Origin: Silanimonas sp. | Lineage (GTDB): Bacteria; Pseudomonadota; Gammaproteobacteria; Xanthomonadales; Xanthomonadaceae | Reading direction: 5' to 3' | Assembly (NCBI GenBank): GCA_018334015.1 | Contig: JAGXTI010000029.1 | Location: forward strand, 61,361-125,360 | DNA: 64,000 bases | In this document: positions 1 to 64,000 of the stretch, one piece after another | Position numbering within the stretch: position 1 is the first letter of the stretch | Layout of the letters: the number at the start of each line of letters is the position of its first letter | Position numbers and translations under genes: made by a program | The notes under the pieces: generated by a model | Database searches by the model: none | The model's input: the letters and a program-made list of their open reading frames with translations, nothing else | Told to the model about the DNA's origin: nothing

Positions 1-382
1 CCACGACCTCACCGATGCGGTCGGCCAGTTTCTGCAGCCGCGTGCGCAGCACCTTGTGGTAGTCGCGACCCAACGCGTAGCGGGCGATGTAGGCGCGGCT
101 GCCATCGGCGAGGGTGGCCCAACACGCCGCATCGTCGTCGACGCCGTAGTCCATGCGCACGCTGATGACGCGCAGGGTGCCGGGCACCAGTTCGGCGGGG
201 CGGCTGCGCTTGCGGCCGTGGCGGGCCATCCAATCCATCGTCGCGTGGTGACCGCGGTCCAGCCAGTCCTGCAGGTGCGCTTCGTCCCGGGCCAGCGTTC
301 CGGCGCTGATGCCGGCCTGCTGGAAGCCGAGTTCCCCGGCCCAGCGCTTGATGTCGGCGGCGAGCGCGGCCCAGTCGTGCAT
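1..382 (-). CDS. queG: Epoxyqueuosine reductase QueG, N-terminal part (gene runs off the window)
   Basis: The minus strand from the ATG at 382 to the window edge reads about 127 residues beginning MHDWAALAADIKRWA, with the family-typical stretches GFQQAGIS, HATMDWMARHG and YALGRDYHKVLR. QueG is the cobalamin- and [4Fe-4S]-dependent enzyme that reduces epoxyqueuosine to queuosine in the wobble base of some tRNAs. The catalytic middle and the iron-sulfur C-terminus lie outside the window. It is divergent from nnr with only 23 bp between the start codons, a layout common in gammaproteobacteria. The start is chosen because upstream sequence belongs to the nnr promoter. Confidence 0.9.
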   Translation of the reverse strand, partial: MHDWAALAADIKRWAGELGFQQAGISAGTLARDEAHLQDWLDRGHHATMDWMARHGRKRSRPAELVPGTLRVISVRMDYGVDDDAACWATLADGSRAYIARYALGRDYHKVLRTRLQKLADRIGEVV

Positions 383-405
383 GGCGGCGAGTATAGAATC
401 CCGCC

Positions 406-1872
406 ATGTCCGATGCCCTGCCGCTGTACCGCACCGAATCGGTGCGCGCGATCGAACGCGCGGCGGCGGCCGAGGGCTTGGACGCCGGGTCGCTGATGCA
501 GCGCGCCGGCGCGGCGGCGGCGCTGGAATTGCGCCGGCACTGGTCGCAGGCCCGGCGCATCGGCGTGTTCTGCGGCAGCGGCAACAACGGTGGCGATGCC
601 TACGTGGCCGCCCTTCGCCTGCGCGAGGCCGGGCTCGAGGTCGAGCTGTTCGCCCTCGCGCCGCCGCGCAGCAGCGAGGCGGTGGCCGCCCACGCCGCCT
701 GGTGTGCGGCGGGCGGCACGGTGGCGCTTTTCGAGGACGCCCTGCCACCGGCCGAGGTCTGGATCGATGGCCTGTTCGGCACCGGTCTGGCACGCCGGCC
801 GGAAGGGCCGGCCGCCGCCGCCATCCTGGCCCTCAACCGTGCCCGCGCCGCTGGCGCGGCGGTGTTGGCGCTCGACCTGCCCTCGGGGCTCGATGCCGAT
901 TGCAGTGCCGCACCGGGCCCGACCGTGCAGGCCGATCGCACGCTCACCTTCATCGCCGCCAAGCCGGGCCTGTTCACCGGGCCGGCGCTCGATGCGGTGG
1001 GGGATGTGCAGATCGCCGAACTCGGTCTGGCCGGGTACTGCGCCCGACGCCCGGCCGACGCGCTGGCGTTGGAGCCTTCGGCCCTGTTCGAGGCCCTGCC
1101 GCGCCGCCCCCGCGACAGCCACAAGGGCCACAACGGCCGGGTGCTGGCCGTCGGTGGCGATTCCGGCATGGAGGGCGCGATCGTGCTCTGCGCCGAGGCG
1201 GCGGCGCGCGCCGGTGCCGGCTGGGTGGAGGTCGCCAGCACGGCGCTGGCCGCCGCCACCCTGCGCCTGCGTCGCCCGGAGGTGATGGGCGGGGTGATCG
1301 CCGCGGCCGACCGCATGGCGGCCCTGCAGCGCGCCGATGCCATCGTCTGCGGCCCCGGACTTGGTGCGGCCGGACTGGCCGCGGACTGGTTCGAGCCGGT
1401 GCTGACGAGCGGCCGGCCGCTGGTGCTGGATGCCGATGCCCTGAATCGTCTGGCCGCAGCCCCCCGCCGCCTGCCCGGCGCGGTGCTCACGCCGCACCCC
1501 GGCGAGGCCGCGCGCCTGCTCGGCACCGACAGCGTCAGCGTTCAGGCCGATCGCTGGGCGGCGCTGGCCGCCCTGGTCGAGCGCTACGCGGCCACGGTGG
1601 TGCTGAAAGGGGCGGGCACCCTGATCGGCGCGCCGGGCGAGCTGCCGCGTGTGTTGCGGGCCGGCAACCCCGGCATGGCCTCGGCCGGCATGGGCGATGC
1701 CCTGGCCGGCGTGGTGGCGGCCTTCCGGGCGCAGGGCCTCGATGCCTTCCGCGCCGGCTGGGCCGCCGCCCTGGCCCATGCCCTGGCCGCCGATGCCGCT
1801 GCCACCGAGGGCCAGCGCGGCCTGCTCGCCGGTGATGTGATCGCCGCCCTGCGCGGCGTGCTGCCGCCATGA
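406..1872 (+). CDS. nnr: Bifunctional NAD(P)HX epimerase/dehydratase
   Basis: This 488-residue cytosolic enzyme repairs hydrated NADH and NADPH. The N-terminal half is a YjeF_N epimerase with the GSGNNGGD motif at about 57-64. The C-terminal half is an ADP/ATP-dependent dehydratase of the ribokinase fold, with NPGMASAGMGD at about 421-431. Length and domain order match the bacterial fusion. It overlaps tsaE by 4 bases, so the two are translated as a unit. A -10-like TATAGAAT at 392-399 sits only 7 bp before the ATG, suggesting a very short leader; no convincing -35 is seen. Confidence 0.95.
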   Translation: MSDALPLYRTESVRAIERAAAAEGLDAGSLMQRAGAAAALELRRHWSQARRIGVFCGSGNNGGDAYVAALRLREAGLEVELFALAPPRSSEAVAAHAAWCAAGGTVALFEDALPPAEVWIDGLFGTGLARRPEGPAAAAILALNRARAAGAAVLALDLPSGLDADCSAAPGPTVQADRTLTFIAAKPGLFTGPALDAVGDVQIAELGLAGYCARRPADALALEPSALFEALPRRPRDSHKGHNGRVLAVGGDSGMEGAIVLCAEAAARAGAGWVEVASTALAAATLRLRRPEVMGGVIAAADRMAALQRADAIVCGPGLGAAGLAADWFEPVLTSGRPLVLDADALNRLAAAPRRLPGAVLTPHPGEAARLLGTDSVSVQADRWAALAALVERYAATVVLKGAGTLIGAPGELPRVLRAGNPGMASAGMGDALAGVVAAFRAQGLDAFRAGWAAALAHALAADAAATEGQRGLLAGDVIAALRGVLPP

Positions 1873-2345
1873 GCGCGCCGATCCGCATCATCGATCTGCC
1901 CGACGCGGCGGCCACCGAGGCCTTGGGCCGTGCACTGGCGGCGGCTCGGCCGGTCCGGGCCCACCTCGCCCTGGAGGGCGATCTGGGGGCCGGCAAATCC
2001 ACCCTGGCGCGGGCTCTGTTGCGTGCGCTCGGTGTGAGCGGCAGCATCCGCAGCCCGACCTACAGCCTGATCGAACGCTACCCCTTGGCGGACGGTGGCG
2101 AGGCCGCCCACCTCGACCTGTACCGGCTTGCCGATGCCGGCGAGCTGGATGTCCTTGGCCTTGACGAACTGGAAGCCAGCGCCTCGCTCTGGCTGGTGGA
2201 ATGGCCGGAACGGGGAGGCCGGCAGTTGCCGCCGGCCGATCTTGCCGTGGCCTTGCAGGTCGAGGGTGAAGGACGCCGAGCGCGACTGCGGGCCTTGAGC
2301 CCGACCGGCCGTGACTGGCTGGCGGGCGTGCCGGGGTCCCGTTGA
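1869..2345 (+). CDS. tsaE: tRNA threonylcarbamoyladenosine biosynthesis ATPase TsaE
   Basis: A small 158-residue P-loop protein with Walker A GDLGAGKST at 37-45 and the family pattern SPTYSLIERYP after it. TsaE works with TsaB and TsaD in transferring the threonylcarbamoyl group to A37 of ANN-decoding tRNAs. The ATG overlaps the end of nnr. In many relatives amiC follows immediately; here a 1.35-kb repeat-rich spacer separates the two. Confidence 0.94.
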   Translation: MSAPIRIIDLPDAAATEALGRALAAARPVRAHLALEGDLGAGKSTLARALLRALGVSGSIRSPTYSLIERYPLADGGEAAHLDLYRLADAGELDVLGLDELEASASLWLVEWPERGGRQLPPADLAVALQVEGEGRRARLRALSPTGRDWLAGVPGSR

Positions 2346-2441
2346 TGTGAAATTGGTAGCACCCCGCAAGGCAGGCCTCTGGGCTATCGCGGCGTGGGTG
2401 CAGTTGATTGCGTCTTGGTCTGCTGGAGCACGGAACAGGGC

Positions 2442-2536
2442 CATACCCTCGCGCCTGCGCCACGCCCTCGCGCCTGCGCCATGCCCTTGCGCCTGCGCCA
2501 TGCCCTTGCGCCTGCGCCATGCCCTCGCGCCTGCCG
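2442..2536. repeat. 19-bp tandem repeat, five copies
   Basis: Five consecutive 19-bp units at 2442, 2461, 2480, 2499 and 2518, with core CATGCCCT-T/C-GCGCCTGCGC. The two central copies are identical; outer ones differ by one to a few bases. There are no spacers between units. The last unit runs into the first copy of the long duplicated element. Confidence 0.85.
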
Positions 2537-2990
2537 ACGCGCGACCTGCGGACGCGACGGCTCAGGCTCCGCGTCCCGCTCCGCATTCGCCGCCGCTCGC
2601 CCTCCTTGGCTCGCTTCGCTGTCCGCGAGGCCGCGCTGGCGCGGCGCTCGCAGACGGCCATCGGCCGCAGTAGGCGATCCACCAAAAGGATGTGAAGCGA
2701 AGCCAAGATCGTGCTGCTCACTTCATGACCGCCACAGCCGCGAAGCACCCTGCGCGGCAGGCTGGGGGCTTGCGGCGGAATTCGAGGGCCGGCCCGGTGA
2801 TCAGACGTGAGGCCCGCAGGGTGCGCCCCGGATGGGCGCACCGACCGAGGGCGCCAAGGATGCGCCCTTCGGTCGGCCCGTCGGGTTTCTTGCCCTACGG
2901 CTGCCGGCCTGAGTCCGCCGCAAGCTCCCCGGCCTGTCGTAGCGGGGGTACTGCTCCGGGCTCACAGCCTGCTGCGGTGTGGGCGCAGCT
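2522..2990. repeat. Long duplicated non-coding element, copy 1
   Basis: It starts at CCCTCGCGCCTGCCGACGCG and is repeated 509 bp downstream with roughly 90 percent identity. It holds two adjacent strong inverted repeats: GGTGCGCCC/GGGCGCACC at 2820-2828 and 2834-2842 with loop CGGAT, and CCGACCGAGGGCGC paired with the mirrored sequence ending about 2876. Length differences between copies (for example CAAGGA versus AGGA in the second loop) break reading frames, which argues against coding. Confidence 0.8.
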
Positions 2991-3030
2991 CCGGGCACGT
3001 CCCGGCCTGCTGGATCGCAACGACCCAGCA

Positions 3031-3478
3031 CCCTCGCGCCTGCCGACGCGCGACCTGCGGACGCGACGGCTCAGGCTCCGCGTCCCGCTACGCATTCGCC
3101 GCCGCTCGCCCTCCATGGCTCGCTTCGCTGTCCACGAGGCCGCGCTGGCGCGGCGCTCGCTGACGGGCATCTGCCGTAAGACGCGATCCACCCAAAGGAT
3201 GCGAAGCGAAGCCAAGATCGTGCTGCTCACTTCATGACCGCCACAGCCGCGAAGCACCCCGCCAGGCAGGCTGGGGAGCTTGCGGCGGAATTCGAGGGCC
3301 GGCCCAATGATCAGACGCCAGGCCCGCAGGGTGCGCCCCGGACGGGCGCACCGACCGAGGGCGCAGGATGCGCCCTTCGGTCGGCCCGTCGGGTTTCTTG
3401 CCACACCGCTACCGGCCCGAGTCCGCCGCAGGCCCCATGCCTGTCGCAGCGGGGGGTGCTGCTTCGGTCGCGTCCCGG
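3031..3478. repeat. Long duplicated non-coding element, copy 2
   Basis: Second copy of the element at 2522. The first hairpin is at 3330-3338/3344-3352 with loop CGGAC instead of CGGAT, so stem bases are kept and the loop base differs. The second hairpin keeps both arms and differs in loop length. A block of about 60 bases around 3205-3260, including CTTCATGACCGCCACAGCC, is identical to copy 1. Confidence 0.8.
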
Positions 3479-3594
3479 CCTGTTGCGGCGGAGGTGCTGC
3501 TTCGGGCGCGTCCTGACCTGTCGCAGCGGGGGGTGCTGCTCCGGGTTCGTCCCAACCTGTCTCGGCGGGGGGGGGTGTCGGTTCCGAAATGACG
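3440..3594. repeat. 39-bp degenerate tandem repeat, four copies
   Basis: Units begin with CCTGTCGCAGCGG-like sequence at 3440, 3479, 3517 and 3556 and continue GGTGCTGCTTCGGGCGCGTC. Related degenerate units also occur near 2934-3030 at the end of the first long copy. Read on the minus strand they would give a Pro/Ala-rich repeat peptide, but no start site or domain supports translation. Confidence 0.7.
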
Positions 3595-3699
3595 GTTAGG
3601 GCCGGTTCATCAGGCGATACCCGAGGAAGGTTTCGCAGGTCACGGATTCGCAAGGGAAAAGCCCTTGCAAAACCCGATCACCGGTGCTTCAATCTCCTC

Positions 3700-5094
3700 A
3701 TGCCGCGATTTCCCGCCCTGTCGCTGACGCGCTGGCTGCACCTCGCCCTGCTCTTGGGCGCGGTCGCCTACGCCGCGCTGGCACAGGCCGGTGGCCAGCT
3801 CAACCAGCTGCGACTGAGCGCCGGCGAAGGCAAAACCCGGGCCGAACTGCGGCTCGATGCCGCCCCCGGCGAGTACCGGGTGTTCAGCCTCGACAACCCC
3901 AAACGGCTGGTGCTCGATCTGCCCGGCACCTCATTGGCCGAGGGCTTTCGTGCACCGGCACCGAATGGCCGGGTCATCGGGGTTCGTACCGGCACGCCAA
4001 GCCCCGGAAAATTGCGGGTGGTGTTCGATCTGGGTGGCGCGGTCAAGCCGCGCAGCCGCGTCGAGGGCGAAGGTCGTGAGACCCGGCTGATCCTCGAATT
4101 GTTCCGTGCAGAAGAATCCGGCAACGCCACCGCCAGCACCCCCACCACCACCCGCAGCGGAACCTCCGCCACGCCCACGGCCGGGGAGCCTTCCGCAGCT
4201 GCCGCGAGCGGTGAGCGGCCGGTGTTGATCGCCATCGACGCGGGCCACGGTGGCCGTGATCCCGGTGCCATCGGCGGTGGCGGCACCTTCGAGAAAACCG
4301 TCACTCTTCAGGTGTCACGGGCACTGGCCGAGGCGATCAACCGCCATCCGGGCATGCGCGCCCTGATGATCCGCAACGGCGATTACTTCATCCCGCTCGG
4401 CGACCGTTTCCGTAAAGCACGCGAGGCCCAGGCTGATCTCTTCATCTCGGTGCATGCCGATGCCGCCGCCAACCGCCAGGCGCGTGGCGCCTCGGTGTTC
4501 GTGCTCTCCACTCGCGGTGCCTCCAGCGAGGCGGCGCGTTTCCTCGCCGACCGCGAGAACAACGCCGATCTGGTCGGCGGCGTCTCACTCGACGACAAGG
4601 ACCGCAACCTCGCCGCGGTGCTGCTCGACCTTTCGCAAAGCGCCACCCTGCGTGCTTCCGACGAGGCCGCGGGTCATGTGCTCGATGCGCTGCGCGAGGT
4701 CGGCAAGACCCGCAAGCCGGACGTCGAGCGCGCCAATTTCTGGGTGCTGCGCTCGCCCGACGTGCCCTCGATGCTCTTGGAAACCGGCTTCCTCACCAAT
4801 GCCGAGGACGAGCGCCGGCTCAACGATCCGGCTTTCCGCGAACGGCTCGCCCGCGAAGTGGCCCGTGGCGTGGCCGATCATTTCGCCGCGCAGCCGCCGC
4901 CGGGCACCTGGTTCGCGGCCAACCAGGATCGGCTCGACATCAACCGCCAGCACGTGGTCGCCCGCGGCGAGACCCTGGGCCTGATCGCCGCCCGCCATGG
5001 CGTCTCGGTCTCCGAACTGCGCCGCGCCAACGCCCTGCGTGGCGATGCCGTGCGCGCCGGCGAACGCCTGCGGATTCCGGCCGCACCGCGCTGA
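3700..5094 (+). CDS. amiC: Periplasmic N-acetylmuramoyl-L-alanine amidase AmiC-type (AMIN, Amidase_3, LysM)
   Basis: A 464-residue exported enzyme that cleaves the amide bond between MurNAc and the stem peptide during daughter-cell separation. After a signal peptide ([16 protein letters not shown]) comes an AMIN domain, a Ser/Thr/Ala linker, and an Amidase_3 domain with zinc ligands in [10 protein letters not shown] (His about 183), FISVHADA and the catalytic Glu in [11 protein letters not shown]-terminal LysM ([17 protein letters not shown]) binds glycan. The ATG at 3700 is chosen because it gives a clean signal peptide; the open frame extends to 3589 through repeat-derived sequence. mutL follows. 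Confidence 0.93.
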
Positions 5095-5155
5095 GACCCG
5101 GCCGGGCAGGGCGGCGCTCGGCTATCATCGGCGGCCGTTTCCGCGGCCTGCCACC

Positions 5156-6958
5156 ATGCCGATCCAGTTGCTGCCCGAAGTGCTGGTCAACCAGATCGCC
5201 GCCGGCGAAGTGGTCGAGCGGCCGGCTTCGGTGGTCAAAGAACTGGTCGAGAACGCGCTCGATGCCGGCGCCCGCCGGATCGAGGTCGAACTCGAAGAGG
5301 GCGGAGCGCGGCTGGTGCGGATCCGCGACGACGGCAGCGGCATCGCCCCCGACGAGCTGCGGCTCGCGGTGTCGCGCCACGCCACCAGCAAGATCGCCAG
5401 CCTCGACGATCTGGAGGCGGTGGCCACCCTGGGCTTCCGTGGTGAGGCCCTGCCGTCGATCGCCTCGGTCAGCCGTTTCAGCCTGACCTCGCGCACCGCC
5501 GATGCTGCTCACGGTCACCGGCTCGAGGTCGAAGGTGGCCGGGTCGGCCAGCCGGTGCCGCACCCGCACCCGATCGGCAGCACGGTCGAGGTGCGCGATC
5601 TGTTCGCCAACCTGCCGGCGCGCCGGCGATTCCTCAAGGCCGAGCGCACCGAACTGGGCCACATCGAGGACTGGCTGCGGCAGTTGGCGCTGGCGCGGCC
5701 GGAGATCGAGCTGCGCCTGCTCCACAACGGCCGCCTGCTGCGCCAGTACCGGCCGGTCAGCGCCGAGCCCGAACGACGCCTGGCCGAGGTGCTGGGCCCG
5801 GAGTTTCCGGCGCAGGCCCTGCGCATTGAGCAGGCCGCGGCCGGCCTCCGCCTGCACGGCTGGATCGGCCTGCCCGGCGCGGCGCGCAGCAGCAGCGACC
5901 AGCAGTTCTTCTACGTCAACGGCCGGGCGGTGCGCGATCGGGTGGTGGCGCATGCGGTGCGCCAGGCCTATGCCGATGTGCTCTACCACGGCCGCCATCC
6001 GGCGTTCGTGCTGTTCCTCGAACTCGATCCGCGGCGGGTCGATGTCAATGTCCATCCCGCCAAGCACGAGGTCCGTTTCCGCGACGCCCGGCTGGTCCAC
6101 GATTTCATGTTCCGCAGCCTGCACGAGGCTCTGGCCGGCACCCGCGCCGGAGCCTCCGCAGCGCTCGATCAGGGCCTTGATCCGGGCCTGGCCGGGCCGA
6201 CTGCACTGCCTTCCGGCCCCGCTGCCGGCTGGCCCGGCGAGCCAGCGCGACTCGGGCTTCCTCTGGCCGAGGCGGTGGCGGGCTACCGCGCCTTGTACGG
6301 TGCGGCCTCATCGGCATCGCCTCTGTCGACGCGCTTGGCTTCGCCGTCGCCAAGCCCGGCCGATGCCGATGCCGTGCCACCGCTCGGTTTCGCGCTGGCG
6401 CAGCTGCACGGGGTCTATGTGCTGGCGCAGAACGCGCAGGGCCTGGTGCTGGTCGACATGCACGCCGCCCACGAGCGCATCACCTACGAGCGCATGAAAG
6501 CCGCGCACGCCGCCCAGGACCTGCGCGTCCAGCCCTTGCTGGTGCCGCTGGCGCTGGCCGTGAGCGAGCGCGAGGCCGACACTGCCGAACAGCATGCCGG
6601 GCTGCTTGCCGCGCTGGGTTTCGACTTGCGCCGCAGCGGACCGCAGTCGCTGTCCTTGCGCAGCGTGCCGGCCTTGCTGGCCGACCTCGATCCACGGCCC
6701 TTGCTGCTCGATGCTCTGGCCGAGCTGTCCGAGCACGGCCGCACCCGCAAAGTCGAGGAGGCGGTCCACGCGCTGATGGCCGGCTGGGCCTGCCGCGCCT
6801 CGGTGCGCGCCCATCGCCGGCTCAGCCCGCCGGAGATGGACGCCCTGTTGCGCGAGATGGAAGCCACCGAGCGCAGCGGCCAGTGCAATCACGGTCGCCC
6901 GACCTGCGTACAGTTGTCATTGGCCGAACTCGACCGGCTGTTTCTTCGTGGACGATGA
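5156..6958 (+). CDS. mutL: DNA mismatch repair protein MutL
   Basis: 600 residues. The start [20 protein letters not shown] is the classical MutL N-terminus. GHKL ATPase motifs follow: the catalytic Glu in [17 protein letters not shown], and [10 protein letters not shown]. The [13 protein letters not shown] signature ends the N-terminal half, and the C-terminal dimerisation domain ends CNHGRPTC. The C-terminus has no DQHAX2EX4E endonuclease motif (the site reads [12 protein letters not shown]), so this is the non-nicking type found with MutH/Dam or related systems. A -10-like TATCAT lies about 30 bp upstream, inside the amiC-mutL gap. Confidence 0.96.
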
Positions 6959-6968
6959 GGAATCGCGC

Positions 6969-7964
6969 ATGCCCCAGCCACTGCCTATCCCCCGTCTTGT
7001 GCCGGCCGGCCTGCTCGGCGTTCTGATGATCATGGCGATCGGCCTGTCAGCTTGCAGCGCTGGTCCCGAAGACCCGAGTGCGGCCGAGCAGGCGGCGGCG
7101 GCCCAGCGCGCCAAGGCCGAGGCGCAGGCCGCGCAACGCCATGCCGAAGCGGTGGAGGCCTGGCGCAAGGAACGCCTCGAACGCCTGCAACGTCCGGACG
7201 GTTGGCTGTCTCTGGTTGGCCTGCACTGGCTGGAACGTGGCAACAGCATCGTCGGCAGCGGCCCGACCCGTGGCCTGCGGCTGGCGGTCGGCCCCGACGA
7301 ACTGGGCGTGATCACGCTCGAGGGCGACGGCACGGTGCGCTTCCGGGCCAGTCGCGGCGCCGGCGTCACCTTCGATGGCAAGCCCGCCGCGGCGGGCGCG
7401 CAGCGGCTGCGCACCGATGCCGATCCGGCCGGCCCCACCGTGGTCGGCTTCAACGGCGGCGATGCCAGTTTCATCGTGATCGAACGCTCGGGTCGCCACG
7501 CCCTGCGGGTGCGCGATGCGCTGGCGCCGACGCGCACCGGCTTCACCGGCATCGACCATTTTCCGGTGACGCCGGACTGGCGCCTGGTCGGCCGCTTCGA
7601 GCCGAACCCGCCCGGCCAGACCCTCGCCACCATCAACATGCAGGGGCAGGAGGAGTTCCGCCCCAACCCCGGCGCGGTGGTGTTCGAGAAAGCCGGCCAA
7701 AGCTTCCGCTTGGAGGCCGTGGACGAGGGCGATGGTCGTCTGTTCCTGATCTTCGCCGACCGCACCAGCGGCCACGAGACCTACGCAGCGGTGCGCTTTC
7801 TTTACGCCGATCCGCCCGGCGCCGACCAGCGCGTCATCCTCGATTTCAACCGCGCCTTCAATCCGCCCTGTGCTTTCACGCCGTATTCGACCTGCCCCTT
7901 GCCGCCGCCGGGCAACCGGCTCGATCTGCGCATCGAGGCCGGCGAGAAAAAGCCACGAGCCTGA
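6969..7964 (+). CDS. DUF1684-family lipoprotein
   Basis: 331 residues starting MPQPLPIPRLVPAGL with a lipoprotein signal (lipobox LSAC) and an Ala/Glu-rich coiled stretch before the folded part. The body has DUF1684 hallmarks: RPDGWLSLVGLHWL, an FRPNPGAVVFEK segment, DRTSGHETYAAVRFLY and the C-terminal FNRAFNPPCAFTPYSTCPLPPPGNRL. The function of this family is not established. An in-frame ATG at 6948 would overlap mutL and bury the signal peptide, so 6969 is preferred. It is probably co-transcribed with mutL. Confidence 0.85.
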   Translation: MPQPLPIPRLVPAGLLGVLMIMAIGLSACSAGPEDPSAAEQAAAAQRAKAEAQAAQRHAEAVEAWRKERLERLQRPDGWLSLVGLHWLERGNSIVGSGPTRGLRLAVGPDELGVITLEGDGTVRFRASRGAGVTFDGKPAAAGAQRLRTDADPAGPTVVGFNGGDASFIVIERSGRHALRVRDALAPTRTGFTGIDHFPVTPDWRLVGRFEPNPPGQTLATINMQGQEEFRPNPGAVVFEKAGQSFRLEAVDEGDGRLFLIFADRTSGHETYAAVRFLYADPPGADQRVILDFNRAFNPPCAFTPYSTCPLPPPGNRLDLRIEAGEKKPRA

Positions 7965-7973
7965 CGTCCGGCC

Positions 7974-8495
7974 TCAGGGCAGCAGACGGATCGGCAGGGC
8001 GGCCGGCCGCAGTTCGATGCAGTCGACCGGGCAGGGCGGGATGCACAACTCGCAGCCGGTGCAGAGGTCTTCGACCACGACATGCAGGAACTTCGGCGCG
8101 CCCAGGATGGCATCGACCGGGCAGGCGGCGATGCACTTGAAGCAGCCAATGCACTCGGCCTCACGGATGCGCGCCACCTGCGGCGGTTTTTCCACGCCAT
8201 GCACCGGCGAGAGCGACTTGGGCTCGCGGTCGAGCAGGGCGGCCAAGGCGCGGATGCCGGCCTCGCCACCGGGCGGGCACTGGTTGATCTCGGCCTCGCC
8301 CTGGGCGATGGCCAGGGCGTAGGGTCGGCAGCCCGGGTAATGGCATTGCCCGCACTGGGTCTGCGGCAGCAGCGCATCGATCCGATCGGCGAGCGACCGG
8401 TAATCGGGTCGATGGCGGCGCAGCAGGGCCCGCAGGGCCCAGCCCAAGCCCAGCATCAGCAACAGCCAGAACAGCAGGGCGCCCATGGTCGCCAT
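7974..8495 (-). CDS. rnfB: RnfB-like electron-transport ferredoxin
   Basis: 173 residues: an N-terminal membrane helix ([20 protein letters not shown]), the Fe-S domain CGQCHYPGC...CPPGG, and a two-cluster 4Fe-4S ferredoxin domain ([16 protein letters not shown] and [18 protein letters not shown]). RnfB is normally part of the six-subunit Rnf membrane complex moving electrons between NADH and ferredoxin. Here only an RnfA-like gene accompanies it, five bases upstream on the same strand, so the full complex is not encoded locally. Confidence 0.88.
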
Positions 8496-8500
8496 GGCCC

Positions 8501-9058
8501 TCAGGGCTCCCGCAGGCCGAGTTGAACGGCCAGCAGCAGCACGGCGGCACCGAGCAGCAGCAGCGGTACGCCGCGCAGCGGGGCCGGCACCGCCGTGGCG
8601 GCCAGCCGTTCGTCCTGGGCGGTGAACAGCAGCAGGAGCAGGCCAAAGCCGAGGCCGGTGGCCAGACCTTGCAGCAGGCTCAGGAGCAGGCCGCCCTCCG
8701 CTGTGCCCAGGCCCTGCAGGCCGAGACCCAGAGCGGTGGCATTGATGGCGAGCAGCGCGAGCAGCCCCGGCGCGGGCCCGGTCTGGGCCATCGCCCGGCG
8801 CATCCACAGGCCGGTGGCCAGCACGGCCGGAACGATCGCCAGCAGCCAAGCGAGGGCTCCGGTCAGCGCCGGCACGCCGGTTTCGAGCAGGGCCGCCACG
8901 CCCAGTGTCAGGATCAGGGTGAACAGCGAGGCCAGGGCGACAAGGCCGGCGTGCTGCAACGGTCGCAGCCGGCCGGGCAGCAGGGTGCTCCGGCGCAGCA
9001 GCAGCCGGTTGGCCAGCGCCGTGCCGATCAGGATCAACAGCAGGTCGCCCATCGGCAT
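8501..9058 (-). CDS. Divergent RnfA/Nqr-type membrane subunit
   Basis: 185 residues with about six hydrophobic segments, length typical for RnfA/RnfE. Position directly before rnfB and the sequence [16 protein letters not shown] at the N-terminus (compare the conserved NNF.L..FLG of RnfA) support the family. The canonical second-half motif TNCAVLG appears as INATALG, so the Cys of the motif, associated in RnfA/RnfE with the membrane [2Fe-2S] cluster, is absent. A modified role or partner is inferred. It ends 5 bases before the rnfB start and lies 23 bp after metG. Confidence 0.7.
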
Positions 9059-9081
9059 TGGACCCCGGCTGCCTGTCAGGC

Positions 9082-11232
9082 TCAGCGCACCGGCATACCG
9101 GGCAGGGCGCCTGGGTCGGCGTCGAGCAGGGCCAGCGCACCGCCATCGAAGCCGGCCGAGAGGATCATCCCCTCGCTCATCCCGAAGCGCATCTTGCGCG
9201 GGGCGAGGTTGGCGATGAACACGACGCTCCGGCCCACGAGCTTCTCCGGCTCGCCGTAGCTGGCGCGGATGCCCGAGAAGATCTGCCGCTCGCCGAGCTC
9301 GCCGGCGTCGAGTTTGAAGCGCAGCAGCTTGTCGGAGCCTTCGACGAACCCACATTCCAGCACCCGGCCGATGCGCAGGTCGAGCTTGGCGAAGTCCTCG
9401 ATGCCGATGAAGGCAGGGGCGTCGTCGGCAGCGGGCTTGGCCGGTTCGGCTTTTGGCGCGGCGGGCTTCGCGGCCTTCTCGACGCTGGTGGGCGCCGCCG
9501 TTGCAGCAGCGGCTTTCGCGGCTTCGGCAGCAGCGGCGAGGGAATCCTTGGAGGCGTCGATCATGGTGTCGATCTGCTTGGGTTCGATGCGGGTGAGCAG
9601 GGGCTCGTAGGGGCGGATGGCGCGGCCGAGCAGGGGCGTTGCGGCGTCGGCCCATCCTTCGATCGGTGCGTCGAGGAAGGCCTCGGCGCGCGCGCACAGC
9701 GCCGGCAGGATGGGCTTCAGGCCGATCGCCAGCAGTCGGAACAGGTTGAGGCCCTGCGTGCAGACGCGCTGCAGATCGGCATCACCCCCCTCGGCCTTGG
9801 CGATCACCCAGGGCTTCTTCTCGTCGACGTAGCGGTTGGCTTCGTCGGCCAGCGCCATCACCCCGCGCACGGCGGCGGCGGCATCGTCGTCGAGGTAGTG
9901 GCCGCGCACTGCATCGAGCGCCTCGACGAAACGCGCGACCATCGCGGGGTCATCGAGCTCGGCGGCGAGCTGGCCGCCGAAGCGCTTCTCGATGAAGCCG
10001 GCGCAGCGGCTGGCGATGTTGACGAACTTGCCGACGAGGTCGGCGTTCACTCGCGCCATGAAGTCGGCCAGGTTGAGGTCGAGGTCGGTGACGCCGCCCG
10101 AGCTCTTCAGCGCGTAGTAGTAGCGCAGCGCTTCCGGCGGCAGGCCGGCCTCGAGGTAGGTGCGGGCCTGGATGAAGGTGCCGCGCGACTTGCTCATCTT
10201 CTCGCCGTTCACCGTCAGGTAGCCGTTGACGTGCAGACGCGTCGGCGTGCGGTGGCCGGAGCCGTGCAGCACCGCCGGCCAGAACAGGCCGTGGAAGTTG
10301 ACGATGTCCTTGCCGAGGAAGTGGTGCAGCTCGGTTTCGCCCTTCGCGTTGCGCGCAGCGTCGAGGAAGGCGCCGAAGTCCAAGCCTTTCGCCTCGCACA
10401 GGGCCTTGAAGCTCGACAGGTAGCCGATGGGCGCATCCAGCCAGACGTAGAAGTACTTGCCCGGCGCGCCGGGGATCTCGAAGCCGAAGTAGGGCGCGTC
10501 GCGTGAGATGTCCCAGGCGCGCAGGCCGGACTCGACCCACTCCATCAGCTTGGCGCGCACGCCCGGGTGGGCCACGTCGCCGGCCAGCCACTCGCGCAGG
10601 AAGGCCTCGAAGTGGCCCAGCTCGAAGAAATGGTGCTCGCTCATCCGCAGCTCCGGCGTGGCACCGGAGACCACCGAGCGCGGGTTCTTCAGCTCGGTGG
10701 GCGCGTAGGTGGCGCCGCAGGCCTCGCAGTTGTCGCCGTACTGCTCGGTCGCGCCGCAGTTCGGGCACTCGCCCTTGATGTAGCGGTCGGGCAGGAACAT
10801 GTTCCGCACCGGATCGAACAGTTGCTGGATCGGCCGGATGCCGATGTGGCCGTTCGCCTTCAGCGAGGCATGGATCGCTTCGGTCAGCGCGCGATTGCCG
10901 ATGCTGTGGGTCGAGTCGTAGTGGTCGAAGCCGACGCCGAAGTCGGCAAAGTCGCGCTCGTGGCGGGCCTGCACGCCGGCGATGAAAGCCTCGGGCGTGG
11001 TACCGGCCTTCTCGGCCGCCAGCATGATCGGCGTGCCGTGGGTGTCGTCGGCGCAGACGAAGTGCGTGGCACCGCCGGCCATCCGCCGCGTGCGCACCCA
11101 GATGTCGGCTTGGATGTAGCCGACCAGGTGCCCGAGGTGGATCTCGCCGTTGGCGTAGGGCAGGGCGGTGGTGACAAGGGCGGGCGCTGGGCGCGCCGCG
11201 GGCGGAAGGGAAGCGGGCGTGGTCATCGGCAT
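9082..11232 (-). CDS. metG: Methionyl-tRNA synthetase
   Basis: 716 residues. Class I synthetase charging tRNA-Met. It has the HLGH signature at about 32-35, a zinc-knuckle region ([19 protein letters not shown]), KMSKS at about 345-349, and a C-terminal EMAP-like tRNA-binding domain ([17 protein letters not shown] ... SEGMILSAG) joined by an Ala/Lys/Pro-rich linker. Size matches the long gammaproteobacterial form. Two ATGs lie six bases apart (11232, 11226); neither has a clear ribosome site, and the upstream one is given. Confidence 0.96.
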
Positions 11233-11310
11233 CGCGGCAAAGGCAGGCCGTGATTATCGCAGATGGCGACGGTTCACCGGTTGCGGCCGCCGACTGGATC
11301 GTCGGAAAGA

Positions 11311-11337
11311 CGAAGCCCGGCACGGGGCCGGGCTTCG
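11311..11337 (-). terminator. Rho-independent terminator downstream of the TonB receptor gene
   Basis: Perfect 11-bp inverted repeat CGAAGCCCGGC/GCCGGGCTTCG around a 5-base loop. On the minus strand it is followed by GTCTTTCC, a short T-rich tail. It lies 25 bp after the receptor stop codon and before metG. Confidence 0.75.
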
Positions 11338-11361
11338 CTTGCAGTGCTGCTGCTTCTGGCG

Positions 11362-14300
11362 TCAGAAGCGGTAGATCGCCGAGAGGGTATAGCGCCGACC
11401 CAGCGTGTCGTAGGTGCCGAGGCCCACGAGCGGGAACGGCGGCTCCTCGTCGGTGAGGTTGGTCGCGGCCAGCCGCAGGCGCAGGTCGCCGTCGAGGAAA
11501 TTGACGAAGGCACTGGCGTCGTAGGTGGTCGCACTCTCGAAGGTCATGATGTCCTGCAACTCCGGCGAGATGTCGTTGCCGACGCGCACCGGGCCGGTGT
11601 AGTTGCCCTGCACGCTCACGCCCCAGCGCGGCTGCTCATAGGCGATGCCGAACTGGTACTCACGCAGCGGGGTGCCAATGAGACCGAGGCCGTTGACGTT
11701 GACCACGTTGTTGATCGAGCTGTCCACGCCGACGCGGCGGAAGGCGGTGCCGGTGAAGCTCAGCACGCCACCGAAATCGAGGCCCCAGTCGGCAAGATCC
11801 TGCGCGTAGCTGATCTCGCCGGAAAAGCCGCGGAAGTTGAGATAACCACCGTTGACGAAACCGGTCTGCACGAACTGGATCTGGCCAGCCGCATCACGCT
11901 GGATGCGTGAGCAGAAGGCGTTGCCCTGCAGCGGGTTGTTGCGGTCGAACTCGGTGTTGTCGAAACACCCAGTGGCGATGTCGGCCGTGCCCAGATTGCC
12001 GATGACGTCGCTGATCTCGATCTTGTAGTAGTCCGCCGAAATGCGCAGTCCCTCCACCCAGCGCGGCTGCAGCACGATGCCGTAGGTCCAGCCATCGGAG
12101 GACTCGTTCAGCAGGTTCCTGTCACCCTGGCTGGTGATCGGGATCGAGGCCGTGACCGCGTTGGAGAGGAAGGTGGAACCATCGATGCCCAGGGCCTGGA
12201 ACATGGCGTTGCAGTTGGCCTGGCGGACGGCCGGGCGGGTGCCGCCGGCCTGGTTCGGCGCATGGCAGGGGTCGGGCACGAACGCGAAGGCACTCGACAC
12301 CGGCGTGAACAGTTCGACCAGCGACGGTGCCCGCAGCGAGCGGGTGAAGTTGCCGCGCAGCTCGATGTCCTCGATCGGACGCCACTGCAGGCCGCCGGTG
12401 AAGGCATTGAAGCCGCCGTTCACGGTGTTGTCGACACGGCGGAACCGGCCGGTGAAGTCGAGGCGGTTCAGGCCGGGGATGTTGGCATTGCTGTCGACGA
12501 AGGGCGCGATGAACTCGACGAAGGCTTCCTTGGTGGAGAACGATCCGGTCAGCGGCTGGATGGCCACGCTGCGGCCACGGCCGGCGCGCTGGAAGGCGTC
12601 GGGCTGGAAGTCGGCGCGCTCGATGCGGCGTTCGAAGCCGCCGTTGAAGCTGAACGGGCCGCCCCACATCTCGAACAGCGAGCCGCCGATGTTGGCGTTG
12701 AACACTTCCTGCTCCTGAGCGGCGCGGGCGTGGTTGTTGACGGTGACGTAGTCACGCGCCTCGCGGCTGGGCCGACCCTCGCCGAACAGGTTGAGCGGCA
12801 CGCAGTTGGGGTCGGCCACCGGGCTGAAACCACCCGGCACGATCAGGCCCGGCACCGGCGTGGGCGAGCAGACCACCGCGCCGGCGGCATTGCGGACCAC
12901 ATGCAGGGCATTGGTGAAACGCTGGTTGTCGATCTGACGGCTGAAGAAATCCGCCGAACTGCGGCCCCAGGTGTAGCTGGCTTCCCAGCGGAAATCGCGG
13001 TCACCGACTGCGAGGATGCCGTCAGCACCGAACACCGCGCGACGGATCAGCACCTCGCTGGAGGCATTGTTCTCGACCAGATCGCGGTGCGCGCGGCTGA
13101 TGCGGAAGCTGGTGATGCCATTCGCCGCCAGCACGGCCTGATTCTGCGGCGAAAGCAGAGCGTAATCGTTGCGGAAGGTGATCGGACCCGACAAGCCGCC
13201 GAACAGGTTGGCGTTCCAGTTGTACTGGTCGACCAGTTCCAGCGATTCGGCGTGGTACTCGAAGCCTTCGAAGAACAGGCGGGTGTTGTCGCCGAGATTG
13301 ATCGAGCCCATCAGGTTGATGGTCTGGCGGTCGAGGTCGCTGAGGAGCTGGATGCTCTCCTGCAGGTTCATGCCGTCGCCGCCGTGCGCGCTGCTCGTAC
13401 CGAAGTTGATGCCGGGGTTGAAGGGGATGATGTCGCCGTTCGGGGCGAACTGCAGGTAGGTGGTGCTGGCCGCGCCGAAGCCGCGCAGGCGGCCATCCGG
13501 GAAGTTGAAACCACCGGTGGCCGGCAGCAGCAGGCCGCCGAAGGTCAGCGAGAACAGGCGGCGGTCGCGGATGAGGACGTTGTTGGCGATGCCGTCCGCC
13601 GCGGCCGAGGGCGTGCAGGTCTGGAACGGTGTGTTCGGGTTGACCCGCCCGTCGTTGCCCGGGGTGCGGCCGGGCTGGGTGGTGGTGATGCTGGATCCGC
13701 CGGTGGTGCAGGGGTTTGGCGCGAAGAGGTAGGCATTACGGATGCGCTCACGTTCGGTGCCCAGCACGCCGTCGGACTGGTCGCGGGTGGCGGCAATGGT
13801 GATGTTGCCCAGGTTGTCACCGAAGTTCTGGCCGAAGATCGCCGAGAGGCTGTGGCGCTCGTTGTCGCCGCGGTCGGTGATGCCGTAGGTGCCGGACACT
13901 TCGGCACCTTCGAAGTCACGCCGGGTGATGACGTTGACCACACCGGCGATCGCATCCGAACCGTAGGTCGGCGCGCCGCCGATGGCGATGTTCTCGATCC
14001 GCTCGACCAGTTGCGCCGGGATGGCGTTGAGGTCGACCTGCACGCCGGGGGCGGCCGGACCGAAGATGGTGCCGGGGTTGGAATTGACCACGCGGCGGCC
14101 GTTGATCAGCGCCAGCGTGCGGTTGGTGCCGAGGCCGAAGCGGTTGACGAAGTTGACGCCGACGCCGAAGGTGCTCTGGCCGCCTTCCGGGGTGACGGCG
14201 GTGCCGAAGCCGGGCAGCTCGTTCAGCGCATCGGCGATGTTGGTGATGCCGCGCGCCTCGATCCGCTCGCGGGTGACCACGGTGGCCGGCTCGAGGGTGT

Positions 14301-14496
14301 CGAAACCCGCACGGAAAATGCGCGAGCCGGTGACCTGAACGGCATCCAGCACCTGGGCTTCTTCTTCGGGCTGATCGGTGTCCTCATCAGCTTCGCGTTC
14401 TTGGGCGACGGCCGGAACGGCGAGCATGAGGGCCAAGGCGGTGGCGGTGGCCTGCGCCAATGTGCTGTAGGCGGGCCGTGGGCGGTTGTTTCGCAT
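11362..14496 (-). CDS. TonB-dependent outer-membrane receptor
   Basis: 1044 residues. A signal peptide (ATALALMLAVPAVAQ) precedes an acidic stretch and the plug-type sequence VLDAVQVTGSRI, RERIEARGITNIADALNELPGFG and RNLALINGRR-like motifs (TLALINGRRVV). The large beta-barrel ends in the outer-membrane signature YTLSAIYRF. The extended loops and length fit the large receptors abundant in Xanthomonadales; the substrate cannot be told from sequence. The start at 14496 has a strong ribosome site (GGGGAGA, 7 bases upstream). Transcribed alone, with its own promoter and terminator. Confidence 0.93.
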   Translation of the reverse strand: MRNNRPRPAYSTLAQATATALALMLAVPAVAQEREADEDTDQPEEEAQVLDAVQVTGSRIFRAGFDTLEPATVVTRERIEARGITNIADALNELPGFGTAVTPEGGQSTFGVGVNFVNRFGLGTNRTLALINGRRVVNSNPGTIFGPAAPGVQVDLNAIPAQLVERIENIAIGGAPTYGSDAIAGVVNVITRRDFEGAEVSGTYGITDRGDNERHSLSAIFGQNFGDNLGNITIAATRDQSDGVLGTERERIRNAYLFAPNPCTTGGSSITTTQPGRTPGNDGRVNPNTPFQTCTPSAAADGIANNVLIRDRRLFSLTFGGLLLPATGGFNFPDGRLRGFGAASTTYLQFAPNGDIIPFNPGINFGTSSAHGGDGMNLQESIQLLSDLDRQTINLMGSINLGDNTRLFFEGFEYHAESLELVDQYNWNANLFGGLSGPITFRNDYALLSPQNQAVLAANGITSFRISRAHRDLVENNASSEVLIRRAVFGADGILAVGDRDFRWEASYTWGRSSADFFSRQIDNQRFTNALHVVRNAAGAVVCSPTPVPGLIVPGGFSPVADPNCVPLNLFGEGRPSREARDYVTVNNHARAAQEQEVFNANIGGSLFEMWGGPFSFNGGFERRIERADFQPDAFQRAGRGRSVAIQPLTGSFSTKEAFVEFIAPFVDSNANIPGLNRLDFTGRFRRVDNTVNGGFNAFTGGLQWRPIEDIELRGNFTRSLRAPSLVELFTPVSSAFAFVPDPCHAPNQAGGTRPAVRQANCNAMFQALGIDGSTFLSNAVTASIPITSQGDRNLLNESSDGWTYGIVLQPRWVEGLRISADYYKIEISDVIGNLGTADIATGCFDNTEFDRNNPLQGNAFCSRIQRDAAGQIQFVQTGFVNGGYLNFRGFSGEISYAQDLADWGLDFGGVLSFTGTAFRRVGVDSSINNVVNVNGLGLIGTPLREYQFGIAYEQPRWGVSVQGNYTGPVRVGNDISPELQDIMTFESATTYDASAFVNFLDGDLRLRLAATNLTDEEPPFPLVGLGTYDTLGRRYTLSAIYRF

Positions 14497-14543
14497 GGTG
14501 GAGTCTCCCCTGAGAGAATGGGCGCCATGAGGCGGTGGTGCTC

Positions 14544-14559
14544 GGCCGAATTTTCGGCC
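14544..14559. promoter_or_regulatory. Palindrome in the leader of the TonB receptor gene
   Basis: GGCCGAA-TT-TTCGGCC is a perfect 16-bp palindrome between the proposed -10 box and the start codon of the receptor gene. It could be an operator or a leader hairpin. It does not resemble a Fur box by eye. Confidence 0.4.
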
Positions 14560-14570
14560 TTGGCCGGACC

Positions 14571-14599
14571 TTAACACGAGTGTAACGGGACTGTGTCAA
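14571..14599 (-). promoter_or_regulatory. Sigma-70-type promoter of the TonB receptor gene
   Basis: On the minus strand a perfect -35 TTGACA (14594-14599) is separated by 17 bp from TGTTAA (14571-14576), a moderate -10. The start codon is 75 bp downstream, leaving a leader that contains the palindrome and the ribosome site. Confidence 0.65.
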
Positions 14600-14643
14600 G
14601 TCCGCGTTCCATTTTTTTTCTGAATCCCAGGCACCCCGACACG

Positions 14644-15732
14644 ATGCCCATGCCCGACGAACCTCTGCTCCGCGCCGCCCTTGCCGGCCTGCACGACCCC
14701 CACACCGATGCCCCGCTGGTTGCCGAGTCGGTTCGCGGCCTCGCGGTCGATCAGGGTCGGGTCGTGGCCCACTTGCAACTGCCCTATGCCGCGGCCGGCT
14801 GGCACGAGGAACTGGCGGCTCGCGCCGAGGCCGCCTTGCGCGGCGTGCCGGGCGTGGTCTCGGCCCTCGTGGATGTCGGCCAGCGGGTCTACGCCCACCG
14901 GGTGCAGAACGAGCTGAGCCCGCTGCCGGAGGTGAAAAACCTGATCGCCGTGGCTTCCGGCAAGGGCGGCGTCGGCAAGTCGACCACGGCGGTGAACCTT
15001 GCGCTGGGGCTCGCTGCCGAGGGCGCGCGGGTCGGCCTGCTGGATGCCGACATCCATGGCCCCTCGATCCCGATGATGCTGGGGCTTTCGGGCAAGCCGG
15101 AAAGCCCGGACGGCAAGGCCATCAGCCCGAAGCTGGCGCATGGCCTGCAGGTCATGTCGATCGGCCTGTTCCTTGATGAGGACCAAGCGACCATCTGGCG
15201 CGGGCCGATGACCTCGCAGTACCTGCAGCAGCTGTTCAACACCACGCTCTGGGACGGGCTGGACTACCTGGTTGTCGACCTGCCACCCGGCACCGGCGAC
15301 GTCCAGCTCACCCTGTCGCAGCGCATGCCGGTCTCCGGTGCGGTGATCGTGACCACACCGCAGGACATCGCCCTGCTCGATGCCAAGCGAGCACTGGCCA
15401 TGTTCGGAAAAGTCGGCGTGCCGGTGCTCGGCATCGTCGAGAACATGGCCCTGCACACCTGCACGAACTGCGGTCATGTCGAGCATGTCTTTGGGCAGGG
15501 GGGCGGCCAGGCCATGGCCCTACGCTACGGCTTGCCCCTGTTGGCCTCGTTGCCGCTCGATGGTCGCATCCGCGAACAGGCCGACGCCGGGCTGCCCACC
15601 GTGCTTGCCGAGCCGGGTGGCGCCAACGCGGCGGCCTACCGCTGGATGGCCCGGCGGGTGGCGGCGCAGCTCGCGTTGCAACCGAAGAACCGCCAGATCG
15701 GCTTTCCCGGCATCACGGTCGAGAGCACCTGA
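14644..15732 (+). CDS. apbC: Iron-sulfur cluster carrier protein ApbC/Mrp
   Basis: 362 residues. A short N-terminal MIP18-like domain (about 1-90) precedes the P-loop NTPase with the deviant Walker [26 protein letters not shown], and [11 protein letters not shown]. The CxxC pair in [14 protein letters not shown] is the cluster-binding site of the dimer. The ATG at 14644 gives the standard N-terminus; upstream in-frame sequence falls in the receptor promoter region. Followed by dcd. Confidence 0.93.
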
Positions 15733-15812
15733 GCCGCTGGCCGCAAGCGGTCGCGGCCCGTCCTGGCCGGTCGCTTGCTACGCTTTCGCCCCCCGAACCC
15801 GCCCAGGCCTGC

Positions 15813-16385
15813 ATGAGCATCAAGAGCGACAAGTGGATCCGTCGGATGTCCGACGTTCCCAACGGCATGATCGAGCCCTTCGCGCCGAGCCAGGTCAAGC
15901 ACGCCGCCGACGGCAGCCGCATCGTCAGCTACGGCACCAGCAGCTACGGCTACGACGTGCGCTGCGCGCGCGAGTTCAAGATCTTCACCAACATCAACTC
16001 GACGATCGTCGATCCCAAGGCCTTCGATCCATCGAGCTTTGTCGATCTCGAATCGGACGTCTGCATCATTCCGCCCAACAGCTTTGCGCTGGCGCGAACG
16101 GTCGAGTACTTCCGCATCCCGCGCGATGTGCTGGTGGTCTGCCTCGGCAAGAGCACTTACGCGCGCTGCGGGATCATCGTCAACGTGACCCCGCTCGAGC
16201 CCGAGTGGGAGGGCCATGTCACGCTGGAGTTCAGCAACACCACCCCGCTGCCGGCCAAGATCTACGCCGGCGAGGGCGTGGCGCAGATGCTGTTCTTCCA
16301 GTCCGACGAGGTCTGTGAGACCAGCTACCGCGATCGCGGCGGCAAGTACCAGGGCCAGACCGGCGTGACCCTGCCGAAGACCTGA
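15813..16385 (+). CDS. dcd: dCTP deaminase
   Basis: 190 residues, the standard size for the trimeric enzyme making dUTP from dCTP for thymidylate synthesis. Family motifs are clear: [11 protein letters not shown] at the start, [44 protein letters not shown] with the catalytic Glu, and the C-terminal lid [12 protein letters not shown]. It stands 80 bp after apbC. Confidence 0.97.
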
Positions 16386-16393
16386 GGCCGTCC

Positions 16394-16831
16394 TCAGCCG
16401 CTGTGCGGCAGGGCGGTGGTGGGCAGTTCGGCCATCGCTCGGGCCAGGCGCGAGGCAAGCGTGGGCGCTTCGCCGCCATACGGCCGCCGCTGGCCAGCAC
16501 CCCAGACCGGCCCCGGCCAGGCCGCATCGCCTTCGCGACGGCCGACCACGTGCACATGCAAGGGGCGGACGACGTTGCCGAGCGCACCAATATTGAGCTT
16601 GTCGATCGGGGCGAAGTGCTGGCGCAGCAGGTTGCCGGCCTGGTTGATCTCGGCCAGCAGCAGGCGCTGGGAAGCACCGTCGAGGTCGATCCATTCGACG
16701 GCTCCGGCCACGCGCGGCACCAGCACCAGCCAAGGGAAGCGGGCGTCATCGACCAGACGGAGTTGCGACAGTGGGCCGTCGGCGACGAACACCGAATCGG
16801 CTTCGAGGCGGGGATCGAGGCGGAAGCTCAT
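16394..16831 (-). CDS. HIT-superfamily nucleotide-binding protein
   Basis: 145 residues. Matches the proteobacterial HIT-like group containing HVHVVGRREGDAAWPGPVWG. The active-site motif aligns to H-x-H-x-H of HINT with the first His replaced (PLHVHVV), keeping the second, nucleophilic His and the third. Members of the superfamily act as nucleotide hydrolases or transferases; the substrate is unknown here. It overlaps the end of the preceding hydrolase remnant by four bases, suggesting translational coupling. Confidence 0.8.
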   Translation of the reverse strand: MSFRLDPRLEADSVFVADGPLSQLRLVDDARFPWLVLVPRVAGAVEWIDLDGASQRLLLAEINQAGNLLRQHFAPIDKLNIGALGNVVRPLHVHVVGRREGDAAWPGPVWGAGQRRPYGGEAPTLASRLARAMAELPTTALPHSG

Positions 16832-17184
16832 TGCAGGTGCGTAGCGAAGAAAGCCAGGGTCTGGGCCAGTGCGGCCTGTGCCGAGGGCGGGTGGAAGTCG
16901 GCGCGCATCTCGCAGTTGAAGCCGTGGCCGGCCGGCCAGACGGCGAACTGGGCCTCGGGCAGGTGCTGGCGGTGCAGGGCGAGGTGCATAGCCGACCACA
17001 CCGACAGGGCCGGGGCGATGGCGACGAAGCCGGCCTTGGCGAAGCGATCGACCACGCCGCGGATGTGGGCGTTGAGCCCGAAGATTTCCTGCACCACCAG
17101 TGCCCCCTTCGCTGGTCCGGCCGGATCGGCGCGCCAGGCCGAGAGAGGGCCGTTGGGGGTGGACAGCGAGACGGTGTGGCCCAT
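16828..17184 (-). pseudogene. Dienelactone hydrolase remnant with an internal in-frame deletion
   Basis: 118 residues against about 220-240 in the family. The first roughly 70 residues match the N-terminus ([32 protein letters not shown]) and the last roughly 45 match the C-terminus (PEAQFAVWPAGHGFNCEMRADFHP with the catalytic-His region). The middle, holding the nucleophile Cys and the catalytic Asp, is missing; the join is near SVWSAMHLALH. The frame is open throughout, so a truncated protein may be made, but it cannot have the normal catalytic triad. Confidence 0.8.
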
Positions 17185-17273
17185 GGTGCCCTCGGCGGTC
17201 GGGGTGGCGATGGCCGGTATACTGGCGAGCCCCCACCTGCCTGCGCAAGCGGCCCCGCCGCCGGCGCTCCGTC

Positions 17274-18698
17274 ATGCCCGCCAAGACCCTTCCCGCCAAG
17301 GCCCCGCCGATCCGCAGCCCGAAAATCGGCTTCGTCAGCCTGGGCTGCCCCAAGGCCCTGGTCGATTCCGAGCGCATCCTGACCCAGCTCAAGGTCGAGG
17401 GTTACCAGATCGTGCCGAGCTACGACCGGGCCGATGTGGTGGTGGTCAACACCTGCGGCTTCATCGAGTCGGCGGTCAAGGAATCGCTCGATGCCATCGG
17501 TGAGGCCCTGGCCGAGAACGGCAAGGTCATCGTCACCGGCTGCCTCGGCAAGCGCCCCGAAACGATCCGCGAAGCCCACCCCGAGGTGCTGGCGATCACC
17601 GGCCCGCAGGACTACGCCAGCGTCATGGGCGCGGTGCATGCGGCGCTGCCGCCGCGCCACGATCCCTTCACCGATCTGCTGCCCTCGCCGCGCAGACGCA
17701 AAAAAGACGAGGGCATGATCGAGGGCGTCGGCCTCAAGCTGACGCCTCGGCATTACGCCTACCTGAAAATCTCCGAGGGCTGCAACCACCGCTGCAGCTT
17801 CTGCATCATCCCCTCGCTGCGCGGCGATCTCGTGTCGCGCCCGGTCGACGACGTGCTGCGCGAAGCCGAAAAGCTCGTCATGGGCGGGGTCAAGGAGTTG
17901 CTGGTGGTCTCGCAGGACACCAGCGCCTACGGCGTCGATGCCCAGTACGCCGCCCGGCGCTGGCGCGACCGCGACTACGCCACCCGCTTGAGCGGTCTCG
18001 CCCGTGGCCTGGGTGAGCTCGGCGTCTGGACGCGGCTGCACTACGTCTACCCCTACCCGCATGTCGACGAGGTCATCCCGCTGATGGCGGAAGGCAAGCT
18101 CTTGCCCTACCTCGACCTGCCGCTGCAGCACGCCAGCCCGCGCATCCTGAAACTGATGAAGCGCCCGGCCGCGGCCGAGAAGCAGCTCGAACGCATCCTG
18201 CGTTGGCGCACCATCTGCCCGGAGCTGACGATCCGCAGCACCTTCATCGTGGGTTTTCCCGGCGAGACCGAGGCGGACTTCGAGCAGCTGCTGGACTTCA
18301 TCGATGCCGCCGAACTCGACCGTGTCGGTGCTTTCGCCTACTCGCCGGTCGCCGGTGCCCGGGCCAATGAGCTGCCCGACCCGGTGCCGGAGTCGCTCAA
18401 ACAGGAGCGCCTGGCACGTTTCATGGCTTTGCAGGCCGAGATCAGCGCCGAGAAGCTGGCGCGCAAGGTCGGCACGGTGCAGAAGGTGCTGATCGACGCC
18501 ATCGACGGTGAGCTCGCCATCGGCCGGTCGATGGCCGATGCGCCGGAGATCGACGGCACCGTGCAGGTCCAGGACGGCGCGGCGCGGCGCCTGAAGCCCG
18601 GGCAGTTCGCCGATATCGCCATCCTCGGTGCGGACGAACACGACCTCTACGGCCGGCTTGCAACGTCCGGGTCGAAGGCTGCTAATCTGGAGGGGTGA
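17274..18698 (+). CDS. rimO: Ribosomal protein S12 methylthiotransferase RimO
   Basis: 474 residues. A radical-SAM enzyme adding a methylthio group to Asp88 of ribosomal protein S12. The N-terminal cluster domain has Cys in SLGCPK, NTCGFI and TGCLGKR; the radical-SAM CxxxCxxC is CNHRCSFC at about 170-177; the C-terminal TRAM domain starts near [11 protein letters not shown]. The ATG at 17274 gives the usual N-terminus. A -10-like TATACT at 17218-17223 precedes it; no good -35 is seen. Confidence 0.96.
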
Positions 18699-18718
18699 TC
18701 CTTTCGGAGGGCAGAGCG

Positions 18719-19222
18719 ATGGCACACCCATTCTTGTCCGGCGAGTGGCGCCGCAACCCACTGGCCACCGGCCTGATCGGTCTTGCTTTGGGCCTGCTGC
18801 TGGCCTACGGCATCGGTCTTTGGCAACGCCACGCGGCCTTGGTCGAGCGCGACACGGCGCACCAGACTGCACTTGCTGCGCAGGCCGCCGAGAAGGCCTC
18901 GCTCAACGCCCGGCTTGCGGAACTCGAGACCGCGCTCGCAACGGCCGATGCGCGCATCGCCCTGTTGCGCACCCGACTCGGGGTGCAGCGAGCGCTCACC
19001 GACCTCGACCAGCGCAATTTCGGTACCGCCAACGAGCGTCTCAAAGCTGCCGCCACGGTGCTGCAAGCGGCCGACCCCGCTCTGCTCGGCATCGAGCCGC
19101 CGGTGCTGGCCGGGGTGCGCGAACAGATGATGGCCACCCACCTGGTGGTGGCCAGCGATCTGGAAGCCCAGCGGCTCGGCCTGCTTGAGCTGGCCGCCCG
19201 CCTCGAAGCGCTGGACCCGTGA
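18719..19222 (+). CDS. Membrane-anchored coiled-coil protein of unknown function
   Basis: 167 residues: a short cytoplasmic N-terminus, one transmembrane helix (GLIGLALGLLLAYGIGL), then a long Ala/Leu/Glu-rich helix (about 40-95) predicted to be coiled coil, and a helical C-terminus. No named domain is recognised. The ATG at 18719 is preceded by CGGAGGG at good distance, which decides it over the in-frame ATG-like start at 18695. Probably follows rimO in the same transcript. Confidence 0.7.
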   Translation: MAHPFLSGEWRRNPLATGLIGLALGLLLAYGIGLWQRHAALVERDTAHQTALAAQAAEKASLNARLAELETALATADARIALLRTRLGVQRALTDLDQRNFGTANERLKAAATVLQAADPALLGIEPPVLAGVREQMMATHLVVASDLEAQRLGLLELAARLEALDP

Positions 19223-19263
19223 GGCTCGACCACCTGCCTTCCCTCATGTCGGGTGCTTGAGCC

Positions 19264-19530
19264 GTGGCCGAAGTTCTGGCCGGCATCGCCGGTTTTCTGC
19301 CCTGGTGGGCCTGGCTGCTGGCCGCGCTGGCCTGTCTGGGCGGCTTCACCTTGGCCTGGATGAGCGTGCTCGCGGTCTACACCGCCTACGGCGCCAATTA
19401 CCGGGCGATGAGCCCGCGTCAGCGCCGGCTGGGGCGCTTGGCCTCGCTGCTCACCCTGCTGGCCGTGCCGCTCACCGCCGTGCTGGGGTTTGCGGCCCTG
19501 ATGGCCGCTGTTTGGGGCCTGCTGAGCTGA
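19264..19530 (+). CDS. Small two-helix membrane protein of unknown function
   Basis: 88 residues from a GTG start: two or three hydrophobic segments (FLPWWAWLLAALACLGGFTLAWM and LASLLTLLAVPLTAVLGFAAL) separated by a basic loop (MSPRQRRLGR). No family is recognised. No ATG is available near the N-terminus, so GTG is assumed; the ribosome site is weak. Confidence 0.55.
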   Translation: MAEVLAGIAGFLPWWAWLLAALACLGGFTLAWMSVLAVYTAYGANYRAMSPRQRRLGRLASLLTLLAVPLTAVLGFAALMAAVWGLLS

Positions 19531-19655
19531 GTCATACGTCAAATGCAGTGACGGACACCACGTTTTCATTGACCGGCCACCGCCGCCTATGAAAGTCTGC
19601 GCCCGTCATTCGAACGCGGCGCCATGTCAGCGCCCAGGGGCAGAACGGTCGATCC

Positions 19656-20591
19656 ATGGCCTTCGCGGAACGGAGTTTCTTCGCCAAACGCCAGCACCGC
19701 CTGCCTGGGCGTGTCGCTTTGTCGATCACCCACGAGCGCGTGGGGCTGGTGCTTGCGGGCCGGGGTAGCGGTTTCGCTGCCGAGCGGGCCTCGGGCAGCG
19801 ATGCCGGCGCCAGCTTGGCCGCCCTGGTCCGTGAGGCTGGCGCCACCGGCATGAGTGCCGAATGGCTGCTCGATCCCGGCCAGTACCACCTTTTGCAAGT
19901 TGAGAAACCGGCCGTGCCGGCCGCCGAATGGGTGCAGGCCCTGCGCTGGAAAGCGCGTGACCTGCTGCCGTACCCGATCGAAGACGCGGTGCTGGATGCC
20001 TTTGAGGTGCCCGGCCTCGACAGTCGCGGCCGGCCGCCCAGTCTCTACCTCGCGGCAGCCCGCAAGGACGAGCTGCGCCCGCGCATCGCCGAGATTGCTG
20101 CCGCCGGCCTGGTGCTGGAGGCCATCGGTATCGCCGATCTGGCCTGGGCCGCGGTGGCCCATCAGGTCATTCCCGGCGATGACAGCCTTGCCGTGCTGAT
20201 GCTCGATCCGCGTGGCGGCAGCATGCTGGCCCTGCGCGAGCAGCGGCTGTTCGTCTCGCGCCGTTTCGAATTCGACAGCGACGACCAGCGCGCCTTGCGC
20301 GATCCGCAGGATGAGCGCAACGAGCGCCTGTTCGAGCGGGTCGCGTTGGAACTGCAGCGCACCCTCGATTATTTCGACCGCAACCACCAGCGGCCACCGC
20401 CGCGTCGCCTGCTGCTGGCATCCGGCATCGATGGCGCGGAGGGCCTCGATGCCGCCTTGCGCCGTCTGCTTGGTATCGATGTGCAGCGGCTGGATGCCAC
20501 CGCGCGCTGGCCGTCTCTGGCCGCCCAGCCGACCGCGGCAGGCCATCGCCTGGCCCCACTCGCCGCCATCGCCAGCGGGAGTGCGGCATGA
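19656..20591 (+). CDS. mshI: MSHA biogenesis protein MshI (PilM-like)
   Basis: 311 residues. Related to the actin-like PilM/MshI proteins that form the cytoplasmic ring of the type IV pilus alignment complex. WKARDLLPYPIEDAVLDAFEVPG and DYFDRNHQRPPPRRLLLASGI are typical of MshI. First gene of the locus; its last codons overlap the next start. The 125 bp before it contain TTGACC and TATGAA hexamers, but with a 13-bp gap, so no promoter is called. Confidence 0.88.
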   Translation: MAFAERSFFAKRQHRLPGRVALSITHERVGLVLAGRGSGFAAERASGSDAGASLAALVREAGATGMSAEWLLDPGQYHLLQVEKPAVPAAEWVQALRWKARDLLPYPIEDAVLDAFEVPGLDSRGRPPSLYLAAARKDELRPRIAEIAAAGLVLEAIGIADLAWAAVAHQVIPGDDSLAVLMLDPRGGSMLALREQRLFVSRRFEFDSDDQRALRDPQDERNERLFERVALELQRTLDYFDRNHQRPPPRRLLLASGIDGAEGLDAALRRLLGIDVQRLDATARWPSLAAQPTAAGHRLAPLAAIASGSAA

Positions 20592-21226
20592 GCCAGCGCA
20601 TCAATCTGTACCGGGACGATCTGCGACCTTTCGAGGCGCGTGGCGAATTGCGCCGCCTGCTGGCCGTGCTGGCCGGGGTGCTCCTGCTGCTGCTGGTCTG
20701 GGGCGGTTGGACCCAGTGGCGGGCCGCCGAGGCGCTGGCCGCCCGCGATGCCCTGCACGCCGAGCAAGCCGACCTCCAATCGCGCAGCGAGGCCGCGAGC
20801 CAGGCCCTGGCCCGGCGCCTGCCCGACCCGGAACTGACCCGTGCTCTGGTGGAGGCCCAGCAGGCGGTCGATGGTCGCCGCTGGATCGAGGCCCGCCTGC
20901 GCGAGGCCGGCACCAGCGTGGTGCCCTTCGATGGTGTGTTGGCCGGCCTTGGCCGGCAACGCCCCGAACCGCTCTGGCTGACCCGTATCCACCTCGCCGA
21001 TGCCGGGGCCCGGCTGGGCCTTGGCGGGCACACCCTGGACGCCGAGGCGGTGCCGGCTTTCCTGCAGGCACTCTCGACGGAGCCAGCCTTGGCTGGACGC
21101 CGTTTCAGCCGTTTCGAAATGGGCCGCGGCGAACAAGCCGGCGCGCCTTTGCGTTTTGAACTCGCCACCGATTGCGAGGCTCTGGCCAAGGGCTGCGATG
21201 GGGATGCCTCAGGAGCCGCGCCATGA
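20588..21226 (+). CDS. PilN-domain MSHA biogenesis protein (MshI2-type)
   Basis: 212 residues. The N-terminal QRINLYRDDLRP motif is the PilN-type segment that docks onto PilM/MshI; one transmembrane helix (LLAVLAGVLLLLLVWGG) follows, then a periplasmic coiled-coil and globular domain. Bitopic inner-membrane part of the pilus alignment complex. Overlaps both neighbours by four bases. Confidence 0.82.
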   Translation: MSQRINLYRDDLRPFEARGELRRLLAVLAGVLLLLLVWGGWTQWRAAEALAARDALHAEQADLQSRSEAASQALARRLPDPELTRALVEAQQAVDGRRWIEARLREAGTSVVPFDGVLAGLGRQRPEPLWLTRIHLADAGARLGLGGHTLDAEAVPAFLQALSTEPALAGRRFSRFEMGRGEQAGAPLRFELATDCEALAKGCDGDASGAAP

Positions 21227-21921
21227 ACCGCTTCGATCTCCTGGAGCAGCGTTTCGAAGCCCTGCGGCCACGCGAACGCCTGCTGCTTTCCTGGGTGGCC
21301 GGCGTGCTGCTGGTGGCGGTTCTCTACGTGTTCTGGATCGAGCCGCAGGCCAACAGCGGGCGAGCCTCGCGCGAGGAGATCGGCCCCTTGCAGGTCCAGG
21401 TCGAGGGCCTGCGGGAAGCGGTCGGCCGGCTCGAGGCCGAACTCGCCCGTGACCCCGAGCAGGCCCGCCGCGAAGCCCTGGAGCGCCTGCGCGCCGAAGC
21501 CGCCGCGCTCGATGCCGTGTTCGTGGCGGACGGCCAGCGGGTGATCACCCCGCAGCGCATGGTCGGCCTGCTGCGCGACCTGTTGGGTCGCGACCAGCGC
21601 CTGCGGGTGGTGGCGGTCAGCGCCCTGCCTTCCGACATTCTGCACTGGACACCGCACGCCGCCGCATCGGGCGACTCGCCGGATGCCCCCCCAACAGCGG
21701 CTCCGACGCCGCCGAGCCTGCCACTGCTGCACCGCCACCGCGTCGAACTGCGTTTCGAAGGCAGTTACGCCGCCACCCTCGACTACGTGCGCGCCCTGCA
21801 GGGCCTGCCGTACCGGCTGCGCCTGCAACGGCTCGACATCGATGCCAGCCGCTGGCCGGTGTTGCAGATCGAGGTCGAAGTCGAAACCCTGGGCCTCGGG
21901 GAGGGCTGGATCGGTGTCTGA
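21223..21921 (+). CDS. mshJ: MSHA biogenesis protein MshJ (PilO-like)
   Basis: 232 residues: N-terminal transmembrane helix (LLLSWVAGVLLVAVLYVFW), a long coiled coil (about 45-100), and a PilO-like ferredoxin-fold domain ending PVLQIEVEVETLGLGEGW. The MNRFDLLEQRFEALRPRERLLL N-terminus is characteristic of MshJ. It should pair with the PilN-like protein encoded just before it, whose stop codon overlaps this ATG. Confidence 0.85.
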   Translation: MNRFDLLEQRFEALRPRERLLLSWVAGVLLVAVLYVFWIEPQANSGRASREEIGPLQVQVEGLREAVGRLEAELARDPEQARREALERLRAEAAALDAVFVADGQRVITPQRMVGLLRDLLGRDQRLRVVAVSALPSDILHWTPHAAASGDSPDAPPTAAPTPPSLPLLHRHRVELRFEGSYAATLDYVRALQGLPYRLRLQRLDIDASRWPVLQIEVEVETLGLGEGWIGV

Positions 21922-21928
21922 ATCCCGC

Positions 21929-22270
21929 ATGTCATCCGCTTTGCTGGCCCTTGCCGTCGCCCTTGCTCTGGGATCGGGCAGGCTTCTGGCCGCAGCCCCG
22001 GTGCCCGATCCGACCCGGCCCGCCATCGCCCTACCATCCCCCGGTGCTGCAGCGGCCAGCGTCGTCGCCGCGCCGGTCTTGCAGTTCACCCAAGTCGCGC
22101 CGGGTCGTTCCAGCGCCATCGTCGATGGCCGGCGCGTCCGCCCGGGCGACCGCATCGGCGATGCCCGTGTGGTCGCTATCGGCCCCGGCTGGCTGCGCCT
22201 CGAAAGCGCGGCCGGAACCACCGAACTGCGCCTTTCCCATTCCTCCCTTGCCCGCCCGGTGAACCGCTGA
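21929..22270 (+). CDS. mshK: MSHA biogenesis protein MshK (PilP-like)
   Basis: 113 residues: signal sequence ([21 protein letters not shown]), then DPTRP and a small beta domain ([32 protein letters not shown]) like the PilP/GspC homology fold that links the inner-membrane complex to the secretin. The ATG at 21929 is used; an in-frame GTG at 21914, overlapping the mshJ stop, would add five residues and cannot be excluded. Confidence 0.78.
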
Positions 22271-23955
22271 TGCCTCGTCTCCTGACGCTACCGCTGGCTG
22301 CCGTCGCCTTCGGTGCCGCCCTCGCCAGTGCACCGGCCCTGGCGCAGGCCCCGGACCCGGCACAGTCCCCGGTTGCTGCCGCCACGGCCGTGCCGGCAAC
22401 GACGGCCCCGCCAGCGGCCGTGACCCGCGCCCTGATCGCCGCCCCGGCCCGGCCCCCGGTATCGCCGCGCTTCAATGTCGATGTCGACGAAGTGCCGGCC
22501 CGGGCCTTCTTCATGAGTCTCGTGCAGGACACGCCGATCAACATGGTGGTCCACCCCGACGTCACCGGCACCATAAGCCTCAGCCTCAAGGGCGTCACCG
22601 TCAGCGAGGTGCTGGAGGTGGTGCGCGAGGTCTACGGCTACGAATACGAAGCCCGCAGGGGCGGTTACATCGTCATGCCTGCGCGCCTGCAGTCACGGGT
22701 GTTCGAAGTCAATTCCCTGCACCTGCAGCGGATCGGTGAATCGCGCACCCGCGTCAATGCCGGTGATCTGACCGGCGGCAACGGCGGGCAGCAGGGTGGA
22801 CAAGGCGGGCAGGGCGGGCAGGGCGGCGGCGAGGGCGAGGCGGGCGGTCGCGCCGAAGCCTTCACCAGCCGTGTCCGCACCCTCACCGAGACCGACCATT
22901 GGAGTGAACTGGAGCGCGCGATCACCACCATCGTCGGCGATGCGGCCGGCCGCAGCGTGGTGGTCAGCCCGCATTCCGGCACGGTGGTGGTGCGCGCACT
23001 GCCTTCGGAGATGCGCGATGTCGAACGCTACCTCGATTCGGTGCAGGCGGTGGTCGCCCGCCAGGTCATCCTCGAGGCGCGCATTCTCGAAGTCACCCTC
23101 AACGACCGCTTCCAGACCGGCATCAACTGGGCGCAGGTGGTCGACAGCGGTGCCGGCATCATCGGCCAGACCGGCGGCGGTGCCATCTTCGGCCCGGACG
23201 GCCTCTCCGAGATCGCCGGCCAGTTGGGCAACCTCAACCCGAATGCCCCGACCCTGCCCGACAACACCCGCACCTCGGCCTTTGGCGGGGTGTTCAGCGT
23301 CGGCTGGGATGGCGGTGATTTCGCTGCGTTCGTCGAACTGCTGCGCCAGCAGGGCGATGTGCGCGTGCTTTCCAGTCCGCGGGTCTCGGCCACCAACAAC
23401 CAGAAGGCCGTCATCAAGGTCGGCAGCGACGAGTTCTTCGTCACCGGCGTCACCGGCAGCCAGAACCAGACGGTCGGCAACCAGACCCAGCAGACCGACC
23501 CCTCGCTGGAGCTGACGCCGTTCTTCTCCGGCATCTCGCTCGATGTCACGCCGCAGATCTCGGCCGAGGGTTACGTGTTGCTGCATGTGCAGCCGACCAT
23601 CTCCGAGGTCCAGGACCAGACCAAGCTGATCGTGGTCGGCGATCGTGATTTCCGCCTGCCGCTGGCGGTCAGCACGGTGCGCCAGAGCGATACCGTGGTG
23701 CGCGCCGCCAACGGCCATCTGGTGGTGATCGGCGGGTTGATGCAGGACAGCCAGTCGCGACAGAACGCCCGCACGCCGCTTCTGGGCGACATTCCGCTGT
23801 TCGGCCACCTGTTCCGCCAGACCCGCAACACTGGCCGCAAGACCGAACTGGTGATTCTGCTGCGGCCGACCGTGGTGCAATCGCAGGCCGACTGGGACGC
23901 CGCCGCCCGGCCGCGCCTCGAGGCCACCCGCGCACTCGGGGACGGGGCGCCCTGA
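22270..23955 (+). CDS. mshL: MSHA-pilus secretin MshL
   Basis: 561 residues. A signal peptide is followed by an STN-like domain ([18 protein letters not shown]), a secretin N-domain, a Gly/Gln-rich linker (about residues 172-195) and the C-terminal secretin barrel ([28 protein letters not shown]-like [26 protein letters not shown]). It forms the outer-membrane pore for the pilus. The ATG shares one base with the mshK stop. The homopolymer-rich linker codes repeats of GGGCAGGGC at 22807-22823. Confidence 0.92.
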
Positions 23956-23975
23956 GCGCCCTTGCGGCGGCCGGC

Positions 23976-24908
23976 ATGTACGAACAGCATTTCGGCCTGC
24001 ACCAGCCGCCGTTCGCGTTGACCCCGGACACCGGCTTTTTTTTCCGTAACGAGGCGCACGTCGAAGCCCTTGAAGTGCTGCGCCTCGCACTGGCCCAAGG
24101 TGCCGGTTTCATCAAGGTGAGCGGCGAGGTCGGCACCGGCAAGACCCTGCTGTGCCGGCTGCTGCTCAACAGCCTCGATGAGAACTGGGTGACGGCCTGG
24201 GTGCCCAACCCCCACCTCGACCCCGATACCCTGCGCCGGGCCATCGCCGATGAACTCCGTGTGTCGCTGGGGCCGAACCCGCGCCAGCACACCGTGGTGA
24301 AAAAACTCCAGGAACGGCTGATCGAGTTGGCCGGCGAGGGCAAGCGGGTGGCGGTCATCATCGATGAGGCGCAGGCCCTCTCCAACGCCAGCCTGGAAGC
24401 ACTGCGCCTGCTGTCCAACCTGGAAACCGAAACCCGCAAACTGCTGCACGTCGTGCTGTTCGGCCAACCGGAACTCGATGCCCGGCTGGCGCAGCCGCAG
24501 CTTCGCCAATTGCAGCAGCGGATCGGTTTCGCCTACGTTCTGCGGCCGCTGGACGCCGAAGGGGTGGCGCTCTACCTGCAACACCGGCTGGCGGTGGCCG
24601 GCCACAACGGTCGCCCGCTGTTCGGGCCGGTGGCGCTGCGTCGCCTGCACCATGCCAGCCGAGGCATTCCGCGCCTGCTCAATGTGTTGGCACACAAGGC
24701 CCTGCTGCTGGCCTACGGCCGCGGCCTGCGCGAAGTGGGCGCGGCCGAGGTGGAACTCGCCGTGCGCGACACCGAAAGCGCCAGCAGCCTCTCGCCGCCC
24801 TGGTGGCGGGCCCGGCCGATGCTCTGGGCCGCCCTGGCCGCGGCCCTGCTGCTGGGCCTGACGGCGGCTGGGTGGGGCTGGGCGGCTTGGGCAGGAGGGC
24901 GGGCATGA
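23976..24908 (+). CDS. mshM: MSHA biogenesis ATPase MshM (ExeA-like AAA protein)
   Basis: 310 residues. MYEQHFGLHQPPFALTPDTGFFF is the standard start of ExeA/MshM proteins. Walker A GEVGTGKTLLCRLLL, Walker B VAVIIDEAQALS, and a C-terminal hydrophobic stretch (MLWAALAAALLLGLTAAGWGWAAW) that likely anchors it in the inner membrane. ExeA-like proteins help place or assemble the secretin. Confidence 0.9.
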   Translation: MYEQHFGLHQPPFALTPDTGFFFRNEAHVEALEVLRLALAQGAGFIKVSGEVGTGKTLLCRLLLNSLDENWVTAWVPNPHLDPDTLRRAIADELRVSLGPNPRQHTVVKKLQERLIELAGEGKRVAVIIDEAQALSNASLEALRLLSNLETETRKLLHVVLFGQPELDARLAQPQLRQLQQRIGFAYVLRPLDAEGVALYLQHRLAVAGHNGRPLFGPVALRRLHHASRGIPRLLNVLAHKALLLAYGRGLREVGAAEVELAVRDTESASSLSPPWWRARPMLWAALAAALLLGLTAAGWGWAAWAGGRA

Positions 24909-25702
24909 GCGTCATCAACCAGATGCTGAAAGACCTCGACGCCCGCCAACGGCGCAGCATGGCCGATTCGACCCCCGGCATCGGCCGGCCGGCGGCCCGC
25001 GCGCTGCGCGAAGGCCTCGATCGGAGCGTGCTGTTCGGGGCGCTGCTGCTGGCGCTGGCCCTGAGCGTGCTGGGCTGGTGGCTCTGGCAGGCCGCCCCCG
25101 CCGCCCCTGTCGTCGATGCCGCACCGGCCGCCGTCGTGCCCGAACCCGCACCTGTGCCCGAACCCGCACCTGTGCCCGAACCCGCGCCTGTGCCCGAACC
25201 CGCGCCTGTGCCCGAACCCGCGCCTGTGCCCGAACCCGCGCCTGTGCCCGAACCCGCGCCGGCACCGGCGGTGGCCATGCCCCTGCCTGTACCTGCTCCC
25301 GAACCCGCAACACCACCGCGTATCGAACGCCTGCCGGCGCCGCTCGATCCGCTTGAGGCCGTGCGCGAGGCGCTGGCCGCCGGCGATGCCGCCGGCGCGC
25401 TGGCCCGGCTCGAAGCCGATCCGAGCGCCAGCACGGCCGAGGCCATCGCCCTGCGCGCGAACGCTTTGCAGCAACTCGGTCGCCACCGCGAGGCCGCCGC
25501 CGCTTACGCGGCCGCCCTGGAACGGCAGCCGGAGGTCGCCGCTTGGTGGGTGGGTCTGGGCATGATGCTGGAGGCCGACGGTCGTCCACGCGAGGCGCAG
25601 GCCGCCTACCAGGAGGCGAGCCGGCGCGGCCCGCTCGATGCGGCTTTGGCAGACTATGCGCGCGCGCGGGCCGAAGCCCTCGCCGCCCCCACCCCGAGGT
25701 GA
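24905..25702 (+). CDS. mshN: MSHA biogenesis protein MshN (TPR protein with Pro-Glu-Pro-Ala repeat)
   Basis: 265 residues. MSVINQMLKDLDARQ is the classic MshN start. A transmembrane helix (VLFGALLLALALSVLGWWLW) is followed by a rigid PEPAPV repeat linker and TPR-like helices (ANALQQLGRHREAAAAYAAALERQP). It is shorter than the roughly 400-residue MshN of vibrios, with fewer TPR units. The ATG overlaps the mshM stop. Confidence 0.85.
   Translation: MSVINQMLKDLDARQRRSMADSTPGIGRPAARALREGLDRSVLFGALLLALALSVLGWWLWQAAPAAPVVDAAPAAVVPEPAPVPEPAPVPEPAPVPEPAPVPEPAPVPEPAPVPEPAPAPAVAMPLPVPAPEPATPPRIERLPAPLDPLEAVREALAAGDAAGALARLEADPSASTAEAIALRANALQQLGRHREAAAAYAAALERQPEVAAWWVGLGMMLEADGRPREAQAAYQEASRRGPLDAALADYARARAEALAAPTPR
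25139..25264. repeat. 18-bp in-frame tandem repeat in mshN, seven units
   Basis: Seven 18-bp units (CCCGAACCCGCRCCTGTG), the last diverged at its 3' end, encode Pro-Glu-Pro-Ala-Pro-Val. Near-identity at the DNA level suggests recent copy-number change; since the unit is a multiple of three, changes alter linker length without frameshift. Confidence 0.9.
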
Positions 25703-25706
25703 TTTT

Positions 25707-27434
25707 GTGTCCACGCTTTCCCGTCCCGCCGACAAGAAGATCCGCCTCGGTGACCTGCTGGTCGAGAACGGCCTGATCAGCGCCGAGCAGCTCCAGCACG
25801 CGCTGGGCGAGCAGCGCCGGCTCGGTGCCAAGCTTGGCCGCACCCTGATCGACCTCGGCATGGTGCGCGAGAACGACATGCTCGCCCTGCTGTCGCGGCA
25901 GCTGGCCATTCCGCTCATCGACTTGCGCAGCTACCGCTTCGATCCGATGCTGGTGCGCAAACTGCCGGAGACCCTGGCGCGACGTTTCCGCAGCATCGTG
26001 TTGAAAGAGGAGGGTGAGGCCTACCTGGTCGGCATGGCCGACCCCACCGACCTGTTCGCCTTTGACGAGATCGCCCGCCAGCTGGGCCGCGAGGTCCGCA
26101 TCGCCCTTGTCCGCGAGGACGATGTGCTGCGCACCTTCGACAACGTCTACCGGCGCACCGAGGAGATCAGCACGCTGGCTCAGGAGCTCTCCGAGGAGGT
26201 CAGCAACGACGGCATGCTCGACCTCAGCCAGCTGGCCCTGGGCGAGGACGCCGCCGATGCGCCGGTCGTCAAACTGCTGCAATCGCTGTTCGTCGATGCC
26301 CTGCAGGCCGGCGCTTCCGACATCCACATCGAGCCCGACAGCGACTGCCTGCGCTTGCGCCAGCGCGTCGATGGCGTGCTCAACGAACAGGTCATCCGCG
26401 AGAAGCAGATCGCCTCGGCACTGGTGCTGCGGCTCAAGCTGATGGCGGGCCTCAACATCTCCGAGAAGCGCCTGCCGCAGGACGGTCGTTTCCACATCAG
26501 CGCCCGCAACCGCGGCATCGACGTGCGCGTCTCGACCATGCCGGTCCAGCACGGCGAATCGGTGGTGATGCGACTGCTCGACCAGAGCGGGGCCATGCTC
26601 AATCTCGAAACCTTGGGTATGCCGGCCCCGATGCTGGCGCGCTTCCGCCATGTACTGCGCTCGCCCTCGGGGATGATCCTGGTGACCGGCCCGACCGGCT
26701 CCGGCAAGACCACCTCGCTGTACGCCGCCCTGCATTCGCTGAACGGTCCCGAGCGCAAGATCATCACCGTCGAGGACCCGGTCGAGTATCGCCTGCCACG
26801 CATCAGCCAGGTGCAGGTCAATGCCAAGATCGGCCTCGATTTCGCGGCGGTGCTGCGCTCGGCCCTGCGCCAGGACCCCGACGTGATCCTGGTCGGTGAG
26901 ATGCGCGACCAGGAGACCGCCGAGATCGGCCTGCGTGCCGCCATGACCGGCCATCTGGTGCTCTCCACCCTGCACACCAACGACGCCGTCGGCACCGCCG
27001 ACCGCCTGCTCGACATGGGCGCGCCGGGTTACCTGCTGGCGGCTTCGCTGCGCTGCATCATCGCCCAGCGACTGGTGCGGCGGGTCTGCGACAGCTGTGG
27101 CGAGCCGCAGTTGCCGGATGCCAACGAACAGGCCTGGCTGGCCGAGTTGCGGCCCGGCACCAGCACCGCCGGCCTGCGCCGTGGCCGCGGCTGCCAGCAT
27201 TGCAACGGCACCGGCTACCGTGGCCGGGTCGGCGTTTACGAATACCTCGAGCCCACCGTCGACATGCTCGAAGCCCTGCGTCGCGGCGGCCACGAGGGCT
27301 TCGTCCACGCCGCTTCGCGGGCGCCGCTGCACCGTCCTCTGGCGCAGGCGGTGCTCGATTACGCCCTCGATGGCGTCACCACCCTCGCCGAAGCCAAGCG
27401 CATCGGCGGCGAACTGATGCCGGCGATGCGCTGA
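25707..27434 (+). CDS. mshE: MSHA pilus extension ATPase MshE with c-di-GMP-binding N-domain
   Basis: 575 residues from a GTG at 25707; the GAGGTGA ribosome site overlaps the mshN stop and decides this start. The N-terminus has two MshEN-type motifs (RLGDLLVENGLISAEQLQHAL...EQ and KLGRTLIDLGMVRENDMLALL), known in Vibrio MshE to bind c-di-GMP. The motor has Walker A TGSGKTT (Lys about 334), the Asp box, Walker B ILVGEMRD and a His box, plus a zinc motif CDSCGE...CQHCNGTGYRGR. It powers pilin polymerisation at the inner membrane. Confidence 0.93.
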   Translation: MSTLSRPADKKIRLGDLLVENGLISAEQLQHALGEQRRLGAKLGRTLIDLGMVRENDMLALLSRQLAIPLIDLRSYRFDPMLVRKLPETLARRFRSIVLKEEGEAYLVGMADPTDLFAFDEIARQLGREVRIALVREDDVLRTFDNVYRRTEEISTLAQELSEEVSNDGMLDLSQLALGEDAADAPVVKLLQSLFVDALQAGASDIHIEPDSDCLRLRQRVDGVLNEQVIREKQIASALVLRLKLMAGLNISEKRLPQDGRFHISARNRGIDVRVSTMPVQHGESVVMRLLDQSGAMLNLETLGMPAPMLARFRHVLRSPSGMILVTGPTGSGKTTSLYAALHSLNGPERKIITVEDPVEYRLPRISQVQVNAKIGLDFAAVLRSALRQDPDVILVGEMRDQETAEIGLRAAMTGHLVLSTLHTNDAVGTADRLLDMGAPGYLLAASLRCIIAQRLVRRVCDSCGEPQLPDANEQAWLAELRPGTSTAGLRRGRGCQHCNGTGYRGRVGVYEYLEPTVDMLEALRRGGHEGFVHAASRAPLHRPLAQAVLDYALDGVTTLAEAKRIGGELMPAMR

Positions 27435-27436
27435 CG

Positions 27437-28660
27437 ATGCCGACCTACGCCTACACCGCCCGCGATGCCCGGGGCCGCGCCGTGGCGGGCCGGCTCGATG
27501 GCCTGTCCGAAGAGGCCGTGGCCCGCCAGCTCGGCTCGAACGGCCTCGTGCCCCTGACGATCGCCGAGCAGGCCGAACAGACGCCCTACCACCACCAGCT
27601 CGCGGCACTGCTGGGTCTGGACCGCCCGAGCCGCGTCGACCTCGTGCTGTTCACCCGCCAGATGTACGCCCTGAGCCGGGCCGGCGTGCCGATCACCCAG
27701 GCCCTGCGACGGCTCGCCCAGACCGCTCGTAACCGCATGCTCGCCCGCACCCTGCTGGCCATGCTGGAGGAGCTCGAAGCCGGCCGTGACCTCGCCACCG
27801 CGATGTCGCGCCACCCGCGGGTGTTCGGCCCCCTGCTGGTGGCCATCGTCCGCGTCGGTGAGGAGTCGGGCCGGCTCGACGAGGCCTTCCTGCGCCTCAG
27901 CCAGCACCTCGAACGCGAGCAGAAGGTGGTCGAGCAGGTCAAGAGCGCGGTGCGCTACCCGGTGATCGTGCTGGTGTTCGTGGCCGCCGCGATCTTCATC
28001 CTGATGAGCTTCGTCATCCCCGAATTCGCTCGCCTGTACGGCTCCTTCAACGTCGAGTTGCCGCTGCCGACCCGCATCATCATCGGCACCGCCAACGTTT
28101 TCGCGGCCTCGTGGTGGCTGATCCTCGGCGCCCTGTTCGGCCTTGCCTGGTGGCTGGGCCGCTACGTCCGCACCGCTTCGGGCCGCCTGCGCTGGCACGG
28201 CCTGCTGCTGCGGATGCCGGTGATCGGCAGCATCGTCCAGCGCGCCACCCTGGCCCGTTTCGCCCGCGCTTTCGCCATGGCCACCCGCTCCGGGGTGCCG
28301 GTGCTGCAGGCCCTGTCGGTGGTCGCGCTGGCAGTCGAGAACGAGGTCATCGCCCGGCAACTGCTCGGCATGCGCGGCGCGATCGAGCGTGGCGAGGGCC
28401 TCTCCCGTGCCGCCGCCGGCCAGCCCTGCTTCACCCCGCTGGTGCTGCAAATGCTGAGCGTCGGCGACGAGACCGGCCAGATCGACGAGATGCTGGTCGA
28501 AGTCGCCGATTTCTACGAGCGCGAGGTCGATTACGACGTCCGCAACCTCAACGACCTCTTGCAACCGGTGATGACCCTGATCGTCGCCGCCATCGTCTTT
28601 GTGCTGGCCCTGGGCGTGCTGCTGCCGATGTGGGACCTGGTCGAGCTGGCGAGAGGCTGA
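27437..28660 (+). CDS. mshG: MSHA platform protein MshG (GspF/PilC family)
   Basis: 407 residues. Two repeated T2SF domains, each with GVP-type motifs (YALSRAGVPITQALR; ATRSGVPVLQALSVV) and E.G..L segments, and three transmembrane helices. Inner-membrane platform that the MshE motor turns. It starts two bases after the mshE stop. Confidence 0.93.
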   Translation: MPTYAYTARDARGRAVAGRLDGLSEEAVARQLGSNGLVPLTIAEQAEQTPYHHQLAALLGLDRPSRVDLVLFTRQMYALSRAGVPITQALRRLAQTARNRMLARTLLAMLEELEAGRDLATAMSRHPRVFGPLLVAIVRVGEESGRLDEAFLRLSQHLEREQKVVEQVKSAVRYPVIVLVFVAAAIFILMSFVIPEFARLYGSFNVELPLPTRIIIGTANVFAASWWLILGALFGLAWWLGRYVRTASGRLRWHGLLLRMPVIGSIVQRATLARFARAFAMATRSGVPVLQALSVVALAVENEVIARQLLGMRGAIERGEGLSRAAAGQPCFTPLVLQMLSVGDETGQIDEMLVEVADFYEREVDYDVRNLNDLLQPVMTLIVAAIVFVLALGVLLPMWDLVELARG

Positions 28661-28663
28661 AGC

Positions 28664-29188
28664 ATGGCCGGCTCCGGAAGGCCGAGCGGCCGCCACCTGC
28701 CCGATGCCCGCTGGCTGGGCACGGTGGCCCGGGTTGCCACCCTGCTGCTGGTGGTGACCCTGCTGGGCCTGTTGGTGCGCGCCGGCATCGACATCATCGT
28801 CGAGAGCGAGCGCACCGCACTGGATCTGGCCGAAACCAACCTGCGCAATCTGGTCTGGCTGGAGGCGCAGCGCACGCTGGCCCGCGAAGGCCCGGCCGGC
28901 CTGCCGCCGCTGGCCGGGCAGGACCCCCGGCAGTGGGCCGAGCCGGGTGGTTCGCCGGCCGGACCGGGCGCGGCACCGCACGACCCGGAGGCGGTGGCGG
29001 CCGGGCTGCGCGAGCGCTGGCATTTCGACGAACGCCGCGGCGAGCTGGTGTACCGCTCCGGCTGGCTGCCCGGCGGCGAACGGCGCTGGCGGGTGGAACT
29101 GATGTTCGACGGCGCCGACAGCCCCACGCCGGGCCTGCCGCGTAATCTGCGTTTGGTGCAGCGGCCGCCGCGCGGAGACGAAGGCTGA
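28664..29188 (+). CDS. mshF: MshF-like MSHA biogenesis protein
   Basis: 174 residues: one N-terminal transmembrane helix (VATLLLVVTLLGLLVRAGIDIIV), a NLRNLVWLEAQRTL helix, a Pro/Gly/Ala-rich segment and a small beta-rich C-terminal part. Similarity to MshF is in the helix and position only; identification rests mostly on place between mshG and mshB. Confidence 0.65.
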   Translation: MAGSGRPSGRHLPDARWLGTVARVATLLLVVTLLGLLVRAGIDIIVESERTALDLAETNLRNLVWLEAQRTLAREGPAGLPPLAGQDPRQWAEPGGSPAGPGAAPHDPEAVAAGLRERWHFDERRGELVYRSGWLPGGERRWRVELMFDGADSPTPGLPRNLRLVQRPPRGDEG

Positions 29189-29194
29189 ACGCCG

Positions 29195-29242
29195 CGCCGC
29201 CGGTCGCGGCGTTGACGTGACGCCGCCGGTCGCGGCGTTGAC
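29195..29242. repeat. 22-bp direct repeat before the pilin genes
   Basis: CGCCGCCGGTCGCGGCGTTGAC-type unit occurs at 29195-29216 and 29221-29242. Each carries a small hairpin GCCGC/GCGGC. It lies in the 162-bp gap before mshB, where a separate promoter for the pilins would be expected; TTGACA at 29238-29243 has no clear -10 partner. Confidence 0.6.
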
Positions 29243-29350
29243 AACCCTTGACCCGGCCGGGGCTTTCCTTTCCGGGACAAGCCGTTAAGCTAGAAACGTG
29301 ATGCAGTGCCCGAAGGCCGGCCTCACCCCATCACTCAAGAGGTTCCTCCG

Positions 29351-29818
29351 ATGCGTCGTCAATCCGGTTTCACCCTTATCGAACTGGTCATCGTGATCGT
29401 GGTGCTCGGCATCCTTGCCGCGATCGCCATCCCGCGCTTCATCTCCCTGCAGCGCGAGGCGCGGATCGCCGTGATCGACTCGCTGTTCAATTCGGTGCGC
29501 TCGGGCGCCAACCTGATTTACGCCAAGTCGGCGGCCGAAGGTGAGTCTGACCTGGCCTCGGCGGCGGTCGATATCGACGGTACCGGGCCACTGGGCTCGG
29601 TCAGCACCAACTTCGGTTATCCGCAGGCCACCTCGGCTTCGATGAACCTGCTGTTCGACAGCCTTTCGCCGCGCTACGCCTTCAGTGGCGGTGGCGCTGC
29701 TGGTGGTGCCAGCCTGACCATGAACATCGATGGCATCCCCACTTGCGCCATCACCTACCAGTCGCCTGCTGCGGCTGGGGCCACCCCGGTGGTCGGCCGT
29801 CTCATCACTGGATGCTGA
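29351..29818 (+). CDS. mshB: MshB-type prepilin
   Basis: 155 residues. Class III signal MRRQSG|FTLIELVIVIVVLG with Glu at mature position 5, to be cut and N-methylated by the prepilin peptidase (not in this window). The C-terminal domain has a single CAITY Cys and a terminal Cys that may form a disulfide. Ribosome site AAGAGG lies 8 bases upstream of the ATG. Confidence 0.87.
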   Translation: MRRQSGFTLIELVIVIVVLGILAAIAIPRFISLQREARIAVIDSLFNSVRSGANLIYAKSAAEGESDLASAAVDIDGTGPLGSVSTNFGYPQATSASMNLLFDSLSPRYAFSGGGAAGGASLTMNIDGIPTCAITYQSPAAAGATPVVGRLITGC

Positions 29819-29852
29819 TCGCTTTTCCTATTTCCCCTCGGAGTTTACGCCC

Positions 29853-30254
29853 ATGAAAAACCAGAACGGCTTCACCCTGATCGAACTCGTCATCGTCATC
29901 GTGCTGCTCGGCGTGCTCGCCGCCATCGCCGTGCCGCGCTTCGTCAACCTGCAAGACGACGCCCTGCGGTCCCAGCTCTCAGCCAACGCTGCCGCCATCA
30001 CCTCGGCGATGAACATCAATTACGCGGCCTGCGCGGTCAACAACTTCACCGCGGGTGGCGATTGCCTGGCGGTGGACAGCTGCGACGACGCCTCCTTGTT
30101 GCTGACGACCCCGCTCGTCGGGTACACCATCACCCCTACTGCCATCATCACCGGTGCCCCGGGTACCACGGCCGCCTGCACCTTGACCCAGGGCAGCGGC
30201 ACCCCCGCCCCGACCGCCACCTTCACCGCCGTCCGCACCGCGCCCACGCCCTGA
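29853..30254 (+). CDS. mshA: MSHA major pilin MshA
   Basis: 133 residues. Six-residue leader MKNQNG then FTLIELVIVIVLLGVLAAIAVPRFVNLQ. Four Cys (CAVNN, CLAVD, CDD, CTL) in the globular part, consistent with the disulfide loop of pilins. Called the major pilin because it is followed directly by a terminator and sits at the usual mshA place between mshB and mshC. Confidence 0.87.
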   Translation: MKNQNGFTLIELVIVIVLLGVLAAIAVPRFVNLQDDALRSQLSANAAAITSAMNINYAACAVNNFTAGGDCLAVDSCDDASLLLTTPLVGYTITPTAIITGAPGTTAACTLTQGSGTPAPTATFTAVRTAPTP

Positions 30255-30287
30255 TCGCGTCCACCCCGGTTGACGCATCCAAGCACG

Positions 30288-30322
30288 GGGGCGGCAGGGT
30301 GACCGGCCGCCCCTTGCTTTTT
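30288..30322 (+). terminator. Rho-independent terminator after mshA
   Basis: Perfect 8-bp stem GGGGCGGC/GCCGCCCC with a 10-base loop, followed by TTGCTTTTT. It lies 34 bp after the mshA stop and 20 bp before the mshC start, inside an otherwise continuous locus, so it probably lowers expression of the minor pilins relative to the major pilin. Confidence 0.85.
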
Positions 30323-30341
30323 CCGGCCTGCGGTTCCCGCC

Positions 30342-30854
30342 ATGTCCGCCCACCGCGCCCTGCCACCGCTGCCTGCAATCCCCCCGGCCCTTGGCCGCCC
30401 GCGCGGTTTCACCCTGCTGGAACTGCTGATCGTGCTGGTGCTGCTCGCGACCCTGGGGGCCATCGCCCTGCCACGGCTCACCGAAGGCGGCTTCCGCTCG
30501 AGCGCCTTCGCCCAGCAGGTGGCGGCGGCCCTGCGCTACGGCCAGCGCCTCGCGGTGGCGAGCGGCTGCGAGATCCAGGTGCAGGTCCACACCAGCGGTA
30601 GCGGTGGCTACAGCGTCCGCCGCCGCGCCGGCGGCAGCGACAGCGCCTGCGGCCCGGCCGGCCAGCCCTTCACGGTGCCCATCCCCAGCCCGACCGGCGG
30701 CGATTTCAGCGCCGAGGCCAGTGGCGGCGTGCAGGTCACGCAGGGTCTCACGGTGGTGTTCGACGCCCAGGGCCTGCCGGCCGGTGGCGGCGGCACCGCC
30801 ATCGTGTCCGGCCGCAGCATCGTGGTTGACGGGGAGACCGGCTTTGTCCACTGA
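30342..30854 (+). CDS. mshC: MshC-type minor prepilin (GspH-like)
   Basis: 170 residues. Leader ending GRPRG|FTLLELLIVLVLLATLGAIALPRL with Glu5, followed by a GspH/FimT-like beta domain. The leader of 22 residues is longer than in the other pilins. Two Cys (GCEIQ, ACGPA) may pair. Confidence 0.82.
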   Translation: MSAHRALPPLPAIPPALGRPRGFTLLELLIVLVLLATLGAIALPRLTEGGFRSSAFAQQVAAALRYGQRLAVASGCEIQVQVHTSGSGGYSVRRRAGGSDSACGPAGQPFTVPIPSPTGGDFSAEASGGVQVTQGLTVVFDAQGLPAGGGGTAIVSGRSIVVDGETGFVH

Positions 30855-31302
30855 GCACGCCCGCGGCTTCAGCCTGCTCGAGGTGGTGGTCACCCTCGTG
30901 CTGCTCTCGGTGGCGGTGCTGGCGATCATCGGCCTGGTCGCCCAGATCGGCGGCCGCAGCGCCGCGCCGGTGCTGCACACGCAGGCCCTTTACCTGGCCG
31001 AGGGCTACCTCGAAGAGGCCCTGCTCAAGCGCTACAGCGATCCCGATGGCATCGACGAAGGCTGCGCGGCGAGCCGCACGCTCTGGGACGACATCGGCGA
31101 TTTCAACTGCCTGGCCACCCCGGCCGAGCCCACCGACCCGCTTGGCAACTCCCTGCCGGGCCTCTCGCGTTACCGCATCCAGGCCAGCGTCGGGCCGCCG
31201 AGCGTGGTGGGTGGCGCCACCACCCGCCGCGTCGAGATCCGCGTCACCCATCTCGACGGCGACATCGACCTGCGTCTGGCCGGGCTGAGGGCCGACTACT
31301 GA
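30844..31302 (+). CDS. mshD: MshD-type minor prepilin
   Basis: 152 residues from a TTG at 30844 giving leader MSTEHARG|FSLLEVVVTLVLLSVAVLAIIGL. The TTG lies 11 bases inside the end of mshC; no ATG or GTG is available close to the conserved prepilin signal, so TTG is the best start. The globular domain has paired Cys (GCAAS, FNCLA). Confidence 0.82.
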   Translation: MSTEHARGFSLLEVVVTLVLLSVAVLAIIGLVAQIGGRSAAPVLHTQALYLAEGYLEEALLKRYSDPDGIDEGCAASRTLWDDIGDFNCLATPAEPTDPLGNSLPGLSRYRIQASVGPPSVVGGATTRRVEIRVTHLDGDIDLRLAGLRADY

Positions 31303-32126
31303 TGGCTCGCCGCGCGCCCAAGGCCAGGCTCAGCCGCGGCCTCAGCCTGATCGAAATGGTCACCGTGATCGTGGTGCTGGCGGTGCTGGGCCTGGTCACC
31401 GCGGCCATCCTGCGCCAGCCGATCGAGGCCAGCGCCGACGTGCAGCGCCGCGCCCAACTCGCCGACAACGCCGACCAGGTGATGGCGCGGATGGCCCGCG
31501 ACCTGCGGCTGGCCCTGCCCAACAGCATCCGCGCCAGCCCCGATGGCCGCGCCATCGAGCTGCTGCTGGCGCCCTCGGCCGGGCGTTACCGGGCGGTGGC
31601 GGCCAGCGTGGCCGCTGGCCCAGAAACCACCGACACCCTCGATTTCAGCACGGCCGACACCAGCTTCGCCCTGATGGCACCGCTCACCGAAGCGCCGCTG
31701 GCCGGGCAGTGGGCGGTGGTCTACAACCTCAGCGCCGAGGGCGATCAGGCCAATGCCTGGGCCGGCGACAACCGCGCCACGGTCGGTGCCGGCAGCACCC
31801 CCACGCGGGTGGTGCTGGCGCCGGGCTTCCGGTTTCCCTTTGCTTCACCCTCGCAGCGGGTCTACTTCGTGAGCCAGGCCGTGCAGTACCGTTGTGGGGC
31901 CGATGGCCTGCTGCACCGCCATGCCGCTTACGCCCCCACTGCCGCCATGCAGGTGCCGCCGCCGGGCAGCGCCAGCGTGATGGCCGAGGGCGTGAACCTC
32001 TGCGTGTTCAGCACCCTCGCCGGCGATGCCAGCCGCCAGGGTCTGGCCACCCTGCAACTCGGCCTGAGCCGCGAGGGCGAGACCCTGAGCCTGCTACGTT
32101 CCGTCCACCTGCCCAACCAGCCATGA
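31302..32126 (+). CDS. mshO: MshO-type minor prepilin
   Basis: 274 residues. Leader MARRAPKARLSRG|LSLIEMVTVIVVLAVLGLVTAAI has Leu at mature position 1 and Glu5. The remaining sequence (ADVQRRAQLADNADQVMARMARDLRLALPNS) matches the MshO pattern. ATG shares a base with the mshD stop. Confidence 0.85.
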   Translation: MARRAPKARLSRGLSLIEMVTVIVVLAVLGLVTAAILRQPIEASADVQRRAQLADNADQVMARMARDLRLALPNSIRASPDGRAIELLLAPSAGRYRAVAASVAAGPETTDTLDFSTADTSFALMAPLTEAPLAGQWAVVYNLSAEGDQANAWAGDNRATVGAGSTPTRVVLAPGFRFPFASPSQRVYFVSQAVQYRCGADGLLHRHAAYAPTAAMQVPPPGSASVMAEGVNLCVFSTLAGDASRQGLATLQLGLSREGETLSLLRSVHLPNQP

Positions 32127-32512
32127 GAACGTTTTCCCCGCAGCGCGGTTTCAGCCTGATCGCCGCCATCTTCGTGGTGGCCCTGGCCCTGCTCGTGGTG
32201 CTGGCGGCGGTGCTCACGCTGAACGCCCGCAGCCGCAGCACGGTGCAGGCCTTGGACGCCAGCCGGGCGCTGGCGGCGGCCCACTCGGGGCTGGAGGTGG
32301 CGATCGCCCGCAGCCTGGGCGGCGGCTGCGCGGCGGTGCCGGCCACGCTCAGCCTCGAGGGTTTCGAGCTCAGTCTCGCCTGCACGGCCTTCGCCGCCGA
32401 CGAGGCGCCCGTCAGTTACAGCATCTTCCGTCTGCAAGTGAACGCCCGCCGTGGCCGTTTCAGCGACGGCACTTTCGTTTCGCGCACGGTACGCACCACG
32501 GTGACGCAATGA
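32123..32512 (+). CDS. mshP: MshP-type protein
   Basis: 129 residues. Leader MRTFSPQRG|FSLIAAIFVVALALLVVLAA lacks Glu at mature position 5 (Ala instead), as in PilX/GspK-like tip pseudopilins. The mature part resembles MshP (NARSRSTVQALDASRALAAAHSGLE). Overlaps mshO and mshQ by four bases each. Confidence 0.82.
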   Translation: MRTFSPQRGFSLIAAIFVVALALLVVLAAVLTLNARSRSTVQALDASRALAAAHSGLEVAIARSLGGGCAAVPATLSLEGFELSLACTAFAADEAPVSYSIFRLQVNARRGRFSDGTFVSRTVRTTVTQ

Positions 32513-35500
32513 AGGCGGTTTTTTCCACGATCGCCCTGCGCCCGCTGCTGATCGTGCTGCTCGGCCTGCTGGCCGGGCTCGCCCTGCCGGCATCGGCGCA
32601 GGTGGACACCTGGCGCGATGATTTCAGCACCGCGGCCTGGGACGAAGACACCGGCACCCAGGGCTTCAGCGGGCCTTGGACGGCCAATTTCCCTTTTACG
32701 AACACCACGCGCATCAACCGGACGGTGATCCCCGGCGAACTGCGGCTTCAGAATACCGCCACGCTCACCCGAAGCCTGGACCTGTCGGCCTACGAGAGCG
32801 CCACGATCGCTTTCCGGGTCAGGGAACTGGGCACGCTCGAGAATGCCGACCGACTGGTGATCGAGGTCGCCGGCGTGCCTGGCGGCCCTTTCACGGCCAT
32901 TCGCACCTTTATCGACGACCAGGTGGCTGCGGGCGTCAGTGAAACCCTGGCCATCCCTGCGGCCCTGTTGACGGCCACCACGACCGTCCGCCTGCGTGTT
33001 CTGAGCACCACGGGCTCTGAGTTCTGGGTCGTGGATTTTGTCGAAATCCGGGCGTCGATGAGGCCGGGCTGTTTCGTCGACAACTTCGGCGGCGCGAGCC
33101 TGAACTCGGCCAATTGGCTGGTCAGCAGTGTCAGTGGCGGTTTCGGCGCGCCGCGGACCGTCGGCAGACGCCTGCGCCTGACCGACAGAAGCAACGACGT
33201 CTCCACGGCGGCCTCCCTGCTGCGCACCTTTCCGGGGGCCAACAACCGGGTGACGATGGAGTTCGATCTGTTCGCCTACGACGGGACCGGTGCCGATGGC
33301 ATCGCCGTGACCTTTTCGAACGCCCAGATCGCCCCGGTCCCGGGCGGTTTCGGGGGTTCGCTGGGCTACGCTCAGCGCGACGGCATAAGCGGTTTCGCCG
33401 GCGGCTGGCTGGGGGTCGGGCTCGATGCTTTCGGCAATTTCTCGAACCCGATCGAGGGCCGGGTGGGGGGCACGGGGTTTGTGTCGGATGCGGTGGCCTT
33501 GCGTGGCTCGGGCAGCGGCACCAGCGGTTACCCCTTTCTGATCGGCACCGGCAGTCTCAGCCCCGGCATCGACATTGCCGGCGCCACGCCGGGGCCGGGC
33601 CATCGCTACCGCATCACCGTCGACAACCGGGTCGGGGGCCTCGATGCCCAGTTGCGCGTCGAGCGCAACACCGGCGCCGGCTTCGTCATCCTGCTTGAGC
33701 TCCCGAACATTTTCGTGACCAATCCCCAGCAGGCCCCGGTGCCGGCCAATTACCTGTTCTCCCTGACCGGATCGACCGGCGCCCAGACCAACATCCACGA
33801 GATCGACAACCTGCGGATCTGCGCCGAGGCGGTGAACCCGGTCTTGCCGGTCGACCATTACCGCTTTTTGCACGACGGCCAGGGCCTGACCTGCGGCCCG
33901 GAGAACATCACCATCCTCGCCTGCCAGGACGTCAACTGCACCCAGCAGATCACCGGCCCCTTGCAGGTGACGCTCTCGCCCGCGGGCTGGGAGGGCGGCA
34001 CCACACAGACCATCACCAGCGGCCAGGCCTTGCCGTTCCGACGCACCACGCCCGGCAGCGCCACCCTCGCCATCACCGCCAGCAACCCGCCCTTCGCGTC
34101 CACTCCGATCAACCGGTGTTTCGTCGGCGGCGTCGAGCAGGCCAACTGCAACCTGCCGTTCGCCGATTCCGGTTTTATTTTCGATGTGCCGCATCACGAT
34201 GCCGATGCGCCGCAGAGCGTGCTGATCTCGGCGGTGCGCCGCGATATCGTCACCCAGGCCTGTGTGCCGGGTTTTGCCAACGTCAGCCGCAGCCTCACTT
34301 TCGGATCGTCCTGGTTGAACCCCAACACCGGCAGCGCTGCGGTGCGGGTCAACGACACCCCCGTGGCCACCGCTGGTGTGCCGAGCACCGCCGTGCTCCT
34401 GGCGTTTGATGCCAACGGCCGCGCCCCGCTGACGGTGCAGTACGCCGATGCCGGCAACCTGCGCCTGTTCGCCCGTTACACCGGTTCGGCCGCCACCAAC
34501 GATACCGGCCTGGTGATGGACGGCCAGGACGATTTCGTGGCACGCCCGATCCTGCATCTCGAAATCACCAACCCGGTCAATCCGGCCGCCGCCGATGCCA
34601 CCGGCGGCGTGTTCACCGTGGCCGGCCAGAACTTCGCCACCCGGGTGACGGCGCGCAACGTCAACGCTGCGGTCACCCCGAATTTCGGCCGCGAGAGCCC
34701 GGTCGAGGCGGTCCAGTTGCGATCGACCCTGGTGGCCCCGGTCGGCGGCAACCACCCGGCCCCGGTGGGAAGCCTGGGTGCCGCCGTCAACGGCGTGCTG
34801 AGCGGCAACTGGCGCTGGGACGAGGTGGGCATCATCGGCCTGGCGGCGCATCTGGTCGACAACGACTTCCTCGGCGCGGGCGATCTCAGCCGGCCGGAGG
34901 CGGCGGTGCTGCCGCGGGTGGGGCGGTTCGTGCCGCAGCGCTTGGCGGTCTCGGCCAATGCGCCCAGTTTCGCCGCGAGCTGCGCGGCCGGTGGCTTCGG
35001 TTACGTCGGCCAGGAGTTCGGTTTCGCGGTGGCTCCGCAGTTCACCGTCACCGCACTAACCGCGCAAGGCGGGGTCGCCGGCAATTACGTGAACGTCGGT
35101 ACGGCCCCGGCGGCCCGCTTCTGGCGGCTCACCGGCAACCTGCCCGGGCGCAGCTACAGCAACACCGCCACGACCGCCGCCCTGCTGTCGCGCAGCACGG
35201 TGGGTTCGGCCTTCGCGCCGACGGCTGTCGATGCGCCCCCCTTCGACGGCAGCGCTGTCCTGCAGGCCTCGGACCCGCTGGCACTCGACCGGCTGAGCTA
35301 CGCCCGCCCCAGCACGCCCGAGGCGCCGTTCCTTCCGCAGGTGACGATGACCCTGCCGGCGGCCGATCTGACCGATGCCGATGGCCGCTGCCATGACCCC
35401 GATGGCAATGGCAGCTGCGATGCTTTTGTGGTGACGGGCATTACCGGGCCTGCCCAGCGCTGGGGCCGCATCGCCATGGGCAATGCCTTCGGGCCGGACC

Positions 35501-35925
35501 TGATCGACCTGCAGGTGCCGATGCGCGCCGAGTTCTTCAACGGCAGCAGCTTCGTGCTCAACACCGACGATGCCTGCACCCTGTTGAGCCCGTTGACGCT
35601 CAGCGACCCGGCCCCGACCGATGCCCTGCTGCCGAGCGAAACCTGCGTGCAGGACGGTGGCGCGCCGGGAGCCAGCGGCCTCGGCTGCGCCGCGCCCGGC
35701 CCGCTGGCGCGGCGCTACGCCGCCACGCCGACGGCGGGGCTGTGGACCCTGTGGCTGCGCGCACCGGGGGCCGGCAATGTCGGCATGCTCGATCTGGCCC
35801 CGACGGTGCCGCCCTGGTTGCAGTTCAACTGGCGCGGTGCCGGTATCGAGCCGCCACGGGCGCGGGTCGGCTTCGGCGTGTTCCAGGGTGATCGCCGCGC
35901 CATCCACACCCGCGAGGTCTACTGA
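32509..35925 (+). CDS. mshQ: MshQ-type large exported protein (DUF6701)
   Basis: 1138 residues, the largest protein of the locus. A signal peptide (LLIVLLGLLAGLALPASAQ) precedes a roughly 400-residue region with two lectin/laminin-G-like beta modules (FSTAAWDEDTGTQGF; SLNSANWLVSSVSGGFG ... DGIAVTFSNAQI), then the conserved C-terminal region ending GNVGMLDLAPTVPPWLQFNWRG with Cys-rich motifs. Such proteins are proposed pilus-tip adhesins; the lectin-like part and that role are inference. Confidence 0.82.
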   Translation: MKAVFSTIALRPLLIVLLGLLAGLALPASAQVDTWRDDFSTAAWDEDTGTQGFSGPWTANFPFTNTTRINRTVIPGELRLQNTATLTRSLDLSAYESATIAFRVRELGTLENADRLVIEVAGVPGGPFTAIRTFIDDQVAAGVSETLAIPAALLTATTTVRLRVLSTTGSEFWVVDFVEIRASMRPGCFVDNFGGASLNSANWLVSSVSGGFGAPRTVGRRLRLTDRSNDVSTAASLLRTFPGANNRVTMEFDLFAYDGTGADGIAVTFSNAQIAPVPGGFGGSLGYAQRDGISGFAGGWLGVGLDAFGNFSNPIEGRVGGTGFVSDAVALRGSGSGTSGYPFLIGTGSLSPGIDIAGATPGPGHRYRITVDNRVGGLDAQLRVERNTGAGFVILLELPNIFVTNPQQAPVPANYLFSLTGSTGAQTNIHEIDNLRICAEAVNPVLPVDHYRFLHDGQGLTCGPENITILACQDVNCTQQITGPLQVTLSPAGWEGGTTQTITSGQALPFRRTTPGSATLAITASNPPFASTPINRCFVGGVEQANCNLPFADSGFIFDVPHHDADAPQSVLISAVRRDIVTQACVPGFANVSRSLTFGSSWLNPNTGSAAVRVNDTPVATAGVPSTAVLLAFDANGRAPLTVQYADAGNLRLFARYTGSAATNDTGLVMDGQDDFVARPILHLEITNPVNPAAADATGGVFTVAGQNFATRVTARNVNAAVTPNFGRESPVEAVQLRSTLVAPVGGNHPAPVGSLGAAVNGVLSGNWRWDEVGIIGLAAHLVDNDFLGAGDLSRPEAAVLPRVGRFVPQRLAVSANAPSFAASCAAGGFGYVGQEFGFAVAPQFTVTALTAQGGVAGNYVNVGTAPAARFWRLTGNLPGRSYSNTATTAALLSRSTVGSAFAPTAVDAPPFDGSAVLQASDPLALDRLSYARPSTPEAPFLPQVTMTLPAADLTDADGRCHDPDGNGSCDAFVVTGITGPAQRWGRIAMGNAFGPDLIDLQVPMRAEFFNGSSFVLNTDDACTLLSPLTLSDPAPTDALLPSETCVQDGGAPGASGLGCAAPGPLARRYAATPTAGLWTLWLRAPGAGNVGMLDLAPTVPPWLQFNWRGAGIEPPRARVGFGVFQGDRRAIHTREVY

Positions 35926-35944
35926 GGTCGAGGCGGGCTGAGGC

Positions 35945-36448
35945 TCAATCGTCGTAGCGCACGGCGAGCACGGTGAAGCGCGCCGGCCTTCCGGGCAGCA
36001 GGGCTTCGAGGCTCTCGCCGGCGCGTTTTTTGAGCAGGGCCCGTGCCAGCGGCGCATCGATACTGATCCAGCCCCGCGCCGCGTCGATCTCGTCCGGGCC
36101 GACGATGCGGTAGACCGCTTCGCGGCCCGTGTCCTCGTCTTCCAGCACCACCCAGGCACCGAAGAACACCGCCTCCGGATCGGCCGGCCGGCCTTCGACC
36201 ACGCGCAGGCTTTCCAGCCGCCGGCTCAGATGGCGCACCCGGCGGTCGATCTCGCCCAACTGCTTCTTGCGGTAGGTGTACTCGGCGTTCTCCGAGCGGT
36301 CGCCTTCGGCCGCGGCGGCGGCCAGGGCCTGCACCACCTCGGGGCGGCGCAGGCGCCAGAGCTCGTCCAGTTCGGCCTTGAGGCGATCGTGCCCCTCGCG
36401 CGTGATCAGCGCGGTCGAGGGGCCCTGGGGAGGACGCCAGCGCGGCAC
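35945..36448 (-). CDS. greB: Transcription elongation factor GreB
   Basis: 167 residues from a [29 protein letters not shown]. The coiled coil has the acidic tip [16 protein letters not shown] used to stimulate RNA polymerase transcript cleavage, followed by the FKBP-like domain ([21 protein letters not shown]). GreB rather than GreA is indicated by the N-terminal RWRPP and [18 protein letters not shown]. Convergent with mshQ; abgT lies 13 bp upstream on the same strand. Confidence 0.93.
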
Positions 36449-36461
36449 CGTCGGATCGGCC

Positions 36462-38018
36462 TCAGCCGCCGAGGGTGTAGGTCAGCGGCGCGCCCGGACC
36501 GAGCGGCAGGCCAAACGTGACCCAGATCGCGAACAGCGCCGACCAGCCGATGAAGAAGACGATCGAGTAGGGCATCATCGTCGCCACCACCGTGCCGATA
36601 CCGGCCTTGGGGTCGTAGCGCTGCAGGAAGACGATGATGATGGCGAAGTAGCTCATCATCGGCGAGATGATGTTGGTCACCGAGTCGCCAACACGGTAGG
36701 CCGCCTGGGTCAGCTCGGGCGAGAGGCCAAGCAGCATGAACATCGGCACGAACACCGGGGCCATCAGCGCCCACTTGGCCGAGGCCGAGCCCATCGCCAG
36801 GTTCACCACCGCGGTCACCATGATGAAGCCGATCAGCAGCGGGATCTTCGGCAGGCCGATCGCCTGCAGGGTTTCAGCGCCCTGCACCGCCACCACCACG
36901 CCGAGCTGGGTCCAGTTGAACAGCGCCACGAACTGCGCGGCGAAGAACACCAGCACCAGGTAGGAGGCCATGGTCTCCATGCTCTTGGTCATGCCGTGGA
37001 TGACATCGCCATCGTTCTTGAAGGTGCCAGCGGCGACGCCGTAGACGATGCCGATCACGCCGCCGGCGACGAAGACCAGCGCGATGATGCCGTTCAGGAA
37101 CGGTGCGAGGGATCGCATCGTGTCGGTTTCACCGGCCAGACGCAGCGCGCCGTCCTGTGGCACCACGGCCAGCAGCAGCAGGCCGACCAGCACCACGGTG
37201 GCGAGCCCGGCCCAGCGCAGCCCGCGCTTTTCGCTGGCGCTGATGGCTTCGATGCGTTCGTCGCCCTTGCCGTAACTGCCGTCGGGATAGCGCCGGGCGA
37301 CGATCTTCTCGGTGACCCACCAGCCCATCAGCACGATCAGCGGGGTGGAGGCCTGCATGAAGAACAGGTTGGCCAGCGCATTGACCGAGTAGTCCGGGTC
37401 GATGATGCGTGCAGCCTCCTGGGTGAGGCCGGCCAGCAGCGGGTCGATGGTGCCGATCAGCAGATTGGCCGAGAAACCGCCGGAAACACCGGCGAACGCG
37501 GCGGCGATGCCGAGGATGGGGTGGCGGCCGGCGGCGATGTAGAGCAGGCCGGCCAGCGGCACCAGCAGCACGTAACCGATGTCGCTCGCCATGTTCGACA
37601 TCACGCCGGCGAACACCACGATCGGCGTGAGCAGGAAGCGCGGGGCGTTGAGCACGACCACCCGCAGGCAGGCGCCGATCAGGCCGGAGTGTTCGGCCAC
37701 GCCGATGCCGATCAGCGCCACCAGCACGGTACCGAGGGGTGCGAAACCGGTGAAGTTGGTGACCAGCCCGGCCATGATCCGCTGCAGGCCTTCGGTGCTC
37801 AGCAGATTGACCACTTCGACCGCGTTGCCGGTGCCCGGATGGGTGACCGAGAGCCCGATCTGGCTGGCGATCCAACTCGCCACCACCACCAGCAAGGTGA
37901 GCACGAAGAACAGGGTGGCCGGATGCGGCAGCAGGTTGCCGCTGCGTTCGACCACGGCGAGGAAGCGGTCGATGGCGGCGGTGCGCGGTACGGGGGGCAG
38001 GGCCGGGGTCTGGGGCAT
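36462..38018 (-). CDS. AbgT-family transporter
   Basis: 518 residues with about 12-13 hydrophobic segments. Family motifs include [48 protein letters not shown], and near the end [31 protein letters not shown]. AbgT proteins import p-aminobenzoyl-glutamate or export antifolates such as sulfonamides; which applies here is unknown. The ATG at 38018 is preferred over a GTG at 38057 that would add 13 uncharacteristic residues. Confidence 0.9.
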
Positions 38019-38095
38019 GCGGGCGTTCGGGCAGACGAAAGTTTCCGGATTGTGCACGAGCCCGAAGGCCGCTGCCGGCTCGCGCGCGTCTTGGC

Positions 38096-38124
38096 TTGAG
38101 CCGGGAACGGACGACGGCTAGTCT
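38096..38124 (+). promoter_or_regulatory. Promoter of the transglycosylase operon
   Basis: TTGAGC (38096-38101) and TAGTCT (38119-38124) with a 17-bp gap, 28 bp before the ATG of the lytic transglycosylase gene, in the divergent gap with abgT. Confidence 0.5.
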
Positions 38125-38151
38125 GCGGGTCCGCTTCTTGATGCCGCTCCC

Positions 38152-39591
38152 ATGCGCCGTTTCCTGCTGCCCCTGCTGTTCGCCGTTCACACCCCTTGGC
38201 TCAATGCCGCCGTTGCCGACAGCGGCGAGAACGAGGCCGTGATCGCGCTCTACGAACGCTTCGAAGCGGCGGCCCAAGCCCATCGTCAAGCCATGGCGGC
38301 GGTGGCGGCCGGCGAGGGCAGGGCGGCGCGCCGCGCCGCCAGCCGCGCTCTCGACGGCATGCTCGACAGTGCGCAGGCCTGTGCCCACACACCGGCCTGC
38401 GACACGGCGCAGTTGCTGGCTCGTTTGGACGGTCTGCTCGGTGCCGGCACGATGCTCGCCGGTGAAGGCGCCGCAGCGGCACCCGCACTCGAGCCGGCCG
38501 ATTCGCCGGTGTTGGCGGCCTTTCCCGATGCCGGGGGCACGCTGGCGAAGTTCAACGGCCGCGACCTGCGCGAATTGATCGTGCAGAACGAGGCGGTGCT
38601 CGCCGCCAAGGCCGAATGGCTCACCCATCTGCGTCCGCAGCTGATCAATGCTTTCGAGCAGTACCAGCACCTGCGCTTTCTGATGTGGCCGGAGTACGAG
38701 CGCGCCGGCCTGCCCGAGGCCCTGCTGTTCGCCATCCTCGCCCGAGAATCGGGGGGGCGCGTGCATGCCATCTCGACCGCCGGGGCGGCCGGCCTGATGC
38801 AGTTCATGCCGGCCACCGGGCAGCGCTTCGGGCTGGGTTGGGTCGATGGTTTCGACACCCGCTTCGATCCACAACTCGCCGCCCGCGCCAGCGTGCTCTA
38901 CCTCAACGAACGCTTCGCCCAGCTCGGTCACGACCTTGAACTGGCCTTGGCGGCCTACAACGGCGGCGAAGGCCGCGTCGGTCGTCTGGTCCGTGCCGCG
39001 CCGCCCGGCACCCGCTTCTGGGATCCGGCCATTTTCAACGCCCTGCCGCGTGAGACCCGCGATTACGTGCCCTACGTGCTGGCTGCGGCCTGGCTGTTTT
39101 TGCACGCCGAGGACTATGGTCTCGTGTTTCCCAAGGTGAACGGTGCCGCCACCGTTCTGCGCCTGCAGCAGCCGGCCAGCCTCAACCAGCTCACCATCTG
39201 CCTCGGCAATCCGAGCAACCGCTACGGTTATTTCCGGGTGCTGCGCAACCTCAACCCGCGCTGGCTGCCGCACGAGGTGCTGCCGGTGGGCACCGAACTG
39301 CGTATGCCGGTGGACGCGGTGCGGCTCTACGACCAGCACTGCCTCGAAGGCCCGCGGGCCACGCAGGCCTTGGCTCTGGTGCAAGCGCGCCGACCTGAAG
39401 TGCCGGCAAGCGCGCCGCGTGTCGCTAGCCGTGTCGGCGGCCACACCGTGCGCAGCGGCGACACCCTGAGCAGCATCGCCCGCCGTCACGGCTGCAGCGC
39501 CGCCACCCTGGCCCGGGCCAACGGCCTGCGTTCGCCCTACGCCCTGCGGCCCGGCCAGCGGCTCGACCTTGCGGGCTGCGGCGGCTCGTGA
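38152..39591 (+). CDS. Exported lytic transglycosylase with LysM (MltD-like)
   Basis: 479 residues. Signal peptide, an N-terminal helical region, an SLT domain with catalytic Glu about 199 in ILARESGGRVHAISTAGAAGLMQFMPATG, AAYNGGEGRV and the downstream MltD-type extension, then one C-terminal LysM (HTVRSGDTLSSIARRHGCS). It cleaves glycan strands to 1,6-anhydro ends. No lipobox Cys follows the signal peptide, so it is probably soluble in the periplasm, unlike lipoprotein MltD. Confidence 0.88.
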   Translation: MRRFLLPLLFAVHTPWLNAAVADSGENEAVIALYERFEAAAQAHRQAMAAVAAGEGRAARRAASRALDGMLDSAQACAHTPACDTAQLLARLDGLLGAGTMLAGEGAAAAPALEPADSPVLAAFPDAGGTLAKFNGRDLRELIVQNEAVLAAKAEWLTHLRPQLINAFEQYQHLRFLMWPEYERAGLPEALLFAILARESGGRVHAISTAGAAGLMQFMPATGQRFGLGWVDGFDTRFDPQLAARASVLYLNERFAQLGHDLELALAAYNGGEGRVGRLVRAAPPGTRFWDPAIFNALPRETRDYVPYVLAAAWLFLHAEDYGLVFPKVNGAATVLRLQQPASLNQLTICLGNPSNRYGYFRVLRNLNPRWLPHEVLPVGTELRMPVDAVRLYDQHCLEGPRATQALALVQARRPEVPASAPRVASRVGGHTVRSGDTLSSIARRHGCSAATLARANGLRSPYALRPGQRLDLAGCGGS

Positions 39592-40406
39592 ACACCCGTT
39601 CCGGCAGCCGCTTGCGTCCGCTGTGGCTGATGGCGGGTGCTTTGCTGCTGGGCTACGGCTTGCTGGTGGTGCTGTTCTGGAGCCAGCAGCGGTCCTTGCT
39701 GTTCCATCCGGCCTTCACCCGCGACACCACGGCAGCTCCGGATTTCAGCCTCGCGGTCGAAGGCGCCGAACTGCAGGGCTGGGTGGTCAACCCGGGCCAG
39801 CCGCTGGCTTTGCTCTATTTCGGGGGCAATGCCGAGGACGTGTCGCATTTCCGCGATGATGCCGCGCGGCTTTTTCCTGCCCACACCGTCTATCTCGTGG
39901 CCTACCGTGGCTTTGGCCACAGCAGCGGCGAGCCGAGCGAGCAGGCTCTGGTGGCCGATGCCCTGGCCTTGTTCGATCATGTCGCGGCTCGGCACACGGC
40001 CGTCGATGCGCTGGGGCGTTCCTTGGGCGCCGGGGTGGCCGTGCCCTTGGCGGCCGAGCGCTCACTGCGCCGGGTGGGCCTGATCACGCCCTTCGACAGC
40101 GTCGATCGGGTGGGTGCCCACCACTACCCCTGGCTGCCGGTGCGCTGGCTGGCGCGTGACCGGTTCGACAGCCTGGCGCGGGCAGCGGAGGTCGAGGAGC
40201 CGGTGCTGATGGTGGTGGCGGGCCAGGACCGTATCGTGCCACCGGTGCATGCCGAACGTCTGGCCGGGGCCTTTCCGCGGCCGCCGCAGCAGGTCTGGCT
40301 GGCTGAATCCGGTCACAACGATGTGCAGCGGTTTCCGGCCCACGATGCCGCCCTGCGGGACTTTTTCGCGCCCGAAACCGAGGGGTTTAGGCTCGAGGGG
40401 CCGTAA
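39588..40406 (+). CDS. Membrane-anchored alpha/beta hydrolase
   Basis: 272 residues from a GTG overlapping the preceding stop. One N-terminal transmembrane helix (LWLMAGALLLGYGLLVVLFW) then an alpha/beta hydrolase like the ABHD13/YfhR group: LLYFGGNAED, VAYRGFGHSSGEPSE, nucleophile Ser in ALGRSLGAG, Asp in AGQDRIVPP and His in SGHND. The active site should be periplasmic or membrane-facing; the substrate is unknown. Confidence 0.82.
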   Translation: MNTRSGSRLRPLWLMAGALLLGYGLLVVLFWSQQRSLLFHPAFTRDTTAAPDFSLAVEGAELQGWVVNPGQPLALLYFGGNAEDVSHFRDDAARLFPAHTVYLVAYRGFGHSSGEPSEQALVADALALFDHVAARHTAVDALGRSLGAGVAVPLAAERSLRRVGLITPFDSVDRVGAHHYPWLPVRWLARDRFDSLARAAEVEEPVLMVVAGQDRIVPPVHAERLAGAFPRPPQQVWLAESGHNDVQRFPAHDAALRDFFAPETEGFRLEGP

Positions 40407-40568
40407 AGGCGTAAGCTGAGGGTTCCTGGCCGACCGCCAGCCGCGCGCCGCGCGCGACCCCGACAGGGCCGCCCGTTTCGCTCCCTCCACGCGCCACCGC
40501 CTGCAGGCGGACGCCCCTTCGGGAGTACCGGCATCAGCACCTATGCCGCCCGTTTCATCGACGTCGAC

Positions 40569-41183
40569 GTGCTCGGCGACCCTTACCGCCTGCGTGTGCT
40601 GAGCGACCGCCAGCAGTACGCCGACCCCGATGGCGACGCCGAGCGCGTCGGCATCTCCAGTGCGCAGTGGCCACTGTTCGGGCAGCTTTGGCCGGCCGGG
40701 CAAACTCTGGCCGAGGCCATGGGCAGCGACCCTGTGGCCGGCCGTCGCATCCTCGAACTGGGTTGCGGCATTGGCCTTGCCAGTCTGGTCCTGCAGCGAC
40801 GCGGCGCCGATGTGCTGGCCACCGACATCCATCCACTGGCCGAGACCTTTCTCGCCTACAACGCCGCGCTCAACGGCTTGGCGGCGGTGCCTTTCCGCCG
40901 CTTCGACTGGAGCCGGGCGCGACCGGACCTCGGTCATTTCGACCTCATCATCGCCGGCGACGTGCTCTACGAGCGTGGACAGGCCCAGGCGCTGGCCGAA
41001 GTCATCCTGCACTACGCCGCCGCCGAGGCCGAGGTGGTGCTCACCGATGCCCGCCGCAGCTACGCCCCCCGTCTGGCGGCGCTGCTGATCGAGGGCGGTT
41101 TCGTGCAGCGCACCGGGGTCGACGCGGCTTCGCGCACGCCGGTGGCGACCTGGCGTTTCGAACGTGGCCGGAGGCCGACATGA
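40569..41183 (+). CDS. SAM-dependent methyltransferase
   Basis: 204 residues from the GTG at 40569. Rossmann motif I ILELGCGIGLASLVLQ, motif II VLATDIHP and DLIIAGDVLYE identify a class I methyltransferase of the METTL/Nnt1-like group. The reading frame remains open upstream, with plausible residues (STYAARFIDVDV) but no ATG; an ATC at 40533, 7 bases after GGGAG, is a possible non-canonical start. Substrate unknown. Overlaps the next gene by four bases. Confidence 0.8.
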   Translation: MLGDPYRLRVLSDRQQYADPDGDAERVGISSAQWPLFGQLWPAGQTLAEAMGSDPVAGRRILELGCGIGLASLVLQRRGADVLATDIHPLAETFLAYNAALNGLAAVPFRRFDWSRARPDLGHFDLIIAGDVLYERGQAQALAEVILHYAAAEAEVVLTDARRSYAPRLAALLIEGGFVQRTGVDAASRTPVATWRFERGRRPT

Positions 41184-41509
41184 AATCCCCCCGTTCAAGC
41201 AGTAAGGACGGCTGCCACCGCTGCGATGCCGTTTGCTGTCGGCTGACCGTGATGGTCGAGCCGGAAGACCGCATCGCACCGCACCTCACCGCCACCCTCA
41301 CCGGCGGTTTGCTGGTGATGGCCCGTGGCGAGGATGGCTGGTGCGTGGCGCTCGATGCCGAGCGCATGCAGTGTTCGATCTACGACGCCCGGCCCGACAC
41401 CTGCCGGCGCTTCCGCATGCTCGGCCCCTACTGCATGGCCGTGCGCGAAGACTACGCCCGCGACAACGCCCGCGGGATTCCCGTCCAACTCGAGGCTGAT
41501 CGCCCATGA
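41180..41509 (+). CDS. YkgJ-family cysteine-cluster protein
   Basis: 109 residues with the spaced cysteines of the YkgJ/CxxCxxCC family: CHRCDAVCC near the N-terminus, CSIYDARPDTCRRF and YCMAVRED. The pattern suggests binding of a metal or an iron-sulfur cluster. Function not established. Lies in a run of overlapping small genes. Confidence 0.82.
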   Translation: MKSPRSSSKDGCHRCDAVCCRLTVMVEPEDRIAPHLTATLTGGLLVMARGEDGWCVALDAERMQCSIYDARPDTCRRFRMLGPYCMAVREDYARDNARGIPVQLEADRP

Positions 41510-41709
41510 CCCGCAAGACCACACCCACCGCCACCGCGCCACCGCCCTACCAGCGTCGTGCCGAACCCAGTCGCCAGCTCACCAGTGAGCACATCGACGC
41601 CCATCTCGCGGCTTTCGCCGCGGCCGGTGGCAAGGTCGAGGTGCTCTCCACCACCACGGTGCTCAAACGCATCCAGGCCGACCCGACCCGCGACGCGCCC
41701 AAGGGCTGA
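41506..41709 (+). CDS. Small hypothetical protein
   Basis: 67 residues, overlapping the previous gene by four bases. The Thr/Pro-rich basic N-terminus is followed by LTSEHIDAHLAAFAAAGGKVEVLSTTTVLKRIQ, a predicted helix-strand segment. No named domain is recognised. Coding is supported by the tight ATGA overlap and GC-rich third positions. Confidence 0.6.
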   Translation: MTRKTTPTATAPPPYQRRAEPSRQLTSEHIDAHLAAFAAAGGKVEVLSTTTVLKRIQADPTRDAPKG

Positions 41710-41746
41710 GCGCTGCGGTCGGCGAGGCCACCTGTAGACTTGCCGC

Positions 41747-42604
41747 ATGAGAACCCCCGAAGCCCTGCTGGCCCTGATCGACGACGGTGTGATCGACGAA
41801 GTGCTGCGCCCGCTCAAGAGCGGCAAGGAAGCGGCCGTCTACGTGGTGCGCAGCGGTGACGAGGTGCGCTGCGCGAAGGTCTACAAGGACATGGCGCAGC
41901 GCAGTTTCCAGAAGCGCGTACAGTACCAGGAAGGCCGTCGCGGCCGCGGCAGCCGCGAAACCCGCGCCATGGGCAAGGCCACCAATTTCGGCCGCAAGCA
42001 GGCCGAAGCCGCCTGGAAAACCGCCGAGGTCGACGCGCTCTACCAACTGCGCGAGGCCGGCGTGCGAGTGCCGCAGCCGCACGGTTTTTTCCACGGCGTG
42101 CTGGTGATGGAGCTGGTGACCGACGCGGCCGGCTTTAGTGCGCCGCGCCTTGGCGAAGTCGAACTCGAACCCGACCAGGCCCGGGCCTACCACGCCACCC
42201 TGATGCGCGATGTGGTCCGCATGCTCTGCTGTGGATGGATCCACGGCGATCTCTCGGCCTACAACGTGCTGGTCGGCCCCGAGGGCCCGGTGGTGATCGA
42301 TTTCCCGCAGATTGTCAGTGCGGCCGGCAACAACAACGCCCGCTCGATGCTGCTTCGTGATGTCAACAACCTCACCGCTGCGCTTGGCCGTTTCGCGCCC
42401 GAACTGCTGGACACCTGGTACGGCGAGGAGATGTGGGCGCTGTTCGAGGCCGGTGCGCTGTTGCCGGACACCCCGCTCAGCGGCCAATGGACGCCCGACG
42501 AATCGGAGGTGGACCTTGACGGCGTGCGTCAGGCTATCAACGATGCCCGCGAAGAGGCGATCATCCGCCAACAGGGCCGCGAGGCCGCCGAAGCCGAACA
42601 CTGA
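41747..42604 (+). CDS. RIO-type serine protein kinase
   Basis: 285 residues. RIO1-like fold: nucleotide Lys in VRCAKVYK (about 44), catalytic loop HGDLSAYNVLV (His166, Asp168) and metal-binding DFP at 185-187 in place of DFG, as in RIO kinases. FQKRVQYQEGRRG and NNNARSMLLRDVNNL are typical of the bacterial group (PA4780-like). Cytosolic; targets unknown. -10-like TGTAGACT precedes the ATG by about 13 bp. Confidence 0.88.
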   Translation: MRTPEALLALIDDGVIDEVLRPLKSGKEAAVYVVRSGDEVRCAKVYKDMAQRSFQKRVQYQEGRRGRGSRETRAMGKATNFGRKQAEAAWKTAEVDALYQLREAGVRVPQPHGFFHGVLVMELVTDAAGFSAPRLGEVELEPDQARAYHATLMRDVVRMLCCGWIHGDLSAYNVLVGPEGPVVIDFPQIVSAAGNNNARSMLLRDVNNLTAALGRFAPELLDTWYGEEMWALFEAGALLPDTPLSGQWTPDESEVDLDGVRQAINDAREEAIIRQQGREAAEAEH

Positions 42605-42628
42605 ACGCTTTTTACCGGAGGAATCCCG

Positions 42629-42940
42629 ATGCCGAGCGAAGCAGGAACCGCCCGCCATTTTCCCGAGCCGACCATCGCCAAGACGCGCAGGGTGCTGTGG
42701 TCGCTGGCCGCCCTGATGCTGCTGGCACCGGCCGTGGCCATGCTGTTCACCGCCGAAGTGCGCTGGGATGCGGCCGACTTCCTCCTGTTCGCGGCGATGC
42801 TGCTGGTGGCCGGCGGTCTGGTGGAGCTTGCCGTGCGGATCAGCCGGCACCGCGTCTTCGTGCTGGGCGCAATGCTGATCGTCGGCCTCGCCTTCCTGCT
42901 GTTCTGGGCTGAGCTGGCGGTGGGTCTCATTGGTGGCTGA
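42629..42940 (+). CDS. Small three-helix membrane protein
   Basis: 103 residues with three hydrophobic segments (LWSLAALMLLAPAVAMLF, ADFLLFAAMLLVAGGLVELAV, VFVLGAMLIVGLAFLLFWAELAV). A good ribosome site (CGGAGGAA) precedes the ATG. Resembles unnamed three-helix proteins found widely in gammaproteobacteria; function unknown. Confidence 0.72.
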   Translation: MPSEAGTARHFPEPTIAKTRRVLWSLAALMLLAPAVAMLFTAEVRWDAADFLLFAAMLLVAGGLVELAVRISRHRVFVLGAMLIVGLAFLLFWAELAVGLIGG

Positions 42941-43050
42941 AAACGGCACAGCACTGCTGTTCTGCCAGCTTTCACGTTTCTGGCGGCGCGACCCTTTATA
43001 GTCACCTGACATCCGCGGATGGGCTGCGAATGCGAAAGGAGACCGATGCC

Positions 43051-43398
43051 ATGCGACCCCAGCATCTTTTGCTTCGCTGCTACGCACGACAGCAGGGTGG
43101 CGTCTGGGTTGCTGTGTGCATCGACCTTTCCTTGGCCGCGCAGGCCGACACTTACAACGAAGCCCGCCACAAGCTCGATGCTCAAATTCGCGAGTACGTC
43201 GAGGATGGGCTGGTGGGGCGGGATCGCGAGAGTGCCCGCATGCTGCTGAGCCGGAAATCGCCGCTCTCGCAACGCATCACCTACCACATGATCGGATTGA
43301 CTGATTTTCTGCGGTCGATTTGCCGCAGCGCCAGCAGGGACAGCGGCCAGCCGACGAAGTTCGATGCTCCGCTGCCACTGGTGCCAGCGCCCTGTTGA
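43051..43398 (+). CDS. HicB-like antitoxin-type protein
   Basis: 115 residues from the ATG at 43051, chosen for its AAAGGAGA ribosome site. The N-terminal half has the HicB fold pattern GGVWVAVCIDLSLAAQADTYNEARHKLDAQIREYVED. The C-terminal half (RITYHMIGLTDFLRSICRSA) does not look like the usual HTH or ribbon-helix-helix DNA-binding domain. Four bases before the HicA-like gene. A TATAGT hexamer at 42998-43003 may be its -10 box. Confidence 0.65.
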   Translation: MRPQHLLLRCYARQQGGVWVAVCIDLSLAAQADTYNEARHKLDAQIREYVEDGLVGRDRESARMLLSRKSPLSQRITYHMIGLTDFLRSICRSASRDSGQPTKFDAPLPLVPAPC

Positions 43399-43402
43399 GC
43401 CC

Positions 43403-43654
43403 GTGGGAGTTTTCCCGAAACAGGTCACCCATCGGGACATGGTTCGCCTGCTCAAAGCGCTCGGCTACACCCCTGACCCGCAACGTGCGACATCGCACCA
43501 GCACTGGCGTCTGCTCGATAGCGAAGGGCGATTGCGCTGTAAGGTGACGCTCGACGAGCACCTTGAGCCCTATGCGGGCGATCTGCTCAAAAACCTGATG
43601 AACCAGATGAAGCTCTCGAAGCGGGAGTTTCACGCGGCTCTCGCGGCCATGTAG
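43403..43654 (+). CDS. HicA-like mRNA interferase toxin
   Basis: 83 residues from a GTG at 43403. The double-stranded-RNA-binding-like HicA pattern is visible: VTHRDMVRLLKALGYTP, the catalytic-type His in TSHQHWRL (about 32) and KVTLDEH with a C-terminal helix MNQMKLSKREF. Toxins of this family cut mRNA at the ribosome. Gene order is antitoxin then toxin, the reverse of the usual hicAB. Confidence 0.68.
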   Translation: MGVFPKQVTHRDMVRLLKALGYTPDPQRATSHQHWRLLDSEGRLRCKVTLDEHLEPYAGDLLKNLMNQMKLSKREFHAALAAM

Positions 43655-43717
43655 CGCGCCGCTGGCCGACCTTGGCGTGGGTATCATCGGCATCGACCCC
43701 GCCTCGCTGCCCATGCC

Positions 43718-44635
43718 ATGACCCTGTTCACTCCCTATCCGATCGGAACCCCCGGCCAGCCCTGGGGCGAGGCCGAGCGCACCGAATGGCGATCGCGCCA
43801 GCCTGTGCAGCGCCGCTACGCGGACGAGGTGCTGCCGCGCATCGATGCCTTGCGAGACCGCTTCGAGGTGATCGAGTACGGTCGCATCACCGTGGATGCC
43901 GAGGTCTATCCGTTGCTGGCACTACGAAGCCGCGACCGCAATGATGCCCTGCCGACCGTGCTGGTCACCGGCGGCGTGCACGGCTACGAGACCAGCGGCG
44001 TGCACGGCGCGCTGGCCTTTCTCGAACGGCACGGCGACGAGTACGCCGGCTGCGCGAACCTGCTGGTGGCACCCTGCATCAGCCCCTGGGCCTACGAGCG
44101 CGTGCAGCGCTGGAACGCCGCCGCCATCGATCCCAACCGCATGTTCCGCGAGGGCAGCCCCTGCGCGGAGTCGGCCGCACTGCTCGCGCTGCTGGCGCCG
44201 CTGGCCTCGATCATCCGCCTGCACATCGACCTGCACGAAACCACCGACAGCGACGAGAACGAGTTCCGCCCGGCGCTGGCCGCCCGCGACGGCAAGGCCT
44301 TCGAGCCCGGCGAAATCCCGGACGGCTTCTACCTCGTCGCCGATGCCTTGAATCCGCAACTCGATTTCCAGTGCCGCATCATCGAGGCGGTGGCGAAGGT
44401 GACGCACATTGCGCCGGCGGACGCGAAGGGCCGGATCATTGGCGCCGAGGTGGTCGCGCCGGGCGTCATCCTCTACCCGTTCCGGTCGCTGGGCCTGTGT
44501 GCCGGCCTCACCGATGCGCTCTACACCACGACCACCGAGGTCTATCCGGACAGCCCGCGCACGACGCCGGCTGCCTGCGTCGATGCCCAGGTGGCGGCGG
44601 TGCGAGCGGCGATCGATTTCGTGCTCGCGGCTTGA
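43718..44635 (+). CDS. M14-family zinc carboxypeptidase/deacylase-like protein
   Basis: 305 residues. Zinc ligands HxxE in TGGVHGYETSG and the later His in RLHIDLHETTDSDENEF; substrate-type Arg in AIDPNRMF; a likely catalytic Glu in TTTTEVYPDSP. The sequence is nearer the succinylglutamate desuccinylase/aspartoacylase-like branch than secreted carboxypeptidase A, and has no signal peptide, so it is probably cytosolic. Convergent with the GGDEF gene, seven bases away. Confidence 0.82.
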   Translation: MTLFTPYPIGTPGQPWGEAERTEWRSRQPVQRRYADEVLPRIDALRDRFEVIEYGRITVDAEVYPLLALRSRDRNDALPTVLVTGGVHGYETSGVHGALAFLERHGDEYAGCANLLVAPCISPWAYERVQRWNAAAIDPNRMFREGSPCAESAALLALLAPLASIIRLHIDLHETTDSDENEFRPALAARDGKAFEPGEIPDGFYLVADALNPQLDFQCRIIEAVAKVTHIAPADAKGRIIGAEVVAPGVILYPFRSLGLCAGLTDALYTTTTEVYPDSPRTTPAACVDAQVAAVRAAIDFVLAA

Positions 44636-44642
44636 GCCTGAC

Positions 44643-45926
44643 TCAGCGCGATTGTTTGACCTGGTACATCGTTTGGTCGGCATGCCGCAGCAGCAGGTCG
44701 GCGGTGGTGCCGTCGTCGGGGTAGTGGGCGACGCCGATGCTGGCGCCGATCTGCAACTCGTGCCCGCCGATCCGGAAGGCTTCGCCGAGGCACTGTTCGA
44801 TCCGCTTTCTGACGCGTGCAGTGGTCTCTCGATCGACGGGGCCGTCCATGAACAGCACGAACTCGTCGCCGCCCACACGGGCGATGCAGTCCGTGTCGCG
44901 TGCGCAAGCTTGCAAGCGTTCCACCACGGCCTTCAGCGTGTCATCGCCAATGGCATGGCCAAAGCGGTCATTGACCGGTTTGAAGTGGTCGAGATCGAGG
45001 TAGAGCAGGGCGGGTCCGTTCTCGTCCGGGCGCACGGCATCGATGGCCTGCTCGATGCGTTGCATCAGGTAGCGACGGTTGTAGCAACCGGTCAACGCGT
45101 CGTGGACGACAGCGTGGCGGAGTTGCTCCTCCACCTCCATCCGAGCACTGATGTCCTGTGCCAGCGAGAGGACGCCCTGCGTTGTACCTTCGCGATCGAT
45201 GAAGGCCGAGTGGAACCACTCGCAGTAGATGGGAAGGCCGGCGCGGGTGATGTTGCGGCAGACCAGGCGGTTTCTCGACGTGTGACCGCTGCGCAGTTCA
45301 CGCATCGCGGCACCGGTGGTGACGATCCAGTCGGGATGCACGAGGCTCAGCTCTTCGGCGTTTCGACCGACCACCTCGGACGATGCCCAGCCGAAGATGC
45401 GTTCGGCCTGGCCAGCCCAGCGGCGGATGCGGCCCTCGCGATCCCACTCGATGACCGCCAGCGGCGAGTTGTCGAGGTAGATCGCGATCTCCTGCAAGGA
45501 GCGATCAAGCGCATCGCGGGTGCGCCGGAGTTCGTCCACTTCGATTGAACAGCCGAACACGCCGAGCACCGTACCCTCGGCGTCCCGATGCGGGCACAGC
45601 GAGATCGAGATCCACTTTGCGGGGCTGCCGGGCTTTTCGAGCAGGCGCTCGTAACGCAAAGGCTCGCCGGCCATCGCCCGCTGCAGCCTTGGCGAGGCTT
45701 CCTCGTAGGCCTCGCGACCGTAGACCTCGACCACGCTGCGTCCGACCAGAGCCTGCGGCGTGACACCGAACCATTCGGCATAGCGCTCGTTCGCCCAGGC
45801 GATCCGGTGCCCGGTGTCGAAAAAAGCGATCATGATGCCGGTCGATGAGGTCAAGCCGGCCGCCAGTGCGGCCGCATCGGCGAAGGTGCCGGCAATCGGG
45901 ATGATGTCGGTGGGCAAGCGGGACAT
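44643..45926 (-). CDS. PAS-PAS diguanylate cyclase
   Basis: 427 residues. Two PAS sensor domains (about 25-140: IAFFDTGHRIAWANERYAEWFG; about 150-265: LAVIEWDREGRIRRWAGQAERIFGW, with PAC segments) and a GGDEF domain with an intact GGDEF motif at 352-356. An RxxD inhibitory site (RDTD) lies five residues before it, so product inhibition is expected. No EAL domain or membrane helix: a soluble c-di-GMP synthase. It could feed the c-di-GMP-responsive MshE encoded in this window, but no direct link is shown. Confidence 0.92.
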   Translation of the reverse strand: MSRLPTDIIPIAGTFADAAALAAGLTSSTGIMIAFFDTGHRIAWANERYAEWFGVTPQALVGRSVVEVYGREAYEEASPRLQRAMAGEPLRYERLLEKPGSPAKWISISLCPHRDAEGTVLGVFGCSIEVDELRRTRDALDRSLQEIAIYLDNSPLAVIEWDREGRIRRWAGQAERIFGWASSEVVGRNAEELSLVHPDWIVTTGAAMRELRSGHTSRNRLVCRNITRAGLPIYCEWFHSAFIDREGTTQGVLSLAQDISARMEVEEQLRHAVVHDALTGCYNRRYLMQRIEQAIDAVRPDENGPALLYLDLDHFKPVNDRFGHAIGDDTLKAVVERLQACARDTDCIARVGGDEFVLFMDGPVDRETTARVRKRIEQCLGEAFRIGGHELQIGASIGVAHYPDDGTTADLLLRHADQTMYQVKQSR

Positions 45927-46088
45927 GGCTGGTCGTGAAGACTAGCGTTCCGGCCCAAGTGCGATGGGTCTGTCACAAGGATTGACGCTGCCAAGGTGCA
46001 TCACTGTGACGGAGGCCGCACAAAGCAGCCGAGTGCATCGGCGATCAGATGGCGGCGGTGGTCCCGGTCATCCCACACACGCTGTCGG

Positions 46089-46895
46089 CTAGAAGCGCAG
46101 GGTGAGGTAGGCCAGAGGGCCATTCACGACGAGCCGCAGCGCACCGTTCCAGTCTTCGGCATCGACGCGCAGGTTGGTGCGTGTGCTCGCGTAGGCCACA
46201 CCGATGCCGAGACCACCGGCGATCAGGCGCTCCAGCGATACGCCGTGGTTGAGCAGCGTGCCGTCGTAGGGACCGAGATCCACTTCAATGCCACTGAACT
46301 GCGCACGCAGCAGCCAGCTTCGGCTCAGGGCATGTTCGAACTTCAAGCCGAACACCGGCACGGCACCAAGGGCCGAGACCTCGTCCTCGCCCAGTGGGCG
46401 ATCGGGAAGGAAGGCCGAAGCCCGTGCATCGATCCGGAGTTTCGTCACCCCCAGAAGAACCGCTGCTTCGGTGCGCTCACTGCGGTGCAGGGAGTAGCCG
46501 TAATGGACCTGCAAGCCACTGAATTCGAAGTTGCCCTCCACGCCGCTGCCGGCCGGGATGGCGAGGTTGCCGAAGACGAGGTCACGGCTGGCCACGGTAT
46601 CGCCGCTGGCAGCGATTGCGAAGTATTCGCCGAACAGTCGATGCCTGTGGCCGACCCTCAAAGCGCTGGAGAAGCGAGCCACGTCCCTGTCGCGACGACG
46701 GTCGAAGGCGTCCTCCAGTTCAAAGCGCCGGTGCATCGATGCCTCGGGCCTTGCCTGCAGGTTCGCTTCGACACTGGGGAAGAAGGCGCCGGCCGAGAGT
46801 TGCAAACGCTGGCCCGGAAGTGTGGCCGCGTTCGCGGTGACCGGCACCGACGCGACGGCGGCAAGAAGCGCGAGAAGGGCGAGGCAGGCACGCAT
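46089..46895 (-). CDS. Predicted small outer-membrane beta-barrel protein
   Basis: 268 residues with a signal peptide (ACLALLALLAAVASVPVTANA) and alternating beta-strand pattern ending in Phe (AYLTLRF), the outer-membrane insertion signal. Tyr/Phe/Leu-rich strands suggest an 8- to 10-strand barrel. No named family is recognised. The ATG at 46895 gives the best signal peptide; 46916 is an alternative. Longer in-frame starts would run into the tRNA gene. Confidence 0.7.
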   Translation of the reverse strand: MRACLALLALLAAVASVPVTANAATLPGQRLQLSAGAFFPSVEANLQARPEASMHRRFELEDAFDRRRDRDVARFSSALRVGHRHRLFGEYFAIAASGDTVASRDLVFGNLAIPAGSGVEGNFEFSGLQVHYGYSLHRSERTEAAVLLGVTKLRIDARASAFLPDRPLGEDEVSALGAVPVFGLKFEHALSRSWLLRAQFSGIEVDLGPYDGTLLNHGVSLERLIAGGLGIGVAYASTRTNLRVDAEDWNGALRLVVNGPLAYLTLRF

Positions 46896-46951
46896 GACGA
46901 TCGGCAAGACAGGCATCCCGACCCGGCATGTCAGGGCAGAAGGCGGTTGCA

Positions 46952-47038
46952 TGGTGCCGGACGTGGGACTCGAACCCACACGCTTTTAAGGGCGGCGGAT
47001 TTTGAGTCCGCTGCGTCTACCGATTCCGCCAGTCCGGC
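46952..47038 (-). tRNA. tRNA-Leu (anticodon CAA)
   Basis: 87 nt including an encoded CCA. Acceptor stem GCCGGAC/GTCCGGC, D-loop AATCGGTAGAC, anticodon stem GCGGA/TCCGC with loop CTCAAAA (anticodon CAA, reading UUG), a long variable arm typical of tRNA-Leu, and GTTCGAGTC in the T arm. It lies 21 bp after metX on the same strand. Confidence 0.96.
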
Positions 47039-47048
47039 TGGCCTTGGC

Positions 47049-47054
47049 AGTATA
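47049..47054 (-). promoter_or_regulatory. -10 box of the tRNA-Leu gene
   Basis: TATACT on the minus strand, ten bases before the mature 5' end of the tRNA, inside the short gap after metX. A matching -35 within the end of metX is weak, so the tRNA may also be read from the metX transcript. Confidence 0.45.
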
Positions 47055-47059
47055 CCCGC

Positions 47060-48202
47060 TCAGCCGGCCAGGAAGTCGGCCACCGCCGGTGCGAAGCGCG
47101 CGAGATCGACCAGAAAAGCATCGTGGCCTTGCGGCGAGGGCAGGGGCAGGAAGCGGCTGTCGGCGCCGCCGGCACGCAGGCCTTCGGCGATCTGCTCCTG
47201 CTGCTGCAAGGGGAACAGGATGTCGGTGCGCACGCCGATGGCGAGGGCCTGCTCCAGCCGGACCGTGGCGAGCGCGGCGATGACCTTGGCATCCTCGTCG
47301 CCGCCATCGCCGCGTGTGGCGCCCGGAGCGTAGTCGGCGGCATCGAACCAGTCCATCGAGCGCGACAGGTAGAGGTAGGCGTTCGGGTCGAAGTGGCGGA
47401 CGAAGCGTCGCGCATGGCCTTCGAGGTAGCGCTCGACTTCGAACTCCGGCCCGAAGGGATCGTCCTCGCGGCATTCGGCTTCGAACTTGACGCGCCCGAA
47501 GCGGCCGTCCCACTCCATCGCCGAGCGGTAGGTGACCACGCCCAGCTTGCGCGCCATCCGCATGCCGTTCTCGGGGTAGCGGGCCTCGCTGTACTGGCCT
47601 TCGTGCCACATCGGGTCGAGCCGGATGGCCTCGCGCTGCAGCGAACGGATGGCGATCGAGAACGGCAGCGAACGGGCCGCGCCGCTGATGTTGAGGTGCC
47701 GGCGCGCGATGCCCGGATGGCGCAGCAGCAGGGCCAGCGCGCTCATGCCGCCCATCGAGTTGCCGATCACCGTGTCGAGGCGTTCGATGCCCAGCGTGCG
47801 GATCAGGTGCGCGGCGGCATCGGCACCGTCCTCGATGCTGAGGTCGGGGAAGCGCAGCCGGTAAGGCTCGCCGTCGTCGGGGTGGGGCGAGGCGGCGCCG
47901 GTCGAGCCCTTGCAACTGCCGAGCGGGTTGACGCAGAGGACGAACCAGCGATCGGTGTCGATGGCCTTGCCGGGGCCGAGCATGCCCTCCCACCAGCCGG
48001 CTTCCGGGTTGCCTTCGTTGCTGGCGGCATGGGCGTTCGGCGACAGGCCGGGCAGGATCAGCACGGCATTGTCGGCTGCCGCGTTCAAGATGCCCCAGGT
48101 CTCGTAGGCAAGGCGTGCACCATGCAGGGCGCCGCCGCGCCGCATCGGAAGCGGCGAGGGCAAGGCGGCGAAGCGCGTGCCCGGCGGGATGAATTCGCTC
48201 AT
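47060..48202 (-). CDS. metX: Homoserine O-acyltransferase MetX
   Basis: 380 residues. Alpha/beta-hydrolase-fold enzyme with nucleophile Ser in VIGNSMGGMSAL, and the Asp and His of the triad in RTDILFPLQQQEQIAEGL and PSPQGHDAFLVD. It activates homoserine for methionine synthesis, using acetyl-CoA or, in several gammaproteobacterial MetX proteins, succinyl-CoA; the donor is not decided here. The ATG overlaps the ccmI stop by four bases, so it ends the ccm operon. Confidence 0.92.
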   Translation of the reverse strand: MSEFIPPGTRFAALPSPLPMRRGGALHGARLAYETWGILNAAADNAVLILPGLSPNAHAASNEGNPEAGWWEGMLGPGKAIDTDRWFVLCVNPLGSCKGSTGAASPHPDDGEPYRLRFPDLSIEDGADAAAHLIRTLGIERLDTVIGNSMGGMSALALLLRHPGIARRHLNISGAARSLPFSIAIRSLQREAIRLDPMWHEGQYSEARYPENGMRMARKLGVVTYRSAMEWDGRFGRVKFEAECREDDPFGPEFEVERYLEGHARRFVRHFDPNAYLYLSRSMDWFDAADYAPGATRGDGGDEDAKVIAALATVRLEQALAIGVRTDILFPLQQQEQIAEGLRAGGADSRFLPLPSPQGHDAFLVDLARFAPAVADFLAG

Positions 48203-49263
48203 GGCTCCGGGGTGAGCACGAGCGGCACGATGGCCTCCTGCCCGACCTCGGCGGCCACCGGCGCGGCCTGCAGATCGCCACGGCCAGCGCCATCGACGGC
48301 ACCGGCCAGCACGAAACGGGCCGAGACCTCGACCCGGGCCAGGCTGGAGAGCCGGGCGGTCGGCATCAGGCTGTCGGCATCGCTCAGGCGCAGTTCCAGC
48401 GGGAAGACCGGGCTGGGGATGCGCCGCGCCGCCACCGGTGGGGCTTCGCGGTTGGCCGCATCGCGGGCCGAGACGAACAACACGGCACCGGCAGGCAGTG
48501 CAGCCAGCACGGCGGGATCGGCCTCGATCCGGACGTTCACGCCGGGCCCTTCGGCGGCGACCGGCACGCCGGGCAGGGGCGGCAGGCCGGCATCGGCGCG
48601 GGCACGATCGATCTGCGGCCGCAGAGCGGCGGCGGTTTCGGCATCGACACTGGGCAGCAGGGTTTCCCAATGGCCGGCCGCTGCGGCGGCATCACCGGCT
48701 TGCAGAGCGGCCACGCCACGGAACCAGAGACCACGCTGGTGGTTCGGTCGCATGCGCAGTGCGGCATCGAGCAGGGCCGTGGCCTCGGTGTCGAAACGCC
48801 GCTCCGGATGGCCGAGCGAGAGCGCCTCGGCGGCTTCGACCTGAAGGTCGGGGTTTTCGGGGGCGAGGCTCAGGGCCTTGCTGAAGGCCGCGTTGGCGGC
48901 CGTGAAGGCGGCACTGGCTTCAGCGGCACGACCGTCGACTTCGGCCCGACGACCGAGGCTCTTGCGGGTACGGCCGAGCAGGATCCAGCCCTCCAGGCTG
49001 TCGGGCTCGTCGGCGAGCTGGCGTTCGAGCTGGCGAGCCGCTTCTTCGATGGTGGTGGGCGCGACGCGATTGCGCGGGTCGAGGGCGTCGGGCTGGCCGA
49101 AGGCCAGATAGAGGCCGCCGGCCGACAGCGGGATGCCGGCCAGCATGACGAGGGCGGCCACCCGCGCCTCGCGCCAGAGTGTGGGCAGCACGAAGGCCAA
49201 GGACAGGACCACGAGCGCGGACGCCCCGATCAGGAACATGGGGGTCTCGGCATGGCTCAGCAT
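48199..49263 (-). CDS. ccmI: Cytochrome c biogenesis protein CcmI
   Basis: 354 residues. Two N-terminal transmembrane helices (FLIGASALVVLSLAFVLPTLW; AALVMLAGIPLSAGGLYLAF) with the intervening cytoplasmic loop unusually short, then a periplasmic TPR domain that binds apocytochrome c (LEGWILLGRTRKSLGR, FSKALSLAPENPDL) and a C-terminal beta domain (GVNVRIEADPAVLAALPAGAVLFVSARD). Bridges apocytochrome to CcmF/CcmH. Start at 49263; a second ATG at 49239 is possible. Confidence 0.88.
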   Translation of the reverse strand: MLSHAETPMFLIGASALVVLSLAFVLPTLWREARVAALVMLAGIPLSAGGLYLAFGQPDALDPRNRVAPTTIEEAARQLERQLADEPDSLEGWILLGRTRKSLGRRAEVDGRAAEASAAFTAANAAFSKALSLAPENPDLQVEAAEALSLGHPERRFDTEATALLDAALRMRPNHQRGLWFRGVAALQAGDAAAAAGHWETLLPSVDAETAAALRPQIDRARADAGLPPLPGVPVAAEGPGVNVRIEADPAVLAALPAGAVLFVSARDAANREAPPVAARRIPSPVFPLELRLSDADSLMPTARLSSLARVEVSARFVLAGAVDGAGRGDLQAAPVAAEVGQEAIVPLVLTPEP

Positions 49264-49267
49264 GGTT

Positions 49268-49708
49268 TTAGCGATCCTCGGGTTCGGGGCGTACGGTGGG
49301 GAGTGGGCGCTGACGGCGGATGACGGCGACCAGGCCCCAGATGCCGGCGGCCAGCACCACGAAGGGACCGATCCACAGGGCCCAGGTGGTGGGATTGAAG
49401 CGCGGGCGGTAGAGCACGAAATCGCCGTAGCGGGCGGCGAACCAGTCGCGGATCTGCTCGTCGCTGTAGCCTTCGCGCATCCGCGCCAGCAATTCGTAGC
49501 GCAGGTCGTCGGCGATGCCGGCCGGCGAGTCGGCCAGCGACTGGTTCTGGCACATCACACAGCGGATCTCGTGGGAGAGCGCGCGGTAGCGTTCGGCCTC
49601 CTCGGTGCTGTGGAACTCCTTCGGCATGATCGCCGATGCCAGCCCGGCGAAAGCGAGCAGCGCAAGGACCAACATGCCGCGTGAGCGGCGCAGCATCACG
49701 GTGTTCAT
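49268..49708 (-). CDS. ccmH: Cytochrome c maturation thiol protein CcmH
   Basis: 146 residues. Signal peptide, then the thiol motif RCVMCQNQ (Cys50, Cys53) in the three-helix CcmH fold (DLRYELLARMREGYSDEQIRDWFAARYGDFVLYRP), and a C-terminal membrane helix (LWIGPFVVLAAGIWGLVAVI). It reduces apocytochrome haem-binding cysteines. Overlaps ccmG by four bases. Short form, with ccmI as a separate gene. Confidence 0.94.
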   Translation of the reverse strand: MNTVMLRRSRGMLVLALLAFAGLASAIMPKEFHSTEEAERYRALSHEIRCVMCQNQSLADSPAGIADDLRYELLARMREGYSDEQIRDWFAARYGDFVLYRPRFNPTTWALWIGPFVVLAAGIWGLVAVIRRQRPLPTVRPEPEDR

Positions 49709-50247
49709 CGTCCGGCTCCGATGGCGTCGAGCAGGGGCAGCAGTTCGCGTTCGACGGTCTGCGGCGAGATCGGCCCGACATGCTTCCAGCGGACGATGCC
49801 CTCGGCATCGACCAGAAAGGTCTCCGGCGTACCGTAGATGCCCCAGTCGATGGCGCTGCGGCCGGTCTCGTCGACCACGATGCGGTGGTAGGGGTTGCCC
49901 AGTTGCCGCAGCCAGCGTTCGGCAGCGGCGCGCTCGTCCTTGTAGTTGTAGCCGATCACGGTGATGCGCCCGCTCAGGGCGAGATCGGTGATCACCGGGT
50001 GCTCGATGCGGCAGCTCGCGCACCAGCTCGCCCAGACATTGAGCAGGTAGGGTTGGCCGCGCAGATCGGACTGCCGGACGATCTGCGAGGGTTTGGCGAA
50101 ATCGGGCAGGGCGAAATCCGGTGCCGGCCGGCCGATCAGGGGCGAGACGATCTCAACCTGGGTGCGTCCGGCGTTCATGATCACGCCCACGCCAAGCAGC
50201 AGGGCGATGGCCGCGAACACCCCGAACGGCAGCCAGCGCGAGATCAC
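49705..50247 (-). CDS. ccmG: Periplasmic thioredoxin CcmG/DsbE
   Basis: 180 residues from a GTG overlapping the ccmF stop. N-terminal membrane helix (LPFGVFAAIALLLGVGVIM) and a thioredoxin domain with WASWCASC (Cys76, Cys79) and the family-specific YGTPETFLVD with cis-Pro. Passes electrons to CcmH and apocytochrome c. Confidence 0.94.
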   Translation of the reverse strand: MISRWLPFGVFAAIALLLGVGVIMNAGRTQVEIVSPLIGRPAPDFALPDFAKPSQIVRQSDLRGQPYLLNVWASWCASCRIEHPVITDLALSGRITVIGYNYKDERAAAERWLRQLGNPYHRIVVDETGRSAIDWGIYGTPETFLVDAEGIVRWKHVGPISPQTVERELLPLLDAIGAGR

Positions 50248-52205
50248 GCGGGTGCTCCGCGGCTCGCGGCCGGCACCGCCTCGGCCTCGCTCACGCGACG
50301 GCGGAAACGGCGGTCGAAGGCGACCACGAAGGAGCCGATCGCCATCAGCAGGGCGCCGATCCAGATCCAGCGGATGAAGGGCTTGACGTAGAGCCGGACT
50401 GCCCATTCGGTTCTGTTGGCATCGAGCGGATCACCGAGGGCGACGTAGACATCGCGGAAGATGCCGGGGTCGTAGCTGGCCTCGGTCATCACCTGGCCGC
50501 CGGCCTTGTAGTGGCGTTTCTCGGGGTGCAGGGTGGCGACCAGCTCGCCATCTCGGCTGACCCGCACGGTGCCGAAGTCGGAAACGAAGTTCGGGCCCAT
50601 GCGTTCTTCGACACCGACGAACTCGAAGCTGTAACCGCGCACCTCGAAGCTCATGCCCGGACGGGCGGCGACGTCGCGCTGGATCTGGGTGCTCTCCAGC
50701 ACCAGCACGCCGACCACGAACACGCCAAGGCCGGCATGCGCCAGCACCATGCCGACGTTTTCGGCGGTGAGGTTCTGGCGCTGCACTTTGAGGCGTCGCC
50801 ACAGGTAGACCCCGACGCCGGCTAGGACCCACAGCCCACCGGCGAAGCCGGCGGCGGTGCGCAGGGTGCCGTTTGGCCAGAACAGCAGCACCAGCACCAG
50901 CACGATCAGGGACAACACGAACCAGGGCAGCATCAGGCGCAGCAGCAGCGGCATGTTCTCTTCATGGCCCCAACGCGACAGCGGACCGAAGGGGATCAGC
51001 AGCACGACCGGCGTCATCAACAGGGTGAACAACACGCCGAAGAAGGGTGCACCCACCGAGATCTGACCCAGGCCCAGCGCATCGATCAGCAGCGGGTAGA
51101 GCGTACCCAGCAGGATCATGATGGTGGCGGCGGTCATCAGCAGGTTGTTGGCCAGTAGCAGGGTCTCGCGCGAGCTGGCGACGAAGGGCTTGCCCTCGTT
51201 CTTCGGGGCGCGCAGGGCGTAGAGGGCGAGCGAACCGCCGACCACCACAGCGAGGAAGGCGAGGATGTACATGCCGCGCTGCGGGTCGGTGGCGAAGGCA
51301 TGCACCGAGGTCAGCACGCCGGAGCGCACCAGGAAGGCGCCGAGCAGCGACAGTGAGAAGGCGGCGATCGCCAGCAGCAGGGTCCAGGCGTGGAAGCTGC
51401 CGCGTTTTTCCGAGACCGCCTGCGAATGGATCAGCGCGAGGCCGGCGAGCCAGGGCATGAAGCTGGCGTTCTCGACCGGGTCCCAGAACCACCAGCCGCC
51501 CCAGCCCAACTCGTAGTAGGCCCAGTAGCTGCCGAGCAGGATGCCCAGCGTCAGAAAGCCCCAGGCGACATTGGTCCAAGGCCGCGACCAGCGCACCCAC
51601 TGGGCATCGACACGGCCGTCCAGCAGGGCGGCCACGGCGAAACCGAAAGCCACCGCGAAGCCGACGTAGCCGGCGTAGAGCAGGGGCGGATGGAAGATCA
51701 GTCCGGGGTCCTGCAGCAGCGGGTTGAGGTCCTGACCCACGGCAGCCGCCGGCAGCAGACGCTCGAAGGGGTTGGAGGTGAAGGCGGTGAAGCTGAGGAA
51801 GCCGACCGAGACGAAGCCCATCACGGCCAGCACGCGGGCCACCACCGGCAAGGGCAGGTCGCGCGAGAAGCGGGCGACCGCCGAGATCCAGACCGCGAGG
51901 ATCAGCACCCAGAGCAGCAGCGAGCCTTCGTGCGCGCCCCAGACGCCGCTGATTTTGTAAACCAGCGGCAGCAGGTGGTGGCTGTTGTTGGCGACGTAGG
52001 CCACCGACAGGTCGTGTTGCACGAACACCCAGGTCAGCAGCACGTAGCTGATAGCGATCAGCAGGGTCTGGCCATACGCCAGCGGTCGGGCGAGCCGCAT
52101 CCAGGCGACATTGCCGCGCTGCGCACCAACCAGTGGAAAGACGGTGAGTGCGGTGGCCAGCAGCAGGGCCAGCAGCATCGCGAAATTGCCGAGTTCGGCG
52201 AGCAT
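50244..52205 (-). CDS. ccmF: Haem lyase subunit CcmF
   Basis: 653 residues, about 15 transmembrane segments. The WWD signature GWGGWWFWDPVENASFMPWL and conserved periplasmic His residues (SHHLLPLVYKISGVWGAHEGSLLLW) bind haem before ligation. Overlaps ccmE at the start and ccmG at the end. Confidence 0.96.
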   Translation of the reverse strand: MLAELGNFAMLLALLLATALTVFPLVGAQRGNVAWMRLARPLAYGQTLLIAISYVLLTWVFVQHDLSVAYVANNSHHLLPLVYKISGVWGAHEGSLLLWVLILAVWISAVARFSRDLPLPVVARVLAVMGFVSVGFLSFTAFTSNPFERLLPAAAVGQDLNPLLQDPGLIFHPPLLYAGYVGFAVAFGFAVAALLDGRVDAQWVRWSRPWTNVAWGFLTLGILLGSYWAYYELGWGGWWFWDPVENASFMPWLAGLALIHSQAVSEKRGSFHAWTLLLAIAAFSLSLLGAFLVRSGVLTSVHAFATDPQRGMYILAFLAVVVGGSLALYALRAPKNEGKPFVASSRETLLLANNLLMTAATIMILLGTLYPLLIDALGLGQISVGAPFFGVLFTLLMTPVVLLIPFGPLSRWGHEENMPLLLRLMLPWFVLSLIVLVLVLLFWPNGTLRTAAGFAGGLWVLAGVGVYLWRRLKVQRQNLTAENVGMVLAHAGLGVFVVGVLVLESTQIQRDVAARPGMSFEVRGYSFEFVGVEERMGPNFVSDFGTVRVSRDGELVATLHPEKRHYKAGGQVMTEASYDPGIFRDVYVALGDPLDANRTEWAVRLYVKPFIRWIWIGALLMAIGSFVVAFDRRFRRRVSEAEAVPAASRGAPA

Positions 52206-52702
52206 CAGTAGGTGCTTCCCTGAGGAGTGTTGGGGGCGTAGGTGGCAGCACCAGCACCAGCACCAGCGGCACTCTGTTTGACCTTGGCGGCGGCGATCGC
52301 GTCGGCCACTTCCATCGGCATGTAGTTCTCGTCGTGCTTGGCGAGGATCTGGTCGGCGACCAGCCGGCCGTCCTGGATGCGGCCGGTGGCGATCACGCTG
52401 GTGGCCTCCTCGAACATGTCGGGCAGGATGCCGTCGTACATCACCGGGAAGTCATGGAAGCGGTCGGTGATCACGAAGCTGACTTCCAGTGAACCGGGCT
52501 GGCGGATCACGCTGCCCTCGCTGACGATGCCGCCCAAACGGAAGCGGGCGTCTTCGGGCACCTTGCCCACGGCCACGTCGGTGGGCGAGTGCAGGTAGGT
52601 GACGTTGCTCTGCAGCGCCCAAAGGATCAGGCTGCCGCCGATGCTGGCGGCCATCAGCACGAGAATCGCCATCCACAGGCGACGTTTGCGGGTCGGGTTC
52701 AT
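52205..52702 (-). CDS. ccmE: Haem chaperone CcmE
   Basis: 165 residues. N-terminal anchor helix (WMAILVLMAASIGGSLILWAL), OB-fold with FRLGGIVSEGSV, and the haem-attaching His123 and Tyr127 in LAKHDENYMP. The Ala/Gly-rich flexible tail follows. Shares one base with ccmF. Confidence 0.96.
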   Translation of the reverse strand: MNPTRKRRLWMAILVLMAASIGGSLILWALQSNVTYLHSPTDVAVGKVPEDARFRLGGIVSEGSVIRQPGSLEVSFVITDRFHDFPVMYDGILPDMFEEATSVIATGRIQDGRLVADQILAKHDENYMPMEVADAIAAAKVKQSAAGAGAGAATYAPNTPQGSTY

Positions 52703-52860
52703 GGGGCGGGGCGCTCAGGATTCGATGGGCGGCGTTCGCGCAGCAGGATGCCGCGCAAAATCGATTGGAACTTGAACCGTGGCAAAACCGCGTCGGCGAC
52801 CAGCAACACGGCGCTCACACCGAAGGCGGCTGCGATGAACCAGGGGTGCAGGTGTTCCAT
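52699..52860 (-). CDS. ccmD: Small membrane protein CcmD
   Basis: 53 residues: one transmembrane helix (PWFIAAAFGVSAVLLVADAV) and a basic cytoplasmic tail, the usual CcmD layout. It helps release holo-CcmE from the CcmABC complex. Starts on the last base of the ccmC stop and overlaps ccmE by four bases. Confidence 0.88.
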   Translation of the reverse strand: MEHLHPWFIAAAFGVSAVLLVADAVLPRFKFQSILRGILLRERRPSNPERPAP

Positions 52861-53612
52861 CAGCGCGACCCCGCCGCCAGCGCACGCGCCCAGGGCTGCG
52901 CCGATTCGTTTTCGAGGTTGAGCACGCGGGCGCGCTGCAGCAGGGAGCCCAGGTACCAGAACTTGGTGGCCAGGGTGGTGAGCAGCAGCGGCCAGAGCAT
53001 CGAGTAGTGCATGCGCGATTCCGCCGAGAGGATCTGGATCGTCTCGCCCTGGTGCAGGCTGTTCCACCAGTGCACCGAGAAATGCACGATCGGCACGTTG
53101 ACCACGCCGACCAGCGCCAGAAAGCAGGCGGCCCGCGCGGCGGCGCGGCGGTCCTCGATGGCGTTGTGCAGGGCGATCACCCCGAGGTAGAGGAAGAACA
53201 TCACCAGCATCGAGGTCAGCCGCGGATCCCATTCCCACCAGGTGCCCCAGGTCGGCCGGCCCCAGATCGAACCGGTGATGAGGGTGATGGCGGCGAACAT
53301 GGCACCGACCGGGGCCGAGGCCACGGCCAGGGTCTCGCAGGCCTTGATCCGCCAGACCAGGGCGATGAAAGCCTGCACCGCCATCGCGACAAAGATGAAC
53401 ATCGCCGACCAGGCGGCCGGCACGTGGATGTAAAGGATGCGGAAGACTTCGCCCTGCTTGTAGTCGGCCGGCACCATGAACAGGCCGCCCCAGGTGCCGA
53501 TGAGCAGCAGGGCAATGGCCAGCCCGAAGCACCAGGGCATCCAGCGGGCGGTGAAGCGGTCGAAGTGGGGCGGTGAGCCGGTGCGGTGGAACCAGAGCAG
53601 CAGAGCGTTCAT
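52860..53612 (-). CDS. ccmC: Haem exporter subunit CcmC
   Basis: 250 residues, six transmembrane helices. The WWD motif TWGTWWEWDPRLTS and flanking His residues (YIHVPAAW; IVHFSVHWWNSLHQG) form the haem site where haem is loaded onto CcmE. Overlaps ccmB and ccmD. Confidence 0.96.
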   Translation of the reverse strand: MNALLLWFHRTGSPPHFDRFTARWMPWCFGLAIALLLIGTWGGLFMVPADYKQGEVFRILYIHVPAAWSAMFIFVAMAVQAFIALVWRIKACETLAVASAPVGAMFAAITLITGSIWGRPTWGTWWEWDPRLTSMLVMFFLYLGVIALHNAIEDRRAAARAACFLALVGVVNVPIVHFSVHWWNSLHQGETIQILSAESRMHYSMLWPLLLTTLATKFWYLGSLLQRARVLNLENESAQPWARALAAGSR

Positions 53613-54292
53613 GAATGCACGATTCGAAGGGCGGCGGCGGCGGCCAAGGGGGCGAACACGAGGGCGAGGATCCCCCCCCCGGCCAGCAGCAGCAGCGCAC
53701 CTCCATGGTCAAGACCCTGCGCGGCGGCGGCCACACTGCCCGCACCGAAAACCAGCACCGGCACGTACAAGGGCATCACCAGCAGGGGCAAAAGCATACC
53801 AGAGCGCCGCAGTCCGACCGTGAGGGCGGCGATCACCGCACCGACCAGACTGAGCAGCGGACTGCCCAGCAGCAGGGAGATCATCAGCACCGGCAGCAGG
53901 GCGCGGTCGAGGGCCAGCATTTCGGCCAGCAGCGGGGCGATCAGGATCACCGGCAGCGCCGTGGTCAGCCAGTGCACCAGCACCCGCACCGCCACCAGCA
54001 GGGCCAGCGGCGCGGGCGACAACAGCATCTGCTCCAGCCCGCCATCCTCGGCATCGCTGCGGTAGAGCGCGTCCAGACCGAGCACGCCGGCCAGGAGCAC
54101 ACAGACCCAGACGATGCCGGCGGCCAGCGGCGCCAGCTTGCCCGGCTCGGCGCCGAGCGCCAGCGGGAACAGGCTGGCCACCATCACCGCGAACAGCACC
54201 GGTTGCAGGGCATCGCCGCGGCGTGCCCAGACCAGAGCGAGGTCGCGGCGCAATTGCGCGGCGGCGATCCGCAGGTAGCTGGGCGCACTCAT
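53609..54292 (-). CDS. ccmB: Haem exporter subunit CcmB
   Basis: 227 residues, six transmembrane helices: ABC permease partner of CcmA ([39 protein letters not shown]). The complex uses ATP to release holo-CcmE. Overlaps ccmA and ccmC by four bases each. Confidence 0.94.
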
Positions 54293-54930
54293 CGGGCACC
54301 GCCATCGAGGGCGAGGGTGCGCACCCGGCCGGGTGGGGCTGCGTAGGCGCCGTGGGTGGTGATCAGGGCCGCGCCGCCGCGCCCGGTGTGGGCGGCGATC
54401 ATGCGATCGACCAACGCGATGCCTTCCAGATCGAGGTTGGCGTAAGGCTCGTCCATCAACCACAGCCGGCCGGGATGCAGCGACAGTCGGGCCAGGGCCA
54501 GGCGTTTGTTCTGGCCGGCGCTCATGCGCGCCGCCGTGGTGTCCTCGTAGCCGGCCAGACCGACCGCGGCGAGGGCGGCTTCCAATCGGGCCGTGCCGCC
54601 GTCGGCGGCGTGCAGGGCGGCGGCATGGCGCAGGTTCTGCAGGGCGGTGAGTTCGGCCTTGTGCCCGTGGCGATGGCCAAGGTAGGCCACCTCGCGAGCG
54701 CGGTGGTCGGTGTCGACCGGCCGGCCAAGCAGGATGGCCTCGCCGGCCGTGGCTTCGAGCAGGCCGGCCAGCACCCGCAACAGGGTGGTCTTGCCGGCAC
54801 CGTTGCCGCCCAGCACGAGCAGGGCTTCGCCCGCCGGCACCTGCAGATCAAGCGGGCCGAAGATGCGGTCCTGGTTGCGGTGGTAGCTCAGCCCTTGGGC
54901 GAGGAGCAGCGGTTGGGCGGTGGCGGTCAT
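54289..54930 (-). CDS. ccmA: Haem exporter ATP-binding subunit CcmA
   Basis: 213 residues. ABC ATPase with Walker [13 protein letters not shown], signature [14 protein letters not shown] (the CcmA-typical LSAGQ variant), Walker [13 protein letters not shown] and switch His in ITTHG. First gene of ccmABCDEFGHI-metX; the ATG at 54930 is used because the ORF extension lacks a family match. Confidence 0.94.
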
Positions 54931-55037
54931 CGGGGCGGATGCTATCGGCCAGCGACCAAGGCCGTCCATGACCGTTCACGCCAAACCGAGCCGGTGGACG
55001 CGCTACACTCGGGCGGTCGGTGTTCCCAGGTTTCGGT

Positions 55038-59141
<4,104 letters not shown>

Positions 59142-59207
59142 GGCATCGTCGTGGCGGTTTATGATCGACCGCCGGCGCATGCCGGCCTCCCTCACTGCGG
59201 GCATTCC

Positions 59208-60359
59208 ATGCGGATCGACACCAAACTGCCGAAGGTCGGCACCACCATTTTCACCGTGATGAGCGTGCTCGCCGCCGAGCACGGCGCGGTCAACCTCGGT
59301 CAGGGCTTTCCCGACTTCGACGTGCCGGTGCCGCTGCGCGAGGCGCTGGCCCGCGCCATGCGCGAGGGCCGCAACCAGTACGCGCACACGGCCGGCATCC
59401 CGCCGCTGCGCATCGCCATCGCCGACAAGACCCTGCGCTGCTACGGCCATCGCCCGAACCCGGACAGCGAGATCACCGTCACGTCCGGTGCCAGCGAGGC
59501 GATCTTCAATGCCATCGCCGCCGTGGTTCGCCCCGGCGAGGAGGTCATCGTCCTCGACCCCTGCTACGACTGCTACGAGCCGGCGATCGATCTCGCCGGT
59601 GGCCGTGCGGTGCATGTGCCGCTGGATGCCGCCACCTTCGCCGTCGACTGGGCGGCGGTGCGTGCGGCGGTGTCGCCGAAGACCCGGCTGTTCATGTTCA
59701 ACACCCCGCACAACCCCTCGGGCGTGATGTTCGATGCCAGCGACATCGCCGAGCTGAAGCGCTTCGTTGCCGATTTCCCCGACGTGCTGCTGCTGTCGGA
59801 CGAGGTCTACGAGCACATCGTGTTCAATGGCCGTCGTCACGAGAGCGTGCTGCGCTACCCGGAGCTGGCCGCGCGGGCTTTCGTCATCTCGAGCTTTGGC
59901 AAGACCTACCACTGCACCGGCTGGAAGGTGGGCTACTGCGTGGCGCCGCCGGCGCTGAGCACCGAGTTTCGCAAGGTGCACCAGTACAACACCTTCTGCA
60001 CCTTCACCCCGGCGCAGTGGGCCTTTGCCGAAATGATCGAACGGCATCCCGAGCATGACGAGGAACTCGGCGCCTTCTACCAGGCCAAGCGCGACCGTTT
60101 CGCCGCGCAACTGGCCGGCACCCGGCTCAAGGCCTTGCCGGTGCCGGGCGGCTATTTCCAGCTGGTCGATTATTCGGCGGTGAGCGATCTGGATGACCTC
60201 GATTTCTGCCGCTGGCTCACCATCGAGAAGGGCGTGACCGCCATCCCGCTATCACCGTTCTACGAGACGCCACCCGCCGGCCAGCGCCTCGCACGGCTGT
60301 GTTTTGCCAAGAACGAAGCCACGCTGGATGCCGCCATCGAACGGCTGGCGAAGCTGTGA
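59208..60359 (+). CDS. Methionine/glutamine-type aminotransferase (YbdL-like)
   Basis: 383 residues. Fold type I PLP enzyme: VNLGQGFPDFDVP, YAHTAGIPPLRIAIADK, PHNPSGV, LSDEVYEHIVF, and PLP Lys232 in SSFGKTYHCTGWKVGY. The sequence fits the YbdL/methionine aminotransferase group, which favours methionine over aspartate. The following gene encodes an omega-amidase, starting inside this gene's stop codon, an arrangement consistent with ketomethionine-driven glutamine transamination and release of 2-oxoglutarate from its keto-amide. Confidence 0.9.
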   Translation: MRIDTKLPKVGTTIFTVMSVLAAEHGAVNLGQGFPDFDVPVPLREALARAMREGRNQYAHTAGIPPLRIAIADKTLRCYGHRPNPDSEITVTSGASEAIFNAIAAVVRPGEEVIVLDPCYDCYEPAIDLAGGRAVHVPLDAATFAVDWAAVRAAVSPKTRLFMFNTPHNPSGVMFDASDIAELKRFVADFPDVLLLSDEVYEHIVFNGRRHESVLRYPELAARAFVISSFGKTYHCTGWKVGYCVAPPALSTEFRKVHQYNTFCTFTPAQWAFAEMIERHPEHDEELGAFYQAKRDRFAAQLAGTRLKALPVPGGYFQLVDYSAVSDLDDLDFCRWLTIEKGVTAIPLSPFYETPPAGQRLARLCFAKNEATLDAAIERLAKL

Positions 60360-61195
60360 GACCCGAGCGTGATCTGCGCGTCGCCCTCGTGCAGGGCGAC
60401 ACCCGCTGGCACGACCCGGACGGCAACCGTGCCTATTACGGCGGGTTGATCGCGCCGCTGGCCGGTCGCAGCGACCTCGTGGTGCTGCCCGAGACCTTCA
60501 CCTCGGGCTTCAGCAACGCGGCCTTGGCGGGTGCCGAGGGCATGCAAGGGCCGACGGTGGCGTGGATCCGCGAGCAGGCCCGAAGCCTCGATGCCGCCGT
60601 CTGCGGCAGCGTGCAACTGCGCATCGATGCGGTGCAGGCGGCGGAGGAGGGCATCCTGCCCGGCGTCTACAACCGCCTGCTGTTCGCCCTGCCCGATGGC
60701 GGCCTCGTGCACTACGACAAGCGGCATCTGTTCCGCATGGCCAGAGAACACGAACGCTACGCCGCCGGCGACAAGCGCGTGTTCGTCGACTGGCGCGGCT
60801 GGCGGATCTTCCTGCAGGTCTGCTACGACCTGCGCTTTCCGGTGTTCATCCGCAACCGCTTCAACCACGAGCGGGCAGGGGGCTTCGACTACGACCTCGC
60901 CCTGTTCGTCGCCAACTGGCCGGCAGCGCGGGCCCATGCCTGGAAGACCCTGCTGCGCGCCCGCGCGATCGAGAACCTGGCCTGCGTGATTGGCGTCAAC
61001 CGCGTCGGCACCGACGGCAACGGCATTGATTACGCCGGCGATTCGGTGGCCCTCGACCCGCTGGGCCAGCCGCTGGTGGAGGGCGATGCCGAGGTTCGCG
61101 TGCTGGAAGCGAACTTCAGCGCCGCGCAGCTGCACGAGCACCGCGAACGCTTTCCGGCCCAACTCGATGCCGATGCCTTCGAGTTGAAGGCTTGA
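60356..61195 (+). CDS. Omega-amidase (YafV/Nit2-like nitrilase superfamily)
   Basis: 279 residues from a GTG overlapping the aminotransferase stop (GTGA). Nitrilase triad Glu46 (LPETF), Lys122 (HYDKRHLF) and Cys156 (QVCYDLRFPVF). The RFPVFIRNR segment matches the YafV group, which hydrolyses 2-oxoglutaramate. The coupling to the aminotransferase supports that substrate; this is inference from context. Confidence 0.9.
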   Translation: MRPERDLRVALVQGDTRWHDPDGNRAYYGGLIAPLAGRSDLVVLPETFTSGFSNAALAGAEGMQGPTVAWIREQARSLDAAVCGSVQLRIDAVQAAEEGILPGVYNRLLFALPDGGLVHYDKRHLFRMAREHERYAAGDKRVFVDWRGWRIFLQVCYDLRFPVFIRNRFNHERAGGFDYDLALFVANWPAARAHAWKTLLRARAIENLACVIGVNRVGTDGNGIDYAGDSVALDPLGQPLVEGDAEVRVLEANFSAAQLHEHRERFPAQLDADAFELKA

Positions 61196-61366
61196 GGCCG
61201 CGCCCGACGACGCGCCTCTGTGCGCCACCGCACCTCGAAACTGAACCCCGCCTGGTGGTCGGTCGTGCCTCGTTGCCTATCCTTGCCGCAGAGGTCCATC
61301 CTGCGTTTGTCGCTTGAGTCGCTGCCAACTTTGGCCGTACCGCGACCTCACGCAAGGATCGACCCT

Positions 61367-62041
61367 ATGAATACGACTTCGAAGACCACCCTCACCGTGC
61401 TGGTGGCCGCCATGATGCTGGGTGGCTGTGCCACCTACACGGGGCAAACGCGGGATCCCGATGATCCCAATCGCACGCGCAACAACGCCCTGATCGGCGC
61501 CGGCATCGGTGCGGTGGCGGGCCTGCTGAGCGGCAGTGATGCCACGGAGCGTCGCCAGCGTGCGATGGTCGGTGCCGGCGTTGGCGGCTTGGCCGGTGGC
61601 GCGATCGGCGCCTACCAGGATCGTCAGGAGGCCGAACTCCGTCGTCAGACGGCAGGCACGGGCATCAACGTGAGCCGCAGCGGCGACGTGATCGTGCTCA
61701 ACCTGCCCAATGGCGTGACCTTCGACTTCAACAGCGCGGTGTTGAAGCCGCAGTTCCACCCGGCCCTGATCAAGGTGGGCAGCACCCTGTCGCAGTACAA
61801 CCAGACCATCATCGAGGTGACGGGCCACACCGATTCTGTCGGTAGCGACGCGGTCAACCAGCGCCTTTCCGAACAGCGCGCCGGATCGGTGGCCGGCTTC
61901 CTGATGGGCCAAGGGCTGATGCGCGAGCGCTTCGAGGTGGTCGGCATGGGCGAGACCCGGCCGATCGCCGACAACGCGACGGAGTTCGGGCGAGCCCAGA
62001 ACCGTCGCGTGGAAATCCGCGTTCTGCCCTTGCGCTCCTGA
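61367..62041 (+). CDS. OmpA-family lipoprotein with glycine zipper
   Basis: 224 residues. Lipoprotein signal with lipobox LGGC, a glycine-zipper membrane segment (NNALIGAGIGAVAGLLSGSDATERRQRAMVGAGVGGLAGGAIGAY), then an OmpA-like peptidoglycan-binding domain (VTFDFNSAVLKP ... VTGHTDSVGSDAVNQRLSEQRAGSVAGFL ... GMGETRPIADNATEFGRAQNRRVEI). It resembles YiaD-type proteins linking outer membrane and cell wall. A 171-bp gap separates it from the amidase gene. Confidence 0.92.
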   Translation: MNTTSKTTLTVLVAAMMLGGCATYTGQTRDPDDPNRTRNNALIGAGIGAVAGLLSGSDATERRQRAMVGAGVGGLAGGAIGAYQDRQEAELRRQTAGTGINVSRSGDVIVLNLPNGVTFDFNSAVLKPQFHPALIKVGSTLSQYNQTIIEVTGHTDSVGSDAVNQRLSEQRAGSVAGFLMGQGLMRERFEVVGMGETRPIADNATEFGRAQNRRVEIRVLPLRS

Positions 62042-62164
62042 TCGAGCGGCCGGGTCGCCAGACCCGCGCCGCCAGCACCGCGCTTGCCGTACCTGAGCTG
62101 CTCGTGGCCGTCCTCCGGCACGGGCAGCTGTTCCAGCTTCGCGAAGCCCGATTCCGCCGGGTGG

Positions 62165-62350
62165 CGGCGCTTCGTCCAGTGCTTCGATGCGGTCGAAGCC
62201 GACGGACACTTCCGCATGGATGATCGGATTGATGCAAAGCTCGCCGGAGGCGGCGCAGGCGTCCAGACGTTCCGCCGACCACGCGTACCACGCCGGATCA
62301 TCCGTCAGGACATCGAGCAGCACGTTGGCGTCGGCCAGCACGCGACTCAT
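62165..62350 (-). pseudogene. PIN-domain (VapC-type) toxin, truncated
   Basis: The first about 60 residues match VapC-like PIN toxins: VLADANVLLDVLTDDPAWYAWS with the first acidic residues and INPIIHAEVSVGFDRIEALDEA with the next Glu. After that the family's C-terminal half (with the last acidic residues) is absent; the frame runs on without stop into antisense of the OmpA-type gene. A different frame just beyond reads GFAKLEQLPVPEDGHEQLRYG with gene-like codon use, as if a deletion joined two remnants near 62160. The end given is approximate. Confidence 0.75.
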
Positions 62351-62592
62351 GCGCCGCGGGTCAGCCTCATGATCTCGTCGGTGCTCAGACGCGCCGTGGC
62401 GCGACCACGCAGCTTGGCGGCGAGACCGCGTTCTGGCCAGTGCGGTTTCGCCAGGGTTGCCTCGGCTTCACGCAGGACGACGTCGCGAACGAAAGCCGAG
62501 ACCGCCTGACCGCGCAGCGCAGCTGCACGAACGATGCGGTCCTTCTCGGTGCTGCCGAGGCGGAGTTCGAGACGGGTGGGGATGATGGGCAT
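62347..62592 (-). CDS. Ribbon-helix-helix antitoxin of a PIN-type module
   Basis: 81 residues. N-terminal ribbon-helix-helix (RLELRLGSTEKDRIVRAAALRGQAVSAFVRDVVLREA) for DNA binding and a C-terminal tail (GLAAKLRGRATARLSTDEIMRLTRG) typical of antitoxins that neutralise PIN toxins. Strong ribosome site AAGGAGG five bases before the ATG. It overlaps the broken toxin gene by four bases. Confidence 0.82.
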   Translation of the reverse strand: MPIIPTRLELRLGSTEKDRIVRAAALRGQAVSAFVRDVVLREAEATLAKPHWPERGLAAKLRGRATARLSTDEIMRLTRGA

Positions 62593-62604
62593 CGGGGCCT
62601 CCTT

Positions 62605-62628
62605 GTACAGACAACTTGCCGTACAGAC
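62605..62628. promoter_or_regulatory. Direct-repeat operator of the antitoxin gene
   Basis: GTACAGAC occurs perfectly twice, at 62605-62612 and 62621-62628 (16-bp period), touching the ribosome site of the antitoxin gene. Ribbon-helix-helix antitoxins bind such short repeats to control their own operon. Confidence 0.65.
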
Positions 62629-62704
62629 TGGCGAAGGGTGAGTCGGATCAAGCGGTGTGCAGGTGACTGAGGGCGGGGACGAGGGGGTGATCTGAGCCCC
62701 TATG

Positions 62705-62732
62705 AGTTCGCATAATGAATATTATGTCAATA
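62705..62732 (+). other. dif-like XerC/XerD recombination site
   Basis: 28 bp with dif architecture: 11-bp XerC-type arm AGTTCGCATAA, 6-bp centre TGAATA, 11-bp XerD-type arm TTATGTCAATA. From memory of the E. coli dif site it matches at 22 of 28 positions; the inner arms (CGCATAA, TTATGT) match almost completely, and the outer part of the XerD arm deviates. It lies in the gene-free gap between the antitoxin and the NERD gene. Alternative: its minus strand carries TTGACA (62725-62730), a possible -35 box. Confidence 0.7.
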
Positions 62733-62760
62733 GTTGGCAGATGCGGCTCAAGGTTCGATC

Positions 62761-63678
62761 TCAGTCCTCGGCTTGGTCCCCGTACCGTTTCGTGAGCGCC
62801 CAGGCGATTCGACGCCTTTGATCCTCGGCCATCGCTGGACCGAAGTTGACCGTCCGCATGAAAGAAGGTGCCTTCGGGTTGATCACGCGCACATCGTTGC
62901 TGGCCGTTGGAATCGAGGCGGTAAGTTCCACGTACCAGCCTGGCAGTGAAAGTACGGGTATCACCCGGACTGGATTGCCCGTCGTGCCAGTCAAGAAGTC
63001 CGCCAGCCAGCGTGCTTGGCGAGCGGCCTGCTCGAGGGGTTTGCTTTCAAGGTGCTCAGGAAAGCGTAGCGTTTTACCATCGTATCGCACGCGGGCGCTA
63101 TCCTTGCTGCTTACTGAAGATTTCCTCCGCGATTTTGATTCGACAGCGAACACCACGCCCTGCCCGACCACCACATGGTCGATGTTGAAACCGTCAGCGG
63201 GCAGATCGTGAAATACCATCAAACCATCGGGAACCAAGGTCTCAAGGCCTTGGGCAGTCGCACACTCTGCCGCCAGCCCTTCGCGACAGCGACGCATAAC
63301 TTGGAGGTGACGATTCGCCTGTGCGATTAAGATGGTACTACCAACGCCCACCGTGAGAAGGTAAAGAGCGATGATCCATACATTGATCGAAATAAACTCT
63401 GGTGATCTAAAGCTTGCCTCCAGTGTAAAAATCAATAGTGGGATGGCGGGACCCGCAAATAAAGCCGTCGCTGCCACCGACCAAAAACCATCGGTTGCAT
63501 CTTCGAGCTGCTTCCTGATCTGCGCACCGGCTTGATTTCGAAGAGCTTTGGCGTCAAACGGGGCTCGCCGCACATTGCGACGCTCACTCCATTTTAAAAG
63601 CAGTAGCCCGCCGAAGGTGAGAATCAGCGGAAGGAAAAGCATTGGCGCCAGCAGAATCAATGGGATGCTGATATTCAA
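62761..63678 (-). CDS. Membrane protein with NERD (nuclease-related) domain
   Basis: 305 residues from a TTG at 63678 (the first ATG is at 63642, and the start is uncertain). Two N-terminal hydrophobic hairpins (LILLAPMLFLPLILTFGGLLLL; INVWIIALYLLTVGVGSTILIA), then a NERD domain with HDLPADGFNIDHVVVGQGVVFAVESKSRR, where the Asp and the E-x-K pair resemble restriction-type nuclease residues. Clearly less GC-rich than its neighbours, suggesting transfer. It lies 9 bp after the helicase gene on the same strand. Confidence 0.8.
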   Translation of the reverse strand: MNISIPLILLAPMLFLPLILTFGGLLLLKWSERRNVRRAPFDAKALRNQAGAQIRKQLEDATDGFWSVAATALFAGPAIPLLIFTLEASFRSPEFISINVWIIALYLLTVGVGSTILIAQANRHLQVMRRCREGLAAECATAQGLETLVPDGLMVFHDLPADGFNIDHVVVGQGVVFAVESKSRRKSSVSSKDSARVRYDGKTLRFPEHLESKPLEQAARQARWLADFLTGTTGNPVRVIPVLSLPGWYVELTASIPTASNDVRVINPKAPSFMRTVNFGPAMAEDQRRRIAWALTKRYGDQAED

Positions 63679-63687
63679 GCGGGTGGC

Positions 63688-64000
63688 CTATGATGTGCAG
63701 GAAAGCTCTTCGATTCCAAGCTTGCAGAGGAATCGATACACGGGATTGTAGAATTCCGTCTTCCGCGTGTGATCGTCATCATCACCCGGTGGAACCACGA
63801 TCACCGTGCCTTGACGGGCGCGGGTGAGCAGCACACGGTAAGCGTTGACGAGGTAGGCGCGACGGTCGTCCTTGGGATGGTCTGAACAACCCGCCGAACC
63901 CTCGTGATTTCGCGGCTTGAAGGCCGAAATCGCGCCCATCCGGTCGGAATTCCACGTTTTGCCGCGCCGCCAGACGGGTTTCCCCGTCCAGCGGACGCAC
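63688..64000 (-). CDS. DUF2075-type DNA/RNA helicase, C-terminal end (gene runs off the window)
   Basis: About 103 residues visible. The end AYLVNAYRVLLTRARQGTVIVVPPGDDDDHTRKTEFYNPVYRFL matches the C-terminus of DUF2075 superfamily-1-like helicases, including the motif VI segment NAYRVLLTRARQG. Preceding WTGKPVWRRGKTW also fits. N-terminal motor motifs are outside the window. Immediately upstream of the NERD gene, probably one transcript. Confidence 0.8.
   Translation of the reverse strand, partial: CVRWTGKPVWRRGKTWNSDRMGAISAFKPRNHEGSAGCSDHPKDDRRAYLVNAYRVLLTRARQGTVIVVPPGDDDDHTRKTEFYNPVYRFLCKLGIEELSCTS

Follow-up and report, generated by a model that had tools for sequence, protein, structure and literature searches.

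A single chromosomal dif site in a Silanimonas genome, with filamentous prophages at dif in its relatives

The stretch analysed here (the window; 64,000 nucleotides of a Silanimonas genome, hereafter the host genome) ends on the right where contig C29 itself ends (125,360 bases). The 28-bp sequence AGTTCGCATAA-TGAATA-TTATGTCAATA occupies positions 62705–62732 of its plus strand, 1.27 kb from that end, and is intergenic, as had been reported from the sequence alone, lying between an antitoxin-like and a NERD-domain open reading frame (ORF), both on the minus strand. The features of the locus are as follows.

62347–62592, minus strand: TacA1-like antitoxin ORF
62705–62732, plus strand: dif, the chromosome dimer resolution site, assigned from match, uniqueness, conservation, position and polarity
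62705–62715, plus strand: predicted XerC-binding arm, AGTTCGCATAA, the same as the first 11 bases of Neisseria meningitidis dif as given in Table 1 of PMC2731167
62716–62721, plus strand: centre, TGAATA, with strand exchange expected at its borders; five of six bases as in E. coli
62722–62732, plus strand: predicted XerD-binding arm, TTATGTCAATA; inner TTATGT canonical, outer CAATA versus TAAAT
62761–63678, minus strand: NERD-domain ORF

Within 61277–62592, next to the antitoxin ORF, a reading frame starts, by eye, like a PIN-domain toxin and then seems to fall out of frame, which suggests a broken toxin gene. On the other side of dif (62761–64000), beyond the NERD-domain protein, the contig stops inside a Schlafen-group-3 helicase gene, of which the C-terminal end is present. 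Contig C24 carries a second helicase gene, seemingly interrupted by a transposase-like ORF (by eye); extension of C29 through its broken helicase gene was considered and dropped, as the C24 helicase is apparently a separate copy and the end of C29 and the start of C24 share no DNA match better than 17 bases. Homologues of the NERD ORF were found in 26 of 149 host-family genomes, the host genome included; when their listed places were compared with the dif positions, none was seen directly beside dif except in the host genome.

The window site has two 11-bp arms around a 6-bp centre, like known dif sites, and shares 22 of 28 positions with E. coli dif as listed in Table 1 of PMC2731167. Counted by hand, two of the six differences lie in the outer XerC arm, one in the centre and three within the outer CAATA of the XerD arm, where a departure from E. 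coli had already been noticed. Chance matches are poorer: with 100 random 64-kb sequences from a first-order Markov model, both strands scanned, the best match to E. coli dif ranged from 15 to 19 of 28, and when the local 120 bp were shuffled 20,000 times and scanned on a single strand it reached 21. Elsewhere in the window the runner-up scored 16 of 28 on the plus strand and 15 on the minus strand; a minus-strand score of 17 belongs to the same near-palindrome as the dif site. The 11-6-11 layout put forward in the sequence-only reading is confirmed, and the 22-position match stands above chance in both controls. Within the genus, the XerC arm AGTTCGCATAA is unchanged in six of eight members and one base off in the other two, and the centre is TGAATA in seven members and TGGATA in one.

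The sequence-only reading had held in reserve a plain promoter, marked by TTGACA on the minus strand. The hexamer can be found there by eye, but it spans the XerD arm and is not kept in the seven congeners, which do keep the dif core, and a consensus scan detected no promoter-like site at 62500–62900. Promoter and terminator readings of the site were both set aside after the scan found nothing; with the scan empty and TTGACA not conserved, a promoter is without support, and we regard a plain sigma-70 promoter as extremely improbable.

In the host assembly (2.25 Mb in 41 contigs, with possible gaps), the window site is the one dif match at up to three mismatches, and no second dif, let alone the better one that the sequence-only reading proposed to look for, was found at that tolerance. 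The same kind of site is present in all eight genus members and in 261 of 297 host-family genomes, a conservation across related species that befits a chromosomal dif; the remaining 36 family genomes gave no match at the tolerance used. Among the matches listed in the genus and family scans, no genome had more than one. A search of an open-licence paper library brought up no paper on Silanimonas and dif.

A chromosomal dif should lie opposite oriC. We placed dnaA in 14 genomes, nine of them single-contig relatives (other single-contig members, for example G013 and G043, fall outside this count), and in all nine the distance from dif to dnaA was 0.47–0.50 of the chromosome (0.474–0.496); the host genome, being in 41 contigs, lies outside this measurement. 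GC skew was weak in the window and in congeners, and one-sided on the host contig. As it was too weak to speak for or against a terminus at dif, we turned to the polarity of GGGNAGGG, which we take to be the E. coli KOPS octamer, the motif that guides FtsK. In S. lenta (G001), forward and reverse copies numbered 41:6 to the left of dif (100 kb to the left) and 7:48 to the right (p = 8e-15), the strongest skew in a set of 20 motifs that includes several overlapping GGGNAGGG. The motif likewise converged on dif in G007 (15:4 left, 1:13 right; strongest of 20) and G004 (9:0 left, 0:5 right; tied first of 20), and counts for G006 were 6:3, to the left of dif only. On the host contig the ratio was 25:11 (p = 0.03), readable to the left of dif only because 1.27 kb of contig lies to its right; control motifs were equally skewed there (GGGNCGGG 23:40, GGGNGAGG 29:16), so polarity in the host genome is not distinctive.

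Genes for both recombinases were identified in the host genome above the NCBIfam cut-offs, XerC on contig C31 and XerD on C25. Two more tyrosine-recombinase-like genes, on C19 and C10, fall below the XerC and XerD cut-offs; C10 also has a zot match of 20.0 bits against a cut-off of 20.3 and is not the dif contig. The uniqueness of the window site, its family-wide presence, its place opposite dnaA in relatives, the reversal of GGGNAGGG around it in three congeners and the presence of XerC and XerD genes identify it as dif and bear out the terminal location suggested from the sequence. Almost certainly, the Silanimonas chromosome has this one dif, and it lies where replication and segregation terminate. 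The window copy is an ordinary, well-supported dif of a kind already known; it marks the terminus of the host chromosome and supplies a dif for Silanimonas.

Judging from the E. coli pathway, the left arm would be bound by XerC and the right arm by XerD. Should recombination fuse sister chromosomes into a dimer, septal FtsK, steered by GGGNAGGG pointing at dif from both sides, would pair the two dif copies and trigger XerD and then XerC strand exchange at the borders of the 6-bp centre, yielding monomers. Such dimer resolution by dif is an ordinary, widespread feature.

We asked how the outer XerD arm compares across the family, using 71 distinct sites, the window site included (72 before one duplicate was removed). 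TTATGT was present in all 71, whereas information at positions 24–28 was 0.54, 0.90, 0.43, 0.14 and 0.14 bits, the last two at the level of the flanks. Since the search patterns fixed most inner positions and required A at positions 25–26, inner conservation is partly built in and that at 25–26 is, if anything, overstated; the first base of the XerC arm, a position outside the pattern, was A in 67 of 71 sites. The host family is in this respect opposite, at the outer arm ends, to the rule in the sections of PMC2731167 and PMC3025954 drawn on here, by which, of the two arms, that of XerD is conserved more strongly, in proteobacteria as in other phyla.

With outer XerD arms so loosely conserved, the deviation of the window site alone proves nothing. 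In our view, drift at the five outer positions, which are under weak constraint in the host family, is likely to be the whole cause of the difference. Poor conservation of positions 24–28 next to an invariant TTATGT points this way, as do congeners with homologous right flanks and different outer arms: the DNA immediately to the right of dif is 91% identical between G001 and G004, but the two carry different outer arms, so ordinary drift suffices. No further centre-plus-XerD core was seen in the stretches of S. lenta and G004 compared. What drift leaves unexplained is one relative, G012, in which the arm was replaced by an insertion.

In the host family, dif is also an entry point of filamentous prophages. 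That dif might be a target of Xer-exploiting elements had been suggested from the sequence, and such elements do sit at dif in relatives, in two mirror-image arrangements. A profile search detected a zot-family gene above cut-off in 19 of 149 host-family genomes; zot serves here only as a marker of filamentous phages, and an imperfect one, with matches in 4 of 14 control genomes (three of the four above cut-off, archaea among the matches). By their coordinates, 16 of the 19 have a full or half dif on the contig of the gene and no more than about 10 kb from it, and in G106, G146 and G030 the gene could not be placed. G015 and G047 have zot near dif, and no half-site was found in the stretch examined in either.

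In the left type, the element is preceded by a half-site made up of the XerC arm and the centre, and the full dif comes after it. This order was found on one stretch in 11 genomes (G004, G010, G013, G022, G050, G071, G076, G085, G093, G122 and G149, all but G004 within the set of 149) and split over contigs in G143 and G119. The Silanimonas metagenome-assembled genome G004 carries a 5.9-kb filamentous prophage at dif (9987–15911 of stretch L055). It has a zot-like gene and a replication initiation gene, and a perfect 17-bp repeat of the XerC arm and centre borders it. The elements between half-site and full dif in G071 and G122 are small (1.46 and 1.29 kb); each has an ORF that, by eye, resembles a small DNA-binding regulator, and no zot was reported in either genome. 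G119 has a second XerC-plus-centre-like match 512 bp to the right of its full site.

The right type reverses this order: a full dif, the element, and then a centre plus XerD arm that has no XerC arm at normal spacing. It occurs in G118, G043, G012 and G059. In G008 (C1 94692–141121), 46 kb separate dif from a centre-plus-XerD half-site on its right, which is possibly the far end of a large island integrated at dif. In G012, the displaced arm TTATGTTAAAT resembles the arm TTATGTTAAAG of its congener G063, and the only full dif of G012 ends in TTATGTTCTTG. The DNA to the right of the displaced half in G012 is colinear with that to the right of dif in G063 (74% over 1005 bp), the alignment opening about 96 bases beyond the corresponding point in each genome; on the left, where 2.5 kb of G063 was available, nothing but the site itself aligned. 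On the evidence of this one right-hand flank, the element supplied dif with a new outer XerD arm and took the original arm with it. A dif partly overwritten by an inserted element is here still the only full site found, so the length of XerD arm that is needed becomes directly testable. The displaced arm of G118, TTATGTAAAAG, is identical to the arm found in two of the three congeners compared (G019 and G139, not G066); no colinear flank could be demonstrated beside the displaced half in this comparison. The working arm of G043 is AT-rich, like the displaced arm.

These arrangements bear on the suggestion, made from the sequence, that the window dif is itself a hybrid left by a Xer-exploiting element. 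In this reading, a filamentous phage or another such element would have integrated on the XerD side, put its own outer XerD arm in place of the old one, and now lie beyond the contig end or have been lost. If it is still present, one would expect to the right of dif the element and then a half-site of TGAATATTATGT plus an AT-rich end. The suggestion draws on the four relatives with a full dif, a zot-family element and a displaced centre-plus-XerD half, on the DNA past the displaced half in G012 being colinear with that to the right of dif in G063, on the departure of CAATA from TAAAT in the window, and on the gene to the right of the window dif, which was not found to the right of dif in six congeners with right-hand sequence. 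Against it, the host assembly contains no centre-plus-XerD half at up to one mismatch and no second exact XerC-plus-centre half elsewhere; G001 and G004 differ in their outer arms despite shared right-hand DNA; four sites in another genus, g42, likewise have TTATGTCAAT; and dif stays intact in phage integration as described in the part of PMC3025954 cited here. Arm replacement is seen in a relative, G012, on one flank; no partner half-site was found for the window site in its own assembly, where the contig stops 1.27 kb to the right, and we think it rather unlikely that the window dif is a hybrid. A broader version, in which filamentous phages with mirror-image sites repeatedly rewrite the outer XerD arm in the host family and the CAATA of the window is one such copy, strikes us as equally doubtful; such phage-driven turnover would, together with drift, explain why the usually better-conserved XerD arm is weakly conserved at its outer end. 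For the window site itself, drift at weakly constrained positions is the likelier of the two readings.

Half-sites also occur on viral contigs. Scanning these with three patterns gave at least 351 stretches; among those listed, ten carry a zot-like gene (tblastn), and many of the other 341 may have matched the short AT-rich patterns by chance. The ten divide into four with an XerC-plus-TGAATA half, four (three distinct sequences) with a centre-plus-XerD half that lacks a normally spaced XerC arm, and two with a full site; in one of these two, zot is 100% identical to that of the G059 prophage. Viral contig L524, which has a zot-like gene, carries two centre-plus-XerD half-sites (6204 and 13780) at a distance of 7.6 kb, suggestive of two phage copies, or of a prophage end, having been joined.

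Among known systems, E. coli dif with its XerCD–FtsK machinery has in common with the window site the 11-6-11 layout, 22 of 28 bases, a place at the terminus as measured in relatives and the polarity of GGGNAGGG seen in congeners; the window site differs in its centre, TGAATA rather than TGTATA, and in its outer XerD arm. Xanthomonas campestris dif, read on the strand opposite to that printed in Table 1 of PMC2731167, is ATTTCGCATAA-TGTATA-TTATGTCAGGA and has the same type of XerC arm as the window site and, like it, a deviating outer XerD arm that begins with C; as printed in that table, the strand is the other one and the arms are labelled the other way round. The printed X. campestris 28-mer is apparently on the opposite strand to the other gamma-proteobacterial rows of the table, and on its other strand it fits the family pattern of the 71 sites.

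Among elements that exploit Xer recombination, the att sites of XacF1/Cf1c, TLCphi and GGI, as presented in the parts of PMC4076744, PMC5357621 and PMC4246890 used here, resemble the left-type half-sites of relatives in having an XerC arm and centre and lacking an XerD arm; the 15-bp core of XacF1 given in this set of papers is TTCGCATAATGTATA on the other strand. The likeness is to elements in relatives, whereas the window holds the dif target only. CTXphi attP1 has XerC and XerD sites around a 12-bp centre (the part of PMC4246890 cited), and the displaced half of G118 resembles it in having an over-long centre: a perfect 9-base XerC arm core stands 17 bp before its XerD arm, and 0.6% of random places were as good. 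G012, G043, G059 and G008 differ from attP1 in that no upstream XerC arm above chance was found, nor was one found on the viral contigs. The right-side half-sites of G118, G012, G059 and G043 resemble the 19-base att repeat of phiRSS0 from Ralstonia solanacearum, which on its other strand equals the centre and XerD arm of R. solanacearum dif; in the portion of PMC3816273 cited, phiRSS0 is not termed a mirror-image type and a change of the dif arm is not discussed. The wider pattern of elements at dif in relatives is of a known kind.
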